Of a stretch of DNA of 64,000 nucleotides, positions 1-64,000 are shown piece by piece (the first letter of the stretch is position 1; each line of letters opens with the position of its first letter). The stretch covers positions 2,170,001 through 2,234,000 of the forward strand of contig NC_017586.1 of NCBI RefSeq assembly GCF_000240165.1, in the 5' to 3' direction. The DNA is from Streptantibioticus cattleyicolor NRRL 8057 = DSM 46488. GTDB taxonomy: Bacteria; Actinomycetota; Actinomycetes; Streptomycetales; Streptomycetaceae. Both the position numbers and the translations under genes were made by a program. The notes below the pieces were generated by a model, which did no database searches, was not told the origin of the DNA, and saw nothing but the letters and a program-made list of their open reading frames with translations.

Positions 1-987
1 GCGGACGTGGTAGCGGTAGATGCCGCGGATGATCGAGGGCACCTGGGAGCAGCGGTAGCCGTTGCCGGTGTCGCTGTGGTGGACGAAGACCGCGCGGATA
101 CCGGAGGTGTAGAGGTAGCCGCCCTTGCGGAGGCGTTCGTCGGCGCCCCAGCCGCGTCGGGTGGTGATCGCCGGGCGGGGGGCGCGGTGGCCGCGGGGGC
201 GTTGTCTGCGGGGCTTGTGGCCGTGTGCGGGCCGGCCGCCGGGGTCGGCCTCCCCGGCGCGGGACTCGGCCTCCGCGTCCTCCTCCGCCTCGGCCTCGGC
301 CGCGGCCTCGTCGTCGGTGACGTAGGTGTCGTCGTCCGACCACTCCTCGTCCGACCAGTCGTCGCCGTCGGCGGGGTCGTCGGCGTCGGCGGGCAGGACG
401 TCGTCCGCCTCGTCCTCGTCGGCGGCGTCGGGGCCGGGGTCGATCATGTCGAGCCGCAGTCCGGCGGGGAGCGCGGCGGACAGGGCGCGTACCTGGACGC
501 CGTCGGCGGGGCCGGTCCACAGCGGGGCGGTGGCGCCGCGCAGGTGTCCGGTGGCGCGGTCCGGGGAGCGCTCGTCGGGGGCGTCGTCGTCGTTCACCTG
601 GACGGGGCGCCAGGGGGACCACCGGTGACCGGACGCCGAGCGGGTGCGCACCTCGACGGTGCCCGCCAGCCGGGCGGCGGGGTCGTTCCAGGTGAGGCCG
701 AGGAGCGAGAAGGGTGCGACGGTCCGGGCCGGTACGCCTGCCACGTCGCGCCGGCCCACCGCCCGGGTGCTCGGCAGCCGGGTGAGCGGCAGGGTGTGGG
801 TCCGGCCGGGCACCCCGTGGGCGGCCGGGCGGCGCGACGGGTGCCCGGCGGCGGAACGGAACGCGGGGCCGGCGACGGTACCGGAGGCTCGGGTGGGTTC
901 GAGCAGTTGCGGGGTGAGCGCGACCGCGCCCGCGCAGGCGGTGGCGATCGCGGCCGTGGTGATGGCACGCGTAGTGATGGCACGCAT
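1..987 (-). CDS. Secreted peptidoglycan-recognition (PGRP) amidase-like protein, C-terminus off window
   Basis: The gene starts at ATG 987 and runs off the left edge, so about 329 residues are visible. An N-terminal signal peptide (about residues 1-35) is followed by a variable region and a very acidic Asp/Glu-rich linker at about residues 185-235. A basic stretch follows, then the start of a PGRP/N-acetylmuramoyl-L-alanine amidase domain: RRGWGADER, then AVFVHHSDTGNGY, where the first His would be a zinc ligand, then SIIRGIYRYHV. Proteins of this family cleave or bind the peptide stem of peptidoglycan outside the cell. The catalytic half is missing, so amidase activity cannot be judged. The signal peptide begins with a duplicated RAITT motif. 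It is divergent from the gene at 1078. Confidence is good for the family and low for enzymatic activity. Confidence 0.82.
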   Translation of the reverse strand, partial: MRAITTRAITTAAIATACAGAVALTPQLLEPTRASGTVAGPAFRSAAGHPSRRPAAHGVPGRTHTLPLTRLPSTRAVGRRDVAGVPARTVAPFSLLGLTWNDPAARLAGTVEVRTRSASGHRWSPWRPVQVNDDDAPDERSPDRATGHLRGATAPLWTGPADGVQVRALSAALPAGLRLDMIDPGPDAADEDEADDVLPADADDPADGDDWSDEEWSDDDTYVTDDEAAAEAEAEEDAEAESRAGEADPGGRPAHGHKPRRQRPRGHRAPRPAITTRRGWGADERLRKGGYLYTSGIRAVFVHHSDTGNGYRCSQVPSIIRGIYRYHVR

Positions 988-1077
988 GGACAAATAGTGA
1001 CACAACCGGCAAATATGGCGAGTCATCATCTGGTGGTACGTCAACCCGGCGACCGGCGGCCTCGTAGGCTTGGCCTC

Positions 1078-1836
1078 GTGACCACTACCGCCCGCACCCC
1101 CGCCGACCTGTTGCGTTCCGCGCTGGAGACGGATCCGGCCCGGCCGCTGCTGACCTTCTACGACGACGCCACCGGTGAGCGCGTCGAACTGTCGGTGGCC
1201 ACCTTCGGCAACTGGGTGGCCAAGACCGCCAACCTCCTCCAGGACGACCTGGCCGCCGAGCCCGGGGACCGGCTCGCGCTGCTGCTGCCCGCCCACTGGC
1301 AGACCGCGGCATGGCTGCTGGCCTGCTTCTCCACCGGGGTCGTCGCCGATGTGCAGGGCGATCCGGGCTCCGCCGACCTGGTGGTCAGCGGGCCGGAGAC
1401 GCTGGAGCGGGCGCGGGCGTGCCGGGGTGAGCGGATGGCGCTCGCGCTGCGGCCGTTGGGGGCACGTTTCCCGCAAGCGCCGGAAGGTTTCGCCGATTAC
1501 GCCGTCGAGGTGCCGTCGCAGGGCGACCGCTTCACCCCGTACGCGCCGGTGGACCCGGACGCGGTGGCGCTGGCACTGCCGGACGGCACCGAGCTGACCG
1601 GCGCCGAGGTGGTGGCCCGGGCCCGGACGCGGGCGGCGGAGCTGGGCCTGGAGCCGGGGTCGCGGCTGCTGTCGGCGCTGCCGTACGACGACTGGGAGGG
1701 GCTGGCCGCCGGGTTGCTGGCGCCGCTGGCGGCCGGCGCCTCGGTGGTGCTCTGCCGCAACCTCGACCGGCTCGACGAGGGCGGCCTCGACCGGCGCCGG
1801 GACTCCGAGCGCGTCACCCACACGGCCCTCGGCTGA
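1078..1836 (+). CDS. TIGR03089 family protein (truncated adenylate-forming enzyme fold)
   Basis: This 252-residue protein starts at GTG 1078. It matches the TIGR03089 family, which corresponds to the N-terminal part of AMP-binding acyl or aminoacyl ligases: a PADLLRSALETDPARPLLTF opening, then GDRLALLLPAHWQTAAWLLAC near residues 63-83. It lacks the usual phosphate-binding loop (SGTTGxPK) and the C-terminal lysine domain, so it is unlikely to adenylate anything by itself. The family is widespread in actinobacteria and, as far as I recall, has no established function. It is followed by the LCP gene array after about 220 bp containing a direct repeat of CGACCGACCGA near 1980-2003. A role linked to wall assembly is only inferred from position. 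Confidence 0.75.
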   Translation: MTTTARTPADLLRSALETDPARPLLTFYDDATGERVELSVATFGNWVAKTANLLQDDLAAEPGDRLALLLPAHWQTAAWLLACFSTGVVADVQGDPGSADLVVSGPETLERARACRGERMALALRPLGARFPQAPEGFADYAVEVPSQGDRFTPYAPVDPDAVALALPDGTELTGAEVVARARTRAAELGLEPGSRLLSALPYDDWEGLAAGLLAPLAAGASVVLCRNLDRLDEGGLDRRRDSERVTHTALG

Positions 1837-2057
1837 CCCGCGCGCTCCGCCCGCCCCGGGGAGATCGGACAGTTTGCCCGGGTGTAAACGCAGGCAATTT
1901 GTCACGGGCGCCCGTCAGGCGCTGAACTGTGCAGCCAGTGTGGGCGGTTCGGCCGGAACGGGGCGGTCGCGCGTACACGACGACCGACCGAGACGACCGA
2001 CCGATCGTGCGCCCGGGGGGTAGGCGCGGCGTGCAGTGACGGAGGGCATGGGCAACC

Positions 2058-3806
2058 GTGGACACGCAAGGCCCTGGACACACCGGCCCGGAGGACGCGG
2101 GGACGGACCCCGCCGACCAGTGGGTCCTGGACCCGGAGACCGGCCGTTACGAACTGCGGCTGGACGCGGCCGGTGGCGGGGGCCGCGCGGGTGACTCGAT
2201 CGCGTCCCGTCCCACCGTGCACGGCACCGGGGTGAGCGCGGTCGGCTCGGACGGCGACGGCTCCGGGGGCGCGCGGTCCGGCGGGCGGCGTGCCGCGCGG
2301 GGCGGACGCGGCCGGGCCGCCGGATCCGGCGGCGGGCGCCGCAAGGCGCGCGGCCGGGCCGCCGGCGGCAGCCGCAAGCGCAAGGTGCTGGGGTGGTCGG
2401 CGGGCGCGCTGGGGTTCGTCCTGGTCGTCGGCAGCGTCGGCGCCTACCTGCTGTACCAGCACTTCAACAGCAACATCAGCACCGTGGACGTGGGCGACGC
2501 GGGCAGCGGCGGTCCCACCTCCGACGGTCCGCTGAACATCCTGGTGATCGGCACCGACAGCCGGGTGGGCCTGGGCCGCAAGTACGGCGACGAGGGCAGC
2601 GTGGGCCACGCGGACACCACGATCCTGTTCCACGTGGCCAAGGACCGCAGCAACGCCACCGCGCTGTCCATCCCGCGTGACCTGATCACCGACGTCCCGG
2701 ACTGCCCGACCCGGCAGTCCGACGGTTCCGTCAAGGTGATCCCCGGTCAGCGGGGCGTGCGCTTCAACACCAGCCTCGGTCAGGACGGCCGCGACCCGGG
2801 GTGCACCATGCGCACCGTCAAGAAGCTCACCGGGATCGACGTCGACCACTTCATGATGGCCAACTTCAACGCCGTCAAGGACCTGTCGACCGCGGTCGGC
2901 GGGGTGGACGTGTGCGTGGGCAAGGACATCGACGACAAGGGCGGGTCGGGGCTGAAGCTGACCCGCGGTCACCACGTGGTCGCCGGGGAGCAGGCGCTGG
3001 CGTTCGTCCGTACCCGGCATTCGGTGGGCAACGGCGGCGACCTGGACCGGATCAAGCTCCAGCAGCAGTTCCTGGGCTCGCTGATCCGCAAGATGAAGTC
3101 GAGCGGGACGCTGACCAGCCCCACCAAGCTGTACCGGCTGGCGGACGTGGCCACCAAGGCGCTCACCGTGGACACCGGCATCGGGACGGTGAAGAAGCTC
3201 GGCAACCTCGCCCAGGACCTGTCCTCGGTCAACCCGAAGGACATCACGTTCGCCACCGTGCCGGTGGTGGACAACCCGGCGGAGACGGTGCACGCCACGG
3301 TGGTGCTCAACCAGACTTCCGCGGGGGACCTGTTCGCGATGGTGCGGGCGGACAACCCGCTCGGCGGCGCGAAGAAGCGGCAGCAGACGGCCGCCGGGCA
3401 CACCGCCGACCCCCGGCAGGGTCCGAAGGCCGACCCGGCCCAGGTGCGGGTGAACGTGCTCAACGGCAGCGGGCTGCTGGGCGCGGCGCAGGACACGGTG
3501 GCGTGGCTCCAGAACAGCCAGGGGATCGTCCGGTCGAGCAACGGCGGCAACGCGGCGGCCGGTTCGCCGCGGACCACCCTGGTCTACGCGGCCGGCCAGG
3601 CGGACCAGGCGCGCCGGCTGGCCGAGGTGATGGGGCTGCCGGCCGCGGCGCTCGAGCAGAGCCCGGCCGGGACGGCGTCGGCGCCGATGACGCTCACCCT
3701 CGGCAAGGACTTCACCGCCCCGGGGCAGCCGTTGACCGCGCCGACCAAGGCGCCCGCGGATGTACAGCACGTCAAAGCGAGCGATCAGAATCTCTGCGCC
3801 AAATGA
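2058..3806 (+). CDS. LytR-CpsA-Psr (LCP) family wall-polymer ligase with LytR_C domain (LCP1)
   Basis: This 582-residue protein starts at GTG 2058, with GGAGGG at 2041-2046. A long basic Gly/Arg-rich cytoplasmic segment (to about residue 108) precedes one membrane helix (about 111-133). The extracellular LCP domain runs from about 158 to 345, with ILVIGTDSR, SIPRDL and the later TRHSVGNGGDLDRIKLQQQFL conserved block. A LytR_C domain follows at about 465-550. LCP enzymes transfer undecaprenyl-linked glycopolymers onto peptidoglycan outside the membrane. The Asp and Arg residues that bind pyrophosphate are present. It is the first of three tandem LCP genes and is separated from the next by about 60 bp. 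Polymer specificity cannot be read from sequence. Confidence 0.92.
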   Translation: MDTQGPGHTGPEDAGTDPADQWVLDPETGRYELRLDAAGGGGRAGDSIASRPTVHGTGVSAVGSDGDGSGGARSGGRRAARGGRGRAAGSGGGRRKARGRAAGGSRKRKVLGWSAGALGFVLVVGSVGAYLLYQHFNSNISTVDVGDAGSGGPTSDGPLNILVIGTDSRVGLGRKYGDEGSVGHADTTILFHVAKDRSNATALSIPRDLITDVPDCPTRQSDGSVKVIPGQRGVRFNTSLGQDGRDPGCTMRTVKKLTGIDVDHFMMANFNAVKDLSTAVGGVDVCVGKDIDDKGGSGLKLTRGHHVVAGEQALAFVRTRHSVGNGGDLDRIKLQQQFLGSLIRKMKSSGTLTSPTKLYRLADVATKALTVDTGIGTVKKLGNLAQDLSSVNPKDITFATVPVVDNPAETVHATVVLNQTSAGDLFAMVRADNPLGGAKKRQQTAAGHTADPRQGPKADPAQVRVNVLNGSGLLGAAQDTVAWLQNSQGIVRSSNGGNAAAGSPRTTLVYAAGQADQARRLAEVMGLPAAALEQSPAGTASAPMTLTLGKDFTAPGQPLTAPTKAPADVQHVKASDQNLCAK

Positions 3807-3868
3807 TCAGAAACAGAAGGTAACAAGCAAGGACGCAACCACACGCCCGATTCGGGTGTCTTACGGGC

Positions 3869-5425
3869 GTGACACGTTTGTCTGAGCAAGCCCCCGGCGG
3901 TGGCGAGGCCGCCGGGGACGGGCCCGGCCGTCCCCGAAGCGGCGGCCGGCGGCTCGTCCTGAAGTGGCTCACCGTCACCGCGACCGTGGTGGTGCTGGGC
4001 GCGGCGGCGGGCGCGTGCGCGTACTACGAACGCCTCAACGGCAACCTGCACAAGGGCGACCTCAACCTGGGCGGCAAGCCGCTGGACAAGGCGCCGGCCA
4101 ACGCCGCCGGGCAGACCCCGCTCAACATCCTGCTGCTCGGCTCGGACGGCCGCAACACCGCCGAGGACCTGCGGCTCGGCGGCTCCCACGCGGACGCCGG
4201 GCGGGCCCCGCTGGCCGACGTCGAGATGCTGGTGCACGTCGCCGCGGACCGCGGCAGCATGACGGTGCTCAGCGTGCCCCGGGACACCCGGGTGACCATC
4301 CCGCGGTGCACCGACCCGGCCACCGGGACGACGTACCCGCAGACCGAGGACATCATCAACGCCAGCCTTCAGCACGGCGGTCCGGGGTGCACGGTGGCCA
4401 CCTGGGAGGAGCTGACCGGCATCCCCATCGACCACTTCATGATGATCGACTTCTCCGGGGTGGTCGCCATGGCCGACGCGGTCGGCGGGGTGCCGGTGTG
4501 CGTGTCGGCCAACGTGTACGACAAGGACTCCGGGCTGCGGCTGACCAAGGGCACCCATGTGATCGCCGGGCAGCAGGCGTTGCAGTGGCTGCGTACCCGG
4601 CACGGCTTCGAGGACGGCAGCGACATCGGCCGCACCCACGCCCAGCACATGTATCTCAACGCCATGGTGCGGCAGTTGAAGTCCGGGGCGAAGCTGACCG
4701 ACCCCGGTGAGCTGATGGGGCTGGCCGACGCCGCCACCAAGGCGCTCACCGTCGACAAGGGGCTGGGCTCGGTGAAGAAGCTCTACGACCTGGCCGACGA
4801 CATCAAGCGGGTGCCGACCGGCCGGATCACCATGGCCACCATGCCGTGGGACCCCGACCCCAAGGCGCCGGACGAGCACGTGGTGCCCTCGGCGCAGGCC
4901 GCGGCGCTCTTCGCGATGATCCGCGGCGACCAGCCGGTGGACGGCGGCCCGGCGGCGAAGCCGCGTCCCGCGCCGCACCCCTCCCCCGCCGACACCGCCG
5001 CCCCGCGCGACCGGATCGCGGTGGGCGTGGCCAACGGCACCGGGACGGCGGAGCTGGCCCCGGTCCCCGGGCGGGCGGCGGAGATCACCGCGCGGCTGGC
5101 GGCGCTGGGGTTCACCGAGGCGACCACCGACACCACGCCACGGGCCCAGGCCGACACCACGATCAGCTACCCGGACGCCGGGCTGAAGGCCGACGCCGAG
5201 GAGGTCGCCAAGGCGCTGGGCATCCCGCTGTCGGCGGTCCGCAAGTCCCCCGAGGTCTCGGGCATCACCCTGGTCGTCGGGGCCGACTGGCGCGGCGGCA
5301 CCGGCTACCCCGCCCCCGCGCCGCCGCCGTCCGCCGACCGCCTGACCCACTCCGCGTCCGCCCTCAACGCCGGTGACACCACGGCCTGTATGCAGGTCAA
5401 CGTGGCCGGCGGCTACAGCTGGTAA
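3869..5425 (+). CDS. LCP family wall-polymer ligase with LytR_C domain (LCP2)
   Basis: This 518-residue protein starts at GTG 3869. It has a short basic N-terminus, one membrane helix at about residues 30-53, an LCP catalytic domain from about 84 to 275 (ILLLGSDGR, SVPRDTR, WLRTRHGF) and a C-terminal LytR_C domain at about 385-480 ending near VVGADW. It closely resembles the following gene in architecture: both have an ERLNGNLHKG/QHLNHNLRKG-like juxtamembrane segment and a CTDPATG insertion. This suggests tandem duplication. It probably ligates a secondary wall polymer to peptidoglycan. The next gene begins 17 bp downstream, so the two are very likely co-transcribed. Confidence 0.92.
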   Translation: MTRLSEQAPGGGEAAGDGPGRPRSGGRRLVLKWLTVTATVVVLGAAAGACAYYERLNGNLHKGDLNLGGKPLDKAPANAAGQTPLNILLLGSDGRNTAEDLRLGGSHADAGRAPLADVEMLVHVAADRGSMTVLSVPRDTRVTIPRCTDPATGTTYPQTEDIINASLQHGGPGCTVATWEELTGIPIDHFMMIDFSGVVAMADAVGGVPVCVSANVYDKDSGLRLTKGTHVIAGQQALQWLRTRHGFEDGSDIGRTHAQHMYLNAMVRQLKSGAKLTDPGELMGLADAATKALTVDKGLGSVKKLYDLADDIKRVPTGRITMATMPWDPDPKAPDEHVVPSAQAAALFAMIRGDQPVDGGPAAKPRPAPHPSPADTAAPRDRIAVGVANGTGTAELAPVPGRAAEITARLAALGFTEATTDTTPRAQADTTISYPDAGLKADAEEVAKALGIPLSAVRKSPEVSGITLVVGADWRGGTGYPAPAPPPSADRLTHSASALNAGDTTACMQVNVAGGYSW

Positions 5426-5442
5426 GAGGAACCCCGCCATCC

Positions 5443-7110
5443 ATGAGCAGCACCGCCGACCGGGCCGAGCCCGCGGCGGCCTCCGCCGAGGCTGCCTCCC
5501 CATCCCGTCGCAGCCGTGGCGGCGCCCCGCCCGCCCCGTCCGGCGGGCGGCGCCGCCGCGGGCGAATACTGCGCCGGCTGGCGGCCCTGGTCGCGGCGGC
5601 CCTGCTCGCCACGGCCGCCGCCGGCTGGCTGTACTACCAGCACCTCAACCACAACCTGCGCAAGGGGCAGCGCAGTAGCAGCAGCCATGTCTCGGTGCCC
5701 AGGCCCAAGCCGAACGCGGCCGGGCAGACCCCGGTCAACATCCTGCTGATCGGCTCGGACGGCCGCGACAGCGCGGACGACCTGGCGCTCGGCGGCAGCC
5801 GGGAGAACGCCGGCGGCCCGGCGCGGGCGGACGTGGAGATGCTGCTCCACCTGTCGGCGGACCGGAAGCACGCGGCGCTGGTGAGCGTGCCGCGGGACAC
5901 CCGGACGACCATCCCGGAGTGCACCGACCCGGCCACCGGCCACCGTTATCCGCCGGTCAACACGATCATCAACGAGTCGCTGGCGCGCGGCGGTCCGGGA
6001 TGCACGCTGGCCACCTGGGAGAAGCTCACCGGGGTGTGGATCGACCACTGGGTGCTGGTGGACTTCGCCGGGGTGGTGCGGATGGCGGACGCCATCGGCG
6101 GGGTGGAGGTGTGCGTCAAGCAGAACCTGTGGGACCGGCCCACCCCGGCCATCCCGCACGGCGGTTCGGGGCTGAAGCTGACCGCCGGCACCCACACCGT
6201 CCAGGGCGAGCAGGCGTTGCAGTGGCTGCGTACCCGGGACTCCTTCGGCAGCGACCTGGGGCGGGCCGAGGCGCAGCACATGTACCTCGCCTCGATGCTG
6301 CGCTCGTTGCGCTCGCAGGACGTCTTCGGCGACGCCGGGCGGCTGATGGACCTCGCGGACGCGGCGACCAGGTCGCTGCGGGTCTCCGAGGAGATCGGCT
6401 CGGTCAAGGACCTGTACGACCTGGCCACCCAGTTCCAGGACATCCCGTCGGACCAGGTGACCATGGTGACGATGCCCAACATCACCGATCCGCAGGACGA
6501 CGACCATCTGCTGCCGGACCCGGTGGACGCCCCCAAGGTCTGGTCGATGCTCCGCAACGACGTGCCGTTCGACGGCGCCGGGAAGCAGACCGCCGGCACC
6601 GGCGCGTCGGCGTCGCCGTCGGCCGGCACCTCCCCGTCCGCCCCGACGGTGACGCCCACCGCCACGGCGTCCGCCACCGGGGCCGCCGCGCCCGATCCGG
6701 GGACGGTCGCGGTCACCGTGGTCAACGGCACGGCCGACGGCGACGGCGGACAGGTGGTGCCGGGGCGGGCCGGCGACGTGGCGCACGCGCTGGCCGGGCA
6801 CGGGTTCACCAGGGCCGCGGCGAGCGAGGAGACCGCCTCCCAGCAGGGCAGCGGGGTGACCTATCCGGCCGGGGGCGGGGGACGGGCCAGGGCGGACGCG
6901 CTCGCGGTGGCCCGGGCGCTCGGGCTGCCGGCCGGCGCGGTGCGCGCCGCCAAGGGCTCCGACCCGGTCACCGTGACCGTGGGCGCCGACTGGCCGGAGG
7001 GCACCGACTACCGCAGCACGCTGCCGCAGGCGGTGCCCACCAGCGCCGACGTCCTGCACGGCGACGACCGGCACGCCTGCATGGACGTCTACAAGCCGTA
7101 CCGCTGGTAG
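5443..7110 (+). CDS. LCP family wall-polymer ligase with LytR_C domain (LCP3)
   Basis: This 555-residue protein starts at ATG 5443 behind an AGAGGAA ribosome site. A membrane helix at about residues 43-64 leads into the LCP domain at about 97-290 (ILLIGSDGR, SVPRDTR, WLRTRDSFGSDLGR). A Ser/Thr/Ala/Pro-rich linker at about 383-420 connects to a LytR_C domain at about 422-520. The product is a paralogue of LCP2. It ends 5 bp before the convergent glycosyltransferase stop. An extracellular phosphotransferase role in attaching glycopolymers to peptidoglycan is family knowledge. Why three such enzymes sit side by side is discussed under findings. Confidence 0.92.
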   Translation: MSSTADRAEPAAASAEAASPSRRSRGGAPPAPSGGRRRRGRILRRLAALVAAALLATAAAGWLYYQHLNHNLRKGQRSSSSHVSVPRPKPNAAGQTPVNILLIGSDGRDSADDLALGGSRENAGGPARADVEMLLHLSADRKHAALVSVPRDTRTTIPECTDPATGHRYPPVNTIINESLARGGPGCTLATWEKLTGVWIDHWVLVDFAGVVRMADAIGGVEVCVKQNLWDRPTPAIPHGGSGLKLTAGTHTVQGEQALQWLRTRDSFGSDLGRAEAQHMYLASMLRSLRSQDVFGDAGRLMDLADAATRSLRVSEEIGSVKDLYDLATQFQDIPSDQVTMVTMPNITDPQDDDHLLPDPVDAPKVWSMLRNDVPFDGAGKQTAGTGASASPSAGTSPSAPTVTPTATASATGAAAPDPGTVAVTVVNGTADGDGGQVVPGRAGDVAHALAGHGFTRAAASEETASQQGSGVTYPAGGGGRARADALAVARALGLPAGAVRAAKGSDPVTVTVGADWPEGTDYRSTLPQAVPTSADVLHGDDRHACMDVYKPYRW

Positions 7111-7115
7111 GGGCG

Positions 7116-8162
7116 TCAGACCTCGGCGCGCCGCCGCACCGGCGGGCGGCGGGAGGCGATGACCTTGCGCGCCAGCGACTTGGGGCTGGTCAGGAAGCCC
7201 CAGCCCCACGACATGTGCATGGTGGCCAGCGCCAGGGGGATGCGTACCCGGGCGGCGGCGTCCAGGCCCTTGCCGGCCGGGACGGAACCGGCGGCGATGG
7301 CCACCAGGTAGCCGCCGGGGACGATCCAGCCCACCGGGTGCACCAGGGCGCCCGCCACCACGCCCGCGGCGATGGCCACCACGGCGGCCGGCGGGGCCAG
7401 GTAGCGCAGGTTGATCGAGCCGGAGTGGTAGCGGGCGACGACGTGCCGCCAGCGCCCGTAGTTGCGGTACTGCTTGGCCAGTTCGCGTACGTTGGGCCGG
7501 GGGCGGTAGGAGACCCGCAGTTCGGGCGAGAACCAGATCAGGCCGCCGGCCTCGCGGATGCGGTAGTTGAGCTCCCAGTCCTGGGCGCGGATGAACTCCT
7601 CGTTGTAGCCGCCCTGTTCCTCCAGCACCTCGCGGCGGAAGACGCCCAGGTAGACGGTTTCGGCGGGGCCGGCCTGGCCGCCGGTGTGGAAGGCGGCGTT
7701 GCCCACCCCGATCCGGGAGGTCATGGCGGCGGCGACGGCCCGCTCCCAGGCGTTCTCCCCCTCGGCGTGCATGATCCCGCCGACGTTGGCCGCGCCGGTC
7801 TCCTCCAGCAGGCGGACGGCGGTGGCGATGTAGTCGGGGGAGAGCATGCCGTGGCCGTCGACGCGGACGACCACGGGGTGCCGGGACGCCTTGATCGCCG
7901 CGTTGAGCGCGGCGGGGGTGCGGCCGGTGGGGTTGGGCACGGTACGGACCCGGGGGTCCTCGGCGACGAGTTGCGCGGCGATCTCGTCGGTGCGGTCGTC
8001 GGAGGGGCCGAGGGCGATCACCACCTCCAGCTCGCCCGGGTAGTCCTGCTCCAGGATGTGCCTGACGGATTCGCGCAGGTGTCGTTCCTCGTTGAGCACC
8101 GGCATGATCACGGAGACCGCGGGGGTGGCGGTACGCAAAGGCTGGGCGTTCACCGGCGTCAC
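7116..8162 (-). CDS. Family 2 glycosyltransferase, ExoA-like, with C-terminal membrane helices
   Basis: A 348-residue protein if it starts at GTG 8162; a second in-frame GTG at 8153 would give 345 residues, and neither has a strong ribosome site. The GT-A domain begins AVSVIMPVLNEERHLRESV, contains VVIALGPSDDRT and the DGHG acceptor/metal motif, and has QDWELNYRIREAGG near the end of the catalytic part. Two to four hydrophobic helices follow after about residue 230. Such enzymes add sugars to lipid-linked precursors at the inner face of the membrane and resemble succinoglycan ExoA. Its position between LCP genes suggests it makes part of the polymer that those enzymes attach. The donor sugar is unknown. 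Confidence 0.85.
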   Translation of the reverse strand: MTPVNAQPLRTATPAVSVIMPVLNEERHLRESVRHILEQDYPGELEVVIALGPSDDRTDEIAAQLVAEDPRVRTVPNPTGRTPAALNAAIKASRHPVVVRVDGHGMLSPDYIATAVRLLEETGAANVGGIMHAEGENAWERAVAAAMTSRIGVGNAAFHTGGQAGPAETVYLGVFRREVLEEQGGYNEEFIRAQDWELNYRIREAGGLIWFSPELRVSYRPRPNVRELAKQYRNYGRWRHVVARYHSGSINLRYLAPPAAVVAIAAGVVAGALVHPVGWIVPGGYLVAIAAGSVPAGKGLDAAARVRIPLALATMHMSWGWGFLTSPKSLARKVIASRRPPVRRRAEV

Positions 8163-8318
8163 GTTACCGCGAACGGGCCAGGGCGGATCGATCGGCCGGG
8201 TGGCCGGGGCGGGGCGGCGGCGTGGGAGCGCGGGCGGTACCGGACGGCGGCCTAGAGTGAACGTTTCTCCAGGCCCCCACCGGCCCGGTACCGGCCCGCT
8301 TCCGCGGAGGTGCGTTGG

Positions 8319-9809
8319 ATGACCGCCCCTGTTGCCCGCCGCAGGCTGCGCAAACGGCGCGTGATGCGGCTGGCCGGAGCCGTCTCGCTGGCCGTGCTGA
8401 CCACCAGCGGGCTCTCCCACATCGCGGTGGGCGGCCTGGGGCACGCGATCACCCGGGTGGACCCCTTCACGGGGCTGGGCCGGCGCCCCGCGGTGGGCGC
8501 CGGGCAGAACTTCCTGCTGGTCGGCACCGACGGCCGGGACCGGATCGGGGAACGGGACCGGGAGCGCTACCGGCTCGGCGGCGAGCCGTGCCACTGCACC
8601 GACACCATGATGCTGCTCCACCTGTCCGCCGACCGCTCCCGGCTGAGCGTGGTCGGCATCCCCCGCGACACCTACGTGGAGCTGCCCGCCCCCCACGGCG
8701 GCCGGCCGCGCCCCGCCAAGCTCAACGCCGCCTACGCGGTCGGCGGCCCGGGGCTGACCGTCCGTACCGTCGAGCGGCTCACCGGGGTGCGCGTCGACCA
8801 CTACCTGGAGCTGGACTTCACCAGCTTCATGCGCACCGTCGACGCGGTCGGCGGGGTGCCGGTGTGCACCGCCCGCCCGCTGCACGACCCCAAGTCGGGG
8901 CTGGAGCTGCCGGCCGGCACCACCGTGCTGGACGGCGGCCGGGCGTTGCAGTACGTGCGCTCCCGGTACCTGGACGGCTCCGCCGACCTGGGCCGGATGC
9001 AGCGCCAGCAGCGGTTCGTGGCCCAGCTGATCCACCGGGCGACGGGCAGCGGGGTGCTGCTCAACCCGGTGCGGCTGTCCACCACGATCGGCTCGGCGCT
9101 CTCCTCGGTGCGCGCCGACAAGGGGCTGACCACCACCGATCTGCTCGACCTGGCCGGTACGGTGCGCGGTTTCACGCCCGCCTCGGCCGAGTTCGCCTCG
9201 GTCCCGGTGGCCGAGGCCGACCACCAGGTGCCGGGGGTCGGGTCGACGGTGCGGTGGGACCGGCGGCGGGCGGAGCGCCTCTTCGCGGCGGTGCGGCGGG
9301 ACGAGCCGCTGGCGGCGGCCCGGGAGGAACGGGAGCACGACGGGGCGCCCGGTCCGGGGACGCGGGCGCCCGGCGGCGTCCGGAGCGCGGCGGCGTCCGG
9401 GCCGGGGCGCCCGCACGACCCGGCCCGGCCCCGGGTGCCGGTCCCGGTCGATCCGGCCACCGTCACGGTGCAGGTGATGACCGATGGCCCGCGCGGCCGG
9501 CTGGTCGCCGACGAGCTGCGGGCCACCGGTTTCCGGGTCGTCTCCGCGCCCCACCGCCGGCTGTGGTGGACGCCCCCGCACACGGTGATCGACTACGACC
9601 CCGGCCGGATCCGTTCGGCCCGTTCGCTGGCGGCGGCGCTGCCGGGGGCGGAGCCGCGTCCGCAGGAGGGCCTGGGGGCGGTGCTGCGGGTGACGGCGGG
9701 TGAGGACTTCGCCGGGGTCACCCCGGTGCGCCCGGACAACCCGGCGCCCAGGGTCAACCCGGCCACCGGGGTCGGTGCGGTCACCGGGGACCAGGTGGTG
9801 TGCCCCTGA
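8319..9809 (+). CDS. LCP family protein (LCP4)
   Basis: This 496-residue protein starts at ATG 8319, eight bases after GCGGAGG; an in-frame GTG at 8310 overlaps that ribosome site and is rejected. A basic N-terminus (RRRLRKRRVMR) precedes a membrane helix at about residues 16-38. The LCP domain runs from about 62 to 265 (FLLVGTDGRD, GIPRDTYVELP, YVRSRYLDGSADLGRMQRQQ). A low-complexity Gly/Pro/Arg linker leads to a degenerate C-terminal domain that may be a diverged LytR_C. A CHC pair near residues 91-93 in the LCP insertion is unusual. It is divergent from the glycosyltransferase and overlaps the convergent small gene at 9781 by 29 bp. Confidence 0.9.
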   Translation: MTAPVARRRLRKRRVMRLAGAVSLAVLTTSGLSHIAVGGLGHAITRVDPFTGLGRRPAVGAGQNFLLVGTDGRDRIGERDRERYRLGGEPCHCTDTMMLLHLSADRSRLSVVGIPRDTYVELPAPHGGRPRPAKLNAAYAVGGPGLTVRTVERLTGVRVDHYLELDFTSFMRTVDAVGGVPVCTARPLHDPKSGLELPAGTTVLDGGRALQYVRSRYLDGSADLGRMQRQQRFVAQLIHRATGSGVLLNPVRLSTTIGSALSSVRADKGLTTTDLLDLAGTVRGFTPASAEFASVPVAEADHQVPGVGSTVRWDRRRAERLFAAVRRDEPLAAAREEREHDGAPGPGTRAPGGVRSAAASGPGRPHDPARPRVPVPVDPATVTVQVMTDGPRGRLVADELRATGFRVVSAPHRRLWWTPPHTVIDYDPGRIRSARSLAAALPGAEPRPQEGLGAVLRVTAGEDFAGVTPVRPDNPAPRVNPATGVGAVTGDQVVCP

Positions 9810-10071
9810 CGAGCCCGCCGACGACGCCGGTGGTCTCGTCGCCGTCGTGGTCGCTGCCGGCGGTGCCGGAGCCGGCCTGGGCGTTGAGGGTGCGGTCGAT
9901 CTCCAGCCAGGAATCGGCGTGGGAATTGTCGATCAGGGTGAATCCGCTGCCGCCGGGCGGGTTTTGTCCGGCGACCGCGGTGGTCGTCGGCACGGTGAGC
10001 GCGAGCACGGTGGACGCGGTGACGGTGAGGGCTTTTCCGTAATGCCGCCGAAGTGGCACCGGACGGGTCAT
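9781..10071 (-). CDS. Small secreted protein of unknown function, translationally coupled to PEP-mutase family gene
   Basis: This 96-residue product starts at ATG 10071, which overlaps the stop of the upstream gene as ATGA, so it is probably translated by re-initiation. Residues about 1-35 form a signal peptide (basic start, LTVTASTVLALTVPTTTAVAG). The mature part is about 60 residues, contains LIDNSHADSWLEIDRTLNAQ and is Gly/Asp/Thr-rich towards the end. It has no cysteine and no domain I recognise. Its 3' end overlaps the end of LCP4 by 29 bp on the opposite strand. It could be a secreted peptide, or a protein whose processing depends on the coupled enzyme. That is speculation. The start and coupling are directly visible. 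Confidence 0.6.
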   Translation of the reverse strand: MTRPVPLRRHYGKALTVTASTVLALTVPTTTAVAGQNPPGGSGFTLIDNSHADSWLEIDRTLNAQAGSGTAGSDHDGDETTGVVGGLVRGTPPGPR

Positions 10072-10952
10072 GAGACAGCCGTGGCGAGGGGTTGCGGAAT
10101 GATTTCGGCCGGGGGCGCGTGGTGGCGGCTGATGTTCTTCTCCAGCAGTTCGGTGGAGACCTTCACCCCGACGCCGTTCTCCCCCATTTCCGGCAGCCGG
10201 CCGTCGGCGGCCTTGAGTTCGGCCAGCGCGGTGTCGATGGCGGTGTGCGCGGCGAACAGGCAGGGCGTGCTGTAGATGGCGACGTCCACGCCGAGTTCGG
10301 TGAGTTCGGGGAGGGAGATCCGGGGGGACTTGCCGCCGGCGATCTGGTTGAACAGCAGTGGTTTGCCGCCGATCACCTTGCGTACCTTGCGGATCCACTC
10401 GACGCTGCGGACCCCGTCGACCAGCACCACGTCGGCGTCGGTCTCGGCGAGCGCGGCGGCCCGGCGCAGGATCTCGTCCTCCTCGGTGGCGTCGGTGCGG
10501 GCCACCACGAGCAGGTCGCGGCGGCTTTCGAGGACCAGCTCCAGCTTGGCGAGGTACTCCTCCAGCGGCAGGATGAGCTTGCCGTCGGCGTGGCCGCAGC
10601 GGCGCGGCCGGCGCTGGTCCTCCAGGATCACCCCGGAGGCGCCGGCCTTCTCCAGCCGCTGCACGACGTGGCAGGCGACCTCCGGGTCGACGTAGCCGTC
10701 GTCGATGTCGACCAGCAGGTGGTGGTGGGGGAAGGCGAGCCGCAGCCGTTCGACGAAGGCGACCATGTCGGGCCAGGCGATGAAGCCGATGTCCGGCAGC
10801 CCGTAGTACGAGGCGGCGAAGCCGAAACCGGAGACGAAGAACCCGTTGTAGTGGCGGGCGGCGATCGACGCGGAATACATGTCGTAGATCCCGATCAGCG
10901 GTGTGGTCCGCGGACCGGAGATCTCCGTGCGCAGGGCATGCCCGTACCGCAT
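10068..10952 (-). CDS. Isocitrate lyase/PEP mutase superfamily enzyme
   Basis: This 294-residue protein starts at ATG 10952 behind AAGGAGG. It has the single-domain beta-barrel layout of the isocitrate lyase/PEP mutase superfamily. The metal/substrate segment VDIDDGY is at about residues 81-87, and EDQRRPRRCGH at 111-121 carries the Cys typical of 2-methylisocitrate-lyase-like C-C lyases. PEP mutase normally has EDKxFPKxNS here, so a C-C lyase or carboxyphosphonoenolpyruvate-mutase type reaction is likelier than classical phosphonate formation. The N-terminus ending in YDMYSASIAA fits the family. Its only operon partner is the coupled 96-residue secreted protein. The substrate is unknown. Confidence 0.8.
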   Translation of the reverse strand: MRYGHALRTEISGPRTTPLIGIYDMYSASIAARHYNGFFVSGFGFAASYYGLPDIGFIAWPDMVAFVERLRLAFPHHHLLVDIDDGYVDPEVACHVVQRLEKAGASGVILEDQRRPRRCGHADGKLILPLEEYLAKLELVLESRRDLLVVARTDATEEDEILRRAAALAETDADVVLVDGVRSVEWIRKVRKVIGGKPLLFNQIAGGKSPRISLPELTELGVDVAIYSTPCLFAAHTAIDTALAELKAADGRLPEMGENGVGVKVSTELLEKNISRHHAPPAEIIPQPLATAVS

Positions 10953-11222
10953 TTGTCCTCCTTGGATTCCGGATGGGAACTCACCCGGGAAAACCGGCCG
11001 GCCGGATTTCCCGGGGCTCGCTCGGCAGCACCGCGCACGGCTTTTCGGCCATGCGCCGAGGACATGTCACAACGGACCTGTACCGGGCCTTACGTCCCCT
11101 TGGCGCGCCGGGAACGATGATGGCAGACGAGCAAAGGGAAATAAAGGCAACAGTAAAGAGTTCGCCAACTCATATCGTAGGATTAAGCCATCCGACGCAC
11201 CGGGGACGTATCGCGGGGCCAG
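10953..11222. promoter_or_regulatory. AT-rich leader/promoter region upstream of the PEP-mutase family gene
   Basis: This 270-bp stretch separates two minus-strand genes. Positions 11121-11190 are only about 44 percent GC by my count, against roughly 70-75 percent around them, and contain AAATAAAGG and CATATCG tracts. The Shine-Dalgarno sequence of the downstream gene lies at 10953-10965. No confident -35/-10 pair could be assigned. The base composition suggests a strong or foreign-derived promoter region. Confidence 0.45.
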
Positions 11223-11750
11223 TTACTCGGCGAAGCCCTCGGCCACCCGCTGGTCGCGCAGCTCCATGATCGCCCGGCGCCGGGCCAGCCGGTGGGTGCG
11301 CCGGATCTGCGCCTCCTGCCAGCGGCGCCGGTCCTTCTCCGTCTCCGGGGCCAGCGGCGGCACCGCCCGCGGCTTGCCCTCCGCGTCCACCGCCACGAAG
11401 ACCAGGTAGGCGCTGGCCACGTGCTGGGCGGGGGTGGCCTCGTTCCACCGCTCCGCCATCACCCGCACCCCGACCTCCATCGAGCTGCGGCCGGTCCAGT
11501 TCACCTGCGCCTTGACGATCAGCAGGTCGCCGACGCGCACCGGCTCCAGGAACGCCATCTCGTCCATGGCCCCGGTCACCGCCGGGCCGCCGGAGTGGCG
11601 TCCGGCCACCGCCCCCGCCGCGTCGTCCACCAGTTTCATCACCACACCGCCGTGCACCGTGCCCAGCAGGTTGGTGTCGTGCGCGGACATGATGTGCGAC
11701 AGGGTGATCCGCGAGGCGGAGGTGGGCTTGGCGGGAAGGGGCTCAATCAT
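11223..11750 (-). CDS. Acyl-CoA thioesterase, hotdog fold (YciA/BFIT-like)
   Basis: This 175-residue protein starts at ATG 11750. The hotdog signature NLLGTVHGGVVMKLVDDAAG spans about residues 27-46, with the Asp near 42-43 as the probable catalytic acid. Later blocks are GAMDEMAFLEPVRVGDLL and SAYLVFVAVD. The C-terminal 40 residues are highly charged and probably helical. Such enzymes hydrolyse medium- or long-chain acyl-CoA to free fatty acid and CoA in the cytosol. It stands alone on the minus strand, with a divergent anti-sigma-like ATPase upstream. Confidence 0.88.
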   Translation of the reverse strand: MIEPLPAKPTSASRITLSHIMSAHDTNLLGTVHGGVVMKLVDDAAGAVAGRHSGGPAVTGAMDEMAFLEPVRVGDLLIVKAQVNWTGRSSMEVGVRVMAERWNEATPAQHVASAYLVFVAVDAEGKPRAVPPLAPETEKDRRRWQEAQIRRTHRLARRRAIMELRDQRVAEGFAE

Positions 11751-11846
11751 GCGTCAACGGTACGTCGGCCGCCCTGGACGCCCGCCGTGGGACCCGTACG
11801 CTTCGCTCGACCGGTCACACCAGGCGCAGCGAGAGTCGTAGGTGTC

Positions 11847-12275
11847 ATGAAGCCCGATCTTCCCCCCATCGCCGCCCCCGTCCAACTGGACCACCGCAGC
11901 ACCGAGTTGCGTCTGCTCGCCGATCCGCGCACCTTCGCGGCGGTCCGGCGGACGGTACGGGCGCAGCTGGGCGAGTGGGGGCTCGCGGAGCTGACGACGG
12001 CGGCGGCGATGTGCGTGACGGAGCTGCTGAGCAACGTCCACAAGCACGTGCCGTCGCCGCGGTGCGTGCTGAGGTTCACCAGGATCACCGGGGGCATCCG
12101 GATTTCGGTCACCGACGGTGACCCGGCGATGCCGGTGGTGTGCGAGCCGGACTGCCTGGCGGAGCGGGGCCGCGGGCTCTTCCTGCTGACCGAGTCGGTG
12201 GCGGACTGGGGGGCGCGGCCGGATCCGGTGGGCGGGGGCAAGGTCGTCTGGTTCGAGCTGCGTACCGATGGATGA
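11847..12275 (+). CDS. Anti-sigma/RsbW-like ATP-binding protein (HATPase_c)
   Basis: This 142-residue protein starts at ATG 11847. It is a stand-alone GHKL ATPase domain: MCVTELLSNVHKHV at about residues 55-68 is the N box with the magnesium-binding Asn, RISVTDGDP is the G1-like box, and ERGRGLFLLTES near residue 112 is the G2 box. Streptomyces genomes carry dozens of these, some acting as anti-sigma kinases on SigB-type factors. No anti-anti-sigma gene is adjacent, so its partner is unknown. It is divergent from the thioesterase and lies upstream of LCP5. Confidence 0.82.
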   Translation: MKPDLPPIAAPVQLDHRSTELRLLADPRTFAAVRRTVRAQLGEWGLAELTTAAAMCVTELLSNVHKHVPSPRCVLRFTRITGGIRISVTDGDPAMPVVCEPDCLAERGRGLFLLTESVADWGARPDPVGGGKVVWFELRTDG

Positions 12276-12414
12276 GCACAGGGTGACCGGTGGGGCGCGG
12301 GTGACGTGGCGGATCCGGGGATCATGGGCATGACTGTGTGAACAATCCATCAGTCCTGCTACAACCCCGTCTCCGATGCTGTCCGGCTCCGGCGCAGCGG
12401 GCACACTGCACTGC

Positions 12415-13716
12415 ATGAACGGATGGCCCGAGGGTTGGACCGACGACAGCGAGCCGGAAGGCGCCCGCGTGATGCCACACGTACGGCGGCCGGCGAATCC
12501 GGGCCGGCCGTACGGCGGCGGTTACGGTGCGCAGCCGCCCGTACCCCCGCAGGGGTCCGCGGCGCGGTCGCCGCACGCCGAGCCTCCGCTGCCTCCGGAG
12601 CTGTCGCCGCGGCGGGGGGCGGCGCACGGCGCCGTGCCGCGGCAGGCCGCCGGGGCGGGCGGTGCCACCACCTACCGGGCCGGGCGCGGCGGCGGACGCG
12701 GCGGGCCGGGCGCCCCCGGCGGGCGGCCGAAGAACTGGCGCAAGCGCATCGGCTACGGCGCGCTGACCCTGGTCGTCGTCCTGCTCGCGGTCTCGGTGGG
12801 CACCTACTTCTGGGCCGACGGCAAGCTCAAGCACACCGTCGACCTGGCCTCGCTGCCGGACCGGCCGGCGGCCGGCCAGGGCACCAACTACCTGATCGTC
12901 GGCTCCGACAGCCGGGAGGGGATGACCGACGCGCAGAAGCAGGCGCTGCACACCGGGTCGGCCGACGGCAAGCGCACCGACTCGATGATGATCCTGCACG
13001 TCGGTGACAACGGCGACACCCTGCTGTCGCTGCCGCGCGACTCCTACGTCACCATCCCGGCGTTCACCGGCTCCAAGGGCACCCACTACCCGGCGACCCG
13101 GCACAAGCTCAACACCGCGTTCGCCTGGGGCGGCGGGGCGCTGCTGACCCGCACCGTCGAGTACAACACCGGGCTGCGCATCGACCACTACGCGGAGATC
13201 GGCTTCACCGGCTTCGTCGGCCTGGTCGACGCCATGGGCGGGGTCGACATGTGCCTGGACAAGCCGATCAAGGACACCGCCTCCGGCGCCGACCTGAAGG
13301 CCGGCTGCCAGACGCTGAGCGGCGCCCAGTCGCTGGCCTTCGTCCGCGAGCGCCACCAGGAGGCCGACCAGGACCTCGGCCGCATGCGCCACCAGCAGCA
13401 GTTCCTGTCCACGCTGGCCCACCAGGCGGCCTCCCCGGCCACCGTGCTCAACCCGTTCAAGCTCTACCCGGTGCTCGGCGCCGGGCTGGACACCCTGGAG
13501 GTGGACAACGACATGAGCCTGTGGGACCTGGGCGAGATGTTCTTCTCCATGAAGGGCGTCACCGGGGGCGGCGGCAAGTCGATGACCGTGCCGATCGGCA
13601 ACGCCAACCTGCCCACCCCCTCCGACGGCGACGCGGTGACCTGGGACAAGGCCAAGTCGCAGCAGCTCTTCGACCAGCTCAAGAACGACCAGGCGGTGAC
13701 CGTCTCGGACAAGTGA
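12415..13716 (+). CDS. LCP family wall-polymer ligase without LytR_C domain (LCP5)
   Basis: A 433-residue protein if translation starts at ATG 12415 (MNGWPEGWTDD). An in-frame ATG at 12472 is an alternative. A proline/glycine-rich cytoplasmic tail precedes a membrane helix at about residues 112-134. The LCP domain follows from about 155 to the C-terminus: YLIVGSDSREGM, SLPRDSYVTIP, FVRERHQEADQDLGRMRHQQQFL. There is no LytR_C domain, unlike LCP1-LCP3. Compact LCP proteins of this type resemble the main LcpA/TagT-type ligases. It ends in a strong hairpin at 13734-13793. Confidence 0.92.
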   Translation: MNGWPEGWTDDSEPEGARVMPHVRRPANPGRPYGGGYGAQPPVPPQGSAARSPHAEPPLPPELSPRRGAAHGAVPRQAAGAGGATTYRAGRGGGRGGPGAPGGRPKNWRKRIGYGALTLVVVLLAVSVGTYFWADGKLKHTVDLASLPDRPAAGQGTNYLIVGSDSREGMTDAQKQALHTGSADGKRTDSMMILHVGDNGDTLLSLPRDSYVTIPAFTGSKGTHYPATRHKLNTAFAWGGGALLTRTVEYNTGLRIDHYAEIGFTGFVGLVDAMGGVDMCLDKPIKDTASGADLKAGCQTLSGAQSLAFVRERHQEADQDLGRMRHQQQFLSTLAHQAASPATVLNPFKLYPVLGAGLDTLEVDNDMSLWDLGEMFFSMKGVTGGGGKSMTVPIGNANLPTPSDGDAVTWDKAKSQQLFDQLKNDQAVTVSDK

Positions 13717-13733
13717 GCCGGCCCCGGTACGCT

Positions 13734-13793
13734 GCCGGGAACGCCGACGCCGGGCGGGGACGTGGTGTCCCGCCCGGCGTTCGCGTTCCCGGC
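13734..13793. terminator. Bidirectional terminator between LCP5 and the MFS gene
   Basis: Nested inverted repeats form one long stem: GCCGGGAACGC (13734-13744) pairs with 13783-13793, and ACGCCGGGCGGG (from 13747) pairs with the segment ending at 13780. It lies between converging genes and lacks a long T tract, as is usual in Streptomyces. Confidence 0.7.
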
Positions 13794-13829
13794 GGTGTGC
13801 CGGCCGCGGCCCGGACCGCTCCCGGCGGC

Positions 13830-15281
13830 TCAGACCAGTTCCTTCTTCCGCTTGGCGGTGCCGACGAAGATCCCGGACAGGACCGCTCCGGCCAGCACGA
13901 TCGCCGAGTTGACGATCACCGCGACGCTCACCCCGTGGAGTACCGCGTGGGAGGTGCTGGCGGCGCCGATCCCGGCGGTGGCGATGGCGCTCATGATCGG
14001 GGTGCCCATGGTGATCCCGATCTGCTGGGTCATGGTGGCCAGGCCGGTGGCCATGCCCTGCTCGTCGTCGGGCAGGCCCGAGGTGGCGGTGACCATGAAG
14101 CCCACGATGGCCAGCATGTTGCCGACGCCGCCGGCGAAGGTGGCCACCAGCAGCAGCCCCAGCCAGCCGTGGCTCTCGCCGAGGGTGGCCAGCGAGGCGG
14201 TGGCGACCGCCTGGAGCACACCGCCGGTGATCAGCGTGGCGCGGGTGCCGATGCGGGCGATGACCCGGGCCGCGGCGACCCCGCCGACGATGGTGCCGAC
14301 GCCCAGGACGCCGAAGGAGAGCCCGGCGGCCAGCGGCGAGAAGCCCAGCACCTTCTGCAGGTAGAGGGTCATCAGGAAGACCAGCGAGGTCTCGGTGACG
14401 AAGGCGATCAGGCCCTGGATGTTGCCGAAGATCACCGAGCGGCGCTTGAGGACGCGGACCGGGACGAGCGGGGCGGCGGCGCGGGACTCGATGGCGTAGA
14501 AGGCGATCAGCAGCAGCACCCCGACGGCGAGCGCGCCGAGCGCCAGCGGGTCGCCCCAGCCCTTGTCACCGGCGGTGGTCAGGCCGTAGACGAGGGCGAG
14601 CAGACCGGCGGTGACGGAGATGGCGCCGGGCACGTCCAGCTTGGGGCGCTCGTCGGGACGGGACTCGCGGATCACGGCGGGGGCCAGCAGCAGCACGGCG
14701 AGGGCGACGGGGACGTTGATGAAGAAGGCCCAGCGCCAGGAGAGCAGGTCGGTCAGGACGCCGCCGAGGATGGCACCGGTGGTGAAACCGGCCGACATCA
14801 GGGCGCCGTTGAGGCCGAGCGCCTTGTCGCGCAGCGGTCCCTCGGGGAACGAGGAGGTCAGCAGGGCCAGCCCGGCCGGGGTGACGGCGGCGGTGGCCAG
14901 GCCCTGGGCGACCCGGGCGATCATCAGCATCAGCGGGTCGGTGGAGAGCCCGCCGAGCAGCGAGGCGCCGCCCAGCACGGCGAGTCCGACCAGGAAGAGC
15001 CGGCGGCGGCCCACGATGTCGGCGACCCGGCCGAACAGCAGCGTGAACCCGGCGGCGGCCAGCGCGAACGCGGTGACGATCCACTGGAGGTTGGCGAGCG
15101 AGAACCCGAGGCCCTTGCCGATGACGGGCAGGGCGACGTTGAGGATGGAGAAGTCGACCGCCAGCATGAACTGGGCGGCGAGCAGCACCACCAGGGTCAG
15201 CCGACGGCGGCCGGTCATGACGTTGTCGGGCGCGGTGTCCACGGCGAGCGCCGCGGTGTCGGGAGTGGTGTACGTCGTCAT
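13830..15281 (-). CDS. MFS drug exporter, DHA2 (14-helix) family
   Basis: This 483-residue protein starts at ATG 15281. It has about 14 hydrophobic helices. Family motifs include FMLAVDFSILNVALPVIGK in helix 1, the motif-A loop GRVADIVGRRRLF near residues 83-95 and SWRWAFFINVPVAL, which is typical of DHA2 proton-driven multidrug exporters. It is divergent from an XRE regulator at 15425, with three 15-bp repeats between them, so it is probably induced by a compound sensed by that regulator. The exported substrate is unknown. Confidence 0.9.
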   Translation of the reverse strand: MTTYTTPDTAALAVDTAPDNVMTGRRRLTLVVLLAAQFMLAVDFSILNVALPVIGKGLGFSLANLQWIVTAFALAAAGFTLLFGRVADIVGRRRLFLVGLAVLGGASLLGGLSTDPLMLMIARVAQGLATAAVTPAGLALLTSSFPEGPLRDKALGLNGALMSAGFTTGAILGGVLTDLLSWRWAFFINVPVALAVLLLAPAVIRESRPDERPKLDVPGAISVTAGLLALVYGLTTAGDKGWGDPLALGALAVGVLLLIAFYAIESRAAAPLVPVRVLKRRSVIFGNIQGLIAFVTETSLVFLMTLYLQKVLGFSPLAAGLSFGVLGVGTIVGGVAAARVIARIGTRATLITGGVLQAVATASLATLGESHGWLGLLLVATFAGGVGNMLAIVGFMVTATSGLPDDEQGMATGLATMTQQIGITMGTPIMSAIATAGIGAASTSHAVLHGVSVAVIVNSAIVLAGAVLSGIFVGTAKRKKELV

Positions 15282-15331
15282 GCCGGTAAGACTGGTCCGC
15301 CCCGAGCGGCCCACCCAGCCCTCTGGTTTGC

Positions 15332-15376
15332 GTACCAATCGCGGGGTTACCAACGCGAGGGTTACCAATGGCGGGG
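15332..15376. repeat. Three tandem 15-bp iterons, probable operator of the divergent MFS/XRE pair
   Basis: The units are GTACCAATCGCGGGG (15332-15346), TTACCAACGCGAGGG (15347-15361) and TTACCAATGGCGGGG (15362-15376), head to tail with no spacer. They share the core TACCAA followed by a G-rich end. An inverted TGGTTTG lies just before them. Their position between two divergent start codons suggests a multi-site operator for the XRE protein. Confidence 0.65.
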
Positions 15377-15424
15377 TCATGCTGACGGCTCCTCGGCCGG
15401 CCGGGGAAGGTGCACACTGGGCCC

Positions 15425-16333
15425 ATGGACCGTAAAGAGGGATCGTCCGAACTCGGGGAGTTCCTGCGGACCCGCCGCGCCCGCTTGCAGCCGGAGGACG
15501 TGGGACTGGTCAGTTACGGCAACCGGCGCCGGGTGCCGGGGCTGCGCCGCGAGGAACTCGCGCAGCTCGCCGGGGTGAGCGTGGCGTACTACACGCGGCT
15601 GGAACAGGGGCAGTCCGGCAACGCCTCGGACGACGTGCTGGACGCGATCGCCCGGGCGCTGCGGCTCGGTGAGGACGAGGTGGCCCACCTGCGCAACCTG
15701 GCCCGTCCCCGGCGGGCCAAGCGGCGCAAGGCCGCACCGGTGGAGTACGCCCGGCCGGGGGCACGGCAGTTGATCGCCGCGATGCCGGAGGTGCCGGCGG
15801 TCGTCCTCGACGTGCGCTTCGACGTCCTGGCGTGGAACCCGCTGGGCCACGCCCTGGTCGCCGGCCACCTGGACCCGGCCGCCCCGGACGACCCCGCCCG
15901 ACGGCCCAACCTCCAGCGGCTGTTGTTCCTCGACCCGCGCACCCGGGAGCTGTATCCGCAGTGGGAGGACGAGGCCCGGCGGGCGGTCTCCAGTCTGCGG
16001 CTGTTCAGCGGAAGCAGCCCGGACGACGAGCGACTTGCCGAACTCGTCGGCGAGTTGTCCATGAAATCCGGGGAGTTCGCCGCCCTGTGGTCCCGGCACC
16101 CGGTGCACAACTGCACCTTCGGCCGCAAGTGGTTCCGCCACCCCGAAGTGGGCGAGCTGGAGCTGGACTTCGAGATGACGCTGCTCCCGGAGTCCGGGCA
16201 CCGGCTGCTGATGTACAGCGCGGAGCCGGACTCCCCGTCCAAGGCGGCCCTCGGTCTGCTGGCCTCCACCGCCCGCCGCTCCCCCACCCGCCCCCCGGCC
16301 GACACCCCCGCCCAGACCCCCCACCGCTCCTGA
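15425..16333 (+). CDS. XRE-family regulator with MmyB-like ligand domain
   Basis: This 302-residue protein starts at ATG 15425; a GTG at 15410 is possible. The helix-turn-helix spans about residues 10-75 and includes LRREELAQLAGVSVAYYTRLEQG, the hallmark of the Streptomyces XRE-MmyB group. The C-terminal part (about 105-275) is the MmyB-like sensor domain with LDVRFDVLAWNPLGHAL and FGRKWFRHPEVGELELDFE. These proteins usually repress a neighbouring gene until a small ligand binds. Here that gene is the divergent MFS exporter. The C-terminal tail is Pro/Thr-rich and probably disordered. Confidence 0.88.
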   Translation: MDRKEGSSELGEFLRTRRARLQPEDVGLVSYGNRRRVPGLRREELAQLAGVSVAYYTRLEQGQSGNASDDVLDAIARALRLGEDEVAHLRNLARPRRAKRRKAAPVEYARPGARQLIAAMPEVPAVVLDVRFDVLAWNPLGHALVAGHLDPAAPDDPARRPNLQRLLFLDPRTRELYPQWEDEARRAVSSLRLFSGSSPDDERLAELVGELSMKSGEFAALWSRHPVHNCTFGRKWFRHPEVGELELDFEMTLLPESGHRLLMYSAEPDSPSKAALGLLASTARRSPTRPPADTPAQTPHRS

Positions 16334-16436
16334 CCCCCGCCTCCCCCGCAAACCGCCGGCCCGCCACGGCGCGGCCCGGCCCCGCGGCCCTCGCGTACTC
16401 CCCCGGCGCGAGGGCCGTTGGTGTCGCAACGAGGTC

Positions 16437-16460
16437 AAATATCCCAGTACGGGAATATTT
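16437..16460. promoter_or_regulatory. 24-bp imperfect palindrome, candidate operator of the DUF6879/XRE operon
   Basis: The arms are AAATATCCC (16437-16445) and GGGAATATTT (16451-16460), around a central AGTAC. Twenty of 24 positions match the reverse complement. It lies about 90 bp upstream of the first gene of the operon, in an AT-rich pocket. The adjacent XRE-DUF5753 protein is the natural candidate to bind it. Confidence 0.55.
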
Positions 16461-16550
16461 CCCAGATGCCGTAGACGGGTCTCGGTCGGGCCTCCTAACG
16501 CCTCCCCCGGGGGTCAGGGACCGGCCCTGACCAACGCTGAGGGGGGCGCC

Positions 16551-16757
16551 ATGGCCCGTGAGGAACTGGCCCGGCTCACCGGTGAGGGGGATGGAGAGTG
16601 CGGGGGTGATGACTGCCCCAACGTCTACCTGACCGCGTCGGGATCGTTGGTGGTCCAGGGTGACGTGTCGAACGCCTTCGTCCCGCCGGACGGTGAAGCG
16701 CTGGTGGAGATCCCGGAGGCCGTTCTGAGGGAGGCCGTTCGTGCTCTTGGCTGGTGA
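16551..16757 (+). CDS. Small acidic protein at the head of a WhiJ-like operon
   Basis: This 68-residue protein starts at ATG 16551 after GAGGGGGGCG. It is acidic and contains GDGECGGDDCPNVYLTASGSL, a Cys pair about six residues apart, then a beta-rich stretch VVQGDVSNAFVPPDGEALVEIPEAVL. It recalls the small DUF397-like partners of XRE-DUF5753 regulators, although the classical DUF397 core is not obvious. It overlaps the next gene by 17 bp, so the two are probably coupled. A role as an antagonist or co-factor of the XRE protein is inference from similar systems. Confidence 0.6.
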   Translation: MAREELARLTGEGDGECGGDDCPNVYLTASGSLVVQGDVSNAFVPPDGEALVEIPEAVLREAVRALGW

Positions 16758-17259
16758 TGACTGGCGGAGGGCGTTCGACGCCATGGAGTACGAGGCGTGG
16801 CGTTTGGAGACCCTGCCCGTCTACCGGGTCCCGCAGGAGGAAGACGCCATCCGCCGCTTTCTGGCGGGGGAGCCGGTGACGCGACAGGCAACACAGCCTT
16901 GGTTCGACCGGGTCCAGGCTTACGTGGCGAGCGGACGCAGCGTCGGACGGGTCCACATCGTCACGCAACCGCTCTCGGACTACCTCCGCTTCGAGTTCGA
17001 CCATTACCGTCACAATGTCGAGGCCGGGGAAGCCGTTCGCGTCCTCGACGTGACGAACCGCCCCAACCCTCTGGACGGGGTCCAGGACTTCTGGATGTTC
17101 GACCGTTCCCGCATCGTGCTCATGCACTACGAGGCGGACGGCACCCAGGTGAGCCGGGAAGTATACGGCGGCGACCCGGAGCCGTTCCGGGAGTACCAGC
17201 GCATCGCCCTGGCGGAATCGGTTCCCTTCGAGGAGTACGTGAAGGGTCTTGACGCTTGA
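16741..17259 (+). CDS. DUF6879 family protein
   Basis: This 172-residue protein starts at GTG 16741 with GGGAGG at about 16728. The sequence fits the DUF6879 family, which is typical of actinomycetes: AWRLETLPVYRVPQEEDAIRRF, WFDRVQAYVASGRSVGRVHIV, and the DFWMFDRSRIVLMHYEADG block near residues 116-138. There is no signal peptide or membrane helix. No biochemical role is known to me. The gene is fused in expression to the XRE-DUF5753 regulator (11-bp overlap) and the upstream small acidic protein. This is an architecture shared with WhiJ/AbaA-like developmental regulators. Confidence 0.75.
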   Translation: MLLAGDDWRRAFDAMEYEAWRLETLPVYRVPQEEDAIRRFLAGEPVTRQATQPWFDRVQAYVASGRSVGRVHIVTQPLSDYLRFEFDHYRHNVEAGEAVRVLDVTNRPNPLDGVQDFWMFDRSRIVLMHYEADGTQVSREVYGGDPEPFREYQRIALAESVPFEEYVKGLDA

Positions 17260-18079
17260 AGCGGAGCGGCTAGGGAAACCGAAAGCCGACCTGGCCGAGA
17301 CGTTGCGCACACTTCGGAAGCGAGTCGGGCTTTCCCAAGTCCGGCTCGCTCAGCGTTGTCGGATGTCCCAGTCGAAGATCAGCAAGTTGGAAACCAATGA
17401 GATCACGCCGACTCTGGTTGACGTCGATCTCATCTTGCGGGCGCTCAAAGCCCCTGAGCATGTGATGGCCGAGGTGACGGCCATGGCTCGGCTCGCGAAC
17501 ACGGAGTGGCACCCCGTCCGGGCCTCGTGGCGGCGTGGACTGGAGAAGCGCCAGGCGGAGCTGGCCGGTCTGGAGGCGAAGGCCACGGAACTCCGGTACT
17601 TCCTCCCGGCAATGATCACAGGGTTGTTGGCTACCCCCGAATACATTCGGGCGAGCCTCGAATATTCACCGGGAGACGTCTCCAGGACTGTGGCACGAAA
17701 GCTTGAGCGGCAAGCGGTGCTTTACGACGCCACGAAGCGCTTCACCTTTCTGCTCACCGAGCAGGCCATCAGGTGGGCCGTGGTGCCGGCCCCGGCCATG
17801 GCCGTGCAGATCGACCATTTGGCGTCGCTGTCCCATCTGCCCAATGTCCGGATCGGACTCGTGCCCATGGGTACGGTCATGAGCCGTGGCCCCATGAACA
17901 CGTTCACCGTCTACGGCGAGAGACTGGCCACGGTCGAGACCTTCACGGGCCGAACCGTCTTCAGCGACTCCCGCGACATCGCCGAACACCTGGAGATCTT
18001 CCAGCAGTACGAACAGCTTGCCCAGTTCGGAGACGCGGCAAGGAATCTGCTTCGGGAATGGGCCGGCCTCTACCGTTGA
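17249..18079 (+). CDS. XRE-DUF5753 (WhiJ-like) transcriptional regulator
   Basis: This 276-residue protein appears to start at TTG 17249, inside the end of the DUF6879 gene, since the next ATG lies within the helix-turn-helix. The HTH covers about residues 13-70 (LRTLRKRVGLSQVRLAQRC, SQSKISKLE). The DUF5753 ligand-like domain fills about 95-275, with YFLPAMITGLLATPEYIRA, YDATKRFTFLLTEQAIRW and the TFTVYGERLATVETFTG block. Streptomyces carries dozens of such regulators, some affecting sporulation and antibiotic production. It probably binds the palindrome at 16437 and controls its own operon. Confidence 0.85.
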   Translation: MTLEAERLGKPKADLAETLRTLRKRVGLSQVRLAQRCRMSQSKISKLETNEITPTLVDVDLILRALKAPEHVMAEVTAMARLANTEWHPVRASWRRGLEKRQAELAGLEAKATELRYFLPAMITGLLATPEYIRASLEYSPGDVSRTVARKLERQAVLYDATKRFTFLLTEQAIRWAVVPAPAMAVQIDHLASLSHLPNVRIGLVPMGTVMSRGPMNTFTVYGERLATVETFTGRTVFSDSRDIAEHLEIFQQYEQLAQFGDAARNLLREWAGLYR

Positions 18080-18202
18080 TCTTTAGTAGACAACGGGAAT
18101 GACTCTCGCCTACATCCGTCAACCGGCGGACCATGGTCGAACCACGAAGCCGGGGCGGGGGCCCACGGGCGTTCACACACCATCCGACCAGGAGGAAGAG
18201 AC

Positions 18203-18661
18203 GTGACGATCACGCATGCCGGCCAAGCCGAGGTCCTGGGCCTCATCAGCCCCGCCCTCCGGGCGCGGCTCATCACGGACGTGCGCAAGAACTGGCCCGA
18301 CCTCACCGACGACATGGGCGAGCGCGGCGTGAACCAGACGGCGGCCTTCCTGGTCACCAGCGCCCGCACCACCGAGACGCTGACGCCCTCACTACGGGTG
18401 GACGCGTTCTGGCACCGGTTCATCCTGCGGTCGCAGGACTACGCCGCGTTCTCCGAGAGGTTGGGTGCCGGGTTCATCCACCACTTCCCGGACCCCTCCG
18501 AGCAGACCGATCCCGTCAAGGGCCGCGCCGCCCTGGAGCGGGCCACGGCCGCCATCGCGGCGGCCGGGTTCACCATCGACGCCGAGTTCTGGCCCGGAAT
18601 GGGCGCTGCGGAGTGCACCCAGTGCCACGCTGGATGCACCGACAGCCCCGTGAACACGTAG
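18203..18661 (+). CDS. Glycine-rich-domain-protein-like (GRDP-like) protein with Cys-rich tail
   Basis: This 152-residue protein starts at GTG 18203 behind GGAGGAAG (18191-18198). The segment VDAFWHRFILRSQDYAAFSE and then GFIHHFPD at about residues 66-96 resembles the GRDP-like (PF07173) signature, in which a conserved W-H pair occurs in a helical repeat. The C-terminus, AECTQCHAGCTDSP, has a CX2CX3C pattern that could bind metal or form disulphides. There is no signal peptide. It lies 120 bp after the XRE gene and 70 bp before a methyltransferase, with a hairpin between the latter two. I do not know its function. Confidence 0.6.
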   Translation: MTITHAGQAEVLGLISPALRARLITDVRKNWPDLTDDMGERGVNQTAAFLVTSARTTETLTPSLRVDAFWHRFILRSQDYAAFSERLGAGFIHHFPDPSEQTDPVKGRAALERATAAIAAAGFTIDAEFWPGMGAAECTQCHAGCTDSPVNT

Positions 18662-18677
18662 CCACGGCAGGTCGGTC

Positions 18678-18704
18678 GGCCGCCCGGCGTCCTGCCGGGC
18701 GGCC
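18678..18704. terminator. Hairpin between GRDP-like gene and methyltransferase gene
   Basis: A perfect 11-bp stem, GGCCGCCCGGC (18678-18688) and its complement (18694-18704), encloses a 5-nt loop. It lies just after the stop of the GRDP-like gene and could terminate or attenuate transcription into the methyltransferase. Confidence 0.6.
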
Positions 18705-18731
18705 ATGCCCGTGGGCAGGAACGGAGGACAT

Positions 18732-19415
18732 GTGACGGACCCCCGCAGTGCGGCATGGGACACGCATGCACACACCAGACCTCAACGGCGCACGACGAAC
18801 GCCAAGGGCGAGACGACCTGGTTCAACTGGACCCAACATCCCGACCACGGCCCGGGGGCCGAAGCGCTCGGGCTGAAGCCCGGGGACAGCGTCCTCGATC
18901 TGGGGTGCGGGTCGGGCGGTAACCTCGCGCACCTGGCCACACTCGGCATGCGGGCCGTGGGAATCGACTTGTCGGGCGCCCAACTCGCCAAGGCCCGCGA
19001 ACGCTGGGCGCACGTGGACGGGATGGAACTGCACCAGAGCGACGCCCTGGCCTTCCTGGCAGCCTCCGCCACTTCGTACAACGCGATCTACTCGGTGTTC
19101 GGCGCGGCCTACTTCACCGATCCTGGTCAGGCCCTGCCCGCCGTTCACGGGCGCCTCCTGCCCGGGGGCGTCTTCGCCATGTCGCAGCATCCACCGGTGG
19201 AAGGCTGCTACGGCTGCCAGGCGTCCTACATCCCGCGCGGGCCCGACGAGGACCCGGCAATCGTCAAGCGATGGGACCACCCCCCGGCGGTGTGGACCGG
19301 GATGTTGAAGAAGCACGGGTTCGAGGACGTGACCGTCACCGTCCTCCCCGCGCCGGAACACAGCAGGCGCCGAATCGGCACGCTGCTGGTCCGTGGGGTG
19401 CGCGGCTCGTCGTAG
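18732..19415 (+). CDS. Class I SAM-dependent methyltransferase
   Basis: This 227-residue protein starts at GTG 18732 with GGAGG only four bases upstream. An ATG at 18705 directly after the hairpin is an alternative. The Rossmann-fold motif I, VLDLGCGSGGNLAHL, is at about residues 46-60, and GIDLSGAQLAKARERW follows as motif II. Motif IV is not a canonical DPPY, so a small-molecule or protein O/N-methylation target is more likely than nucleic acid. The C-terminus is short. It is followed by a strong palindromic terminator. The substrate is unknown. Association with the GRDP-like protein is only positional. Confidence 0.8.
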   Translation: MTDPRSAAWDTHAHTRPQRRTTNAKGETTWFNWTQHPDHGPGAEALGLKPGDSVLDLGCGSGGNLAHLATLGMRAVGIDLSGAQLAKARERWAHVDGMELHQSDALAFLAASATSYNAIYSVFGAAYFTDPGQALPAVHGRLLPGGVFAMSQHPPVEGCYGCQASYIPRGPDEDPAIVKRWDHPPAVWTGMLKKHGFEDVTVTVLPAPEHSRRRIGTLLVRGVRGSS

Positions 19416-19416
19416 G

Positions 19417-19450
19417 AAGGGGGCCCGGCCGTCGACGGCCGGGCCCCCTT
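19417..19450. terminator. 34-bp perfect palindrome, bidirectional terminator
   Basis: AAGGGGGCCCGGCCGTC (19417-19433) is followed directly by its exact reverse complement to 19450. It sits between the converging methyltransferase and acyl-CoA dehydrogenase genes. Confidence 0.8.
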
Positions 19451-19481
19451 CGTCCGGGCAAGGCGGAGGTGCGGTACCCCG

Positions 19482-20639
19482 CTACGGCAAGTTGCGGGCC
19501 ATCACGATCCGCTGGACCTGGTTCGTGCCCTCGTAGATCTGCGTGATCTTGGCGTCGCGCATCATGCGCTCCACCGGGTAGTCGCGGGTGTAGCCGTAGC
19601 CGCCGAGGAGTTGGACGGCGTCGGTGGTGATCTCCATGGCGACGTCGGAGGCGAAGCACTTGGCGGCGGCGCCGTGGAAGGTCAGGTCGGCGTCGCCGCG
19701 TTCGGACTTGGCGGCGGCGGCGTAGGTGAGCTGGCGGGCGGCCTCCAGTTTCATGGCCATGTCGGCCAGCATGAACTGGATGCCCTGGAAGTCGGCGATG
19801 GCCTTGCCGAACTGCTTGCGCTCGGTCACGTAGCCCTTGGCGTAGTCCAGGGCGCCCTGGGCGATGCCGAGGGCCTGGGCGGCGATGGTGATGCGGGTGT
19901 GGTCGAGGGTCTTCATCGCGGTGGCGAAGCCGGTGCCCTCGGCGCCGATCATGCGGTCGGCGGGGATGCGGACGTTGTCGAAGTAGACCTCGCGGGTGGG
20001 CGAGCCCTTGATGCCCAGCTTCTTCTCCGGGGCGCCGAAGGAGACGCCCTCGTCGGACTTCTCCACCACGAAGGCGCTGATGCCCTTGGAGCGCTTCTCG
20101 GGGTCGGTGACGGCCATCACCGTGTAGTACTCGGAGACGCCCGCGTTGGTGATCCACCGCTTGACGCCGTTGAGCACGTAGGAGTCGCCGTCGCGTACCG
20201 CGCGGGTCTTCATGCCGGCCGCGTCCGAGCCCGCCTCCGGCTCCGACAGGCAGTAGGAGAACATCGCGTCGCCCTTGGCCAGCGGCCCCAGGTACTTCTT
20301 CTTCAGCTCCTCGGAGCCGGAGAGGATCACCGGCAGCGAGCCGAGCTTGTTGACCGCCGGGATCAGCGAGGAGGAGGCGCAGGCGCGGGCCACCTCCTCG
20401 ATCACCAGCACGGTGGCGAGCGCGTCGGCGCCGGCGCCGCCGTAGGACTCCGGGACGTGGACCGCGTGCAGGTCGGCGGCGACCAGGGCGTCGTGCGCCT
20501 CCTGCGGGAAACGCGCCTGCTCGTCGACGTCCGCGGCGAACGGTGCGATCTTCGCCTCGGCGAGCGAACGCACCGTCTCACGGAGCATCTCGTGCTCCTC
20601 GGAGAGGCGGTAGAGATCGAATTCGTTGGAACCCGCCAA
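19482..20639 (-). CDS. Acyl-CoA dehydrogenase
   Basis: This 385-residue protein starts at TTG 20639, preceded by GGGAGTGAG. It shows the full acyl-CoA dehydrogenase pattern: CLSEPEAGSDAAGM at about residue 129, the second FAD/substrate block WITNAGVSEYY, and IYEGTNQVQRIVMARNLP at the C-terminus, where the Glu is the catalytic base in short- and branched-chain enzymes. It oxidises acyl-CoA to enoyl-CoA with electrons passing to ETF in fatty-acid or branched-chain amino-acid breakdown. It resembles S. coelicolor AcdH-type enzymes. A TAGGAT -10 and a TTAC-N6-GTAA palindrome upstream suggest repressor control. Confidence 0.93.
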   Translation of the reverse strand: MAGSNEFDLYRLSEEHEMLRETVRSLAEAKIAPFAADVDEQARFPQEAHDALVAADLHAVHVPESYGGAGADALATVLVIEEVARACASSSLIPAVNKLGSLPVILSGSEELKKKYLGPLAKGDAMFSYCLSEPEAGSDAAGMKTRAVRDGDSYVLNGVKRWITNAGVSEYYTVMAVTDPEKRSKGISAFVVEKSDEGVSFGAPEKKLGIKGSPTREVYFDNVRIPADRMIGAEGTGFATAMKTLDHTRITIAAQALGIAQGALDYAKGYVTERKQFGKAIADFQGIQFMLADMAMKLEAARQLTYAAAAKSERGDADLTFHGAAAKCFASDVAMEITTDAVQLLGGYGYTRDYPVERMMRDAKITQIYEGTNQVQRIVMARNLP

Positions 20640-20696
20640 GGCGTCTCACTCCCGACATCCGCATAACCGTGCCCGCCGTGCGGGCGCGCCTGCTAA

Positions 20697-20720
20697 TTAC
20701 CGTTAAGTAACGTCATCCTA
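20697..20720 (-). promoter_or_regulatory. Promoter -10 with overlapping TTAC-N6-GTAA operator for acyl-CoA dehydrogenase
   Basis: On the minus strand TAGGAT (20720-20715) fits a Streptomyces -10 box. Immediately downstream lies the palindrome TTACTTAACGGTAA (20710-20697), where a repressor would block transcription. The same TTAC-N6-GTAA architecture occurs before the thiolase gene at 56748-56761. Confidence 0.55.
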
Positions 20721-20884
20721 GGCCCGAGGCCGACTCCGCGATACGTGAGCTACCCGACAGCCTGCCCGGCCACGCCCCCACGCACCGCCTCGTCGCACGG
20801 CGGCCCGACTATGCTCGGTTGCCACGCGTGCAACCGATGCAGCACCTCGCACCACCCGTGGCACCCCCGAAAGGCGATACAGGC

Positions 20885-22225
20885 GTGAAGCTCACCGTGA
20901 TCGGCACCGGATACCTCGGAGCGACCCACGCGGCGGCCATGGCGGAGCTGGGCTTCGAGGTGCTGGGGCTGGACATCGATCCGGACAAGATCGCCATGCT
21001 CTCCCGGGGCCACCTGCCGATCTACGAGCCCGGCCTGGACGAGCTGCTCCAGCGGCACGTCGACGGGGTGGCCGGCTCCACCGGGCGGCTGCGCTTCACC
21101 ACCGACTGGCAGGAGGCCGCCGACTTCGGCGACGTCCATTTCGTGTGCGTCAACACCCCGCAGAAGCGCGGCGAGTACGCCTGCGACATGTCGTACGTGG
21201 AGAGCGCGGTGGAGTCGCTCGCCCCGCATCTGACCCGGCCGACGCTGGTGGTGGGGAAGTCCACGGTGCCGGTGGGCAGCGCCGAGCGGCTGGCGGAGCG
21301 GCTGGCCGCGCTCGCCCCGGCCGGGGCCGCCGCGGAGCTGGCGTGGAACCCGGAGTTCCTGCGCGAGGGGTTCGCCGTGGAGGACACCCTGCACCCGGAC
21401 CGGATCGTGATCGGGGTGCGCTCGGAGGAGGCGGAGAAGGCGCTGCGGGAGGTCTACGCCACCCCGATCGGGGCCGGCACCCCGCTGGTGGTCACCGACT
21501 ACGCCACCGCGGAGCTGGTGAAGAACGCCGCCAACTCCTTCCTGTCCACCAAGATCTCGTTCATCAACGCGATGGCCGAGGTGTGCGAGGCGGCCGGCGG
21601 TGACGTGGTCAAGCTCGCCGAGGCCATCGGGTACGACGACCGGATCGGCCACAAGTTCCTGCGCGCCGGGATCGGCTTCGGCGGCGGCTGCCTGCCCAAG
21701 GACATCCGCGCCTTCATGGCCCGGGCCGGCGAGCTGGGGGCCGACCAGGCGCTGACCTTCCTGCGCGAGGTCGACTCGATCAACATGCGCCGCCGGGGGC
21801 ACATGGTGGAGATGGCCCGCGAGGCGTGCGGCGCCGACGGCTCCTTCCTCGGCAAGCGGATCGCGGTGCTGGGCGCCACCTTCAAGCCCGACTCCGACGA
21901 CGTACGGGACTCCCCCGCGCTCAACGTGGCCGGCCAGATCCAGCTCCAGGGCGGCCAGGTCACCGTCTACGACCCCAAGGGGATGGAGAACGCCGCCCGG
22001 CTCTTCCCGACCCTGACCTACGCCGCCAGCGCGCTGGAGGCGGTGCGCGGCGCCGACGTGGTGCTCCATCTGACCGAGTGGCGCGAGTTCCGTGAGCTGG
22101 ACCCGGTGGCGCTGGGTTCGGTGGCCGCCGTCCGGCGCATCCTGGACGGCCGCAACACCCTCGACCCGCAGACGTGGCGGTCGGCGGGGTGGACGTTCCG
22201 GGCGATGGGCCGCCCGCGGGTGTGA
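20885..22225 (+). CDS. UDP-glucose 6-dehydrogenase
   Basis: This 446-residue enzyme starts at GTG 20885 with AAAGG upstream. It has an N-terminal NAD-binding GTGYLG (residues 7-12), VCVNTP near 87-92, GKSTVPVG at 124-131, the catalytic Cys269 in GFGGGCLPKD, and the C-terminal NAD/UDP domain with FKPDSDDVRDSP. It oxidises UDP-glucose to UDP-glucuronate, the precursor of acidic wall and capsular polysaccharides. It stands alone, but the upstream LCP/glycosyltransferase block and downstream GtrA gene suggest its product feeds a wall polymer such as a teichuronic acid. That link is inference. Confidence 0.93.
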   Translation: MKLTVIGTGYLGATHAAAMAELGFEVLGLDIDPDKIAMLSRGHLPIYEPGLDELLQRHVDGVAGSTGRLRFTTDWQEAADFGDVHFVCVNTPQKRGEYACDMSYVESAVESLAPHLTRPTLVVGKSTVPVGSAERLAERLAALAPAGAAAELAWNPEFLREGFAVEDTLHPDRIVIGVRSEEAEKALREVYATPIGAGTPLVVTDYATAELVKNAANSFLSTKISFINAMAEVCEAAGGDVVKLAEAIGYDDRIGHKFLRAGIGFGGGCLPKDIRAFMARAGELGADQALTFLREVDSINMRRRGHMVEMAREACGADGSFLGKRIAVLGATFKPDSDDVRDSPALNVAGQIQLQGGQVTVYDPKGMENAARLFPTLTYAASALEAVRGADVVLHLTEWREFRELDPVALGSVAAVRRILDGRNTLDPQTWRSAGWTFRAMGRPRV

Positions 22226-22230
22226 GGCGC

Positions 22231-22256
22231 CCGGCCGGGCCGCGCGGCCCGGCCGG
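22231..22256. terminator. 26-bp GC palindrome between convergent genes
   Basis: CCGGCCGGGCC and its complement flank a GCGC centre, perfectly palindromic. It lies between the ends of the UDP-glucose dehydrogenase and dipeptidase genes. Confidence 0.65.
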
Positions 22257-22268
22257 CCATCGGCACGG

Positions 22269-23459
22269 TCAGCCGTCGAGCTGGTCGATGGTGGCGGTCG
22301 ACGGGCCGCGTACGGAACGCAGCCGGACGGCCACCGACTCCGCCTCGCGCAGCACCCGCAACGGGTTGTGCCAGGTCAGCTTCGCCAGGTCGGTCTCGGA
22401 CCAGCCACGGCGCAGCAGCTCGGCGACGAGGTTGGGGTAGCCGGAGACGTCGGCGAGGTCGGCCGGGGTGAAGGCGGTGCCGTCGTAGTCGCCGCCGACG
22501 CCGATGTGGTCGACGCCGGCGACCTCGCGCATGTGGTCGAGGTGGTCGGCGACGGTCGCCGCGGTGGCCACCGGACGCGGGTTGGCGGCCTCGAAGGCGC
22601 GCTGCACCGCCATCGCCTCGGGCGTGGTGTCCAGCGGGTGGAAGCCGTGGGCGCGCATGTTGTCGTCGGCGGCCCGGGTCCAGGCGATCGCCTCGGGCAG
22701 GATGAACTTGGGCACGAAGGTGGCCATCGCCACGCCGCCGTTGGCCGGCAGGGCCGCGAGCACGTCGTCGGGGACGTTGCGGACGTGGTCGCAGACCGCG
22801 CGGGCGGAGGAGTGCGAGAAGATCACCGGCGCCTCGCTGACCCGCAGCGCGTCCCGCATGGTGTCGGCGGAGACGTGGCTGAGGTCGACGAGCATGCCCA
22901 GCCGGTTCATCTCGCGGACGACCTCCTCGCCGAACCGGGTCAGTCCGCCGGCCGCGGGCTCGTCGGTGGCCGAGTCGGCCCACGGGACGTTGTCGTTGTG
23001 GGTGAGGGTCAGATAGCGCACCCCGAGCGCGTACAGCGCCCGCAGGGTGGCCAGCGAGCAGTTGATGGAGTGGCCGCCCTCGGCGCCCATCAGGGAGGCG
23101 ATCCGGCCCTCGGCGCGGGCGGCCTCCACCTCGTCGGCGGTGAACGCCGGCCGCAGGTCGGCCGGGTGGCGCTCGGCGAGCCGCAGCACGCAGTCGATCT
23201 GCTCCAGGGTGGCGCTGACCGCGTCGTCGCCGGCCAGGTCGGAGCGGACGTAGACGGACCAGAACTGGGCGCCCACGCCGCCGGCCCGCAGCCGGGGCAG
23301 GTCGGTGTGGAGCACCCCGGTGCGGTCGGCGGCGATGTCGAGCCGGTCGAGGTCGTAGCGGACCTGTTCGCGCAGCGCCCACGGCAGGTCGTTGTGGCCG
23401 TCGACCACCGGGTGGGCGGCGAGGAGTTCGCGGGCGCGGGCCGTCAGGTCGCCGCTCAC
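22269..23459 (-). CDS. Membrane-dipeptidase family (M19) dipeptidase
   Basis: This 396-residue protein starts at GTG 23459, overlapping the purE stop as GTGA. It belongs to the renal dipeptidase family: [11 protein letters not shown] at about residues 20-30 carries the first zinc ligands, SLMGAEGG contains the bridging Glu, [11 protein letters not shown] and [10 protein letters not shown] give later His ligands, and [13 protein letters not shown] closes the site. These zinc enzymes cleave dipeptides, including D-amino-acid ones. No signal peptide is present, so it is cytosolic. Coupling to purE suggests co-expression, but no biochemical link to purines is known to me. Confidence 0.92.
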
Positions 23460-24022
23460 TTGGCGAACCCGAAGTTCTTGCCGCCCTCCACCTTGGTGCG
23501 CAGCCGCCGGCCCTTCTCGGTGGCCTGGTGGTTGAGGTCCTCCTGGAAGTGGCCCATGCGCTCGGCGAGTTCGGGGTCGAACGCGGCGAGCATGCGGACC
23601 GCGAGGAGCCCGGCGTTGCGGGCGCCGCCGACCGAGACGGTGGCCACCGGGACGCCGGCCGGCATCTGCACGATGGACAGCAGCGAGTCCATGCCGTCGA
23701 GGTACTTCAGCGGCACCGGCACCCCGATGACCGGCAGGGTGGTGACCGAGGCGAGCATCCCCGGCAGGTGGGCGGCGCCGCCGGCCCCGGCGATGATCGC
23801 CTTGAGCCCGCGGCCGGCCGCCTGCTCCCCGTAGGCGATCATCTCGCGCGGCATGCGGTGCGCGGAGACCACGTCCACCTCGTAGGACACCTCGAACTCG
23901 TCGAGCGCCTGGGCGGCGGCCTCCATCACGGGCCAGTCGGAGTCGGACCCCATGACGACGCCGACGGCGGGCGCCTCGGCCGTGCGGGCGCCGGAGCTGG
24001 GTGCGGGCGGGACGTTGCTCAC
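23456..24022 (-). CDS. purE: N5-carboxyaminoimidazole ribonucleotide mutase PurE
   Basis: This 188-residue protein starts at GTG 24022, overlapping purK as GTGA. The PurE class I signature is complete: [21 protein letters not shown] with the catalytic His, and [17 protein letters not shown]. It converts N5-CAIR made by PurK into CAIR in de novo purine synthesis. A 15-residue Pro/Ala-rich N-terminal extension and a basic C-terminal tail lie outside the core. The purK-purE-dipeptidase overlaps show one translationally coupled operon. Confidence 0.96.
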
Positions 24023-25173
24023 TCTTGGATCGTTCCTCGCAGGTAGTCGGCGGCGTGCCGGGCGCGTTCGCGGACGTCGGCCAGGTCGTCGCCCCAGGTG
24101 TTGACGTGCCCGACCTTACGGCCTGGCTTGACGTCCTTGCCGTACATGTGGATCTTCAGCCCCGGGTCGCGTGCCATGCAGTGCAGATAGGCGAAGTACA
24201 TGTCGGGGAAGTCGCCGCCGAGGACGTTGCACATCACGGTCCAGCGGGCACGCGGGCGCGGGTCGCCGAGCGGCAGGTCGAGCACGGCGCGCAGGTGGTT
24301 GGCGAACTGCGAGGTGACCGCGCCGTCCTGGGTCCAGTGGCCGCTGTTGTGCGGGCGCATGGCGAGTTCGTTGACGAGGATCCGGCCGTCGCGGGTCTCG
24401 AACAGCTCGACCGCGAGGTGGCCGACGACGCCGAGGTCCTTGGCGATGGTGAGCGCGAGTCGCTGGGCGGCGGCGGACAGTTCGCCGGACAGTCCGGGGG
24501 CGGGGGCGATCACGGTGTCGCAGACGCCGTCGACCTGGACGGACTCGACCACCGGGTAGGCGACCGCCTGGCCGTGCGGGGAGCGCACGACGTTGGCGGC
24601 GAGTTCGCGGGCGAAGTCGACCTTCTCCTCGGCGAGCACCGGGACGCCGGCCTTGAACGGCTCGGCGGCCTCGGTGACGTCCCGGACGACCCATACGCCC
24701 TTGCCGTCGTAGCCGCCACGGACGGTCTTGAGGACGACGGGGAAGCCGTCGGTGCCCTCGGCGGCCCCTTCGGCGGCGAAGGCGGCGACGTCGGCCGGGT
24801 CGGCGACGATGCGGTTGCGCGGGCAGGGCACCCCGATCGCGGCGAGCCGGGCCCGCATCAGCCCCTTGTCCTGGGCGTGCATCAGGGCGTCGGGGCCGGG
24901 GCGTACGGTGACGCCCTCGGCCTGAAGGGCCCGCAGGTGTTCGGTGGGTACGTGCTCGTGGTCGAAGGTGAGCACGTCGCAACCGCGGGCGAAGGCGCGC
25001 AGGGTGTCGAGGTCGCGGTAGTCGCCGACCACCACGTCGTTGACCACCTGGGCCGCCGAGTCCTGCGGGGTGTCGCTGAGGAGCCTGAACCTGATGCCGA
25101 GGGGGATGCCCGCCTCGTGCGTCATACGCGCGAGCTGGCCGCCCCCCACCATGCCGACTACGGGGAATGTCAC
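24019..25173 (-). CDS. purK: 5-(carboxyamino)imidazole ribonucleotide synthase PurK
   Basis: This 384-residue protein starts at GTG 25173 ([17 protein letters not shown]); an ATG at 25206 would add 11 residues. It has the PurK preATP-grasp domain, the ATP-grasp block [20 protein letters not shown], the metal ligands in [15 protein letters not shown] and a C-terminal domain. It uses ATP and bicarbonate to carboxylate AIR to N5-CAIR, the substrate of PurE. It is the first gene of the operon, so the promoter should lie in 25174-25586. Confidence 0.96.
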
Positions 25174-25586
25174 CCGTCCAGGGTATCGGCCGTTGCCCGG
25201 TTCCATGACGTGGGCCTCGTAGGAACGCACCAAGAGCCGCTCCGGGGGCGCCTCCGGCCTCGGCGGATCGCACAGAACGCGACGGACGGAGCGGCCAGTG
25301 TGCGACACGCCCGAGCGCGTGGGGACGTCACGAGAATGTAAGACGAATTTCAGCCTGCGCACCGAACCCCATCGCCACCTGGATCGTCTACGCTCACGCG
25401 GGTGCGCCGTACCCGGCCTCCCGCACCCTCAACTGGCTCGAAACAAGCGGGTTTCATACCCTTGCCGAAGCCGCGTTACACCACTCGACAGGCGCTCGTT
25501 CATTTCCGGTGGTTAGCATGAGGGCCGGGGGAACAGCCGAACAGCCCAGAAGACCGGCCACCTACAGACAGGGTCCAGCGATCATT
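25174..25586. other. 413-bp divergent intergenic region between purK and gtrA-like gene
   Basis: I see no gene here. It must hold both divergent promoters. TAGCAT at 25514-25519 resembles a -10 box for the rightward gene. On the other strand TACATT (near 25333-25338) could serve purK. No clear purine operator or riboswitch was recognised. Confidence 0.5.
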
Positions 25587-26102
25587 ATGAGTCGACTGAG
25601 CGCGTTGAACGCCCGACTGAGGTTCCTCTACCGCGAGATCGCCAAGTTCGGCATCGTCGGGATCGCCGGCATCGGCGTCAACCTGGTCGTGTTCAACCTG
25701 CTGCGCAACGTCACCAACCTGCAGACGGTCCGCTCCAGTGTCGTCGCCACCGCCGTCGCCATCGCCTTCAACTACGTGGGCTTCCGGTACTTCACCTACC
25801 GCGACCGGGACCGTGGCGGGCGCGGCAAGGAGATGGGCCTGTTCACGTTCTTCAGCGTGATCGGCCTGGTCATCGAGAACGGCATCCTGTACGGCGCGAC
25901 CTACGGCATGGGCTGGGACGGCCCGCTGGCCAACAACTTCTTCAAGTTCGCCGGCATCGGCGTGGCCACGCTCTTCCGGTTCTGGTCCTACCGCACCTGG
26001 GTCTTCCGCTCGCTGCCGGCGCAGGCCGTGGAGCAGGCCGAGGCGATCCTCAGCGACGCCGAGCGGCAGCAGCGGGTCAACATCGCCCGCAGCGCCGAAT
26101 AA
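25587..26102 (+). CDS. GtrA family membrane protein
   Basis: This 171-residue protein starts at ATG 25587. Four hydrophobic helices are visible: around residues 18-40 (FGIVGIAGIGVNLVVFNLL), 50-66, 88-108 and 120-140. GtrA-type motifs are YREIAKFGIVG, FNYVGFRYFTYR and FKFAGIGVATLFRFWSYRTWVF. The family is thought to help translocate lipid-linked sugars or support wall polysaccharide synthesis; actinobacterial examples act near arabinogalactan or teichoic acid pathways. It stands alone here, convergent with a sensor kinase gene. Fit with the upstream wall cluster is plausible but unproven. Confidence 0.88.
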   Translation: MSRLSALNARLRFLYREIAKFGIVGIAGIGVNLVVFNLLRNVTNLQTVRSSVVATAVAIAFNYVGFRYFTYRDRDRGGRGKEMGLFTFFSVIGLVIENGILYGATYGMGWDGPLANNFFKFAGIGVATLFRFWSYRTWVFRSLPAQAVEQAEAILSDAERQQRVNIARSAE

Positions 26103-26147
26103 CCCGATCGGGCGACCCCGCACCGGGCCGCCCCCGCACCGTCCTTC

Positions 26148-26169
26148 CGGGCCCCCGCAGCGGGGCCCG
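26148..26169. terminator. Terminator hairpin after the GtrA gene
   Basis: CGGGCCCC (26148-26155) pairs with GGGGCCCG (26162-26169) around a 6-nt loop, between convergent genes. Confidence 0.6.
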
Positions 26170-26204
26170 TGGCGTTCGCGGGCGGAAGACCGGGCCTGGC
26201 GGCG

Positions 26205-27494
26205 TCACCGTATCGGCGACGGCCCCTGGTCGTCCTCCGCGGGGCGTGTGGCGGCCCCCGGGGCGCCCTCCCGGGCCAGGAAGAGCGCGAAGACCGGCGG
26301 ACGCCCCTGGAGCAGCTCCAGCCGCCCTCCGTCGGCCTCGGCGAGGTCACGGGCGACGGCGAGCCCGAGGCCGGTGGAGTTGCGGCCGGACACGGTGCGC
26401 TCGAAGACCCGGGAGCCCAGGTCGGCGGGGACGCCCTGGCCCTCGTCGGTGACCTCGACGACGACCTGGTTGCCGGTGACCCGGGTGTGGATGCCGACCG
26501 CGCCGGCGCCGTGCATCAGGGCGTTCTCGATCAAGGTGGCCAGCACCTGGGCGACCGCGCCGGGGGTGCCCACCGCGCGCAGCCCGGGGGTGCCGGAGCG
26601 GGAGATGCCGCGGCCCTCACCCCGGTAGGCCGGACGCCACTCCTCCAGCTGCTGCTTGATCACCTCGTCGAGGTCGAAGGCGACCGCCGAGCCGGTGCGC
26701 GGGTCGCGGGAGTTGGTCAGCAGCCGCTGCACCACGTCGGTGAGGCGCTCGACCTGGCCGAGGGCTATCGTCGCCTCCTCCTTGACCGTGTCGTGGTCGT
26801 CGGTGGCGATGATCTCCTCCAGCCGCATGGAGAGTGCGGTCAGCGGGGTGCGCAGCTGGTGGGAGGCGTCCGCGGCGAGCCGCCGTTCCGCGGTGAGCAT
26901 CCGGGCGATCCGTTCGGCGCTGGCGTCGAGGACGTCGGCGACCCGGTCCAGCTCCGGCACCCCGTACCGCTTGTGGCGCGGGCGGGGGTCGCCGGAGCCG
27001 AGGCGTTCGGCGGTCTCGGCGAGGTCGGTCAGCGGGGCCACCAGCCGCCGGGCCTGGCCGATGGCGAGGACCACGGCGGCGGCGATGGCCAGCAGCGCCA
27101 CCGCGAGGATCACCAGCAGGGTGCGGCCGATCTCCTGGCTTATCACCGACCGCGGCTCCTGGACCACCACGGACTCGCCGTGCACCCCGTCCCGCCGGGC
27201 CTGGACGACCTGGCCGGACGGGGGCGTGCCCAGGGTGATCGGCGGCTGCCCGGGGACCCGCACCACGGCGTACCGGCGGGAGTCGATCTGCCGGGTCAGC
27301 GCGGGCGGGGAGACCTTCTCGCCGGCCGCGATGCGGTTCTCCACCACCCCGATGAGCTGGATGGCGTCGGACTGCACGGCGTCCTTGGCGCTGCTCTCGA
27401 TGGTCCGGCTCTCCACGATCACCAGGGAGAGGCCGAAGACCGCGATCACCACGAGGACCACGGCCAGGGTGGAGTTGATCAGTCGGCGGCGCAT
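26205..27494 (-). CDS. Two-component sensor histidine kinase
   Basis: This 429-residue protein starts at ATG 27494. It has helix 1 (about residues 8-28), an extracellular sensor loop of about 95 residues and helix 2 (about 124-146), then a HAMP region and the phospho-acceptor H box SHQLRTPLTAL with His212. The ATPase part has the N box LIENALMHG, the G1 box VEVTDEGQGVP and the G2 box STGLGLAVARDLAE. It should autophosphorylate and pass phosphate to the response regulator encoded 28 bp upstream. The signal is unknown; nothing in the loop matches a known sensor domain. Confidence 0.92.
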   Translation of the reverse strand: MRRRLINSTLAVVLVVIAVFGLSLVIVESRTIESSAKDAVQSDAIQLIGVVENRIAAGEKVSPPALTRQIDSRRYAVVRVPGQPPITLGTPPSGQVVQARRDGVHGESVVVQEPRSVISQEIGRTLLVILAVALLAIAAAVVLAIGQARRLVAPLTDLAETAERLGSGDPRPRHKRYGVPELDRVADVLDASAERIARMLTAERRLAADASHQLRTPLTALSMRLEEIIATDDHDTVKEEATIALGQVERLTDVVQRLLTNSRDPRTGSAVAFDLDEVIKQQLEEWRPAYRGEGRGISRSGTPGLRAVGTPGAVAQVLATLIENALMHGAGAVGIHTRVTGNQVVVEVTDEGQGVPADLGSRVFERTVSGRNSTGLGLAVARDLAEADGGRLELLQGRPPVFALFLAREGAPGAATRPAEDDQGPSPIR

Positions 27495-27522
27495 CGGGGG
27501 CGGGCGGCGGCGCGGGCCGCGG

Positions 27523-28194
<672 letters not shown>

Positions 28195-28574
28195 GGGCTG
28201 ATGGTAGTCCGCGGGGCATCGCCCGGGGGCGCACGGGCGGGCGCACGCAGGGGCATTGCCGGAGCCAGGGGTCCACGGCGGTCTCGCGTACGGTTCCGGG
28301 CGCCCCTGTGACGTATCTCTCAAGCCGGTGCAAAGGGCACGCATCTTGACCTACCGTGTGAGGACGTCCTTAGCACTACCAGGAGACCTTTGGCCGACAC
28401 GACGTGCCAAGGTCCCTTATTCGTGCGGAGACCGGCACGAACCGGGATCCTCAGTGACGTGAACCAGTCGGCCGGGCCCTTGCGTCGAAGGTGACGCACG
28501 GGCAGGGGGCCGGCCACCCCCCACCGCGGGCGCGTCCTGGTGACAGCGCGCGTCCCAGCACACAAGGAACGACC
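28195..28574. promoter_or_regulatory. 380-bp divergent promoter region with a leader hairpin
   Basis: No gene is apparent. TTGACC at 28346-28351 followed after 18 bp by TTAGCA (28370-28375) is a weak promoter candidate for the rightward transporter. Downstream, ACCTTTGGC (28386-28394) pairs with GCCAAGGT (28406-28413) to form a 5'-leader stem of about 11-12 pairs, which could regulate translation or mRNA stability. Confidence 0.4.
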
Positions 28575-30080
28575 ATGGCGTCCAGCCTGACGAAGGACGC
28601 CGCCGCGCAGGTCACCCCTGCATCCGGCGGCAAGACCTTCTTCGGCCACCCGCGCGGCCTGGCCACTCTCTTCATGACCGAGATGTGGGAGCGCTTCAGC
28701 TTCTACGGCATGCGCGCCCTGCTCGTGCTCTACCTGGTCGCCCCGGCGGCCAAGGGCGGTCTCGGTTTCGCCGCGGCGACGGCCGCCGCGATCTACTCGG
28801 TCTACAACGCCACGGTCTACCTGCTGGCGATGCCCGGCGGCTGGATCGCCGACCGGTTGTGGGGTCCCCGCAAGACGGTCGCGGTGGCCGGCACGATCAT
28901 CATGATCGGCCACTTCCTGCTCGCGGTGCCGGTCGAGATCTCCTTCTTCGTCGGCCTGGTCTTCATCGCCATCGGTTCCGGCCTGCTCAAGGCCAACATC
29001 TCCACGATGGTCGGCCACCTGTACCCGGACCGCAACGACCCGCGCCGGGACGGCGGCTTCACCATCTTCTACATGGGCATCAACCTCGGTGCCTTCGCCG
29101 CCCCGCTGGTGATCGGCACCATCGGCCAGAACGTCAACTGGCACCTGGGCTTCGCGCTCGCCGGTGTCGGCATGGCGCTGGGCCTCGCCCAGTACCTGCT
29201 GGGCACCCGCCACCTGGCCCCGGTCAGCAACGAGGTGCCGGCGCCGATGCGCAGCGAGGAGCGCACCGCGCTGCTGCGCAAGGCGGGCCTGTGGGCGCTG
29301 GCCGCGGTGGTCTTCTACGTGGTGGTGCTGGCCACCGGCTCGTTCACCATCAACTGGGTGCTGTGGCCGCTGTCGCTGGCCGGTATCGCGCTGCCCGCCT
29401 GGTACTTCGTGCGGATCCACCGGGACCGTGACCTGACCTCGGACGAGCGCTCGAAGATGACCGGTTACGTCTGGTTCTTCATCGCCGCCGCCGTGTTCTG
29501 GATGATCTACGACCAGTCCGGTTCGACCCTGACGGTCTTCGCCCAGGACCACACCGCGGGCAGGCTGTGGGGCGTCGGCTTCCCGAGCAGCTGGTTCCAG
29601 TCGCTCAACCCGCTGTACATCATGGCGCTGGCCCCGGTCGTCGCCGCGCTGTGGGTCAAGCTGCGGTCGAAGAACCCGTCGACCACGGTGAAGTTCGCCT
29701 ACGGTCTGCTCGGCATCGGCATCTCCTTCGGCGTGATGATGATGGCCCAGGCCGCGGCGTCCGGCGGGGCCAAGGTGACCCCGCTGTGGCTGGCGCTGGT
29801 CTACCTGATCCAGACGGTCGCGGAGCTGTGCCTGTCGCCGGTGGGCCTGTCGGTCTCCACCAAGCTGGCGCCGGCCAAGTACGCGGGCCAGATCATGGGG
29901 CTGTGGTTCCTCGCGGTGACCGCCGGTGACTGCGTGGCCGCCATCACCCAGCTGGTGCTCGGCAACGCCTTCCTCTCCCAGGCGTCCTTCGCGGTGCAGG
30001 GCGCGATCGCGGCGCTGGCCGGCGTGGCCTTCGTGCTGTGGCGCAAGAAGGTCATCCGGCTCATGGGCGACGTGCACTGA
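28575..30080 (+). CDS. Proton-dependent oligopeptide transporter (POT/PTR2 family)
   Basis: This 501-residue protein starts at ATG 28575 with AAGGAAC upstream. It has about 14 helices. The POT hallmark EMWERFSFYGMRALL at about residues 36-50 contains the ExxER proton-coupling motif. GGWIADRLWGPRKT is the MFS motif A, and FYMGINLGAFAAP is the PTR2 signature. It imports di- and tripeptides with protons. It stands alone, divergent from the two-component operon, and is followed by the 201-bp inverted repeat. Confidence 0.94.
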   Translation: MASSLTKDAAAQVTPASGGKTFFGHPRGLATLFMTEMWERFSFYGMRALLVLYLVAPAAKGGLGFAAATAAAIYSVYNATVYLLAMPGGWIADRLWGPRKTVAVAGTIIMIGHFLLAVPVEISFFVGLVFIAIGSGLLKANISTMVGHLYPDRNDPRRDGGFTIFYMGINLGAFAAPLVIGTIGQNVNWHLGFALAGVGMALGLAQYLLGTRHLAPVSNEVPAPMRSEERTALLRKAGLWALAAVVFYVVVLATGSFTINWVLWPLSLAGIALPAWYFVRIHRDRDLTSDERSKMTGYVWFFIAAAVFWMIYDQSGSTLTVFAQDHTAGRLWGVGFPSSWFQSLNPLYIMALAPVVAALWVKLRSKNPSTTVKFAYGLLGIGISFGVMMMAQAAASGGAKVTPLWLALVYLIQTVAELCLSPVGLSVSTKLAPAKYAGQIMGLWFLAVTAGDCVAAITQLVLGNAFLSQASFAVQGAIAALAGVAFVLWRKKVIRLMGDVH

Positions 30081-30098
30081 CGTCCCACCGTGGTCCGA

Positions 30099-30299
30099 CC
30101 GGGGCCCCGCGGCTCATAGTGCCGCGTCAGCCAGGGTTCGCCCCGTCGCGGCGTCCGGCACGGCGCCTCGCGGCGTTGCCGGATCAGCCGAGTAGACCCA
30201 CTACGAGGCCGATCCGGCGCCTTGCGACGCACCGCACCGGACGCCGCTCCTTACCGGGCAAACCCTGGCTGACGCGGCACTACAGCCGCGGGGCCCCGG
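30099..30299. repeat. 201-bp long inverted repeat (MITE-like or giant hairpin)
   Basis: Two arms of roughly 95 nt converge on a loop around 30196-30200 (GTAG-ACCCA-CTAC). The outer 44 bases are almost identical in inverse: CCGGGGCCCCGCGGCT, then TAGTGCCGCGTCAGCCAGGG, then a GCCC end, with one or two changes. The inner halves match with scattered mismatches and one short gap. It lies between the convergent peptide transporter and surface-protein genes. No obvious target-site duplication was found. It may act as a terminator, but it is far larger than needed for that. Confidence 0.75.
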
Positions 30300-30311
30300 C
30301 GTACCCGGGCG

Positions 30312-31760
30312 TCAGCGCCGGGCGCGGCGCCTGGGCAGGAAGGTGAAGACGGCCGCGCCGAGCAGCACCAGGGTGCCGGCGACGAGGCCGAGGGCGTGCA
30401 GGGCGCCGGTGTCGCTCGCGCCGGTCTGGGCGAGTCCGCCGGCCGATCCGGTGCCGGTGGAGCCGCCGGTGCCGGAGGTGGTGGCGCCGGTGGTCCCGGT
30501 GGTGCCGGCCGAGCCGCCGCCGGTGCCGCCCGGCTGGGCGGAGGTGTCCAGAGTGAGCGAGGCGCCCGGGTCCTTGGCCGGGGTGCAGGTGGTCGTGGTG
30601 CCCAGCGCCTCGACGGTGAGGACGCCCGGGGTCAGCGTGGCCTTTCCGGTGACGCCCGGCTTGTAGGTGCCCGTCAGGTCGGGGATGACGATGGGGGCGC
30701 CGGCCTTGATGGGCTGGGCGTTGACCGGTCCGGTGGTCGCCACCGAGCCGGAGTCGGCGCCGCCCACGGCGACCCGCATCGAGGGCTTGACCGCGCCCGC
30801 CGGGATGTCGGCCGGGCTGTTCATCACGCTCTTGGCGAAGTGCACGGTGAGCGCGAAGTCCCCGCCCGCCTTGGCCGCGTCGATCTCCACCGGCGAGACG
30901 GCCTCCTTGGCGCCGATCGGCGTCCGGCACTTGTAGTCCACGTCGACCGGGGTGCCCTTGAACGAGGTGGGCCCGCCGGATCCGCCGGTGCTCTGGCCGC
31001 CGCTGGTGCCGGACGTCGAGGTGCCGCCGGACGTCGTGGTGCCGCCCGATGACGTCGTGCCGCCCGATGTCGTCGTACCGCCGGACGTCGTCGTACCGCC
31101 GGACGTCGTCGTACCGCCCGATGTCGTCCCACCCGACGAGGACGTCCCGCCCGTGGACGTCCCGCCCGTCGTCGTACCGCCCGAACTGCCGCCGTCGGAC
31201 GTCACCTTGATGGTGACCGCGGGCGGCACGGTCGCCGTGGCCTTGCACTTGGTGTCCGTGGAGAGGGGTTTGCTGACGTTGATGTCGTAGTCGGCGGGGG
31301 TGAGGGTGACGTCGCCGGCCTGGGTGAGCTTGAGCGTGCCGGTCATGTCGGAGAGGACCATGGGGCTGTTCTTGGGGATCGGCGGGTTGCTGCGGGGGCC
31401 GGAGACGGCGAGGGAGCCGGTGGCCGCGCCGCCGATGGTCAGGTGGCCGCTGGGCTGCACGGTGTCCTTGCCCAGGTCGATGATGCCCGGGTTGTTCGAG
31501 GCGGCCTGGAGGGTTTTCCACACCACCGTGACCGTGTCGCCGACCTTGGCCGTGGCGGGGGCGGTGATGTCGGCCTTGGTGGTGCCGTTCACCGGGGGCA
31601 GCCCGGAGATGGGCGGCGGGACGCACTGGGTGGCGAAGTCGGACTCGGCGGCACGGGCGGCCCCGGAGGAGAGCATCAGGGCGGCCCCGCCGAGGGCGAG
31701 CGCGAGACCGGCCGCACCGGCGGCCCGGGTCGCGGATGGTCGGGTACGTAACGTGGTCAC
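30312..31760 (-). CDS. Sortase-anchored surface protein with LAQTG signal and a TTA codon
   Basis: This 482-residue protein starts at GTG 31760 behind GAAGGGAA. It has a signal peptide (to about residue 38) and an N-terminal beta domain (about 45-180) with a Cys pair. A Gly/Ser/Thr repeat linker (about 188-263) follows, then a second beta domain (about 270-405) similar to the one in the 33708-34397 product, and another Gly/Thr linker. The sorting signal LAQTG (443-447), a hydrophobic helix and RRRARR complete it. LAXTG is typical of class E sortase substrates in actinomycetes. Codon 4 is TTA (31749-31751), the bldA-dependent leucine codon. It is the last gene of a four-gene operon. Adhesion or aerial-surface roles are inferred. 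Confidence 0.85.
   Translation of the reverse strand: MTTLRTRPSATRAAGAAGLALALGGAALMLSSGAARAAESDFATQCVPPPISGLPPVNGTTKADITAPATAKVGDTVTVVWKTLQAASNNPGIIDLGKDTVQPSGHLTIGGAATGSLAVSGPRSNPPIPKNSPMVLSDMTGTLKLTQAGDVTLTPADYDINVSKPLSTDTKCKATATVPPAVTIKVTSDGGSSGGTTTGGTSTGGTSSSGGTTSGGTTTSGGTTTSGGTTTSGGTTSSGGTTTSGGTSTSGTSGGQSTGGSGGPTSFKGTPVDVDYKCRTPIGAKEAVSPVEIDAAKAGGDFALTVHFAKSVMNSPADIPAGAVKPSMRVAVGGADSGSVATTGPVNAQPIKAGAPIVIPDLTGTYKPGVTGKATLTPGVLTVEALGTTTTCTPAKDPGASLTLDTSAQPGGTGGGSAGTTGTTGATTSGTGGSTGTGSAGGLAQTGASDTGALHALGLVAGTLVLLGAAVFTFLPRRRARR
31021..31128. repeat. Six tandem 18-bp coding repeats in the surface-protein linker
   Basis: Six head-to-tail units of the form GTRCCGCCSGAYGTCGTC, with single-base variations, lie exactly in frame and encode the Gly-Gly-Thr-Thr-Thr-Ser linker. 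Units 31075-31092 and 31093-31110 are identical. Such repeats can change copy number by slippage without breaking the frame. Confidence 0.85.
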
Positions 31761-32767
31761 GGGGTTCCCTTCGCGCTGGGACGGTCATCGGTGGACGGTG
31801 CGGAGGGCGTGGCCGGTGCGGGGCGCGCGCCGGGCATGGAGTGCGGGGCGAACCACGGCAGCGTGGCGGCCCGCGGACCGGGCGGCGGACCGGACGGCGG
31901 GCGCCGGGGGCCTCGGGGGCGGCGTGGCCGTATCCGGTCGACCACCGCCATGCCGATCCGGAAGACGGCGGCCGGGACCACCACGCACAGCAGCACCCAG
32001 AAAAGCGTCACGCCCCAGGGGCGGGCGACGGACCAGGGCTGGACGGCGAGCACCCGGCCCGCGTACGCCACGCTGATCCGGTAGTCGCCGTGGGCGCCGG
32101 CCGCCAGCTCCACCGGGAGCCGTACCAGGGCCTTGGCGCCGGGGGCGACCGTGCCGTGCCACCGCTGGTCCTGCCACTGCGGGGAGTAGACGCCGTGGGC
32201 GACGCCGATCCGGAAGACCGGGTCGCGGGCCGGGTCGGCGGCGGTGTTGCCGACGGTGAGCACCAGTTGCCGCTGGGCGGGGGCGCCGAACCAGGTCAGC
32301 AGGGAGCCGTCGCCGTCGAGCCGGACGGCCAGCGCGGTGAGCCGGCCGCCGCCGTCGTTCGGCGGCAGCGGGGCGACCGGGTGGCCGGCCACGGTGAACG
32401 GGGCGTCCACGGCGGCCGGTTGGCCCAGCACGGTGGCCACGTGCACCACGCACGGGCACGGCTTGGGCGGTTCGGCCACCGGCAGCGACTGCCGGAAGGC
32501 GCCCGTGGTGTCGGTGGTGGCGGTGCGGCCGGCCGCGTTGGCGCAGGCGTCGGTGCCGCCGATGGCGTCCTGGCCGCAGATGAGCAGGGTCAGCAGGGTG
32601 TGCGGGCGCCAGCCGGTGCCGGTGACCGTGACGGTGCCGCCGGCCCCGCCCTGCTGGGCGCCCAGGCGTACCGCGGGGCCGTCCGCGGCGGCGGCCGGGA
32701 ACGGCAGGGCCAGCGCGGCGAGTACGGTCAGCAGGGCCGCGGCCCACGTCCTGGCCGTCGCGCTCAC
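31757..32767 (-). CDS. Secreted/membrane protein with Ig-like domain, surface operon
   Basis: This 336-residue protein starts at GTG 32767, overlapping the upstream stop as GTGA, and its own stop overlaps the next start the same way. It has a signal peptide (about residues 1-27) and a beta-rich extracellular region of about 220 residues with a GTVTVTGTGWRPHTLLTL opening and several Cys (ICGQ, DACANAAG, PCPCVV). A membrane helix (about 258-282) is followed by a Pro/Arg-rich cytoplasmic tail. It has no sorting signal. It is probably an accessory surface protein that works with the two sortase substrates. I do not recognise a named family with certainty. Confidence 0.7.
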   Translation of the reverse strand: MSATARTWAAALLTVLAALALPFPAAAADGPAVRLGAQQGGAGGTVTVTGTGWRPHTLLTLLICGQDAIGGTDACANAAGRTATTDTTGAFRQSLPVAEPPKPCPCVVHVATVLGQPAAVDAPFTVAGHPVAPLPPNDGGGRLTALAVRLDGDGSLLTWFGAPAQRQLVLTVGNTAADPARDPVFRIGVAHGVYSPQWQDQRWHGTVAPGAKALVRLPVELAAGAHGDYRISVAYAGRVLAVQPWSVARPWGVTLFWVLLCVVVPAAVFRIGMAVVDRIRPRRPRGPRRPPSGPPPGPRAATLPWFAPHSMPGARPAPATPSAPSTDDRPSAKGTP

Positions 32768-33672
32768 GGTCGGGCTCCCGTCTCCCGGCGGGGCGGCCGG
32801 CCCCCGCGCCGCCGTCGGCTCCACAGCCCGGCCGCGCCGAGTCCGGCGCCGGCCACCGGGAGCGCCACCGCGAGCGCGCCGGTGGACACGGCGGTCCAGC
32901 CGGCCGTGGCGGTGGCGGGCGGGGCGCCGGGGACGGTGGCGGTCACCCGGATCCGTACCCGGTCGGCGGCGGGCGGGTGCGGCCACACCAGGCTGAACGC
33001 CGCCGAGCGGCCCGGTGCCACGGTGACCGCCGGCCGGTACGCGGCCGGCCGCCAGCTCGTGCCCAGCAGCCCGTCCGCGCGCACGTCCAGCGACGGCGCC
33101 GACACCTCGGTGTTGCCGCGGTTGACCAGGGTGCCGTGGATCCGCGCGCCGCCGCCGGGCGCCGGGCCGACCCCGACCCCGGTGACCGACAGCGCGGTCA
33201 ACTCCCGTCCGGTGACGCGCAGATGGACGGGGACCACGGCACGCCGCCCGCTTTCGGAGGTGACGACCACGGCGGCCGGATGGCCGCCGGGGCGGGCGTC
33301 GGCGGGGACGGTGACGGTGAACGGCACGTCGGCCCGGGTACGCGCCGGTATCCGCGGGGCCGCGTCGGCGAACCGCAGCCAGCCCCCCGCGTCGGCCGCG
33401 GTGGCCGGATCACCCGCGGTCACCCCACCGCCCGGACCGGCCACCGCGTCCGCCCCGCGCACCGTGAACCGCTCCGCCGTGCGGCCGGTCTCGGTCACCG
33501 AGACGGCGTCGTGGAGCACGGCACCGGGCGGACCCTCCAGGTAGACGTAGGGGCGGTCGCCGGCCGGGCGGGCGGTCCAGCCGCCGGTGGCGGCGCAGGC
33601 GAGGACGAGGAGTCCGGCCGCGCGCCACCGTCGCGCCGGCCGGGCCGGTCGCGGGGACGTGGGCGACGCCAT
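32764..33672 (-). CDS. Type I membrane protein with DUF916/Ig-like region, surface operon
   Basis: This 302-residue protein starts at ATG 33672 with GGGAGGAG upstream. The N-terminus is a signal sequence, with a weak lipobox-like VLAC near residue 26. The extracellular part contains VSVTETGRTAERFTVRG and VPFTVTVPADARPGGH, reminiscent of the DUF916 and NPDG-like Ig domains found next to surface proteins. It also has LTALSVTGVGVGPAPGG and a late WPHPPAADRVRIRVTATVP. A C-terminal helix (about 258-282) ends in a basic tail. It has no sorting motif. It is coupled to the next gene by a GTGA overlap. It may hold or present the anchored proteins; that is inference. Confidence 0.68.
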   Translation of the reverse strand: MASPTSPRPARPARRWRAAGLLVLACAATGGWTARPAGDRPYVYLEGPPGAVLHDAVSVTETGRTAERFTVRGADAVAGPGGGVTAGDPATAADAGGWLRFADAAPRIPARTRADVPFTVTVPADARPGGHPAAVVVTSESGRRAVVPVHLRVTGRELTALSVTGVGVGPAPGGGARIHGTLVNRGNTEVSAPSLDVRADGLLGTSWRPAAYRPAVTVAPGRSAAFSLVWPHPPAADRVRIRVTATVPGAPPATATAGWTAVSTGALAVALPVAGAGLGAAGLWSRRRRGGRPPRRETGARP

Positions 33673-33707
33673 GAGCGCTCCTCCCGCTGGTCGCCGGTGC
33701 GTGGTGG

Positions 33708-34397
33708 CTACCGGGTCCGGGTGCGCCGGCCCAGCCAGAGGACGCCGCCGGCGCCGAGCAGCAGGACGGTGCCGCCGAGGGTGCCGAGCGCCACCGCGTC
33801 GTCGGCCGGGCCGGTCCGGGGCAGTTCGGCGCCGCCGCCGGTGGTGGAGCCCGTGGAACCCGTGGAGCCGCCGGCGGCGGTGACGTCGAGGGTGAGCGAG
33901 GGGCCGGGGTCGTTGCCGGGGGTGCAGGTGGTGGTGGTGCCGAGCGCCTTGATGGTGAGCACGCCCGCGGTGAAGGTGACCTTGCCGGTGGCCTTGGGGG
34001 TGTAGGTGCCGCTCAAGTCGCTGATCTTGATCGGGGTGTTGGCGGGGACCGGCTGGTCGTTGGGGGGTCCGGAGACGTTCACGGTGCCGGAGTCGGCGCC
34101 GCCGACCTTGACGACCGCGCTGGGGTTCATCGCGCCCTTGCCCAGTTCGATCGGACTGGAGGAGACGCCCTTCTCGAAGGACATGGTGAGCCGGTAACCG
34201 GAGCCGTCCGGCGCGGCCTTGATGCCGATGGGCGACACACCGCTCTTGGGGCCGATCGGGGTCTGGCACCGGTAGTCGACGTCGACCGTGGCGGCGTACG
34301 CCCCCGGCGCCACGGCCAGCGCCGCCCCGGCCACCAGTACGGTCGCGGTGGTGAGCGCCGCGACCCGGGCCGTCGTCCCGCGCGTGGAGTAGGACAC
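33708..34397 (-). CDS. Sortase-anchored surface protein with LPRTG signal
   Basis: This 229-residue protein starts at GTG 34397, five bases after GGGAGG; an upstream ATG at 34418 lacks a ribosome site. It has a signal peptide (about residues 1-36, ending GAYAA), then one beta domain (about 37-172) beginning VDVDYRCQTPIGPKSGVSP and ending CTPGNDPGPSLTL, with one Cys near each end that could pair. A Gly/Ser/Thr linker leads to LPRTG (192-196), a hydrophobic helix and RRTRTR. The domain is clearly homologous to the second domain of the 30312-31760 product. It may belong to DUF6801, but that is from memory. It is the first gene of the operon. Confidence 0.85.
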   Translation of the reverse strand: MSYSTRGTTARVAALTTATVLVAGAALAVAPGAYAATVDVDYRCQTPIGPKSGVSPIGIKAAPDGSGYRLTMSFEKGVSSSPIELGKGAMNPSAVVKVGGADSGTVNVSGPPNDQPVPANTPIKISDLSGTYTPKATGKVTFTAGVLTIKALGTTTTCTPGNDPGPSLTLDVTAAGGSTGSTGSTTGGGAELPRTGPADDAVALGTLGGTVLLLGAGGVLWLGRRTRTR

Positions 34398-34505
34398 GGC
34401 TGCCTCCCTTCGTGCCATCCGCCCATTACTGACGGCACATCAGATTTGGCGCCCGACAGTACGCCGGGGACCGTGCCGAGGGAAGAGCGACGGCCGCCCG
34501 GGACC

Positions 34506-35144
34506 TCAGGTGAGCGCCTCGGGCCGCGGGCAGGAGGGCTCGAAGTCGGCGACCGCCCGCAACGTGTCGGCCAGCAGCCGGGCCAGCAGCGCCCCGACCG
34601 TGCCACGGTCCGGCTCCCGGTCGCGCAGCCAGTCCAGGGTGAGCCCCTCCACGCACGACATCCAGCCGATCAGCGCCAGCCGGGCCAGCGGCGGCACCTC
34701 GGCGCGCCCCCAGGCGCCCTCGGCGATGGCGGCCAGGATCCGGTCCCGTACCCGGTCCCGGATGGCGTGCACCTCGGCGTCGGAGCCGACGCCGCCGGTG
34801 ACGATGGCGCGGTAGGCGGCCTGGTGGTGCTCGGCGTAGCGCAGGTAGCCGTCGATGGTGCGGCGCAGCCGGTCGGCCGGGGTAAGGCCGCCGGTCTCCT
34901 CGGCGCGGGCGACGAGGTCGGCCACCGAGTCCTCGATGATCGCCAGGTAGTAGCCGCGTTTGCTGGCGAAGTAGTAGTAGATCAGCCCCTTGGCGACGTC
35001 CGCGTGGCGGGCGATGTCGTCCATGGACAGCGCGTCGTAGGACGTGTCGGCGAACAACTTCCGCCCGATGGCGATCAGTTCGGCGCGGCGGGCGCGGTAC
35101 CGCGCGGAGTCCGGGCGCCCACCGGCCCGTTGACTAATGTTCAA
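34506..35144 (-). CDS. TetR-family transcriptional regulator
   Basis: A 212-residue protein if it starts at TTG 35144; another TTG at 35162 is possible. The N-terminal HTH spans about residues 18-65 (LIAIGRKLFADTSYDALSM, DIARHADVAKGLIYYYFASK), typical of TetR. The rest is the helical ligand-binding domain, including DRVRDRILAAIAEGAWGRAEVP. It is divergent from the DUF6230-DUF6114 pair and upstream of the surface operon on the same strand, so either could be its target. A TTGA-N7-TCAA palindrome overlaps its start. Confidence 0.85.
   Translation of the reverse strand: MNISQRAGGRPDSARYRARRAELIAIGRKLFADTSYDALSMDDIARHADVAKGLIYYYFASKRGYYLAIIEDSVADLVARAEETGGLTPADRLRRTIDGYLRYAEHHQAAYRAIVTGGVGSDAEVHAIRDRVRDRILAAIAEGAWGRAEVPPLARLALIGWMSCVEGLTLDWLRDREPDRGTVGALLARLLADTLRAVADFEPSCPRPEALT
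35130..35144. promoter_or_regulatory. TTGA-N7-TCAA palindrome, candidate TetR operator
   Basis: TTGACTAATGTTCAA at 35130-35144 is an imperfect palindrome with 4-bp perfect arms and is AT-rich compared with its surroundings. It overlaps the proposed TetR start and lies about 90 bp before the divergent DUF6230 gene. TTGACT could also be a -35 box for the rightward genes. Confidence 0.4.
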
Positions 35145-35233
35145 AACGGCGCCACTCTCCAAGTGTCGCGGGTCACAGGCCCGCAGTATGGACCACCCCC
35201 TGCGCGTCCGTCTGCCCCAGGGAGGTACCTTCC

Positions 35234-35881
35234 GTGAGCACCGCGCCCCCCTCTCGTCCCGCCCCCTCAGGCCCCCCTCCGGCGCCGCCCGGCGAGGGCC
35301 GCACCGCGTGGCGCCGGGCCGCGCCGCCGGCCATGGCCGCCGTCACCGCGGTCGGCGCCATGGCGATCGCGATGGCACACGGCGCGCTGGCCGCCTCCTT
35401 CGCCGTCTCCGGCACCAGCTTCCAGGTCTCCTCCGGCCGGCTGACCAGCGCCGGGCTGGCCTCCTACGTCGCCACCGACCACGCCACCGACGGCTCCGGC
35501 CACCCGGTGGCCCTGCTCGGCCTCGGCCGGGCCGTCCTCAGCGACATCTGCCAGGCGGTGACGGTCAAAACCCCGGTCGGCGATGTCGTCTTCAAGCTCA
35601 CCGCGGGCGGCCGGGCCGGCCAGGTCACCGCCGACCGGCTCGTCATCGACGGCTCCGACCTGGTGGGCGACGCCTACTTCGGCACCGCGCAGATCGGGCG
35701 GGACGCCTCCGCCCTCGACCAGGTGCCCGGGGTGCACGGCAAGGCCGGCGACTTCGGCCTTCAGGCGGGGCGGATCAGCGTGGCCGGGGTGCGGTCGCAC
35801 GCGTGGTCGGCCACCGGCGGCGACTTCCGGCTCAAGGGGCTCAGGCTCGACGTCTCGCTGGACGGCCGGCGGTGCTTCTGA
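35234..35881 (+). CDS. DUF6230 family membrane-anchored protein
   Basis: This 215-residue protein starts at GTG 35234 after CAGGGAGG. A Pro-rich cytoplasmic stretch precedes one helix at about residues 32-54 (AAPPAMAAVTAVGAMAIAM). The rest is an extracytoplasmic beta-rich domain containing FAVSGTSFQVSSGRL, KTPVGDVVFKLTAGG and LVGDAYFGTAQIGRDASAL. This pattern is that of the Streptomyces DUF6230 family, which has no established function as far as I know. It overlaps the DUF6114 gene by 10 bp, a pairing seen widely in Streptomyces. Confidence 0.8.
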   Translation: MSTAPPSRPAPSGPPPAPPGEGRTAWRRAAPPAMAAVTAVGAMAIAMAHGALAASFAVSGTSFQVSSGRLTSAGLASYVATDHATDGSGHPVALLGLGRAVLSDICQAVTVKTPVGDVVFKLTAGGRAGQVTADRLVIDGSDLVGDAYFGTAQIGRDASALDQVPGVHGKAGDFGLQAGRISVAGVRSHAWSATGGDFRLKGLRLDVSLDGRRCF

Positions 35882-36789
35882 CCGCCGGGGCCCGACCCGG
35901 TGCCGGTGCGGCGCGGGCCCGGCTGCGCGCCTGGCGCCGTACCCGCCCGTTCTGGGCCGGGCTGCTGCTGGTGCTGGCCGGGGCGGAGCTGCCGCTGGCC
36001 CCGCTCGCCCCGTTGCCGGTGCTGGTGAGCCTGGGGGTGGGCGGGCTGGCCGCGCTCGGCATCGGGGCGGCGCTGGTGGTGGCCGGGCTCTTCCTGTGGT
36101 TCGCCCCGCACGCCCGGCACTACGTGGCGGTCAACGCGCTGATCCTGTCGGTGGTCTCGTTCGCCGCCACCAACCTGGGCGGCTTCGGGGCCGGGATGGC
36201 GCTGGGTGTGGCGGGCGGCGCGATGGGGTTCGCCTGGACGCCCGGGCCGCGCGGACCATCGCGTACGGCGCGGCGGCGGGGCCGTACCCTCGCGGTCGCG
36301 GTGCCGTTGCTGCTGCTCGCGGTGGCGGTGCCGGCGCGGGGCCCGAAAGCCGCGGCGTCGCCCGCCCGGTACGCCCCGGTGCCGGCGCCGGTCACCGCGC
36401 CGGTGGTGACCACGACCCGGTTCGCGCCGGACGGCTTCACCGTCGCCGGGATCACCGAGGTGGTCACGGCGGCCGGGCCGCGCAAGGTGATGGTGCTGCG
36501 GATGCGGGCCGCGTCGCTGACCGACTACCGCCTCACCACCCGCGACCCCGGTCCCCGACTGGCGCTCGGCGCGCGGTCGTTGCGGCTGACCGGGGCGGTG
36601 ACGCTCTACCTGACCCGGTTCAGCGGTTGTCTGGAGGGCGTGGTCTGTCTGACGTTCACCCCGGAGCGGCTGCCGGTGCCGCCGCTGGTGCCGCCGTTCG
36701 TCTACCTGACCCGGGTCTGCGCCGAGCAGGCGCTGGTGACCTCGGACGCCATCAGCGCCGACGGGCTCACGCTGCGTACCCCCGGATGA
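35872..36789 (+). CDS. DUF6114 family multi-helix membrane protein
   Basis: This 305-residue protein appears to start at GTG 35872, overlapping the DUF6230 gene by 10 bp. About four N-terminal helices (about residues 26-48, 50-72, 78-98, 100-120) carry WAGLLLVLAGAELPLAPLAP and VNALILSVVSFAATNLGGFG, the DUF6114 core. A further helix near 137-153 leads to a periplasmic C-terminal region of about 140 residues with a pair of Cys in SGCLEGVVCLTF. Most DUF6114 proteins are shorter, so this C-terminal extension is notable. It is followed by a terminator with a GGAA loop. Confidence 0.78.
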   Translation: MLLTAGARPGAGAARARLRAWRRTRPFWAGLLLVLAGAELPLAPLAPLPVLVSLGVGGLAALGIGAALVVAGLFLWFAPHARHYVAVNALILSVVSFAATNLGGFGAGMALGVAGGAMGFAWTPGPRGPSRTARRRGRTLAVAVPLLLLAVAVPARGPKAAASPARYAPVPAPVTAPVVTTTRFAPDGFTVAGITEVVTAAGPRKVMVLRMRAASLTDYRLTTRDPGPRLALGARSLRLTGAVTLYLTRFSGCLEGVVCLTFTPERLPVPPLVPPFVYLTRVCAEQALVTSDAISADGLTLRTPG

Positions 36790-36796
36790 CGCGCCG

Positions 36797-36820
36797 CCCC
36801 GGCCGGGGAACCGGCCGGGG
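36797..36820. terminator. Bidirectional terminator with GGAA loop
   Basis: CCCCGGCCGG (36797-36806) and CCGGCCGGGG (36811-36820) form a perfect 10-bp stem around GGAA, between the convergent DUF6114 and anti-sigma genes. Confidence 0.75.
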
Positions 36821-36825
36821 CCGGG

Positions 36826-37320
36826 TCAGCCCGGCCAGGCCAGCTCCGCCCAGACGGTCTTGCCCGGCATCCGCTCGGCCCGCCGCACGCCCCAGTCGAG
36901 GCAGAGCCGCTGCACGATGAACATCCCGTGGCCGCCGGGGCGCCCGGCGCGGTGCGGGGTGCGCGGCGCCGGATCGCCGGTGCCGCCGTCGGTGACCTCC
37001 AGCCGCAGCAGCTTCGGGGCGCCGTGCAGCCGCAGCTCCTGGGGGCCGCCGCCGTGCAGGCAGGCGTTGGTGACCAGCTCGGAGACGACCAGCAGGATGT
37101 CCTCCGCGCTGGCCCGGCGGTCGGCGCTGGTGGCGGGAAGCCACCCCCAGTCGTGCAGCGCCTGCCGCGTGAAGTCGCGGGCCAGCGGTACCACCCCGCT
37201 GGCATCGGCGAGGGTGAGCGTACGCACCTGGTACCCGGACGGCGCGACGACGCCCGAGTCGTCCGGGCCGCCGTGGTCCCGCCCACGGTCGTCCGGCGCG
37301 AAGGGCCGGGTGGTGCTCAT
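36826..37320 (-). CDS. prsI: Anti-sigma factor kinase, PrsI/RsbW-like
   Basis: This 164-residue protein starts at ATG 37320. After a charged N-terminal tail of about 30 residues it is a GHKL ATPase: LLVVSELVTNACLHGGG at about residues 76-92 is the N box (Asn85), LEVTDGGTGDP the G1 box and RPGGHGMFIVQRL the G2 box. In partner switching such proteins bind a SigB-type sigma factor and release it when an unphosphorylated STAS protein binds instead. The STAS gene lies immediately upstream on the same strand and the sigma gene is divergent, matching S. coelicolor prsI-arsI-sigI as I remember it. Confidence 0.85.
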   Translation of the reverse strand: MSTTRPFAPDDRGRDHGGPDDSGVVAPSGYQVRTLTLADASGVVPLARDFTRQALHDWGWLPATSADRRASAEDILLVVSELVTNACLHGGGPQELRLHGAPKLLRLEVTDGGTGDPAPRTPHRAGRPGGHGMFIVQRLCLDWGVRRAERMPGKTVWAELAWPG

Positions 37321-37462
37321 CAGCGCTTCACCTCACCGATGTCCGACAGTTCGAGGAGTCTTCTGCCCGACGACGCCCGGGCAAACACCCATGGGTTCCC
37401 CTGGGTGGCGGGGCGTCCTCGGGGCCGGCCGGCGGTTCACCGGCCGGTACGACGGCAGGGCG

Positions 37463-37831
37463 TCATCCGGCCAGCGCCTCGGCCAGAGTGTCGTGCACGG
37501 TGAAGACGGCTTCCGCCCCGGTGATCTCGAAGACCCGGGCGACCACCGGCCGCAGTCCGGCGAGGTGGACTCCGCCGCCGGCGGCCTCGGCCTTCAGCCG
37601 GGCGCCCAACAGCACGTTCAGGCCGGTGGAGTCGCAGAACTCCAGCTTGGAGCAGTCCACCACGAGCTTGGTGCACCCCTCGTCCACGCTGCGTTCCATC
37701 GGCTCCCGGAGGAGCTCGGCCGTGTGATGGTCGAGCTCACCGGCGGGCGTGAAGATCGCACAATGCCCCTGCTGCTGCACGGCGACACTGAGACGGTCCC
37801 GGCCGGTCGTGCCGACCACCCCGCGGTCCAT
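37463..37831 (-). CDS. arsI: Anti-sigma factor antagonist (STAS), ArsI/RsbV-like
   Basis: This 122-residue protein starts at ATG 37831 behind AGGAGG. It is a single STAS domain: CAIFTPAGELDHHTAELL, KLVVDCSKLEFCDSTGLNVLL, with Ser68 as the probable phosphorylation site, and VFEITGAEAVFTVHDTL. When unphosphorylated it should sequester the anti-sigma kinase and free the sigma factor. It is 142 bp upstream of the kinase gene, and a phosphatase partner is not in the window. The name follows the S. coelicolor locus, by synteny from memory. Confidence 0.87.
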   Translation of the reverse strand: MDRGVVGTTGRDRLSVAVQQQGHCAIFTPAGELDHHTAELLREPMERSVDEGCTKLVVDCSKLEFCDSTGLNVLLGARLKAEAAGGGVHLAGLRPVVARVFEITGAEAVFTVHDTLAEALAG

Positions 37832-38102
37832 GCGGTTCCTCCTGGTTGGCCTGGTGACTGCGCCTTGAAACCTTACGCCGTTCGTGGTGCTCACGGTAGC
37901 CGGACCGGGTGAGCGCGCGGCGTGTCGGACCCCCTCGGAACCCCCGCGAGCCCTTGCGACCTCTTCACACCGAACTTGCACCGGCGCACTGTGAAGGGGT
38001 AGGGCTGGAGGGGAGATGTCCGTACACGGCCGGTTGGGAGGCGCCGCAGGGAGCACGCTGCCGGTGACGGCAGCCAGTGATACCGGCCTGAGGGAGGAGA
38101 TC

Positions 38103-39014
38103 ATGGCACCCCAGCTCGACGCAGAAACGCTTCGGGAGCAGAGCGGAGACGCGGGCTCCGAGGAGGTGTACGAGGCGTCGACGAACCCGCCCGCCGACGG
38201 GTCGGCGCGGATCCCGGAACTTCCGGAGATCCCGCCGTTCGACGAGGTGGGACCGCTGGACGCGCGGGCCCTGTCCAAGACGCTCTTCCGGCGTCTGGAG
38301 ACCCTGGAGGAGGGCACCCACGAACACGCGTACGTCCGGAACACGCTGGTGGAGCTGAACCTGGCCCTGGTCAAGTTCGCCGCCTCCCGCTTCCGGTCGC
38401 GCAGCGAGCCGATGGAGGACATCGTCCAGGTGGGCACCATCGGTCTCATCAAGGCGATCGACCGGTTCGAACTGAGCCGCGGTGTGGAGTTCCCCACTTT
38501 CGCGATGCCGACGATCATCGGCGAGATCAAGCGGTTCTTCCGCGACACCAGCTGGTCGGTACGGGTGCCGCGGCGCCTGCAGGAGCTCCGGCTCGACCTG
38601 GCCAAGGCCGGTGACGAGCTGGCCCAGAAGCTGGACCGGGCGCCCACCGTGGCGGAGCTGGCCGACCGGCTCGGGCTCAGCTGCGAAGAGGTCATCGAGG
38701 GCATGGCGGCCAGCAACGCCTACACCGCCAGCTCGCTGGACGCCCAGCCGGAGGAGGACGACTCCGAGGGCGCGCTGGCCGACCGGATCGGGTACGAGGA
38801 CCACGGTCTGGAAGGCATCGAGTACGTGGAGTCGCTCAAGCCGCTGATCGCCGAACTCCCGCCGCGCGACCGCAAGATCCTCTCGCTGCGCTTCGTGGGA
38901 AACCTCACCCAGTCCGAGATCGGTGAGGAGCTGGGCATCTCGCAGATGCACGTCTCCCGGCTGCTGTCGCGGACGCTGACCAAGCTGCGCCGCGGCCTGC
39001 TCACCGAGGAGTGA
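38103..39014 (+). CDS. sigI: SigB/SigF-family RNA polymerase sigma factor (SigI-like)
   Basis: This 303-residue protein starts at ATG 38103 with GGGAGGAG just upstream; the frame stays open to 38016, but that lacks support. After an acidic N-terminal extension of about 50 residues come region 2 (NLALVKFAASRFRSR, EDIVQVGTIGLIKAIDRFE, FPTFAMPTIIGEIKRFFRD), region 3 (PRRLQELRLDLAKAGDELAQ) and region 4 (LPPRDRKILSLRF, LTQSEIGEELGISQMHVSRL). This is the SigB/SigF/SigG group of stress and sporulation factors. The adjacent STAS and kinase genes should control its activity after translation. It ends in a strong terminator. Confidence 0.93.
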   Translation: MAPQLDAETLREQSGDAGSEEVYEASTNPPADGSARIPELPEIPPFDEVGPLDARALSKTLFRRLETLEEGTHEHAYVRNTLVELNLALVKFAASRFRSRSEPMEDIVQVGTIGLIKAIDRFELSRGVEFPTFAMPTIIGEIKRFFRDTSWSVRVPRRLQELRLDLAKAGDELAQKLDRAPTVAELADRLGLSCEEVIEGMAASNAYTASSLDAQPEEDDSEGALADRIGYEDHGLEGIEYVESLKPLIAELPPRDRKILSLRFVGNLTQSEIGEELGISQMHVSRLLSRTLTKLRRGLLTEE

Positions 39015-39026
39015 GCGCGAGCCGTT

Positions 39027-39067
39027 GACGAGGAGGGCCGGACCCGGCGGGTCCGGCCCTCCTCGTC
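39027..39067. terminator. Strong hairpin after the sigma factor gene
   Basis: GACGAGGAGGGCCGGACC (39027-39044) pairs perfectly with its complement ending at 39067, around CGGC-G. It separates the convergent sigma and hutI genes. Confidence 0.85.
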
Positions 39068-39082
39068 ATGGCACCGAGCGGG

Positions 39083-40249
39083 TCACACCACGCGCGCCCC
39101 GGCCCGCCAGACGGCGCGCACCAGCGGCACCCCGGGCCGGTAGGCCAGGTGCACGTGGGAGGGGGCGTCCAGCAGGACGAGGTCGGCGCGGGCGCCGGGC
39201 CGGAGCCGGCCGATGTCGGTGCGGCGCAGCGCGGCGGCGCCGCCCGCGGTGGCCGCGTGGACCGCCTCGTCGGGTGTCATGCCCATCTCCCGTACCGCCA
39301 GCGCCACGCAGAACGGCATGGAGCTGGTGAACGACGACCCGGGGTTGCAGTCGGTGGACAGGGCGACGGTGACCCCGGCGTCCAGCAGTCGGCGCGCGTC
39401 GGGGTAGCGGGAGCGGGTGGAGAACTCGGCGCCGGGCAGCAGGGTGGCCACGGTACGGCCGCCGGCCAGCGCGTCGACGTCGGCGTCGGTCAGGTGGGTG
39501 CAGTGGTCGGCGGAGGCCGCGTCGAGCTCCACGGCGAGCTGGACGCCGGGGCCGGGGCCGAGCTGGTTGGCGTGGACCCGGGGCACCAGTCCGCGGTCGC
39601 GGCCGGCGGTGAGGATGGCCCGGGCCTGGTCGCCGTCGAAGGCGCCGCGCTCGCAGAAGACGTCCACCCAGCGGGCGTGCGGGGCGCAGGCGTCCAGCAT
39701 GGCGCCGGTGACCAGCGCCACGTATCCGGCCGGGTCGTCGGCGTACTCGTCCGGGACGATGTGGGCGCCGAGGAAGGTGACCTCGTCGGTGTGGCGGGCG
39801 GCGACGCGCAGCGCGCGGGCCTCGTCGGCCACGGTGAGCCCGTAGCCGGACTTGGTCTCGATGGTGGTGGTGCCCTGGCGCAGCGCCTCGGCGGTGTAGC
39901 GGGCCACGGCGGCGTCGAGTTCGGCGTCGGTGGCGGCCCGGGTGGCGGCGACGGTGGTGCGGATGCCGCCCGCGGAGTAGGCGCGGCCCTCCATGCGGGC
40001 GTTGAACTCGGCGGTGCGGTCGCCGGCGAAGACCAGGTGGGAGTGGGAGTCGACGAACCCGGGAAGCACCGCCCGCCCCTCGGCGTCGAGGTGACTGTCG
40101 GTGGCGGGTGCTTGACTGGTCGTACCGATCCAGACGACGCGATCGCCGTCGATGACGACGGCCGCGTCCTCGACGAGCCCGAGCGGGCCCCGGCCGAGGG
40201 AGGGGTCGTTGGTGACCAGGGTGGCGATGTTGCTGATGAGGGTGGTCAT
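39083..40249 (-). CDS. hutI: Imidazolonepropionase HutI
   Basis: This 388-residue protein starts at ATG 40249, with GAAGGAG 12 bases upstream. It is an amidohydrolase-superfamily barrel: [16 protein letters not shown] carries the first metal His pair, [13 protein letters not shown] follows, later metal ligands lie in [11 protein letters not shown] and RVHANQLG, and [15 protein letters not shown] contains the catalytic Asp. It hydrolyses 4-imidazolone-5-propanoate to N-formimidoyl-L-glutamate in histidine degradation. It is the last gene of the hut operon here, 38 bp after hutF. Confidence 0.95.
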
Positions 40250-40287
40250 CGTGGTGGTGCTCTCCTTCGGGGGCGGCCCGCCGGGGG

Positions 40288-41688
40288 TCAGGTGCGCTCG
40301 TGCAGGGCGCCGATCGCCCCGGCGAGCGCCGCGGGCACGTCCGGGACGAGCTGGTGGTGGCCGTCGCGCACGATGTGGCGGCCGGCCACCACGGTGTGGC
40401 GCACGTCGGCCGCGGTGGCGGCGAATACCGCGGTCTCGGCGGCGAAGCGGGGCGCGGGTCCGGCGGTGCGCACCGAGTCCAGGGCGATCGTGGTGAGGTC
40501 GGCGAGGGCGCCGGCCTCGATGCGGCCGGCGTCGGTCCAGCCGAGGCAGGCGTGGCCGTCCTCGGTGGCGGCGCGCAGCAGCGCGGCGGCGGTCCAGTGG
40601 CCGCGGGTGCGGCTGCGCAGCCGTTCGTCCAGCTCCATGGCGCGGGCCTCCTCCAGCAGGTCCACCACCGCGTGGCTGTCGCTGCCCAGGCTCAACGGGG
40701 CGCCGGCGGCGGCCAGTTCGGGGGCCGGGCCGATGCCGTCGGCCAGGTCGCGTTCGGTGGTGGGGCACATGCACACGGTGGTGCCGGCGCCGCCGAGCAG
40801 CGTGATGTCCTCGCCGGTCAGATGGGTGGCGTGGACGGCGGTGGTGCGCGGGCCGAGCACCCCGTGGTCGGCGAGGAGCCGGGTGGGGGTGCGGCCGTGC
40901 GCCGCCTGGCAGGCGTCGTTCTCGGCGGTCTGCTCGGACAGGTGGACGTGGAGCGGCGCGGCGCGTTCCCCGGCCCAGCGGGCCACGGTGGCCAACTGGT
41001 CGGCGGGGACCGCCCGCACCGAGTGGATCGCGGCGCCGACCTTGGCGTGGCCGCCGCCCTTGAGCCCGTCCGCGCGCACCGCCCACGCCTCGGCGTCGCC
41101 GTCGCTGAACCGCAGCTGTCCGGGCTGCGGCGGGGTGCCGAAGCCGGCCGACAGGTAGCAGGTGTCCAGCAGCGTGATGCGGATCCCGGCCTCGGCGGCG
41201 GCGGCGATCAGCGCCTCGCCCATGGCGTTGGGCTCGGCGTAGGGGGTGCCGTCGGGCTGGTGGTGCAGGTAGTGGAACTCGCCGACGCAGGAGATGCCGG
41301 CCAGCGCCATCTCGGCGTAGACGGCACGGGCGAGGGCGAAGTAGCTGTCGGGGGTGAGTTTCCGGGCGACGGAGTACATGACCTCGCGCCAGGTCCAGAA
41401 GGTATCCGGCGCGCGCAGCACGCCTTCCGCCGCGGCGTGTCCCCGCGCGAGCGGGGGTGTTCCGGTCCCGGATCCCACCTGTACGGTGCCGCGCAGGGCG
41501 CGGTGGAAGGCGTGGCTGTGGGCGTTGGCCAGCCCGGGGATGGTCAGTCCGCGCAGCGTGGTGGCGCCGGGCGGCGGGGCGGGCGTGCCGGTGCGCACGG
41601 CCGTGATCCGCCCGTCGGCGGTCTCCACGGTGACCCCGGCCTCCACCGTGCCGGCGAGCCAGGCGTACTCGGCCCAGTAGGTGGTCAC
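40288..41688 (-). CDS. hutF: Formimidoylglutamate deiminase HutF
   Basis: This 466-residue protein starts at GTG 41688, overlapping the preceding stop as GTGA. It is an amidohydrolase: [15 protein letters not shown] holds metal-binding His residues, [17 protein letters not shown] is a HutF hallmark, then [23 protein letters not shown] and [15 protein letters not shown], which supplies the catalytic Asp and metal ligand. It deaminates N-formimidoyl-L-glutamate to N-formyl-L-glutamate and ammonia. This identifies the deiminase route of histidine breakdown, which then needs a deformylase; the adjacent M20 enzyme is the candidate. Confidence 0.92.
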
Positions 41689-42953
41689 TGGCACGCGAGG
41701 CCCTCCAGTACGTCGGCGAGTGCGGTGACCCCGGCCCGGCAGTCGTCCTCGGCGGCGTGCTCGGCCGGGGAGTGGGAGACGCCGGTGGGGTTGCGCACGA
41801 AGAGCATGGCGGTGGGGACGGCGGCGGAGAGGATGCCGGCGTCGTGGCCGGCCCCGGTGGGCAGCACGGGCACCGGGCGGCCATCGGTGCCGAGGCGGGC
41901 GGCGAGCCGGTCGCGCAGCGCGTGGTCGAACTCGACGACGGGGGTGAACGATTCGCGGGTGACGCTCACCCGGACCCCGTCGCGGGTGCCGCGTTCGGCC
42001 GCGGCGCGTTCGATCTCGGTGACCACGGCGGCCAGCGTCTCCTCGTCGGCGGCACGGGAGTCGAGCCAGCCGCGGACCAGGGAGGGGATGGCGTTGACGC
42101 CGTTGGGTTCCACGGCCACCTTGCCGAAGGTGGCCAGCGCGCCGGCCAGCCGGGCCTTCTTGCGGGCGGCGAGCACGGTGTTGGCGTAGGTGAGCATCGG
42201 GTCGTGGCGGTCGTCGAGCCGGGTGGTGCCGGCGTGGTTGGCCTCGCCGTGGAAGTCGAACCGCCAGCGGCCGTGCGGCCAGATCGCGGAGGCGACGCCC
42301 ACCGGCGCGCCGGCCAGGTCGAGCGCCCGGCCCTGCTCGACGTGGAGTTCGACGAACGCGCCGACGCGGGCGAGGCGTTCGGGGTCGGCGCCGATCGCCT
42401 CCGGGTCGCATCCGGCGTCGGCCATGGCCCGGGTCAGGGTGACCCCGTCGGCGTCGCGCAGCGCGGCGGCCTGCTCGGGGGTGAGCACGCCGGCGGTGAG
42501 CCGGGAGCCGACGCAGGCCACGCCGAAGCGGGCGCCCTCCTCGTCGCCGAAGTTGACGACGGCCAGCGGGCGGATCGGGGTGCGTCCGCGGGAGCGCAGT
42601 TCGTCGAGGGCGGCGAAGGCGGCGACCACGCCGAGCGGTCCGTCGAAGGCGCCGCCGTCCGGCACCGAGTCCAGGTGGGAGCCGGTCACCACGGCGTCGC
42701 CGGCCGAGGGGTCGCCCAGCCAGGCCCACTGGTTGCCGTTGCGGTCGGTCTCGTAGGCCAGGCCGCGGGCGGTGGCCTGGTCGCGGAACCAGGCCCGGCA
42801 GTCGGCGTCGGCGCCGGTCCAGGCGTAGCGGCGGTAGCCGCCGGAGCCGGCGTGGCGGCCGATCGGCAGCAGTTCGCGCCACATGCGCAGGAAGGGGTCG
42901 CCGGAGGGCGGGGGCGGGGCGGTGGTGCCGGCGGCCGGGCCGGCGGCGGTCAC
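41685..42953 (-). CDS. M20-family amidohydrolase (annotated as allantoate amidohydrolase), candidate N-formylglutamate deformylase
   Basis: This 422-residue protein starts at GTG 42953, overlapping hutU as GTGA, and overlaps hutF at its other end. It is an M20 dizinc amidohydrolase of the N-carbamoyl-amino-acid/allantoate type: [20 protein letters not shown] gives the first zinc His and Asp, [11 protein letters not shown] the catalytic Glu pair, [13 protein letters not shown] another ligand, and [21 protein letters not shown] the last His. Families of this type remove N-carbamoyl or N-formyl groups. Its position between hutU and hutF, with no hutG in sight, suggests it deformylates N-formylglutamate to glutamate. 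That function is inferred. Confidence 0.85.
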
Positions 42954-44629
42954 GCGTCCTCCCGCATGGGGACGCGGACGCCGCGCTCGGCGGCGACCGA
43001 GTCGGCGATGTCGTACCCGGCGTCGACGTGGCGGATGACGCCCATGCCGGGGTCGTTGGTGAGCACCCGGCGGATCTTCTCGCCGGCCAGCGGGGTGCCG
43101 TCGGCGACGGTGACCTGGCCGGCGTGGAGGGAGCGGCCCATGCCGACGCCGCCGCCGTGGTGGATGGAGACCCAGGAGGCGCCGGAGGCCACGTTGACCA
43201 TGGCGTTGAGCAGCGGCCAGTCGGCGATGGCGTCGGAGCCGTCGAGCATGGCCTCGGTCTCCCGGTACGGGGAGGCCACCGAGCCGCAGTCGAGGTGGTC
43301 GCGGCCGATGACGACGGGGGCGCTCAGCTCGCCGGAGGCCACCATGTCGTTGAAGCGCTCGCCGGCCTTGTCGCGTTCGCCGTAGCCGAGCCAGCAGATG
43401 CGGGCGGGCAGCCCCTGGAAGTGGACGCGTTCGCCGGCCATCTTGATCCAGCGGGCCAGCGACTCGTTCCGCGGGAACAGGTCCAGGATGGCGCGGTCGG
43501 TGGCGGCGATGTCCTTGGGGTCGCCGGAGAGCGCGGCCCACCGGAAGGGGCCCTTGCCCTCGCAGAACAGCGGCCGGATGTAGGCGGGGACGAAGCCGGG
43601 GAAGTCGAAGGCGCGGGTGTATCCGGCGAGTTGGGCCTCGCCGCGGATGGAGTTGCCGTAGTCGAAGACCTCGGCGCCGGCGTCGAGGAAGCCGACCATC
43701 GCCTCCACGTGCCGGGCCATCGACTCGCGGGCCCGGGTGGTGAAGCCGGCCGGGTCCTTGGCGGCGGCGTCGGCCATGTCCTCGAAGGCGACGCCGACCG
43801 GCAGGTAGGACAGCGGGTCGTGGGCGGAGGTCTGGTCGGTGACGATGTCGATGGGGGCGCCCATGGCGAGCAGTTGCGGGACGAGTTCGGCGGCGTTGCC
43901 CAGGACGCCGATGGACAGCGGCTTGCGCTGGTCGCGGGCGTCGACGGCGAGCTTGAGCGCGTGGTCGAGGGAGTCGGCGCGCACGTCGAGGTAGCGGTGT
44001 TCGATGCGGCGCTCGATGGCGCGCGGGTCGCAGTCGACGCAGATGGCGACGCCGTCGTTCATGGTGACCGCGAGCGGCTGGGCGCCGCCCATGCCGCCGA
44101 GTCCGGCGGTGAGGGTGATCGTTCCGGCGAGGGTGCCGCCGAACTTCTTGGCGGCGACGGCGGCGAAGGTCTCGTAGGTGCCCTGGAGGATGCCCTGGGT
44201 GCCGATGTAGATCCAGGAGCCCGCGGTCATCTGGCCGTACATGGTCAGGCCGAGGGCCTCCAGGCGGCGGAACTCCTCCCAGGTGGCCCAGTCGCCGACC
44301 AGGTTGGAGTTGGCGATGAGCACCCGGGGGGCCCATTCGTGGGTGGTCATCACGCCGACCGGGCGGCCGGACTGGACGAGCATCGTCTCGTCGTCCTTGA
44401 GCGTCCGCAGGGTGCGCACCATGGCGTCGAACGAGCGCCAGTCGCGGGCCGCCTTGCCGGTGCCGCCGTAGACGACGAGCTTGTCGGGGTGCTCGGCGAC
44501 CTCCGGGTCGAGGTTGTTGTGGAGCATCCGCAGCGCGGCCTCCTGCTGCCAGCCGCGCGTGCTCAGCGCGCTGCCCCGGGGGGCACGGACCGGACGGGGA
44601 CCGGGGTCGTTCACGGCCGATGCGGACAT
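42950..44629 (-). CDS. hutU: Urocanate hydratase HutU
   Basis: This 559-residue protein starts at ATG 44629 behind GAGGAGG. The urocanase pattern is complete: [18 protein letters not shown], the NAD-binding [31 protein letters not shown], and [17 protein letters not shown] with the conserved Cys. It converts urocanate to 4-imidazolone-5-propanoate using tightly bound NAD. It is the first gene of the coupled hutU-M20-hutF-hutI operon. HutH (histidine ammonia-lyase), which makes urocanate, is not in the window. Confidence 0.97.
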
Positions 44630-44683
44630 GCGGGTCGCCTCCTCGCACAGCGTCGCCCGACCGGGTTGGATCGGGCCATTCAC

Positions 44684-44713
44684 ATATTTGCTGGCTGAAT
44701 AGTTGTAGTCAAC
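44684..44713 (-). promoter_or_regulatory. Candidate hutU promoter and operator
   Basis: On the minus strand TTGACT (44712-44707) and AAATAT (44689-44684) are separated by 17 bp, about 55 bp before the hutU start. The -35 box sits in the imperfect palindrome GTTGTAGTCAAC (44702-44713), and ATTCA/TGAAT arms flank the spacer. A GntR-type HutC-like repressor could bind here. This is a pattern-based guess. Confidence 0.4.
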
Positions 44714-44779
44714 AGGTCGACGCGCTGCCGGTGCCCGCGTCCTCTGGCCGCCGCGGGCCCGCGGTGATGGAGTGGGGCC

Positions 44780-46159
44780 ATGGCCGACGTCCCGCACCCC
44801 GCGTCCACCGTCTCCGCCTTCCCCGCCGCCGCCGGGCGACGCGCCCTGGCGCTGCGGGCCGCCGTCGAGCAGCGCCTGGTCACCCCGGAGCAGCCGCTGG
44901 CCGGGCTGCTCGACGTGGCCGGGGTCCGCGCCTCGGCGGCCGAGCTGCGGGCCGCGTTCGCCACCCCGGGCGTGGCGGTCACCCACACCTTCGCGGTCAA
45001 GGCCGCCGCCCTGGTGCCGGTGCTGCGGCTGCTGCACGCCGAGGGGATCGGCTGCGAGGTGGCCGGCCCCGGTGAGCTGGCGCTGGCCCGGGCGGCCGGG
45101 GTGCCCGCGGAGCTGACCGTGCTGGACTCCCCCGCCAAGACCGACGGCGAGCTGCGCGAGGCGCTGCGCCTGGGCGTCGCGGTCAACGCCGACAACTTCG
45201 CCGAACTCGCCCGGCTGGACGCCCTGGTGGCCGGCGCGCCCGGCGGCCTCCCCGCCTCGCGGCTCGGGGTACGGGTCAACCCGCAGCTCGGCGCGGGCAC
45301 CATCGGCGCGCTGAGCACGGCCACCGCCACCTCCAAGTTCGGCGTGGCGCTGCGCGACGAGGGCGCCGCCGACCGGCTGGTGCGGGCGTTCCTGGCGCGC
45401 CCGTGGCTGACCCGGCTGCACGCCCACGTCGGCTCCCAGGGGTGCCCGCTCGAGCTGATGGCGCGGGGCGTGCGGGTGGTGTACGAGCTGGCGGAGCGGA
45501 TCAACGCGGAGGCGGGCCGGCGGCAGGTGGACACCGTGGACATCGGCGGCGGCCTGCCGGTGAACTTCGCCTCCGACGAGGTGACCCCGACCTTCCGGGG
45601 CTACGCCGACCTGCTGCGGGCCACCGTGCCCGGGCTCTTCGACGGCCGCTACGGCATCGTCACCGAGTTCGGCCGCTCGCTGCTGGCCAAGCACGGCACG
45701 GTGCTGGCCCGGGTGGAGTACGCCAAGTCGGCCGGCGGCCGGCCGATCGCGGTGACCCACGCCGGGGTGCACGTGGCCACCCGTACCGTGCTCACCCCGG
45801 CGGTGTGGCCGTTGCGGGTGATCGCGCTGGATCCGCTGGGGCGCCCCAAGGACGGGGAGCCGGTGGTGCAGGACGTGGCCGGACCGTGCTGCTTCGCCGG
45901 TGACCTGGTGGCCGAGGGGCGCGCCCTGCCGCCGCTGGCCGAGGGCGACTGGGTGGCGCTGCCGGACACCGGGGCGTACTACTTCTCCACGCCGTACCAG
46001 TACAACTCGATCCCGCGGCCGGGGGTTCACGGGTACGTGTGCGACACGGACGTGCCGTCCGGCGTGCGTTTCGGCACGGTCCGCGCGCCGCAGACGCTCG
46101 CCGGGGTGGTGGCCGAGTCCGGGGGTGGCGACCCGGAGGCGCTGGCCGCGCTGGGGTGA
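44780..46159 (+). CDS. PLP-dependent fold-III decarboxylase-like enzyme
   Basis: This 459-residue protein starts at ATG 44780. It has the diaminopimelate/ornithine decarboxylase-type barrel: THTFAVKA with the PLP Lys74, [44 protein letters not shown] and the EFGRSL phosphate/PLP motif. The C-terminal beta domain has [13 protein letters not shown] and [18 protein letters not shown], where meso-DAP decarboxylase would have CESGD/GAY. It is therefore a decarboxylase homologue, possibly an amino-acid decarboxylase or racemase-like enzyme of unknown substrate. It is divergent from hutU and tightly convergent with the next gene. Confidence 0.82.
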
Positions 46160-46162
46160 GGG

Positions 46163-46747
46163 TCAGGCCGCCCGGACGACCGTTTTCGTCCGCCGGGCGC
46201 CGCCGGGGCGGGCGTCCCCGGCGGCCGGGCCGGTGGTCTCGTACCCGGTGACGCCGCCGCCCGCCGGGCCGTGGCGCAGCGCCTGCTCGGGGCGGACCCA
46301 CAGCAGGACGGCGTGCCGGTGTTCCCAGCGGCCCAGGCGCACCGCCTTGGCCCACAGCCCGGCTCCGGCACCGGCGAGCAGCAGGCCGCCGGCGCCGGGG
46401 GCGGCGGCCGAGGAGGCGAGCGCGGCGACGAAGGCGAGCAGCAGCCACCAGCGGCGCGGGCGCAGCCAGGCGCGGGCGGTGACCCGGCGGTCCTGGAGCA
46501 CCACGGCGCGGTCGGCGCGGACGGCGTCGCCGGCCAGGGCGGTGTAGCGGCGGGCGCGGGCCAGGAAGGTCACGAGGGCGGCGGCCACGAAGAGCGCGAC
46601 GCCGCCGAGGAGTCCGATCCGCGCCCCGGTGTACCCGGGGACGAAGGCGCCCCCGGCCGCCGCGACCAGCCCCGGCCACCAGCACCACTTCGCCGCCGTC
46701 CGCACCAGCACCGCCACCCTGGCCAGCCCGTATGCCCCGCGCCCCAC
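46163..46747 (-). CDS. Hypothetical membrane protein (four helices)
   Basis: This 194-residue protein starts at GTG 46747, with GAGGGAGG six bases upstream. Hydrophobic helices lie at about residues 19-36 (KWCWWPGLVAAAGGAFV), 42-62, 99-115 (WWLLLAFVAALASSAAA) and 118-132. A basic C-terminal tail contains GGARRTKTVV. No family is recognised. It ends 3 bp from the convergent decarboxylase-like gene, with no terminator between them. It is preceded by a 115-bp gap containing AATTCTCAAAATTG, which is AT-rich. Confidence 0.65.
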   Translation of the reverse strand: MGRGAYGLARVAVLVRTAAKWCWWPGLVAAAGGAFVPGYTGARIGLLGGVALFVAAALVTFLARARRYTALAGDAVRADRAVVLQDRRVTARAWLRPRRWWLLLAFVAALASSAAAPGAGGLLLAGAGAGLWAKAVRLGRWEHRHAVLLWVRPEQALRHGPAGGGVTGYETTGPAAGDARPGGARRTKTVVRAA

Positions 46748-46862
46748 GACCGTCCTCCCTCGCTCCAGCGGAACCCGACGTGTGTCCTACGGCTGGGCAG
46801 GGTAGTGCGGAATTCTCAAAATTGCCTGAGCCGGACGGGCCGTGTCGCGGGTGCCGGGGCGT

Positions 46863-47708
46863 TCAGTCGGCGAACAGGCCGCGGGCCGCCGCGCGGGCGT
46901 CGAACTCCTCCAGCCGGGCCTGCGCTCCGGGCAGGTGGTCGCACATCGCCTCCAGCAGCACCCGGCCCAGCAGCATAGGGGCGCAGGGGGTGTCGAAGAC
47001 CAGCGCGGTGCCGACGGCGGCGGGCAGCAGCAGGTCGGAGTGTTTGGCCACCGGGGCGAAGGAGGAGTCGGCCACGGTGACCGTGGTCAGCCCGCACTCC
47101 TTGGCGTACTCCAGGGCCTCGACGACCTCGCGGGGGTGGCGGGGCAGCGCGAAGCAGAGCAGCGCGGTGGCGCCGGCGTGGACGGCGGCGTCGATCCGGT
47201 CGGTGAGCATGGTGCCGCTCTCGTCCAGCGGGCGCACGTCGGGGTGGACCTTGGCGGCGAAGTAGGCGAAGCCGCGGGCCTGGGCGGCGGCGGCGCGCAG
47301 CCCGAGCACCGGCAACGGGCGGGAGGCGGCGAGGAGTTCACCGGCCCGGGCCACCGGTTCGGGGTCGGCGAGGAGCGCGGCGAGGTGGCGGAGGTTCTCG
47401 ATCTCGGCGTGCACGGCCTGCTGGTACTCGTTGCCGGTGTCGGCCTCGCGGTCGGCGGCGGGCGCCGGGGCGACCTCGCGCAGGTGGCGGCGGAGCGCCG
47501 GGTAGCCGTCGAAGCCGAGGGCTACCGCGAACCGGGTGACCGACGGCTGGCTGACCCCGGCGAGTTCGGCCACCTCCACGCTGGACAGGAAGGGGGCGTC
47601 GGCGGCCCGCCGTACCAGGCAGTGGGCGATCCGCCGCTGCGTGGGCGTCAGCCGGTGCCCGTCGAAGAGCCGCATCAGCCGCGCGGCTCCCCCGTCCTCG
47701 CTCCCCAT
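46863..47708 (-). CDS. MurR/RpiR family transcriptional regulator
   Basis: This 281-residue protein starts at ATG 47708 with GGGAGA upstream. The N-terminal RpiR helix-turn-helix (about residues 15-78) includes LTPTQRRIAHCLVRRAADAPFLSS and AELAGVSQPSVTRFAVALGF. The C-terminal SIS domain (about 110-260) has the sugar-phosphate-binding fold with LLCFALPRHPREVVEALEYAK. RpiR proteins sense phosphosugars or other small metabolites. It is divergent from the NCS1 permease, and the intergenic palindrome at 47911 is a candidate operator, so it probably controls nucleobase or related uptake. Confidence 0.87.
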   Translation of the reverse strand: MGSEDGGAARLMRLFDGHRLTPTQRRIAHCLVRRAADAPFLSSVEVAELAGVSQPSVTRFAVALGFDGYPALRRHLREVAPAPAADREADTGNEYQQAVHAEIENLRHLAALLADPEPVARAGELLAASRPLPVLGLRAAAAQARGFAYFAAKVHPDVRPLDESGTMLTDRIDAAVHAGATALLCFALPRHPREVVEALEYAKECGLTTVTVADSSFAPVAKHSDLLLPAAVGTALVFDTPCAPMLLGRVLLEAMCDHLPGAQARLEEFDARAAARGLFAD

Positions 47709-47910
47709 CAGCGTCTCCCTCTTCCGCGTGCCCGCGTCGTCCAGCATGCCCGGCCCGCCGTCCGTCCCGGGCCGCGGGGCGCGTCGGCGGAAAGCCCATG
47801 ATCGACGGTCCGGGCGGCCGGGCGGTAGCGGATTACCCGCCTCGCCCAGGTCACCGGTGCGCGGCCGATCCGCGCCGGAGTATTGACTTTCCATTCACTC
47901 ACCCCTGACT

Positions 47911-47928
47911 CTGCATGACCATATGCAG
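47911..47928. promoter_or_regulatory. CTGCAT-N6-ATGCAG palindrome, candidate RpiR operator
   Basis: CTGCAT (47911-47916) and ATGCAG (47923-47928) form a perfect inverted repeat in the 282-bp divergent region. It lies 63 bp before the permease start, with TTGACT at 47883-47888 upstream as a -35-like box. Confidence 0.5.
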
Positions 47929-47990
47929 TCCGGGCAAGGCACCGGGGGGCGCGCACCGGCTGACGACGGAACGAAAGGGGTCCGGCAGCG

Positions 47991-49412
47991 ATGGAACGCC
48001 GCTCGATCGAGGTGGTCCCGGACGGTGAACGGCACGGCCGGCCGTTCAGCCAGTTCACCCTGTGGCTCAGCGCCAACCTCCAGATCACCGCCGTGGTGAC
48101 CGGCGCGCTGGCGGTGGTCTTCGGCGCCGCCGCGCCGTGGGCGGTGGCCGGTCTGCTGATCGGTAACCTGCTCGGCGGCGCGGTGATGGCGCTGCACGCC
48201 GCCCAGGGTCCCCGGCTCGGACTGCCGCAGATGATCTCCTCCCGGGCCCAGTTCGGGGTGCGTGGCGCGATCGTGCCGCTGCTGCTGGTGGTCGTGATGT
48301 ACGTGGGCTTCTTCGCCGCCGGGACGGTGCTCGCCGGTCAGGCGGTGGGCCATCTGACCGGGCTCGGCGACACCCCGGGCATCGTGCTCTTCGCGCTGGT
48401 CACGGCCGCCGCGGCGGTGGCCGGCTACCGGGTGGTGCACCTGCTGGGCCGGATCGCCGGGCTGATCGGCGCGGTGGCCTTCGTCTTCCTCGGCGCCCGG
48501 CTGCTGGAGCGCGCCGACCTGTCCGCGCTCTGGCACCACCACGCGTTCTCGCTGCCGCTCTTCCTGCTCGCGGTCTCGCTGTCGGCCTCCTGGCAGCTGG
48601 CGTTCGGCCCGTACGTCGCCGACTACTCGCGCTATCTGCCGCGCGACACGTCGGGGCGGTCGGTCTTCTGGTGGACGCTGGGCGGCACCACGCTGGGCTC
48701 GCAGTGGTCGATGACGTTCGGCGCGCTGGCCGCGGCCACCGCGGGGCCGGCCTTCACCGGCCACGAGGTGCCGTACGTGGTGGGGCTCGGCGGCGGCGGC
48801 GCGCTGATGACCGGGGTGCTCTACCTGGTGATCGCGCTCGGCAAGCTCACCATCAACGTGCTCAACACCTACGGCGGCTTCATGTCGCTGGCCACCGGGG
48901 TGAGCGCGCTGCGCCGCCGCCGGGAGCTGTCGGCCGGGACGAGGGTGGCCTACATCGCGGGCGTGATGGTGGCGGGCACGGTGGTGGCGCTGCTCGGCAA
49001 GGACTCCTTCCTCTCCTCCTTCAAGGACTTCCTGCTGTTCCTGCTGGCCTTCTTCACCCCGTGGTCGGCGATCAACCTGGCCGATTTCTACTGGGTCTCC
49101 AAGGAGCGCTACGACCTCGGCGCGCTCTTCGACCCGGCCGGCCGCTACGGTTCCTGGCGGTGGCGCACCATCGCCGTCTACGTGGTCGGGGTCGCCGCCC
49201 AACTGCCCTTCATCAGCTCCTCGTTCTACACCGGCCCGCTGGTCGCCCCGCTCGGCGGCGCGGACGTCTCGTGGCTGGTGGGGCTCGTCCTCACCGCGGC
49301 GCTCTACGTGGTCTGCGGGGCGGGGAGGGCGTCCGGGCGCAGCGGGGCGGAGCCGGCGGGGCCGCGCGGCGCCCGCGGGGAGCCGGGGCGGGACGTCAAC
49401 GCGCGGGTTTAG
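47991..49412 (+). CDS. NCS1-family nucleobase/cytosine permease
   Basis: This 473-residue protein starts at ATG 47991. About 12 helices are present. NCS1 hallmarks include FSQFTLWLSANLQITAVVTGAL at the start, GPRLGLPQMISSRAQFGVRGA, the loop SWQLAFGPYVADYSRYLPRDT and FFTPWSAINLADFY near the end. Members import cytosine, allantoin, hydantoin or thiamine precursors with protons or sodium. The basic Arg/Gly-rich C-terminal tail is cytoplasmic. The divergent RpiR regulator and a palindrome suggest inducible uptake. The substrate cannot be fixed from sequence. Confidence 0.9.
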   Translation: MERRSIEVVPDGERHGRPFSQFTLWLSANLQITAVVTGALAVVFGAAAPWAVAGLLIGNLLGGAVMALHAAQGPRLGLPQMISSRAQFGVRGAIVPLLLVVVMYVGFFAAGTVLAGQAVGHLTGLGDTPGIVLFALVTAAAAVAGYRVVHLLGRIAGLIGAVAFVFLGARLLERADLSALWHHHAFSLPLFLLAVSLSASWQLAFGPYVADYSRYLPRDTSGRSVFWWTLGGTTLGSQWSMTFGALAAATAGPAFTGHEVPYVVGLGGGGALMTGVLYLVIALGKLTINVLNTYGGFMSLATGVSALRRRRELSAGTRVAYIAGVMVAGTVVALLGKDSFLSSFKDFLLFLLAFFTPWSAINLADFYWVSKERYDLGALFDPAGRYGSWRWRTIAVYVVGVAAQLPFISSSFYTGPLVAPLGGADVSWLVGLVLTAALYVVCGAGRASGRSGAEPAGPRGARGEPGRDVNARV

Positions 49413-49506
49413 CCTCCGCACGCCGATTACACTTTGCTATGAGCCTTCTACCGTAAGTAATTGAATGGCGCGCCGCGCCAGTTTCCTCGCGGAGAAGGAG
49501 AATCCC

Positions 49507-49896
49507 ATGCGCCGTACGTTTTCCACGCTCGGCACCCTCGCCGCCGCCGCCACACTCGTGGTGACCATGCCCGCCGCCGCGCACGCGGCCCACGGCTCGC
49601 TCTTCGTCAACGGGGTGCAGTACGAGAACCCGCACAGCGGTTGCCATCACGTCCCGCACAGCGGCCCGGGCGTCTGGGTCGTCAACAACACCGACGAGGA
49701 CGTCCTCGTGTACTCCTCCGCCGACTGCCGCGGTGCGGTCTCGCGGGTCTTCAGTCACGGGGACTTCGGTCCCGCCTGGGGCAGCGCCTTCTTCGTCCGT
49801 GGTGACCACGACGGCCACGGGCCGGGGCACGGCCACGGTCACGGGCACGACCACGGTCCCGGCTTCGACCTCGACGACGACGAGGACGCCTGGTAA
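49507..49896 (+). CDS. Small secreted protein with His/Gly/Asp-rich C-terminus
   Basis: This 129-residue protein starts at ATG 49507 after GGAGAAGGAG. A signal peptide (about residues 1-29, ending AAHAA) is followed by a compact region with HGSLFVNGVQYENPHSGCHHVP and a second Cys in SADCRGAV, so a disulphide is likely. The C-terminal 30 residues are GHGPGHGHGHGHDHGPG followed by an Asp/Glu run, a plausible metal-binding tail. No family is recognised. The AT-rich stretch before it (about 49425-49470) may hold the promoter. It may be a wall-associated metal-binding protein; that is inference. Confidence 0.68.
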   Translation: MRRTFSTLGTLAAAATLVVTMPAAAHAAHGSLFVNGVQYENPHSGCHHVPHSGPGVWVVNNTDEDVLVYSSADCRGAVSRVFSHGDFGPAWGSAFFVRGDHDGHGPGHGHGHGHDHGPGFDLDDDEDAW

Positions 49897-49915
49897 GCCG
49901 GACCGGGAACGGTGA

Positions 49916-49949
49916 CGGGCCGGACGCGGCTGCCACCGCGTCCGGCCCG
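49916..49949. terminator. Perfect bidirectional terminator
   Basis: CGGGCCGGACGCGG (49916-49929) pairs exactly with CCGCGTCCGGCCCG (49936-49949) around a 6-nt loop, between converging genes. Confidence 0.85.
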
Positions 49950-49969
49950 CGACCCGGCGTGGCGTCAGG

Positions 49970-52132
49970 TCACCGCCTGCCGGAGGGGTCCAACTCGCGT
50001 ACCCGTCCGGTCGGTTCACCGGGCGCTGCGCCACCGGTCCGCTCCGCGCGGTCGCCGTGCCCCGGCCACCAGGCGGCGTGGCCGATCAGCGCGGTCAGCG
50101 CGGGGGTGAAGAACATCGCCATGACGAACGCGGCGACCACGATGCCGAAGGAGACCGCGAAGCCCATCTCGCTCAGCAGCGAGTTGCCGGCCAGCAGCAT
50201 CGTGGCGAAGGTGGCGGCCAGGATGAAGCCGGCCGCCGCCACCGTGGGACCGGCGTGGCGCACCGCCATGCCGGCCGCGTCGCGCGGCGAGCGCCCCTCG
50301 CGGGCCTCCTCGCGCAGCCGCGCCACCATCAGGATGTTGTAGTCGGTGCCGATGGCGACCACGAACAGGTACATGATCACCGGCAGCATGAACATCAGGC
50401 CGTCGTGCCCCTGCGCCTTCTGGAACAGCAGCACGGTGGAGCCCAGGGTGGCCCCGAAGCCCAGGCCCACCGAGGCGATCAGGTACCAGGGGGCGACGAC
50501 GCTGCGCAGCAGCAGCCCCAGGATCACCATGATGAGCACGGCGGCCACTGGGAAGACCGTCCGGTAGTCGTGGTTGACCGCCGCGTCGATGTCCTTGTAG
50601 ACCGCGGACATGCCGCCCACCAGCGCCTTGGTGCCCGGGGGCGCGGCGGCGTGGGCGACGGTGCGCACCTCGCCGACGGTGGTGAGCGCCTGGTCGCTGG
50701 CGGCGCCGGAGGTGAAGGTGGCGGTGACGTCGGCGGTGCGGCCGTCCTTGCTGAGGGCGGCGACCCGGGCGTCGGCGACCCCGTCCACGCCCTTAATCCT
50801 CGCGACGAACGCGGGCAGTTCGCTCTTGGCGAGCGGCTTGCCGTCGGTGCTCGTCAGGTAGACGCCGGTGGGTTCGGCGGCGCCGGCCGAGTAGGCGCTC
50901 TGCATCTCGCTCTGGACGACCATCGACTCCTTGGTCTTCGGCATGGAGCCGGAGGCCATGTCGAAGGTGGCCTTGAAGCCCAGGGTGCCCAGCGCCAGCA
51001 CCGCCATGATCACCCCGGCGACGGCGGCGACCAGCGCGGGGCGGCGCCGCACCCCGCGGCCGAGGGCGGCGAACCGGGCGTTCTCGGGCTCCTCGCGCCA
51101 CGCCTTCGACGGCCAGAAGACCTTGGGGCCGATCAGCGAGACCACCGCGGGGATCAGGGTGAGCCCGGCGATCAGGGTGGCGCCCACCGCGATGGCGAGC
51201 GCCGGACCCATCTGCTTGAGGAAGCCGAGGGTGGACAGCAGCAGCGCGAGGAAGGCGATGATGACCGCGCCGGCCGCGGAGGCGATCGCCTCGCCGACCC
51301 GGCCCACCGCGTTGATCATCGCCTCCTTGGGTTCGTCCCCGGCCCGCAGCCGTTCCCGGTAACGGAAGATCAGGAAGAGGAAGTAGTCGGTGCCGACGCC
51401 GAAGAGGACGACGATCAGGATCGCGGAGACCGAGGAGTTGGCCTGGAGGCCGAAGAGCTTGGTGGCGTAGGCGATCAGCCCGTTGGCCACCCCGGCGACC
51501 ACCCCGATCAGCACCAGTGGCAGCACGGCCAGGATCGGCGCCCGGAAGATGATCAGCAGGGTGACCAGGATGATCACGAAGGTGCCGATGCCGATCAGCT
51601 GCTGACCGCGCTGGGAGGAGTCCTGCTGGTCCAGCGCCTGGGCGGCCGAACCGCCCAACTGGGCCTTCAGATGGGTGCCCTGGGCGAACGACTTGGCGTC
51701 CGCGCGGAGCTTCTTGGCCGCGTCGGCCTGCTTGGGCTGACCGGCGCCGCCCTTGTCCATCTGGACCAGGGCCATGGTGAACCTGCCGTCCTTCGACGGC
51801 GGTCCGGGGACGACCTTCTGCACCTGGGAGATGTGGCCGGCGGCGAGTTTCGCGGTGACCGACCGGGCGGCCTGGAGGTCGGCGGGGGTGAGCCGGCCTC
51901 CGTCGGCGCGCTCGTAGAGGACGAAGGCGGAGGGGGTGAAGGCGCTGGGGAACGCCTTCTGCTGAAGGTCCGACGCCTGGATCGACTCGTAGCTCTTGGG
52001 GAGGAAGCTACTCTCGTCGCTGCTCGACGGCAGGCTCGGCGCGGTGGCGACGATCGCGACGGCGGCTATGACCCACGCCACGATCGTCCATATCGGATGG
52101 CGGACGACTGCGCGTCCTATGCGGTGGAACAT
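49970..52132 (-). CDS. MMPL/RND-family transporter
   Basis: This 720-residue protein starts at ATG 52132. The architecture repeats twice: one helix, a large extracytoplasmic domain, then five or so helices. Motifs include VRHPIWTIVAWVIAAVAIVA at the N-terminus, LFGVGTDYFLFLIFRYRERL in the first half and VVAIGTDYNILMVARLREEA in the second. The paired GTDYxxF/N segments carry the Asp-Tyr proton-relay typical of MMPL proteins. They export lipids, siderophores or drugs. No lipid synthase is adjacent, but an acyl-CoA synthetase gene follows on the same strand. The cargo is unknown. Confidence 0.92.
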   Translation of the reverse strand: MFHRIGRAVVRHPIWTIVAWVIAAVAIVATAPSLPSSSDESSFLPKSYESIQASDLQQKAFPSAFTPSAFVLYERADGGRLTPADLQAARSVTAKLAAGHISQVQKVVPGPPSKDGRFTMALVQMDKGGAGQPKQADAAKKLRADAKSFAQGTHLKAQLGGSAAQALDQQDSSQRGQQLIGIGTFVIILVTLLIIFRAPILAVLPLVLIGVVAGVANGLIAYATKLFGLQANSSVSAILIVVLFGVGTDYFLFLIFRYRERLRAGDEPKEAMINAVGRVGEAIASAAGAVIIAFLALLLSTLGFLKQMGPALAIAVGATLIAGLTLIPAVVSLIGPKVFWPSKAWREEPENARFAALGRGVRRRPALVAAVAGVIMAVLALGTLGFKATFDMASGSMPKTKESMVVQSEMQSAYSAGAAEPTGVYLTSTDGKPLAKSELPAFVARIKGVDGVADARVAALSKDGRTADVTATFTSGAASDQALTTVGEVRTVAHAAAPPGTKALVGGMSAVYKDIDAAVNHDYRTVFPVAAVLIMVILGLLLRSVVAPWYLIASVGLGFGATLGSTVLLFQKAQGHDGLMFMLPVIMYLFVVAIGTDYNILMVARLREEAREGRSPRDAAGMAVRHAGPTVAAAGFILAATFATMLLAGNSLLSEMGFAVSFGIVVAAFVMAMFFTPALTALIGHAAWWPGHGDRAERTGGAAPGEPTGRVRELDPSGRR

Positions 52133-52333
52133 GCGGTGCTGCCTCCATGGCAGGACAATCACCGCCACCCTTCGGAGCGGAACCCGGGTATCGGCGACCC
52201 GGCCGGCGTTATCCGGCCGGCTGGTGGTTTGGCGGTTGCATCGTAGAAAGCTTAATTGCCGCCCGACAAGTTGGGTCGGCCACCCCCGCCAAGCCCCCGC
52301 CAGGGCCCTCACCTGCGACGCCGCGCCGCCCCG

Positions 52334-53746
52334 TCACACCGGCGGCAGCAGCTTCTTCTGCGGCTTGCCCATCGCGTTGCGCGGCAGCGACGGCAGGAAG
52401 ACCACGATCCGCGGGCGCTTGTGCACCGACAGATGGCCCGCCACGAAGTCGATCAGCTCCCGCTCGCCGACCTCGCCCTCGGTCACCACGTAGGCGACGA
52501 TCTGCTGGCCCAGGTCCGGGTGGGGGGCGCCGACCACCGCGGCCTCCCGCACCGCCGGGTGGTCCAGCAGCGCGTTCTCCACCTCGCCGGCGCCGATGCG
52601 GTAACCGCCGGACTTGATCAGGTCGGTGGAGGCCCGTCCGACGATGCGGTGCATGCCGTCGGCTCCGATCACCGCCATGTCGCCGGTGCGGAACCAGCCG
52701 TCGGCGGTGGTGGCCGCGGCCGTCGCCTCCGGGCGGCCCAGGTAGCCGGAGAAGAGCGTGGGCCCCGACACCTGCAACTCGCCCACGGTCGCCCCGTCGT
52801 AGGGCACCGGGGAGCCGTCCTCGCCCACCAGCCGGGTGGCGACCCCGGCCACCGGCAGCCCCACCGAACCGGGCCGGCGCTCCCCGTCCGCCCGGGTGCT
52901 CACCGTGATCAGCGTCTCGGTCATGCCGTACCGCTCCACCGGCGGCTTGCCGGTCAGCCGGGCCAGCTCGTGGAAGACCGGGGTGGGCAGCGGCGCGCTG
53001 CCGGAGACCAGCAGCCGGGCGCCGCCCAACTCCCGTGCCGCGGCGGCGTCCCGCACCACCCGGGTCCACACGGTGGGCACCCCGAAGTACACGGTGCCGC
53101 CCGCCCGCGCGTACCGCTCGGGGGTCGGGCGCCCGGTGTGCACCAGGCGGCTGCCGGTACGCAGCGCGCCGAGCACCCCGAGCACCAGGCCGTGCACATG
53201 GAACAGCGGCAGCCCGTGCACCAGGGTGTCCTCGGCGTTCCACGCCCACGCCTCGGCCAGCGCGTCGAGGCCGGCCGCCACCGCCCGCCGGGGGATGAGC
53301 ACGCCCTTGGGGGCGCCGGTGGTGCCGGAGGTGTACAGGATCAGCGCCGGGTGGTCGGGCGAGGCGTCCACGGCGCGGAAGCCGGCCCGCTCGTCCGGGT
53401 CGACCGGCAGGTGCTCCGGCTCCCCGCCGGCCGCCGGGTGGTCCGCCCCGGCCCCGGTCAGCAGCAGCGCGGCGCCGGAGTCGCGCAGGATGTGGCCGCG
53501 TTCGGCGGGCCCCGCGTCCGGCGGTACCGGCACCACCGGCACCCCGGCCAGCAGCGCGCCGACCACCGCGACCACGGTCCGCGCGGTGGGCGTCGCGTGC
53601 ACCGCGACCGCCGGCGCACCGGCCACCCGGGCGGCCACCGCACCGGCGGCGCCCAGCAGTTCCTCGTAGGAGAACGCCCGGCCGTCCACCACCACGGCGT
53701 CGCGGCGGTCGGGTCCCGGGGCGTGCAGCGCGGTCAGCAGGTCCAT
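52334..53746 (-). CDS. AMP-dependent acyl-CoA synthetase, MatB-like (malonyl-CoA synthetase-like)
   Basis: This 470-residue protein starts at ATG 53746. The adenylate-forming core is complete: LILYTSGTTGAPKGVLIP (P loop), LPLFHVHGLVLGVLGALR, VERYGMTETLITVSTRADGE, GWFRTGDMAV, GRASTDLIKSGGYRIGAGEVE and the C-terminal RNAMGKPQKK with the catalytic Lys. The combination of FHVHGLVLG and RADGE closely resembles Streptomyces MatB, so malonate or a substituted malonate is the likely substrate. That would supply polyketide or fatty-acid extender units. It stands alone, downstream of the terminator-like hairpin at 53788. Confidence 0.88.
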   Translation of the reverse strand: MDLLTALHAPGPDRRDAVVVDGRAFSYEELLGAAGAVAARVAGAPAVAVHATPTARTVVAVVGALLAGVPVVPVPPDAGPAERGHILRDSGAALLLTGAGADHPAAGGEPEHLPVDPDERAGFRAVDASPDHPALILYTSGTTGAPKGVLIPRRAVAAGLDALAEAWAWNAEDTLVHGLPLFHVHGLVLGVLGALRTGSRLVHTGRPTPERYARAGGTVYFGVPTVWTRVVRDAAAARELGGARLLVSGSAPLPTPVFHELARLTGKPPVERYGMTETLITVSTRADGERRPGSVGLPVAGVATRLVGEDGSPVPYDGATVGELQVSGPTLFSGYLGRPEATAAATTADGWFRTGDMAVIGADGMHRIVGRASTDLIKSGGYRIGAGEVENALLDHPAVREAAVVGAPHPDLGQQIVAYVVTEGEVGERELIDFVAGHLSVHKRPRIVVFLPSLPRNAMGKPQKKLLPPV

Positions 53747-54078
53747 GGCGCCCGAACCTACCCGAGGGCGCCGCGCGAGGAGATGGGCGGGGACCGCCGC
53801 ACCCCGGCACGGGCCGGGGGCGGGACGACGGCGGTCCCCGCGCGGGACGCGGGCCGGGTCAGGGCCGGTCGCCCGCGTCCTGGGCAACGTAGGAGGTCCG
53901 GGAGCCGCTCCGTCTTTCCCCGCTGCCGTATCGGTGTCGCCGGTGGTGTTCTCCCGCGACACCCACCAATGTGCCGGACGCGTGTTAAGCGCGTGCTGCG
54001 CCCACGTGACACCCGCGTACCGTTCGGGCGGACGGGACGCGTCGGCCGACGGCACCCCGAACGCCCGGGAAACAACGG
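53747..54078. other. 332-bp gap with a hairpin, between cystathionine synthase and MatB-like genes
   Basis: No gene is seen. The minus strand should carry the MatB-like promoter. CGGGGACCGCCG (53788-53799) pairs exactly with CGGCGGTCCCCG (53829-53840) across 29 bp, probably the terminator of the cystathionine beta-synthase gene or a leader structure of the next gene. Confidence 0.5.
53788..53840 (-). terminator. Terminator-like stem downstream of cystathionine beta-synthase gene
   Basis: Exact 12-bp inverted repeat with a 29-nt, GC-rich loop. It lies about 240 bp after the stop of the upstream minus-strand gene and 42 bp before the MatB-like start, so attenuation is also possible. Confidence 0.5.
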
Positions 54079-55464
54079 CTACTTGGCGTCCTTGGCCAGG
54101 AACGCCAGCAGGTCCTGGCGGCTGACCACGCCGGTGGGCTTGCCCTCGACGAGCACGATGGCGGCGTCGGCCTGCTGGAGGACGGCCATCAGGTCGGCCA
54201 CCGTCTCACCGGAGCCCACCTGCGGCAGCGGCGCGCACATGTGCTTCTCCAGCGGGTCGCCGAGCTGCGCGCGCTGGGTGAACAGGGCGTCCAGCAGCTC
54301 GCGTTCGACCACCGAGCCGACCACCTCGGCGGCCATCACGTCGGGGTGGCCGGCGCCCGGCTTGACGATCGGCATCTGCGAGACGCCGTACTCGCGCAGC
54401 ACCTCGATGGCCTCGCCGACCGTCTCGTCCGGGTGCATGTGGACCAGCTCGGGGATGCCGCCGTTGCGGTGCCGCAGGACGTCGGCGACCCGGGCCTGCT
54501 GGCCGCCCTCCTCCAGGAAGCCGTAGTCGGCCATCCACTCGTCGTTGAAGATCTTGCTGAGGTAGCCGCGTCCGCTGTCCGGCAGCAGCACCACGACCAC
54601 GTCGTCCGGGCCGAGCCGCTCGGCCACCCGCAGCGCGGCGACCACCGCCATCCCGCACGAGCCGCCGACCAGCAGCCCCTCCTCCTTCGCCAGCCGCCTG
54701 GTCATCTGGAAGGAGTCCTTGTCGGAGACGGCCACGATCTCGTCGGTGACGTTCCGGTCGTAGGCGGTCGGCCAGAAGTCCTCACCGACCCCCTCCACCA
54801 GGTACGGGCGCCCGGAGCCGCCGGAGTAGACCGAGCCCTCCGGGTCGGCGCCCACGACGGTGACCCGGCCGTCGGAGATCTCCTTGAGGTAGCGGCCGGT
54901 GCCGGAGATGGTGCCGCCGGTGCCGATGCCCGCCACGAAGTGGGTGATCCGGCCCTCGGTCTGCTGCCACAGCTCCGGGCCGGTGGAGTGGTAGTGGGAG
55001 AGCGGGTTGTTGGGGTTGCTGTACTGGTCCGGCTTCCAGGCCCCCGGGGTCTCCCGGACCAGCCGGTCGGAGACGTTGTAATAGGAGTCCGGGTGCTCGG
55101 GGTCGACCGCGGTCGGGCAGACCACGACCTCGGCGCCGTACGCCCGCAGCACGTTGATCTTGTCCGTGGACACCTTGTCCGGGCAGACGAAGATGCAGCG
55201 GTACCCCTTCTGCTGGGCCACGATCGCCAGCCCGACACCGGTGTTGCCCGAGGTCGGCTCGACGATGGTGCCGCCAGGCTTCAGCTCGCCCGACTTCTCG
55301 GCGGCCTCGATCATGCGCAGCGCGATGCGGTCCTTGACCGACCCGCCGGGGTTGAAGTACTCGACCTTCGCCAGCACCGTGGCCTGGATCCCGGCCGTGA
55401 CGCTGTTGAGCCTCACCAGCGGGGTGTTGCCGACGAGACTGATCATCGAGTCGTGGAACTGCAC
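54079..55464 (-). CDS. Cystathionine beta-synthase
   Basis: This 461-residue protein starts at GTG 55464 with GGAGG five bases upstream. The PLP fold-II core has NPGGSVKDRIAL with Lys44, the substrate loop EPTSGNTGVGL, IGTGGTISGTGRYLKE binding the cofactor phosphate, and GLLVGGSCGMAV. Two CBS domains follow at about residues 335-395 and 400-458, which bind adenosyl ligands in other systems. It condenses serine with homocysteine to cystathionine in reverse transsulfuration. The partner cystathionine gamma-lyase is not visible here. It is divergent from the SGNH hydrolase gene. Confidence 0.93.
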   Translation of the reverse strand: MQFHDSMISLVGNTPLVRLNSVTAGIQATVLAKVEYFNPGGSVKDRIALRMIEAAEKSGELKPGGTIVEPTSGNTGVGLAIVAQQKGYRCIFVCPDKVSTDKINVLRAYGAEVVVCPTAVDPEHPDSYYNVSDRLVRETPGAWKPDQYSNPNNPLSHYHSTGPELWQQTEGRITHFVAGIGTGGTISGTGRYLKEISDGRVTVVGADPEGSVYSGGSGRPYLVEGVGEDFWPTAYDRNVTDEIVAVSDKDSFQMTRRLAKEEGLLVGGSCGMAVVAALRVAERLGPDDVVVVLLPDSGRGYLSKIFNDEWMADYGFLEEGGQQARVADVLRHRNGGIPELVHMHPDETVGEAIEVLREYGVSQMPIVKPGAGHPDVMAAEVVGSVVERELLDALFTQRAQLGDPLEKHMCAPLPQVGSGETVADLMAVLQQADAAIVLVEGKPTGVVSRQDLLAFLAKDAK

Positions 55465-55604
55465 GACGTCCTCCGGATGGTTCCGTATTGATGTCCGAAG
55501 CCTACGGCCGTCCGCCCCCTCACCGGGCCGACCGAGCCATCTTCACCTGACTGCGACACTCCGGGCACGTTGCGTGATGGCCGCCGCGGGGCAACAAGGA
55601 GGTA

Positions 55605-56693
55605 GTGGCGCGAAACGGGACGGTACGGGATGGAGCGGTGTTGCCGATGGCGAGGGCGGTGGTCGGGCGCCGGGTCGTGGCCGCGGCGGCGTACGGCGGG
55701 GGCGGGATCGGCGTGCTGAGCGTGGCGGCGCTCGGGCTGCTGCTGACCGAGGCGCGGCTGGCCCGGCGCACGGTCGGCCGGCCGGAGGGCACGGCCCCGG
55801 TCGCCGACGGGCGGTACGGCGCCGCGTTCGGCCGCGCGGAGGGCCCCGGCGCGCTGCGGCTGGGCTTCCTCGGCGACTCCACCGCGGCCGGCCTGGGGGT
55901 GCGCCGGGCCGACGAGACCCCCGGCGCGGTGCTCGCCTCCGCGCTCGCCGCGATCGCCGAACGCCCGGTGGACCTGGTCAACGTGGCCGAGACCGGCGCC
56001 TGTTCGGACCGGCTGCGCGACCAGGTGGACCAGCTGCTGGACGGGGACGGGCCGCCGCCGGACGCCTGCGTGATCATGGTCGGCGCCAACGACGTCACGC
56101 ACCGGGTGCCCCCGTCGCGTTCGGTGGGCCATCTGGCCGAGGCGGTGCGCCGGTTGCGGGCGGCCGGGGCCGGGGTGGTGGTGGGCACCTGTCCGGACCT
56201 GGGCACCATCCAGCCGGTGCACCAGCCGCTGCGCTGGGTGGCGCGCCGGCTCAGCCGCCAGCTCGCGGCGGCGCAGACGATAGCGGTGGTCTCGCTGGGC
56301 GCCCGTACCGTCTCGCTGGGGCAGCTGCTGGGGCCGGAGTTCCAGGCCAACCCGCGCGAGATGTTCGGCCCGGACCGCTACCACCCGTCGGCCACCGGGT
56401 ACGCCACCGCCGCGATGGCCGTATTGCCCACGCTCTGCGCGGTGCTCGGGCTGTGGCCGGACGACGAGGTGCCCGACACCTCGCGCGGCGAGGGCATCCT
56501 GCCGGTGGCCGCCGCCGCCGCGGCGGCGGCCGGCGAGGGCGGCACCGAGGTGGCCGCGGCCGGTCCGCCCGGGCGCCGCGGCCCGTGGGTGCTGCTGCGC
56601 CACCGGCGCCGCCGCCGGCTCCCCGAACCGCTCGCCCCGGACGGCCCCCAGCCCGAGCCGGGGAGCGCGCATACTGGTGGCGGGGCGGACTAA
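55605..56693 (+). CDS. SGNH/GDSL hydrolase, membrane-anchored
   Basis: This 362-residue protein is taken from GTG 55605, though its AAGGAGG lies only two bases away. GTG 55638 or ATG 55647 are plausible starts. An N-terminal helix (about residues 20-48) anchors or exports it. The SGNH blocks are [14 protein letters not shown] with the nucleophile Ser, an Asn-containing block, [11 protein letters not shown], and [10 protein letters not shown] with the Asp-His pair. It is an esterase or lipase of unknown substrate. The C-terminal 60 residues are Ala/Gly/Arg-rich and low-complexity. Position beside cystathionine synthase and thiolase matches the S. coelicolor order as I recall. Confidence 0.87.
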
Positions 56694-56747
56694 GCATCCG
56701 CTCAGAAAGAGTCGGGCGTCACAGTGCGCAGCCCGTGACGCCCTGCG

Positions 56748-56761
56748 TTACGTACGGGTAA
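56748..56761. promoter_or_regulatory. TTAC-N6-GTAA palindrome before the thiolase gene
   Basis: TTACGTACGGGTAA lies 84 bp before the thiolase start. Its arms and spacing are identical to the palindrome overlapping the acyl-CoA dehydrogenase promoter, suggesting a shared repressor of fatty-acid breakdown. Confidence 0.5.
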
Positions 56762-56844
56762 CTTCCCTCTGAGTCAGTGACCCGGGCCGTGGGCCGAGAG
56801 CGTGCGCGCCGGGTACGACGCCAGCCACGCCGAGGAGTGCCGCG

Positions 56845-58065
56845 ATGCCCGAAGCCGTAATCGTCTCCGCCGCCCGTTCGCCGATCGGCCGCGCCTTCAA
56901 GGGGTCCCTGAAGGAGCTGCGCCCGGACGACCTGACGGCCACGATCGTCCAGGCCGCGCTGGCCAAGGTGCCGCAGCTCGACCCGCGGGAGATCGACGAC
57001 CTGATGCTCGGCTGCGGCCTGCCCGGCGGCGAGCAGGGGCACAACCTGGGCCGGATCGTGGCGGTGCAGATGGGCATGGACCACCTGCCGGGCTGCACGA
57101 TCACCCGCTACTGCTCGTCCTCGCTGCAGACCACCCGGATGGCACTGCACGCGATCAAGGCGGGCGAGGGCGACGTGTTCGTCTCGGCCGGCGTCGAGAC
57201 CGTCTCGCGCAGCGTCAAGGGCACCTCCGACGGGCTGCCCGACACCCACAACCCGCTCTTCGCCGAGGCCGAGGCGCGTACCGCGGCCCGCGCCGAGAGC
57301 GAGGGCGCCGACTGGCACGACCCGCGCGAGGACGGGCTGCTGCCGGACGCGTACATCGCCATGGGGCAGACCGCGGAGAACCTCGCCCGGCTGAAGGGGA
57401 TCACCCGCCGGGAGATGGACGAGTTCGGCGTGCGGTCGCAGAACCTGGCGGAGAAGGCGATCGCGGACGGCTTCTGGCAGCGCGAGATCACCCCGGTCAC
57501 GCTGCCCGACGGCACCGTGATCGCCAAGGACGACGGCCCGCGGGCGGGTGTCACCCTGGAGGGCGTCGAGGGCCTCAAGCCGGTCTTCCGCCCCGACGGC
57601 CTGGTGACCGCCGGCAACTGCTGTCCGCTCAACGACGGCGCCGCCGCGCTGGTCATCATGTCCGACACCAAGGCCCGCGAGCTGGGCATCACCCCGCTGG
57701 CCCGGGTGGTCTCCACCGGCGTCTCCGGCCTCTCCCCGGAGATCATGGGGTACGGCCCGGTCGAGGCGACCAAGCAGGCGCTCGAGCGGGCCGGGATGAC
57801 CATCGGTGACATCGACCTCGTCGAGATCAACGAGGCGTTCGCCGCCCAGGTCATCCCCTCCTACCGGGACCTCGGCATCGACCTCGACAAGCTCAACGTC
57901 AACGGCGGCGCCATCGCCGTCGGCCACCCCTTCGGCATGACCGGCGCCCGCATCACCACCACCCTGATCAACTCCCTCCAGTGGCACGACAAGCAGTTCG
58001 GCCTGGAGACGATGTGTGTGGGCGGGGGTCAGGGGATGGCGATGGTGATCGAGCGGCTGAGCTGA
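56845..58065 (+). CDS. Acetyl-CoA acetyltransferase (thiolase)
   Basis: This 406-residue protein starts at ATG 56845 ([17 protein letters not shown]). The thiolase signatures are complete: [15 protein letters not shown] with acyl-accepting Cys90, [28 protein letters not shown] with the catalytic His, and [13 protein letters not shown] with the second Cys. It catalyses thiolytic cleavage of 3-ketoacyl-CoA or the reverse condensation of acetyl-CoA. The [11 protein letters not shown] and GHPFG forms fit a degradative thiolase. The upstream palindrome is shared with the acyl-CoA dehydrogenase gene at 19482, which suggests co-regulation of beta-oxidation. Confidence 0.95.
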
Positions 58066-58138
58066 GGCATCGTTGATGAAGGTGCGCGGCTGAGCTGAGC
58101 CACGGGCTCCGCGAATCCGACGTGACCTGAATCGCAAC

Positions 58139-58179
58139 CGAAGATCCCCCGGGCCGTGATCTGGCCTGGGGGATCTTCG
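58139..58179. terminator. Terminator after thiolase
   Basis: CGAAGATCCCCC-GGGCC pairs with GGCC-TGGGGGATCTTCG across a 7-nt loop (58139-58179), about 75 bp after the stop. It has the longest, most AT-containing stem in the window. Confidence 0.8.
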
Positions 58180-58368
58180 TTGGCGCAGGTCAACGAGGGG
58201 GCGTGGGGGGCGGGTGGGGTTTATCGGGAACGCATATCGTGACATTCCGCACTGCGCGGGCCAAGGCTGTGGGTGCACAGTGTGGTGGGGAAAAGCCACC
58301 GGCCGTCTCGGCGCAGCGGAACGAGACGGATCCCGGGGACAGCCGGCCCGCCTGCCAGGAGAACGTCA

Positions 58369-59130
58369 GTGACCGCCATCATCCTCGTGCTGCTGCTCGT
58401 CACGGCCGTCGCCGTGAGCGTGTCGGCCGCCACCCTGCTCACCGCCCGGGACCTGCGGCGCCGGGTCGACGTGATCCGGGCCGAACTCGCCGCCCACCGG
58501 GCCGACACCGCCGTGGCCCAGGTGCCCGGCGCCCGGGCGGTCCCGCGGACCGAGGAGATCCGGACCGCCGTCGCCGAGGCGCTGGCCGACGAACGCGAAC
58601 GCGAACTCGCCGAGGCGCGCGCCTTCTGGGCTGCCCAGGACGCCCGCGAGGCGGCCGAGTCCGCCGGCGTCTTCGACCCGCTGAGCGGTCTGGACCCGCT
58701 CGGCGACCTCCCCGAGCTGCCCGAGGACGACCTGCCGCCGTACCCGCCGCGCCCCTCGGAGCCCAGCGGGCCGGCCGGACTCGTCCGGCGCCACCCCTCC
58801 GACCCCGATTTCACGCCGTCCTCCGCGGTGGCCGACCCGCAGGAGACGGCGGCCCGGCTCGACGCCCTCGCCGAGGCGGCCACGCCGCTGGCCGACGTAC
58901 GCCCCGGCCCGCTGGGCACGCTCGACCTGTACGTCTTCGCCGACGGCACCACGCTGTGCCTGACCCCGGGGCACCGGGAGACCGCCGACCGGCTCGCCGA
59001 CGCGCTGGCGGCCGAGGAGCCCCCGGTGCTGGTCGGCGGCTCGGGCGTGCTCGGCGCGTACACGCTCACCTTCGCCTGCGGCGACCAGCGGGTCTACGTC
59101 CTGGCCGACCGAGTGGTCGCCTCCTCCTGA
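58369..59130 (+). CDS. Hypothetical membrane-anchored protein with coiled-coil region
   Basis: This 253-residue protein starts at GTG 58369 behind CAGGAG. One N-terminal helix (about residues 3-25, IILVLLLVTAVAVSV) is followed by a charged, heptad-like stretch (about 27-100, rich in Arg, Glu and Ala), consistent with a coiled coil. A Pro/Asp-rich linker (about 100-140) leads to a small C-terminal domain containing LDLYVFADGTTLCLTPGH and TLTFACGDQRVYVLADR. No family is recognised. The region before it (58180-58368) shows no gene. It is convergent with the next small gene, 16 bp apart. Confidence 0.6.
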   Translation: MTAIILVLLLVTAVAVSVSAATLLTARDLRRRVDVIRAELAAHRADTAVAQVPGARAVPRTEEIRTAVAEALADERERELAEARAFWAAQDAREAAESAGVFDPLSGLDPLGDLPELPEDDLPPYPPRPSEPSGPAGLVRRHPSDPDFTPSSAVADPQETAARLDALAEAATPLADVRPGPLGTLDLYVFADGTTLCLTPGHRETADRLADALAAEEPPVLVGGSGVLGAYTLTFACGDQRVYVLADRVVASS

Positions 59131-59146
59131 CGGGTCGCGGGGCGGC

Positions 59147-59470
59147 TCACACCCCGGCGCGCCGCCGGGTCGCCGCGACCTTGCGCACCGCGTCGTCGAG
59201 GACGTCGGAGCGCTCGGGGCGGGCGGCGAGCGCCGCGGCCAGATCGTGGCCGGCCACCGCGAGCTGGTCGGCCACCGCGAAGATCCCGTCGTCCGGCATC
59301 ACCCGGGGGGTCCGTCCGGGGTGCTCCAGCCGCTGCGCCTCGACGGCCAGTTCGCGCGCGAGGTCCAGCCCGGCCTGCGCGGCGTCGCCCCGCAACCGGG
59401 ACTGGGGCAGGGCACGGAGCCGGTCGGCGAGGTGGTCCACGGCGGTCCGCAGGGAGGCGCTGTCGAGCAT
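59147..59470 (-). CDS. Hypothetical helical protein
   Basis: This 107-residue protein starts at ATG 59470; the ribosome site is weak. The sequence is almost wholly alpha-helical by composition (Ala, Leu, Arg, Asp) with no Cys and no signal or membrane segment: LRTAVDHLADRLRALPQ, AGLDLARELAVEAQRLEH and VADQLAVAGHDLAAALAARP. It could be a small cytosolic helical bundle. No function is apparent. Codon usage fits a real Streptomyces gene. Confidence 0.55.
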   Translation of the reverse strand: MLDSASLRTAVDHLADRLRALPQSRLRGDAAQAGLDLARELAVEAQRLEHPGRTPRVMPDDGIFAVADQLAVAGHDLAAALAARPERSDVLDDAVRKVAATRRRAGV

Positions 59471-59579
59471 GAAAGGGACTTTATACGGGCACCCGGCCCC
59501 TACCGCACGTTCCCGGACGGTTGCCAACGCGCAACGGCTGCGGCACCGTGGGGTAACAGGACGCATCCCGGAGGCGCCG

Positions 59580-59810
59580 ATGTCCCAGATCATCTCCGAA
59601 GAGACCCACCGGAACCTGCTCTCCCGCATCCCCGCCCGTACCGGCCGCGACATCAGCGAGTGGCTCCGCGCCCTCGACGAGGGGCCGTCGGTCAGTTTCG
59701 ACGAGAAGATCAACTGGCTCCGCAGTCAGCACGAGGGGCTTTCCTACGGCCACGCCAAGGCGCTGGTGCACGAGTACGACCTGCGCCGGGCCGCCCGCAA
59801 GCTGCGTTGA
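59580..59810 (+). CDS. DUF4287 domain-containing protein
   Basis: This 76-residue protein starts at ATG 59580 with GGAGG seven bases upstream. The sequence SRIPARTGRDISEWLRAL followed by FDEKINWLRSQHEGLSYGHAKALVHEYD is the DUF4287 pattern: a small helical domain common in actinobacteria, often fused to or near DUF5655-type domains. There is no signal peptide. It stands alone between hypotheticals, with a strong hairpin 100 bp downstream. Its role is unknown; the family has been suggested to bind proteins or nucleic acid only by analogy. Confidence 0.75.
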   Translation: MSQIISEETHRNLLSRIPARTGRDISEWLRALDEGPSVSFDEKINWLRSQHEGLSYGHAKALVHEYDLRRAARKLR

Positions 59811-59910
59811 GCCGGCCGGCCGTCCGTGGCGGGACGGCGTCCGTGGGACGGGCGCCGGGGCCGCCGTGGCGCGGCACACCGTTCGGGAGCAGCACGGCAG
59901 GGTGAGACGG

Positions 59911-59951
59911 CCACGGGCCCCGGGGCGCGAGGCGCCCTCCGGGGCCCGTGG
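59911..59951. terminator. Bidirectional terminator between DUF4287 and Bax-inhibitor genes
   Basis: CCACGGGCCCCGG pairs with CCGGGGCCCGTGG, with inner GCGC/GCGC pairs around GAG, at 59911-59951. Confidence 0.75.
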
Positions 59952-59970
59952 TGCGTTCCGCGGCGTGCCG

Positions 59971-60873
59971 TCAGGCGTCGCGCAGGATGGCGACCAGCCG
60001 CAGCATCTCCAGGTAGATCCAGACCAGCGAGAGCGTCAGGCCGAAGGCGGCCAGCCAGGACTCCTGCTGCGGGGCGCCGTGCCGGATGCCGTCCTCGATC
60101 TGCTTGAAGTCCAGCGACAGGAAGAACGCGCCGAGCAGCACGCCGACCGCGCCGACCAGCAGCCCCAGGGCGCCGTGGCGCATCCCCAGCCCGTCGCCGC
60201 CGCCGAACGCGTAGGCGATCCCGTTGACCAGGAGCAGCAGCAGGAAGCCGATGGCCATCGCCATGCCGGCCTTGTAGTAGCGGTGGGTCACCCGGATCAG
60301 CCGGGTGCGGTAGGCGACGAGCATGCCGGCGAAGACGGCCGCGGTGCCCAGGACCGCCTGGAGCGGGGCGCCGGCCCACGCCTGGTTGAACATCCGGCTG
60401 ATCACGCCGAGGAAGACGCCCTCGAAGAGCGCGTACCCCAGGATCAGCGCGGGCGCCGGGGTGCGCTTGAACGACTGGACCATGGCGAGCACGAAGGCGA
60501 CCAGCGCGCTGCCGGTCGCCATCGTGTAGCCCTTGGCGTCCACCGGCAGCACGAACCAGGCGAGCACGGCGCCGAGGATCGCGGTGCCCAGCGTCAGGGC
60601 GGTGCGCACCACCACGTCGTCGATGGTCATCCGGCCGGTCAGGGCGGGGCCGGCGGCGGGCGCGCTGTACATCCGCCGCAGCTCGTCGGGGTCGAGATCA
60701 CGCGGTGGGACGGTGCCCTGATGCGGCGCGCCGTACCCGTAGGGGGTGCCCTCGGGGCCGGCGGCACCCGGGTACGGGGCGCCCGACGGCGCCGCGGACT
60801 GGCCGAAACCGGCATAGCCGTTGGCATCGCGGCTGAACCCCCGCCGCGTGAAGATCGGGTTGCTGCTCCTCAT
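59971..60873 (-). CDS. Bax inhibitor-1/YccA family membrane protein
   Basis: This 300-residue protein starts at ATG 60873 behind GGAGGAG. An unusually long cytoplasmic N-terminus (about 75 residues, Gly/Ala/Pro/Tyr-rich) precedes seven hydrophobic helices between about residues 87 and 298. Conserved parts are GRMTIDDVVVRTALTLG, SFKRTPAPALILGYALFEGVFLG, VLLGAFFLSLDFKQIED and the C-terminal WIYLEMLRLVAIL. BI-1 proteins are pH-dependent calcium leak channels or protease modulators in other bacteria. Its function here is not known. It is encoded directly downstream of the bldA-like tRNA on the same strand, with a terminator between them. Confidence 0.88.
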   Translation of the reverse strand: MRSSNPIFTRRGFSRDANGYAGFGQSAAPSGAPYPGAAGPEGTPYGYGAPHQGTVPPRDLDPDELRRMYSAPAAGPALTGRMTIDDVVVRTALTLGTAILGAVLAWFVLPVDAKGYTMATGSALVAFVLAMVQSFKRTPAPALILGYALFEGVFLGVISRMFNQAWAGAPLQAVLGTAAVFAGMLVAYRTRLIRVTHRYYKAGMAMAIGFLLLLLVNGIAYAFGGGDGLGMRHGALGLLVGAVGVLLGAFFLSLDFKQIEDGIRHGAPQQESWLAAFGLTLSLVWIYLEMLRLVAILRDA

Positions 60874-61029
60874 CTCACTCCTCCAAGGCCGCACGGCACG
60901 GCTCCGCCCAAGAGTAATGGGCTGGCAAAGCGATAGCCTGCTACCCCAGGAGGATCTTCCCCGGGAGGAGGCCCCCATGCCGCCCTCGAAGACGGTTGAA
61001 GAATGGACTACGCTGGGAACAGCCCTCTT

Positions 61030-61053
61030 CCCGCGGGGAGTTGCCGCCGCGGG
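61030..61053 (-). terminator. Candidate terminator of the bldA-like tRNA
   Basis: CCCGCGG (61030-61036) and CCGCGGG (61047-61053) form a 7-bp stem 11 bases beyond the tRNA 3' end, in the direction of its transcription. Confidence 0.55.
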
Positions 61054-61063
61054 TGAAGGGAAG

Positions 61064-61145
61064 TGCCCGGAGCCGGACTCGAACCGGCACGACCCGAAGG
61101 CCAGTGAGGTTTAAGCTCACCGTGTCTGCATTCCACCATCCGGGC
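61064..61145 (-). tRNA. bldA: tRNA-Leu (anticodon UAA), bldA-like
   Basis: Read on the minus strand it begins GCCCGGATGGTGGAATGCAG and ends TCCGGGCA, with a 7-bp acceptor stem closing perfectly. The anticodon arm is GTGAG-CTTAAAC-CTCAC with anticodon TAA. The T arm is GCCGG-TTCGAGT-CCGGC, and a 14-15-nt long variable arm marks it as a leucine tRNA. CCA is not encoded. UAA reads the rare UUA codon, and in Streptomyces this tRNA is bldA, the developmental switch for TTA-containing genes. The neighbouring ABC transporter genes also match what I recall at the S. coelicolor bldA locus. Confidence 0.93.
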
Positions 61146-61553
61146 ATGGCGGATCGCCCCGTCCGCATTCAGTCGGGTGGCCCACCAGGGCAGCAAGAGC
61201 CTAGCCCGATTCACCCCCCGAACAGGTGAAGAACCAGACAATGTTGTCTGATTTTATGAGTTCCTGACGGAGCATCAAAACCGGCCAGGCGCCCGGGGAT
61301 TGGTCTTCACCGGCGCACATGGAACTTTCGCCGGACTTCCGCACGGTGCGGGCGGTGTGCCGGTTCGACGCGAACCCACCGCCCCGCCGTCTCAGGGTTT
61401 CCGCATTTCCGGCGTCATACCTGAGGATGAGCCGCCCGCCGCCCGTACCTCCTGCGGCTGTCCGCAGAACCGGGACGAGGGCTGATCCGGCGGCGGCGGG
61501 GCAGCGGAAGGATGGAAGGCGTCATCCCCCCATGCGAGACAGGAGTCGCACCC
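61146..61553. promoter_or_regulatory. 408-bp region between bldA-like tRNA and the ABC transporter, with a 16-bp palindrome
   Basis: No protein gene is seen. On the minus strand TAGGCT (RC of 61198-61203) is a plausible -10 box about 50 bp before the tRNA. CAGACAATGTTGTCTG at 61235-61250 is an almost perfect palindrome and lies in an AT-rich patch further upstream. Smaller inverted repeats GGTTCG/CGAACC (61362-61376) and CTGCGG/CCGCAG (61452-61467) lie towards the transporter. Confidence 0.5.
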
Positions 61554-62423
61554 GTGACCACGACCGCCCCTTCCGGTTCCCCGGCCGACGACCGTTCCCC
61601 GGCATCCGGCTCCGTCGGCGGCCCGCTCGCGGTGGCCGCCCGCGCGACCGAGCTGACCAAGGTGTACGGCCAGGGCGAGACCCGGGTGGTCGCCCTCGAC
61701 GGGGTCTCCACCGCGTTCCACCGCGGCCGGTTCACCGCCATCATGGGCCCCTCCGGCTCCGGCAAGTCGACCCTGATGCACTGCATGGCCGGGCTCGACA
61801 CGGTCTCCGCCGGGTCGGCGCGGATAGGTGACACCGAACTGTCCTCGCTCAAGGACAAGCAGCTCACCCGGTTGCGCCGGGACAAGGTGGGCTTCATCTT
61901 CCAGGCGTTCAACCTGCTGCCCACGCTGACCGCGCTGGAGAACATCACGCTGCCGATGGACATCGCCGGCCGCAAGCCCGACAAGGCGTGGCTGGACCAG
62001 GTGATCCGCACCGTGGGCCTGTCCGGCCGCCTGTCCCACCGCCCCGCCCAGCTCTCCGGCGGCCAGCAGCAGCGCGTGGCGGTGGCCCGTGCCCTGGCCG
62101 CCCGTCCGGAGATCATCTTCGCCGACGAACCGACGGGTAACCTCGATTCCCGCTCCGGCGCCGAGGTCCTCGGCTTCCTGCGCAACTCGGTGCGCGAACT
62201 CGGCCAGACCGTCGTGATGGTCACCCACGACCCGGTGGCCGCCTCCTACGCGGACCGGGTGATCTTCCTCGCCGACGGCCGCATCGTGGACGAGATGCAC
62301 GCGCCCACCGCCGAAGGCGTCCTGGAGCGGATGCGGCTCTTCCCGGCCGCCGGCCCGGCCGCCACCCCGGACCCCACGGGCGCCCCGGCCGCCCCGCGCG
62401 GCGCCGGCGCCCACGCCCGCTGA
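61554..62423 (+). CDS. ABC transporter ATP-binding protein, MacB/LolD type
   Basis: This 289-residue protein starts at GTG 61554, with GGAG nine bases upstream; an ATG at 61512 would add 14 residues. It has an ABC core with Walker A GPSGSGKST, the Q loop QAFNLLPTLTALENI, the signature LSGGQQQR, Walker B IIFADEPTGNLDS and the H-loop His in VTHDP. The ELTKVYGQGETRVVALDGV start and LxxLENI pattern place it with MacB/LolD/FtsE-type ATPases that energise FtsX-fold permeases. A Pro/Ala tail follows. The permease gene begins 53 bp downstream. Confidence 0.93.
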   Translation: MTTTAPSGSPADDRSPASGSVGGPLAVAARATELTKVYGQGETRVVALDGVSTAFHRGRFTAIMGPSGSGKSTLMHCMAGLDTVSAGSARIGDTELSSLKDKQLTRLRRDKVGFIFQAFNLLPTLTALENITLPMDIAGRKPDKAWLDQVIRTVGLSGRLSHRPAQLSGGQQQRVAVARALAARPEIIFADEPTGNLDSRSGAEVLGFLRNSVRELGQTVVMVTHDPVAASYADRVIFLADGRIVDEMHAPTAEGVLERMRLFPAAGPAATPDPTGAPAAPRGAGAHAR

Positions 62424-62476
62424 CCGCGCCGCGCCCCCGGCCGTCCACCCGCTCCCGTACCCCCAGGACACCGACC

Positions 62477-64000
62477 ATGCTCCGCACCGCCGTGCGCAAC
62501 GTCCTCGCGCACAAGGCCAGACTCCTGATGACCGTCCTCGCCGTGCTGCTCGGCGTCGCGTTCGTCTCCGGCACCCTCGTCTTCACCGACACCCTCGGCA
62601 CCGCCTACAAGAAGCAGGCGTCCAAGAGCTACGACGACGTGGCCGTCGCCATCACCAGCCACGGCGCGGACGGCCCGCCCGGCAAGGACGGCAAGCCGTC
62701 CGACCCCGGCCTGAGCGCCCGCACCCTGGACCGCATCGCCCACCTGCCCGGGGTGGCCTCCGCCACCGGCCGGGTCAACGGCTTCGCCGGGGTCGCCGAC
62801 GCCAAGGGCAAGCTGATCGGCAACGGCTGGTCCAACACCGGCGCCAACTTCGCCCCCGGCAAGGACGGCAAGGACCCGCGCTACCACTTCACCACCGGCG
62901 CTCCCCCGGCCCGCACCGGCGAGGTGGCGCTCGACTCGGCCACCGCCGCCAAGGGCGGCTACCACGTGGGCGACCCGGCCCGGGTGGCCACCAACGGCCC
63001 GGTGAAGACCTACACCGTCACCGGGATCTTCACCACCGACGACGGCGCGGTCAGCGCCGGCGGCTCGCTGGTCCTCTTCGACACCGCCAGCGCGCAGCGG
63101 CTCTACCTGTCCCCCGGCTACTTCCAGGACATCACCGTCACCGCCGCCCCCGGCACCTCCGAACAGCGCGTGCTCGCCGAGGTGACCCCGCTGCTGCCCA
63201 AGGACTCCGCCGAGGCGCACACCGGCAAGCAACTCGCCGACGACCAGGCCAAGTCGATCGAGCGGGAGTTCAGCTCGCTCAGCACGATGCTGCTGGCCTT
63301 CGCCGGCATCGCGCTCTTCGTCGGGATCTTCCTGATCGCCAACACCTTCAGCATGCTGGTGGCGCAGCGCACCAAGGAGCTGGCGCTGCTGCGGGCGCTG
63401 GGCGCCGGGCGCGGCCAGGTGGAGCGTTCGGTGCTCGCCGAGGCGCTGATCGTGGGCGTGGTCGCCTCGGCCGCCGGCTTCGCGGCCGGGGTCGGCATCG
63501 CGGTCGCGCTGCGCTCGGCGATGGGCTCCTTCGGGGCCAAGGTGCCGGCCGGCCCGCTGATGGTGGCGCCGTCCACGGTGCTGACCGCGTTCCTGGTGGG
63601 TGTGCTGGTCACCGTGGTGGCGGCGCTGATCCCCGCGGTACGCGCCTCCCGGGTGCCGCCGGTGGCCGCGATGAGCAACGCCGAACTGCCCGCCAAGCGC
63701 AAGTCGTTGGTGGTCCGCAACGTCATCGGGGCGCTGGTCGCCGCGATCGGCGTGGGCCTGATCGCGCTGGGCGCCGCCACCGGCGGCAGCAGCGGGCGCT
63801 GGTCGATCGCGGGCGGCGGGTTCTTCCTGCTGATCGGCGTGATCATGCTGACCCCGCTGCTCTCCCAGCCGGTGCTGAGCGCGGTACGGCCGCTGCTGGC
63901 CAAGGTGTTCGGGGTCTCCGGCAACCTGGCCGCCCGCAACGCCCGCCGCAACCCGCGCCGTACCGCCGCCACCGCCTCCGCGCTGGCCATCGGGCTCACC
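62477..64000 (+). CDS. FtsX/MacB-type ABC transporter permease, 3' end off window
   Basis: It starts at ATG 62477 and runs off the right edge, with 508 residues visible. The N-terminus has helix 1 (about residues 15-37, LLMTVLAVLLGVAFVSGTL), then a periplasmic MacB_PCD-type domain of about 220 residues. The FtsX-like core follows from about 265: LLAFAGIALFVGIFLIANTFSMLVAQRTKELALLRALGA, where the last motif is the FtsX signature, and IPAVRASRVPPV. A second repeat begins at about 410. Such permeases act by mechanotransmission on lipids or peptides rather than classical transport. It is paired with the upstream ATPase. The substrate is unknown. Confidence 0.9.
   Translation, partial: MLRTAVRNVLAHKARLLMTVLAVLLGVAFVSGTLVFTDTLGTAYKKQASKSYDDVAVAITSHGADGPPGKDGKPSDPGLSARTLDRIAHLPGVASATGRVNGFAGVADAKGKLIGNGWSNTGANFAPGKDGKDPRYHFTTGAPPARTGEVALDSATAAKGGYHVGDPARVATNGPVKTYTVTGIFTTDDGAVSAGGSLVLFDTASAQRLYLSPGYFQDITVTAAPGTSEQRVLAEVTPLLPKDSAEAHTGKQLADDQAKSIEREFSSLSTMLLAFAGIALFVGIFLIANTFSMLVAQRTKELALLRALGAGRGQVERSVLAEALIVGVVASAAGFAAGVGIAVALRSAMGSFGAKVPAGPLMVAPSTVLTAFLVGVLVTVVAALIPAVRASRVPPVAAMSNAELPAKRKSLVVRNVIGALVAAIGVGLIALGAATGGSSGRWSIAGGGFFLLIGVIMLTPLLSQPVLSAVRPLLAKVFGVSGNLAARNARRNPRRTAATASALAIGLT

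Follow-up and report, generated by a model that had tools for sequence, protein, structure and literature searches.

Regulators of the MmyB/MltR type number over a thousand and are often encoded beside antibiotic genes, and a short divergent gap between the regulator gene and its putative target is typical of them (PMC3406030). A pseudo-palindromic target has been suggested for MmyB, which is described as an activator, and a target of ~20 bp with two-fold symmetry has been modelled for MltR (PMC3406030). No operator rule for regulators of this type was found in a search of mainly open-licence literature. The sequences of the MmyB 'B-boxes' are reportedly given in O'Rourke 2009, and the dyad described below may be the same thing.

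In the 64-kb window analysed here (the whole stretch of DNA, in whose numbering positions are given), a regulator of this type is divergent from its putative target, an exporter gene, across a short gap of 143 bp, as is typical for the family, and the gap contains three tandem 15-bp repeats. We consider it probable that the neighbouring regulator has its operator in these repeats, which would consist of overlapping dyads at a 15-bp pitch and serve divergent promoters.

Repeat array and flanking genes

With TRF, a triple search and alignment, we located three tandem 15-bp units at 15333–15377 on the plus strand: unit 1 (TACCAATCGCGGGGT, 15333–15347), unit 2 (TACCAACGCGAGGGT, 15348–15362) and unit 3 (TACCAATGGCGGGGT, 15363–15377). 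Units 1 and 3 are identical at 14 of 15 positions, units 1 and 2 at 10 of 15, and units 2 and 3 at 11 of 15. TRF called a period of 15 with 3.0 copies. A TACCAA-N9 triple with up to three mismatches occurred once in the window (expectation of 0.00 from 100 shuffles), and with up to two mismatches it had a single occurrence in the 8.1-Mb genome. The three repeats reported by the sequence-only reading are therefore real and unique in the genome; the place given for them, 15332–15376, was that of the array, with both ends one base too low. The 143-bp divergent gap was also correct, extending from 15282 to 15424 given an exporter start at ATG 15281. The same reading called the repeats iterons. This is a term from plasmid replication, for repeats at a replication origin that are bound by a Rep initiator, and it does not suit an array that lies between an exporter and a regulator inside a ~6.28-Mb contig, with no Rep initiator detected by a profile scan of seven neighbouring proteins.

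The regulator (15425–16333, plus strand, 302 amino acids) contains an NH2-terminal XRE-type HTH (HTH_31, 5.9e-14, 52.6 bits against a cut-off of 27) and a COOH-terminal PAS-like ligand-binding domain (MLTR_LBD, PF17765, 9.7e-53). The best PDB match of its predicted fold (model pLDDT of 88.3) was 3pxp (E of 8.7e-13, TM of 0.53), and a search of the PDB with the family profile also gave 3pxp (3.3e-13); the regulator sequence alone gave no match in the PDB. With these domains and this fold match, the protein is an MmyB/MltR-type regulator. The divergent gene (13830–15281, minus strand) encodes an EmrB/DHA2-like MFS exporter of 483 amino acids, the putative target. Given that this protein matched MFS_1 (1.6e-59) but scored 212.1 bits with the DHA2 model TIGR00711 (E of 1.4e-62), under the curated cut-off of 230.2, we refer to it as DHA2-like, a softer label than the original 'DHA2 exporter'.

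Beyond the exporter, the window contains a LytR-CpsA-Psr gene (12376–13716). At two other loci, L010 and L041, the DNA just upstream of the regulator resembles the end of a LytR-CpsA-Psr gene, as if, relative to the window, the exporter had been gained or lost between that gene and the regulator. A DUF6879 gene is followed, with an overlap of a few bases, by a gene for an XRE-DUF5753 regulator (together 16741–18079), the latter being a second XRE regulator that the profile scan placed at 17249–18079. The genome yielded 31 PF17765 matches, a rich set of MmyB-type paralogues, with some of the matches being pieces of one gene.

Dyads, promoter boxes and the 15-bp register

Relatives of the regulator from genomes of the same family and class and from named genome records provided 150 loci, among which the window was entered twice (as L001 and L002) and 20 had no site scoring above 8. 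We removed the loci without a site, L002, those whose upstream DNA was too short and any that matched another by >85% across 90 bp. This left 101 loci: in 58, the window among them, an MFS homologue is divergent from the regulator, and 43 have no such neighbour. The loci are related, and counts from them are not independent. A literal TACCAA search for arrays in the orthologues found none, and TACCAA did not occur more than once within 300 bp upstream of the regulator at any of the 150 loci outside the window. What is kept in orthologous loci is the 15-bp register together with a dyad, not the TACCAA triple. A motif search in orthologues, as proposed by the sequence-only reading, thus failed for the literal unit and succeeded for the register and the dyad.

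The dyad (~21–23 bp), found by eye and then with an iterated matrix, lies upstream of most regulators in the comparison set. Its consensus (~21 bp) is SSTRNCMCTSNCAGGGNCASS, with T6, A16 and A22 as the most informative positions. The outer conserved steps, T6-A7 on the left (T-A/G) and C/T21-A22 on the right (C/T-A), are 15 bp apart, and a 15-bp tandem can therefore be read as a chain of overlapping dyads. Because palindromy at the edges shared by neighbouring units is weak (1.61 versus 1.11 of 4), we mention a 'shared half-site' only as a suggestion. Orthologues without an adjoining exporter keep the dyad, which points to autoregulation.

We scored the window with a matrix trained on 78 sites, none of them from the window or from its in-genome paralogues. 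The two best sites on both strands of the 64 kb were dyad 1, proximal to the exporter (15331–15351, plus strand, centre 15341, score of 14.3), and dyad 3, proximal to the regulator (15361–15381, plus strand, centre 15371, score of 11.3); the next site scored 7.7. Dyad 2 (15346–15366, plus strand, centre 15356) is a weak overlapping site with a score of 3.0. Repeats 1 and 3, which are separated by 30 bp and face roughly the same side of the DNA, are thus the better sites, and repeat 2 is a weak overlapping one. Dyad 3 is placed like the conserved operator of the orthologues. The dyads of the window are among the weakest of the set: they are degenerate, with 3, 3 and 2 of 7 complementary pairs (counted from T6-A22 inwards), and dyad 3 was the second lowest of 46 main dyads (11.4 versus a median of 23.5). 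That the repeats are sites for the regulator common to the divergent regulator and exporter genes is very probably right.

A dyad pattern, drawn partly from the window itself, was also searched for in the genome of the window. With up to one mismatch it occurred at five places, including repeats 1 and 3 and the operator of L004; with up to two mismatches a reversed-pattern control gave 316 hits versus 40 for the pattern, and we therefore make no claim of a regulon.

Register positions are counted from the T of the regulator-proximal unit, which is set to zero. In the 57 exporter-linked loci other than the window, TA steps were found at –30 (8 loci), –15 (11), 0 (36) and +15 (9), as well as at –36 in 7 loci, where they belong to the TACCCAG of a promoter box; any other offset between –45 and +29 had at most two. 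The exact box A[CG]CCAG on the plus strand, the putative –35 element of the exporter, was present between –90 and –10 in 38 of the 58 deduplicated exporter-linked loci and absent in the other 20. All 38 box-bearing loci had it in register, at –20 (11 loci), –35 (14) or –50 (13), compared with a Markov expectation for in-register boxes of 0.09 loci and at most 2. Five secondary boxes in the same loci were off register, twice at –29 and three times at –14. CCAG alone was found at –50 in 13, at –35 in 19 and at –20 in 12 cases, with scattered others that were mostly single. We read distances of 20, 35 and 50 bp between the box and the regulator-proximal unit as one, two and three modules, respectively.

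With relaxed boxes, a module number was assigned to 52 of 59 loci (the 58 plus the in-genome paralogue L003): one module in 13, two in 24 and three in 15. The other seven (L027, L060, L062, L136, L138, L142 and L145) fitted no register even with a relaxed box. Upstream of the regulator of L027, at 37–218 bp, several dyads stand at steps of ~32 bp (three turns) and not of 15 bp. Given that the assignment used three registers only, the symmetry of extra units and the regulator tree cannot by themselves reveal off-register cases, but the exact-box distances can. The extra units have pyrimidine-purine steps at their edges, and 54 of them showed a mean dyad symmetry of 3.69 of 7 pairs, versus 1.4–2.7 for centres shifted by up to 8 bp. 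They resemble the main dyad, with mean matrix scores of –14.7 and –12.1 versus –43.0 and –40.9 when shifted. Eight of the 24 two-module loci have something other than TA, TG or CA as their edge at –15. On a quick maximum-likelihood tree of the 52 regulators, which has several open forks and on which the long branches of L003 and L113 meet, the module number changed at least 14 times (shuffled mean of 23.4). Module number therefore seems to change often without loss of register, a statement to be read with the caution that registers were used in the assignment.

The putative –35 element of the exporter in the window, ACCCAG on the plus strand (CTGGGT on the minus strand), is at 15313–15318, at one of the box distances of 20 + 15k bp from the unit. 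A putative –10 element, CAGTCT on the minus strand, lies at 15289–15294; its A and T are near-invariant (51 of 52 loci each), the spacer is 18 bp and transcription is predicted to start near 15282. The window thus has contiguous sites at a fixed 15-bp pitch upstream of the exporter, in register with its box. On the regulator side, starts of NANA[CA]T-like –10 elements cluster in orthologues at T6+39 and T6+50, each ±1. The putative –10 element in the window, CACACT at 15413–15418 on the plus strand, belongs with this cluster, and T6 of dyad 3 lies 50 bp before it, one of the two conserved distances. With a start expected near 15425, the regulator transcript probably has no leader, or almost none. 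The exporter side thus moves by 15 bp at a time and the regulator side by ~11 bp (one helical turn). What the sequence itself shows is the array, its register, the dyads and the promoter-like boxes.

A further set of loci, outside the sample used so far, was obtained by querying with an in-genome paralogue whose neighbouring gene looks like a zinc alcohol dehydrogenase. In this SCO4944-like clade (regulators beside alcohol dehydrogenase genes; 30 loci examined, 22 further listed places left out), TA was found at both –15 and 0 in 29 of 30 loci, and TA, TG or CA at +15 in 29 of 30. The only position with the exact box was –35, in 21 of 30. The two-module register thus appears in 29 of 30 loci; L272 and L273 resemble three modules, and L251 has no site. 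Many loci of the clade (L245–L274) also carry a GCGTACG-like element at about +29 from the regulator-proximal TA, which is 14, not 15, bp past the right edge of the dyad. Of 83 upstream regions of distant family members, 16 had the box, and in these the mean dyad symmetry peaked weakly at box+20 (3.06 versus 2.88 for the next position). The genome of the window contains a second three-unit 15-bp array with other letters (L003, G000:C2:6273407-6274288, and L241), flanked by a related regulator on one side and an apparent alpha/beta-hydrolase gene on the other; for regulators of the L003 type, a search of 200 genomes found no relatives closer than the window family.

Proposed operator and alternative readings

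In the proposed operator, each added 15 bp would add one dyad sharing an outer edge with its neighbour, with the module number being 1, 2 or 3 and varying between loci. Each dyad would bind one regulator dimer. Adjacent dyads have 6 bp in common and differ by ~154 degrees in their orientation about the helix, so that neighbouring dimers, 15 bp apart, would stack on nearly opposite faces and alternate dyads, 30 bp apart, would lie on about the same face. The earlier suggestion that 15-bp spacing places neighbouring sites on alternate faces holds in this approximate sense, for ~1.43 turns. The first dyad would lie at a set distance from the exporter –35 box, with its centre at about –59, and the last at either of two distances from the regulator –10 element, with its centre at about –43 or –54, positions one helical turn apart. 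In the window, with three modules of which 1 and 3 would be the better and 2 the weak one, the centres at 15341, 15356 and 15371 have positions of about –59, –74 and –89 relative to the exporter start, and of about –84, –69 and –54 relative to the regulator start. We infer that the dimers bind, occupy the dyads simultaneously, stack and cooperate, and that the regulator, through a ligand of its PAS-like domain, sets both promoters, most likely by ligand-dependent activation of the exporter and of its own gene.

The sign of this control is the part most exposed to another reading, that the regulator is a repressor which blocks one or both promoters and is released by a ligand; this would alter the sign only, overlaps with the preferred explanation and is a substantial possibility. 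Pairs of a divergent repressor and exporter that are controlled by ligand release are common. In register after the –35 box comes a half-site-like CCCTG, and MsrR of C. glutamicum, an XRE regulator encoded beside mfs, is described as repressing both sides (PMC7532634). The dyad centres, however, lie upstream of the –10 elements, at about –59 relative to the exporter start and –43 or –54 relative to the regulator start. A sigma-70 consensus scan matched no promoter, so that help by the regulator at a poor –35 element is plausible. We favour activation in view of these upstream positions, of –35 regions that are poor and of the activator role ascribed to MmyB (PMC3406030).

The other readings would remove the operator array itself. 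Were the exporter to start at ATG 15380, the repeats would be codons and the 15-bp period a five-residue repeat. This ATG is in frame, and the frame is open through the repeats of the window and across the array in 28 of 49 loci; an in-frame stop nevertheless precedes or falls inside the array in 21 of 49, and the distance from the array to the exporter start varies regardless of frame. Given that neither this distance nor the frame is conserved, the repeats are most likely non-coding, and we give the codon reading hardly any credence. It is also very unlikely that the array is read by a different protein, either an unrelated regulator or one of the nucleoid: the TACCAA repeat itself is absent from orthologues and a second XRE regulator (DUF5753) is encoded at 17249–18079, but the same dyad is found upstream of MmyB-type genes with other neighbours and of other family members. 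Somewhat less improbable, though still unlikely, is that each locus has one working dyad and that further 15-bp units are functionless slipped copies or remnants. Extra units do score well under the main dyad in most loci, one module suffices in 13 of 52 loci, and repeats 1 and 3 of the window, identical at 14 of 15 positions, look as they would after a recent duplication. Against this, extra units vary in sequence between loci but retain their register, their edges and the symmetry of the dyad. In the SCO4944-like clade almost every locus (29 of 30) has the two-module form, and for exact boxes the primary distance to the operator takes no value other than the three in register.

Relation to known systems

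Tentatively, the modular operator of the MmyB family may grow in 15-bp steps, with its dimers forming a helical stack that joins the divergent promoters and with module number acting as an evolvable dial for the steepness of the response. If true, such 15-bp steps would amount to an operator grammar for regulators that form a large family and have received little study. The rule (a box, a distance of 20 bp and after it one, two or three dyads at 15 bp) yields predictable sites, including those at loci like SCO4944-SCO4945. It is unusual for a spacing to change by 15 rather than by 10–11 bp, and such a spacing is directly relevant to the packing of dimers on DNA.

IdeR and QacR bind as two dimers on opposite faces. 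Neighbouring dimers likewise occupy opposite faces of one operator with DtxR and Zur (PMC11275975); these belong to other families, and their operators hold two dimers and no array of variable length. ArcA of E. coli resembles the present case in the variable number of repeat elements per site, but it is a response regulator whose direct repeats are spaced at 11 bp (one turn), and overlapping dyads do not figure in the relevant parts of its description (PMC3798270). With MntR on mneP and mneS of B. subtilis, several side-by-side dimers upstream of exporter genes give cooperative activation, as proposed here; MntR is of another family, and its four 18-bp sites are 1 bp apart (a 19-bp pitch) and do not overlap (PMC11275975). 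In the portions of these accounts that concern the binding sites, neither overlapping 15-bp dyads nor distances that grow by 15 bp are described for MntR (PMC11275975) or ArcA (PMC3798270). For MltR and MmyB, the operator passages of the published account mention neither a module of 15 bp nor an array nor a fixed distance to the promoter, but these systems share with the present locus the regulator family, the 3pxp fold and the divergent arrangement (PMC3406030).

Follow-up and report, generated by a model that had tools for sequence, protein, structure and literature searches.

The palindrome at 30099-30299 separates two convergent genes of S. cattleyicolor, positions being those of the window, the whole 64,000-nt stretch that was analysed. 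The gene reading into the site on the + strand (28491-30080; its true start possibly lies further downstream) encodes a POT/PTR2-type peptide transporter (Pfam PTR2, 223 bits). Facing it on the - strand is an ORF at 30312-31760 with no Pfam match, encoding a Thr/Gly-repeat secreted protein whose LAQTG-hydrophobic-RRRARR end would, as judged by eye, be a sortase-type anchor. The neighbouring secreted protein at 33708-34418 (-) ends in LPRTG and a hydrophobic-basic tail, and one of the two carries long GGTTTS repeats; both are likely sortase substrates.

Folding returned the whole of 30099-30299 as a single hairpin running from end to end with a loop of 5 nt, at a minimum free energy of -170.6 kcal/mol against -96.3 +/- 4.5 for shuffled sequences (z -16.6; equalled by none of 200 shuffles). 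Its inverted-repeat arms are 30099-30114/30284-30299 (16 nt, 100%), 30117-30146/30253-30282 (30 nt, 93%) and 30148-30171/30224-30247 (24 nt, 83%). The first-pass annotation had described a large, near-perfect palindrome between convergent genes with a 5-nt loop and some 44 nearly identical outermost nucleotides, and in these respects its description stands. It had also taken the 201 bp as one unit, which is correct for the hairpin and incorrect for the repeat, whose limits are 30117 and 30282 with the outermost 16-bp arms derived from the host. The palindrome is a composite of two nested palindromes, a MITE inside a host hairpin, and a single 201-nt hairpin results because element and target are both palindromic.

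The arms of the host hairpin, at 30099-30114 (+) and 30284-30299 (-), are perfect complements of each other, are absent from the other copies of the element and form a candidate terminator. When the MITE and one TA are removed in silico, what is left, CCGGGGCCCCGCGGCT-CATAC-AGCCGCGGGGCCCCGG, folds (z -6.5) into a stem of 16 bp without mismatches that closes a 5-nt loop. The stem is present without a T-run, no T-run terminator having been found within 29900-30500; terminators of Streptomyces are frequently without one. If the stem does act as a terminator, the 201-nt hairpin probably still terminates transcription from both genes, and the locus would illustrate a terminator enlarged by insertion into its loop, with little harm expected.

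Boundaries and copies of the element

The MITE proper is 162 bp long (GTGCCGCG...CGCGGCAC; 30119-30280) and has no transposase gene. On its left lies a TA dinucleotide (30117-30118) and on its right the same dinucleotide again (30281-30282), a target duplication that the first-pass annotation had not noticed; TA..TA also brackets other copies, namely those at L050, L012 and L013. Its left terminal inverted repeat (TIR), GTGCCGCGTCAGCCAGGGTTCGCCCCGT, occupies 30119-30146 (+) and its right one 30253-30280 (-), the latter being 93% complementary to the former over 30 nt. Between them, at 30147-30247 (+), is an asymmetric hairpin core (CTCGCGGCGTTGCCGG ... CCGGCGCCTTGCGA) that is conserved and common to MITEs with other TIR types. 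Within the window the TIR pattern (up to 3 mismatches) matched only this site, where 0 matches were expected.

When the region was compared by BLAST with the genome it comes from, 14 full-length copies and several fragments were identified, distributed over both contigs. The copies are 162-188 bp long, below the approximate 300 bp of a MITE, and all are devoid of a transposase gene. Every copy shares (TA)GTGCCGC...GCGGCAC(TA); outside this stretch nothing is shared and the flanks are unrelated, which is a sign of movement. Because the common stretch stops at TA, only 30119-30280 is mobile, and the outer arms of 16 bp belong to the host. It might be supposed that these arms belong to the mobile element as a 201-bp variant, given that they are perfectly complementary and extend the hairpin, but they lie beyond the bounding TA and none of the other copies has them, and we give this reading hardly any credence. 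Of the options raised in the first-pass annotation, the MITE-like one is borne out by the 14 full-length copies with their unrelated flanks, IS630-type ends and duplicated TA, and the copy count that it proposed rules out the single syntenic copy that would have spoken for a plain terminator.

All 14 full-length copies lie outside predicted coding frames according to a crude GC3 test. TA is retained on both sides in only 4 of the 14, and CA..TG and TG..CA pairs occur as well. In L003, L005, L007 and L010 the end dinucleotides are of this second kind, complementary to each other and not direct repeats; such ends are compatible with arm-to-arm copying within the palindrome, at which they hint while proving nothing. 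The copies at L007, L010, L011, L012 and L052 are longer (185-190 bp), their cores being capped at the apex by an additional GC-rich hairpin of about 25 bp. One copy locus, L008, is identical to the plasmid pSCAT (NC_016113.1) of strain NRRL 8057 = DSM 46488 over 3172/3172 bases. Phage records gave no match to the element.

IS630-type ends and the TA target

Together with its TA, the TIR agrees at 18 of its first 22 bases with TAGTGCCGCATCAGGCAACGTT, the sequence that forms perfect (22/22) inverted ends in the IS630 elements L115, L122 and L124; the closest IS630 ends thus depart from it at 4 of 22 positions. An IS630-family transposase, L087, is flanked by ends of this kind in related genomes; it contains DDE_3 and HTH domains, and its score on NF033545 IS630 is 148 bits. 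Many loci of other Streptomycetaceae contain complete IS630-family elements in which the inverted ends, TAGTGCCGC(A/G)TCAGGCAACGTT, are identical or almost so; the IS630-family elements L116 and L117 are complete at about 1.23 kb. Ends matching those of the cognate transposase were found in other species and not in the S. cattleyicolor genome itself, in which all listed matches to the end pattern (up to 3 mismatches) were MITE copies or fragments and no autonomous element with these ends was found. The genome's own IS630 element, L062, has ends that are related yet different.

Insertion is into TA, with CTAG favoured. The target of the window copy reads CATAC, the other copies in this genome are mostly at CTA(G) or one-base variants of it, and a C precedes the left TA, giving CTA(G), in 41 of 47 core-bearing elements from other genomes that were chosen for their TA..TA ends. 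The general target is therefore TA in CTAG. The flanks of the copy at L005 form an 11-bp stem and those of the window copy a 16-bp stem, compared with at most 9 bp for swapped flanks. Hairpin loops were rejected as a general target, since they account for 2 of the 14 own copies and 1 of the 47 relatives with other ends; such loops are entered only now and then.

The search for an empty site gave none for the window copy, nor one for any IS630-type copy. For the IS630-type copy in G221 the flanking genes are non-adjacent in relatives, and for the plasmid locus L334 the flanks are not shared. The formal empty site that we have belongs to a core-bearing relative with IS5-type ends, described below.

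The IS630-family element ISY100 moves by cut and paste, requires its transposase as the sole protein, and duplicates the TA into which it inserts; mini-transposons that retain 30 bp from both ends are mobile (PMC2170065). A preference of the family for CTAG is indicated in PMC2170065 and by the title of Tenzen and Ohtsubo 1991, cited therein. The element described here resembles ISY100 and IS630 in its short TIRs, its insertion into TA with duplication and its CTAG preference, and the 30 bp that suffice in ISY100 are the size of the TIR here. It differs from the family in having no transposase, in its length (162 bp compared with about 1.2 kb) and in its internal core, which is absent from the IS630 elements examined. 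Taken together, the ends and target strongly suggest that an IS630-type transposase moved the window MITE, and we consider it very probable that an IS630-type MITE sits in the loop of a terminator.

The core shared among different end types

BLAST matches in other genera cover positions 31-131 of the query (166 bp) and break off abruptly there, and the cores found in this manner are flanked by different inverted repeats. Among the matches listed, the core pattern occurs mostly in Streptomyces, and also in Stackebrandtia, Prauserella, Rhodococcus, Pseudonocardia, Mangrovactinospora and Actinacidiphila. A phylum-wide covariance-model search, in which 19 candidates were scored per genome and absence elsewhere carries little weight, placed the core in 4 of 198 genomes, all of them Streptomycetaceae. 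Two loci of a MAG labelled Deltaproteobacteria, RIFOXYD12_FULL_57_12 (L159 and L196), bear the same core motif with TAGTGTCCCG ends at about 165 bp, as either distant transfer or mis-binned contigs would produce.

The ends of the core-bearing relatives form at least 10 clusters at up to 6 mismatches in 18. In the S. cattleyicolor genome itself (G000), another MITE type with TAGGGTCCTTCTGACGGATC ends and a related core is found on C2 at 5298751-5299160 and 3793765-3794174 (L340, L341), and a further type with CTAGGCCCTGTCGTCAAG ends and related cores at L342-L345. Two of the foreign end types match IS5-family elements: CTAAGGGYTGTCCCGTAA at L282, with DDE_Tnp_4 above the cut-off and NF033581 at 120 bits, below its cut-off of 140, and CTAGGYCGTGTCTTCAAA at L289, with NF033580 at 174 bits, above the cut-off. 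G000 also contains about 14 near-identical copies of a gene for a 260-aa DDE_Tnp_4 (PF13359) transposase on both replicons, a gene that appears to mark an IS5-type element recently active in this genome.

A core-bearing element with IS5-type ends splits a small ORF on the S. anulatus plasmid NZ_CP109126. The unsplit site, CAACTAGATG, is seen in three further S. anulatus plasmids, compared with CAAC-TA-[element]-TA-GATG in the filled plasmid. The element in NZ_CP109126 is flanked by a clean TA duplication in CTAG, evidence that a relative with this core has moved.

Core and arms are conserved to different degrees. Between eight types, into which 39 distinct elements of exactly 166 nt were grouped, core identity averages 75% (0.68-0.87), a figure to which the letters fixed by the core pattern used to gather most relatives contribute non-independently, as against 41% for the arms (0.15-0.59; shuffled 30%). 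Relatives found by BLAST, for which no core pattern was used, likewise show a conserved core beside divergent arms. For the window's element and L172 the cores are 83% identical and the arms 11-14%, and in several type pairs the arms are at or below chance (0.11-0.15). Core-bearing elements are mostly about 166 bp long, and most types have the core motif 50 and 55 nt from the ends; a loosely defined class of ends, 'IS630a' (9-mer, 3 mismatches), was left out of this comparison, which uses the remaining classes.

Two other accounts of this pattern have to be weighed. The core could be an independent mobile hairpin that was repeatedly inserted into the centres of unrelated MITEs or insertion sequences, as the sharp BLAST limits (positions 31-131) and the involvement of several transposase families might indicate; however, repeated insertion of a core should vary the lengths, and the near-constant distances of 50/55 nt, the length of mostly 166 over many TIR types and a non-exhaustive search in which no clear solitary core was seen make this account rather improbable. 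Alternatively, all TIR types may have come from one ancestor by gradual point mutation, the arms changing faster than the core and tracking their transposases, without any exchange. Constant length and collinearity would follow, the IS630-type classes TAGTGCCGCGTC and TAGTGCTGTGACC appear intermediate, and the 41% identity of arms between types is slightly above the shuffled 30%. Yet arms at chance level (0.11-0.15, as between the window's element and L172) beside cores that are well conserved (83% in that pair) argue against plain drift, though less against drift under selection by different helpers; ends from different transposase families also speak against gradual divergence, and we regard it as unlikely, though less so than a mobile core. 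We favour exchange of the ends around a persisting core.

Pairing was assessed by imposing the window structure on the 39 elements, with counts referring to sequences and not to events. The arms were 87% paired (slid controls 31-47%), and compensatory change was seen at 27 of 28 pairs; in the core the corresponding values were 81% (slid controls 25-42%) and 14 of 39 pairs. The asymmetric features of the core, CTCGCnGCGTTG vs CGCCTTGCGA, are kept in all types. Across the 39 elements, pair changes on the + strand contained no excess of G-U over A-C and hence gave no sign of selection on a +-strand RNA. Comparison of 30099-30299 with Rfam yielded chance matches only (best E 0.4, far under gathering scores), and the conserved hairpin RNA that the first-pass annotation had offered as an option finds no backing in either result.

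A large host terminator or structured RNA kept for transcription control, with the other copies as similar terminators, would agree with a very stable hairpin between convergent genes and with compensatory changes in its pairs, but it leaves unexplained 14 copies with identical boundaries and unrelated flanks, the TA flanks and the ends matching IS630 elements, as well as the empty site in a relative, and it has neither an Rfam match nor the G-U excess in its favour. We judge it highly improbable.

Proposed history and relation to known systems

The history that we propose starts with a bidirectional terminator hairpin of the host, with a 16-bp stem and the loop CATAC, between the two convergent genes. 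A 162-bp MITE with 28-bp TIRs of IS630 (Tc1/mariner-like) type would have entered at the TA of this loop, an IS630 transposase presumably acting in trans to cut the MITE at its ends and paste it into TA, which was thereby duplicated. Its middle portion of about 100 bp would be the hairpin core of a larger group of MITEs, joined in different members to IS630 or IS5 ends and directed to TA/CTAG targets. The group may have persisted by end exchange, in which one arm gains a new end, from which its partner is then copied within the hairpin, possibly through template switching in the palindrome. This full account, in which an IS630-type MITE with a shared core and exchanged ends entered the loop of a host terminator, is one that we consider very probable.

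We advance a broader proposal more tentatively, as a possibility: that these are widespread actinobacterial mini-transposons with one asymmetric core, whose terminal repeats are swapped among unrelated transposase families, the core aiding the element (e.g. by protecting, repairing or copying its arms), so that the element and not its helper would be the stable lineage. The usual view of MITEs is that each is what deletion has left of a single parent IS; in the present group it is the interior that stays conserved, with ends from several transposase families, a nearly constant length and a common CTAG/TA target. If ends are exchangeable, an element that is not autonomous can survive the loss of its helper, and end exchange would help to explain the persistence of MITEs without an autonomous partner, as with this TIR type in S. 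cattleyicolor.

Searches of the open-access literature yielded no account of this element or of such sharing of a core in bacteria. ERIC, Correia (NEMIS) and Nezha are bacterial palindromic MITEs flanked by TA. Correia elements and TA-flanked MITEs are treated in the introduction of PMC4133298. The element described here is like ERIC, Correia and Nezha in being about 100-200 bp long, palindromic, intergenic, TA-flanked and non-coding, a likeness of form with no sequence relation claimed; it differs in that one core joins ends of several transposase families. TIMEs, the mosaic Tn3-derived elements, are comparable as miniature, non-autonomous elements with mosaic derivatives and a core containing short conserved stretches, but they have constant Tn3-type ends and varied contents, whereas in the present group the core is constant and it is the ends that vary (PMC4133298). 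REP/BIME sequences, which are mobilised by RAYT, are likewise repeated intergenic hairpins with conserved mismatches (REP types, PMC3733652). REPs are 20-40 bp long and have a GTAG/CGTC tag, in contrast to the long TIRs of DDE type and the TA duplication found here, and a REP/RAYT palindrome was ruled out for this locus because its unit measures 162 bp, its TIRs measure 28 bp and its partners are of DDE type.
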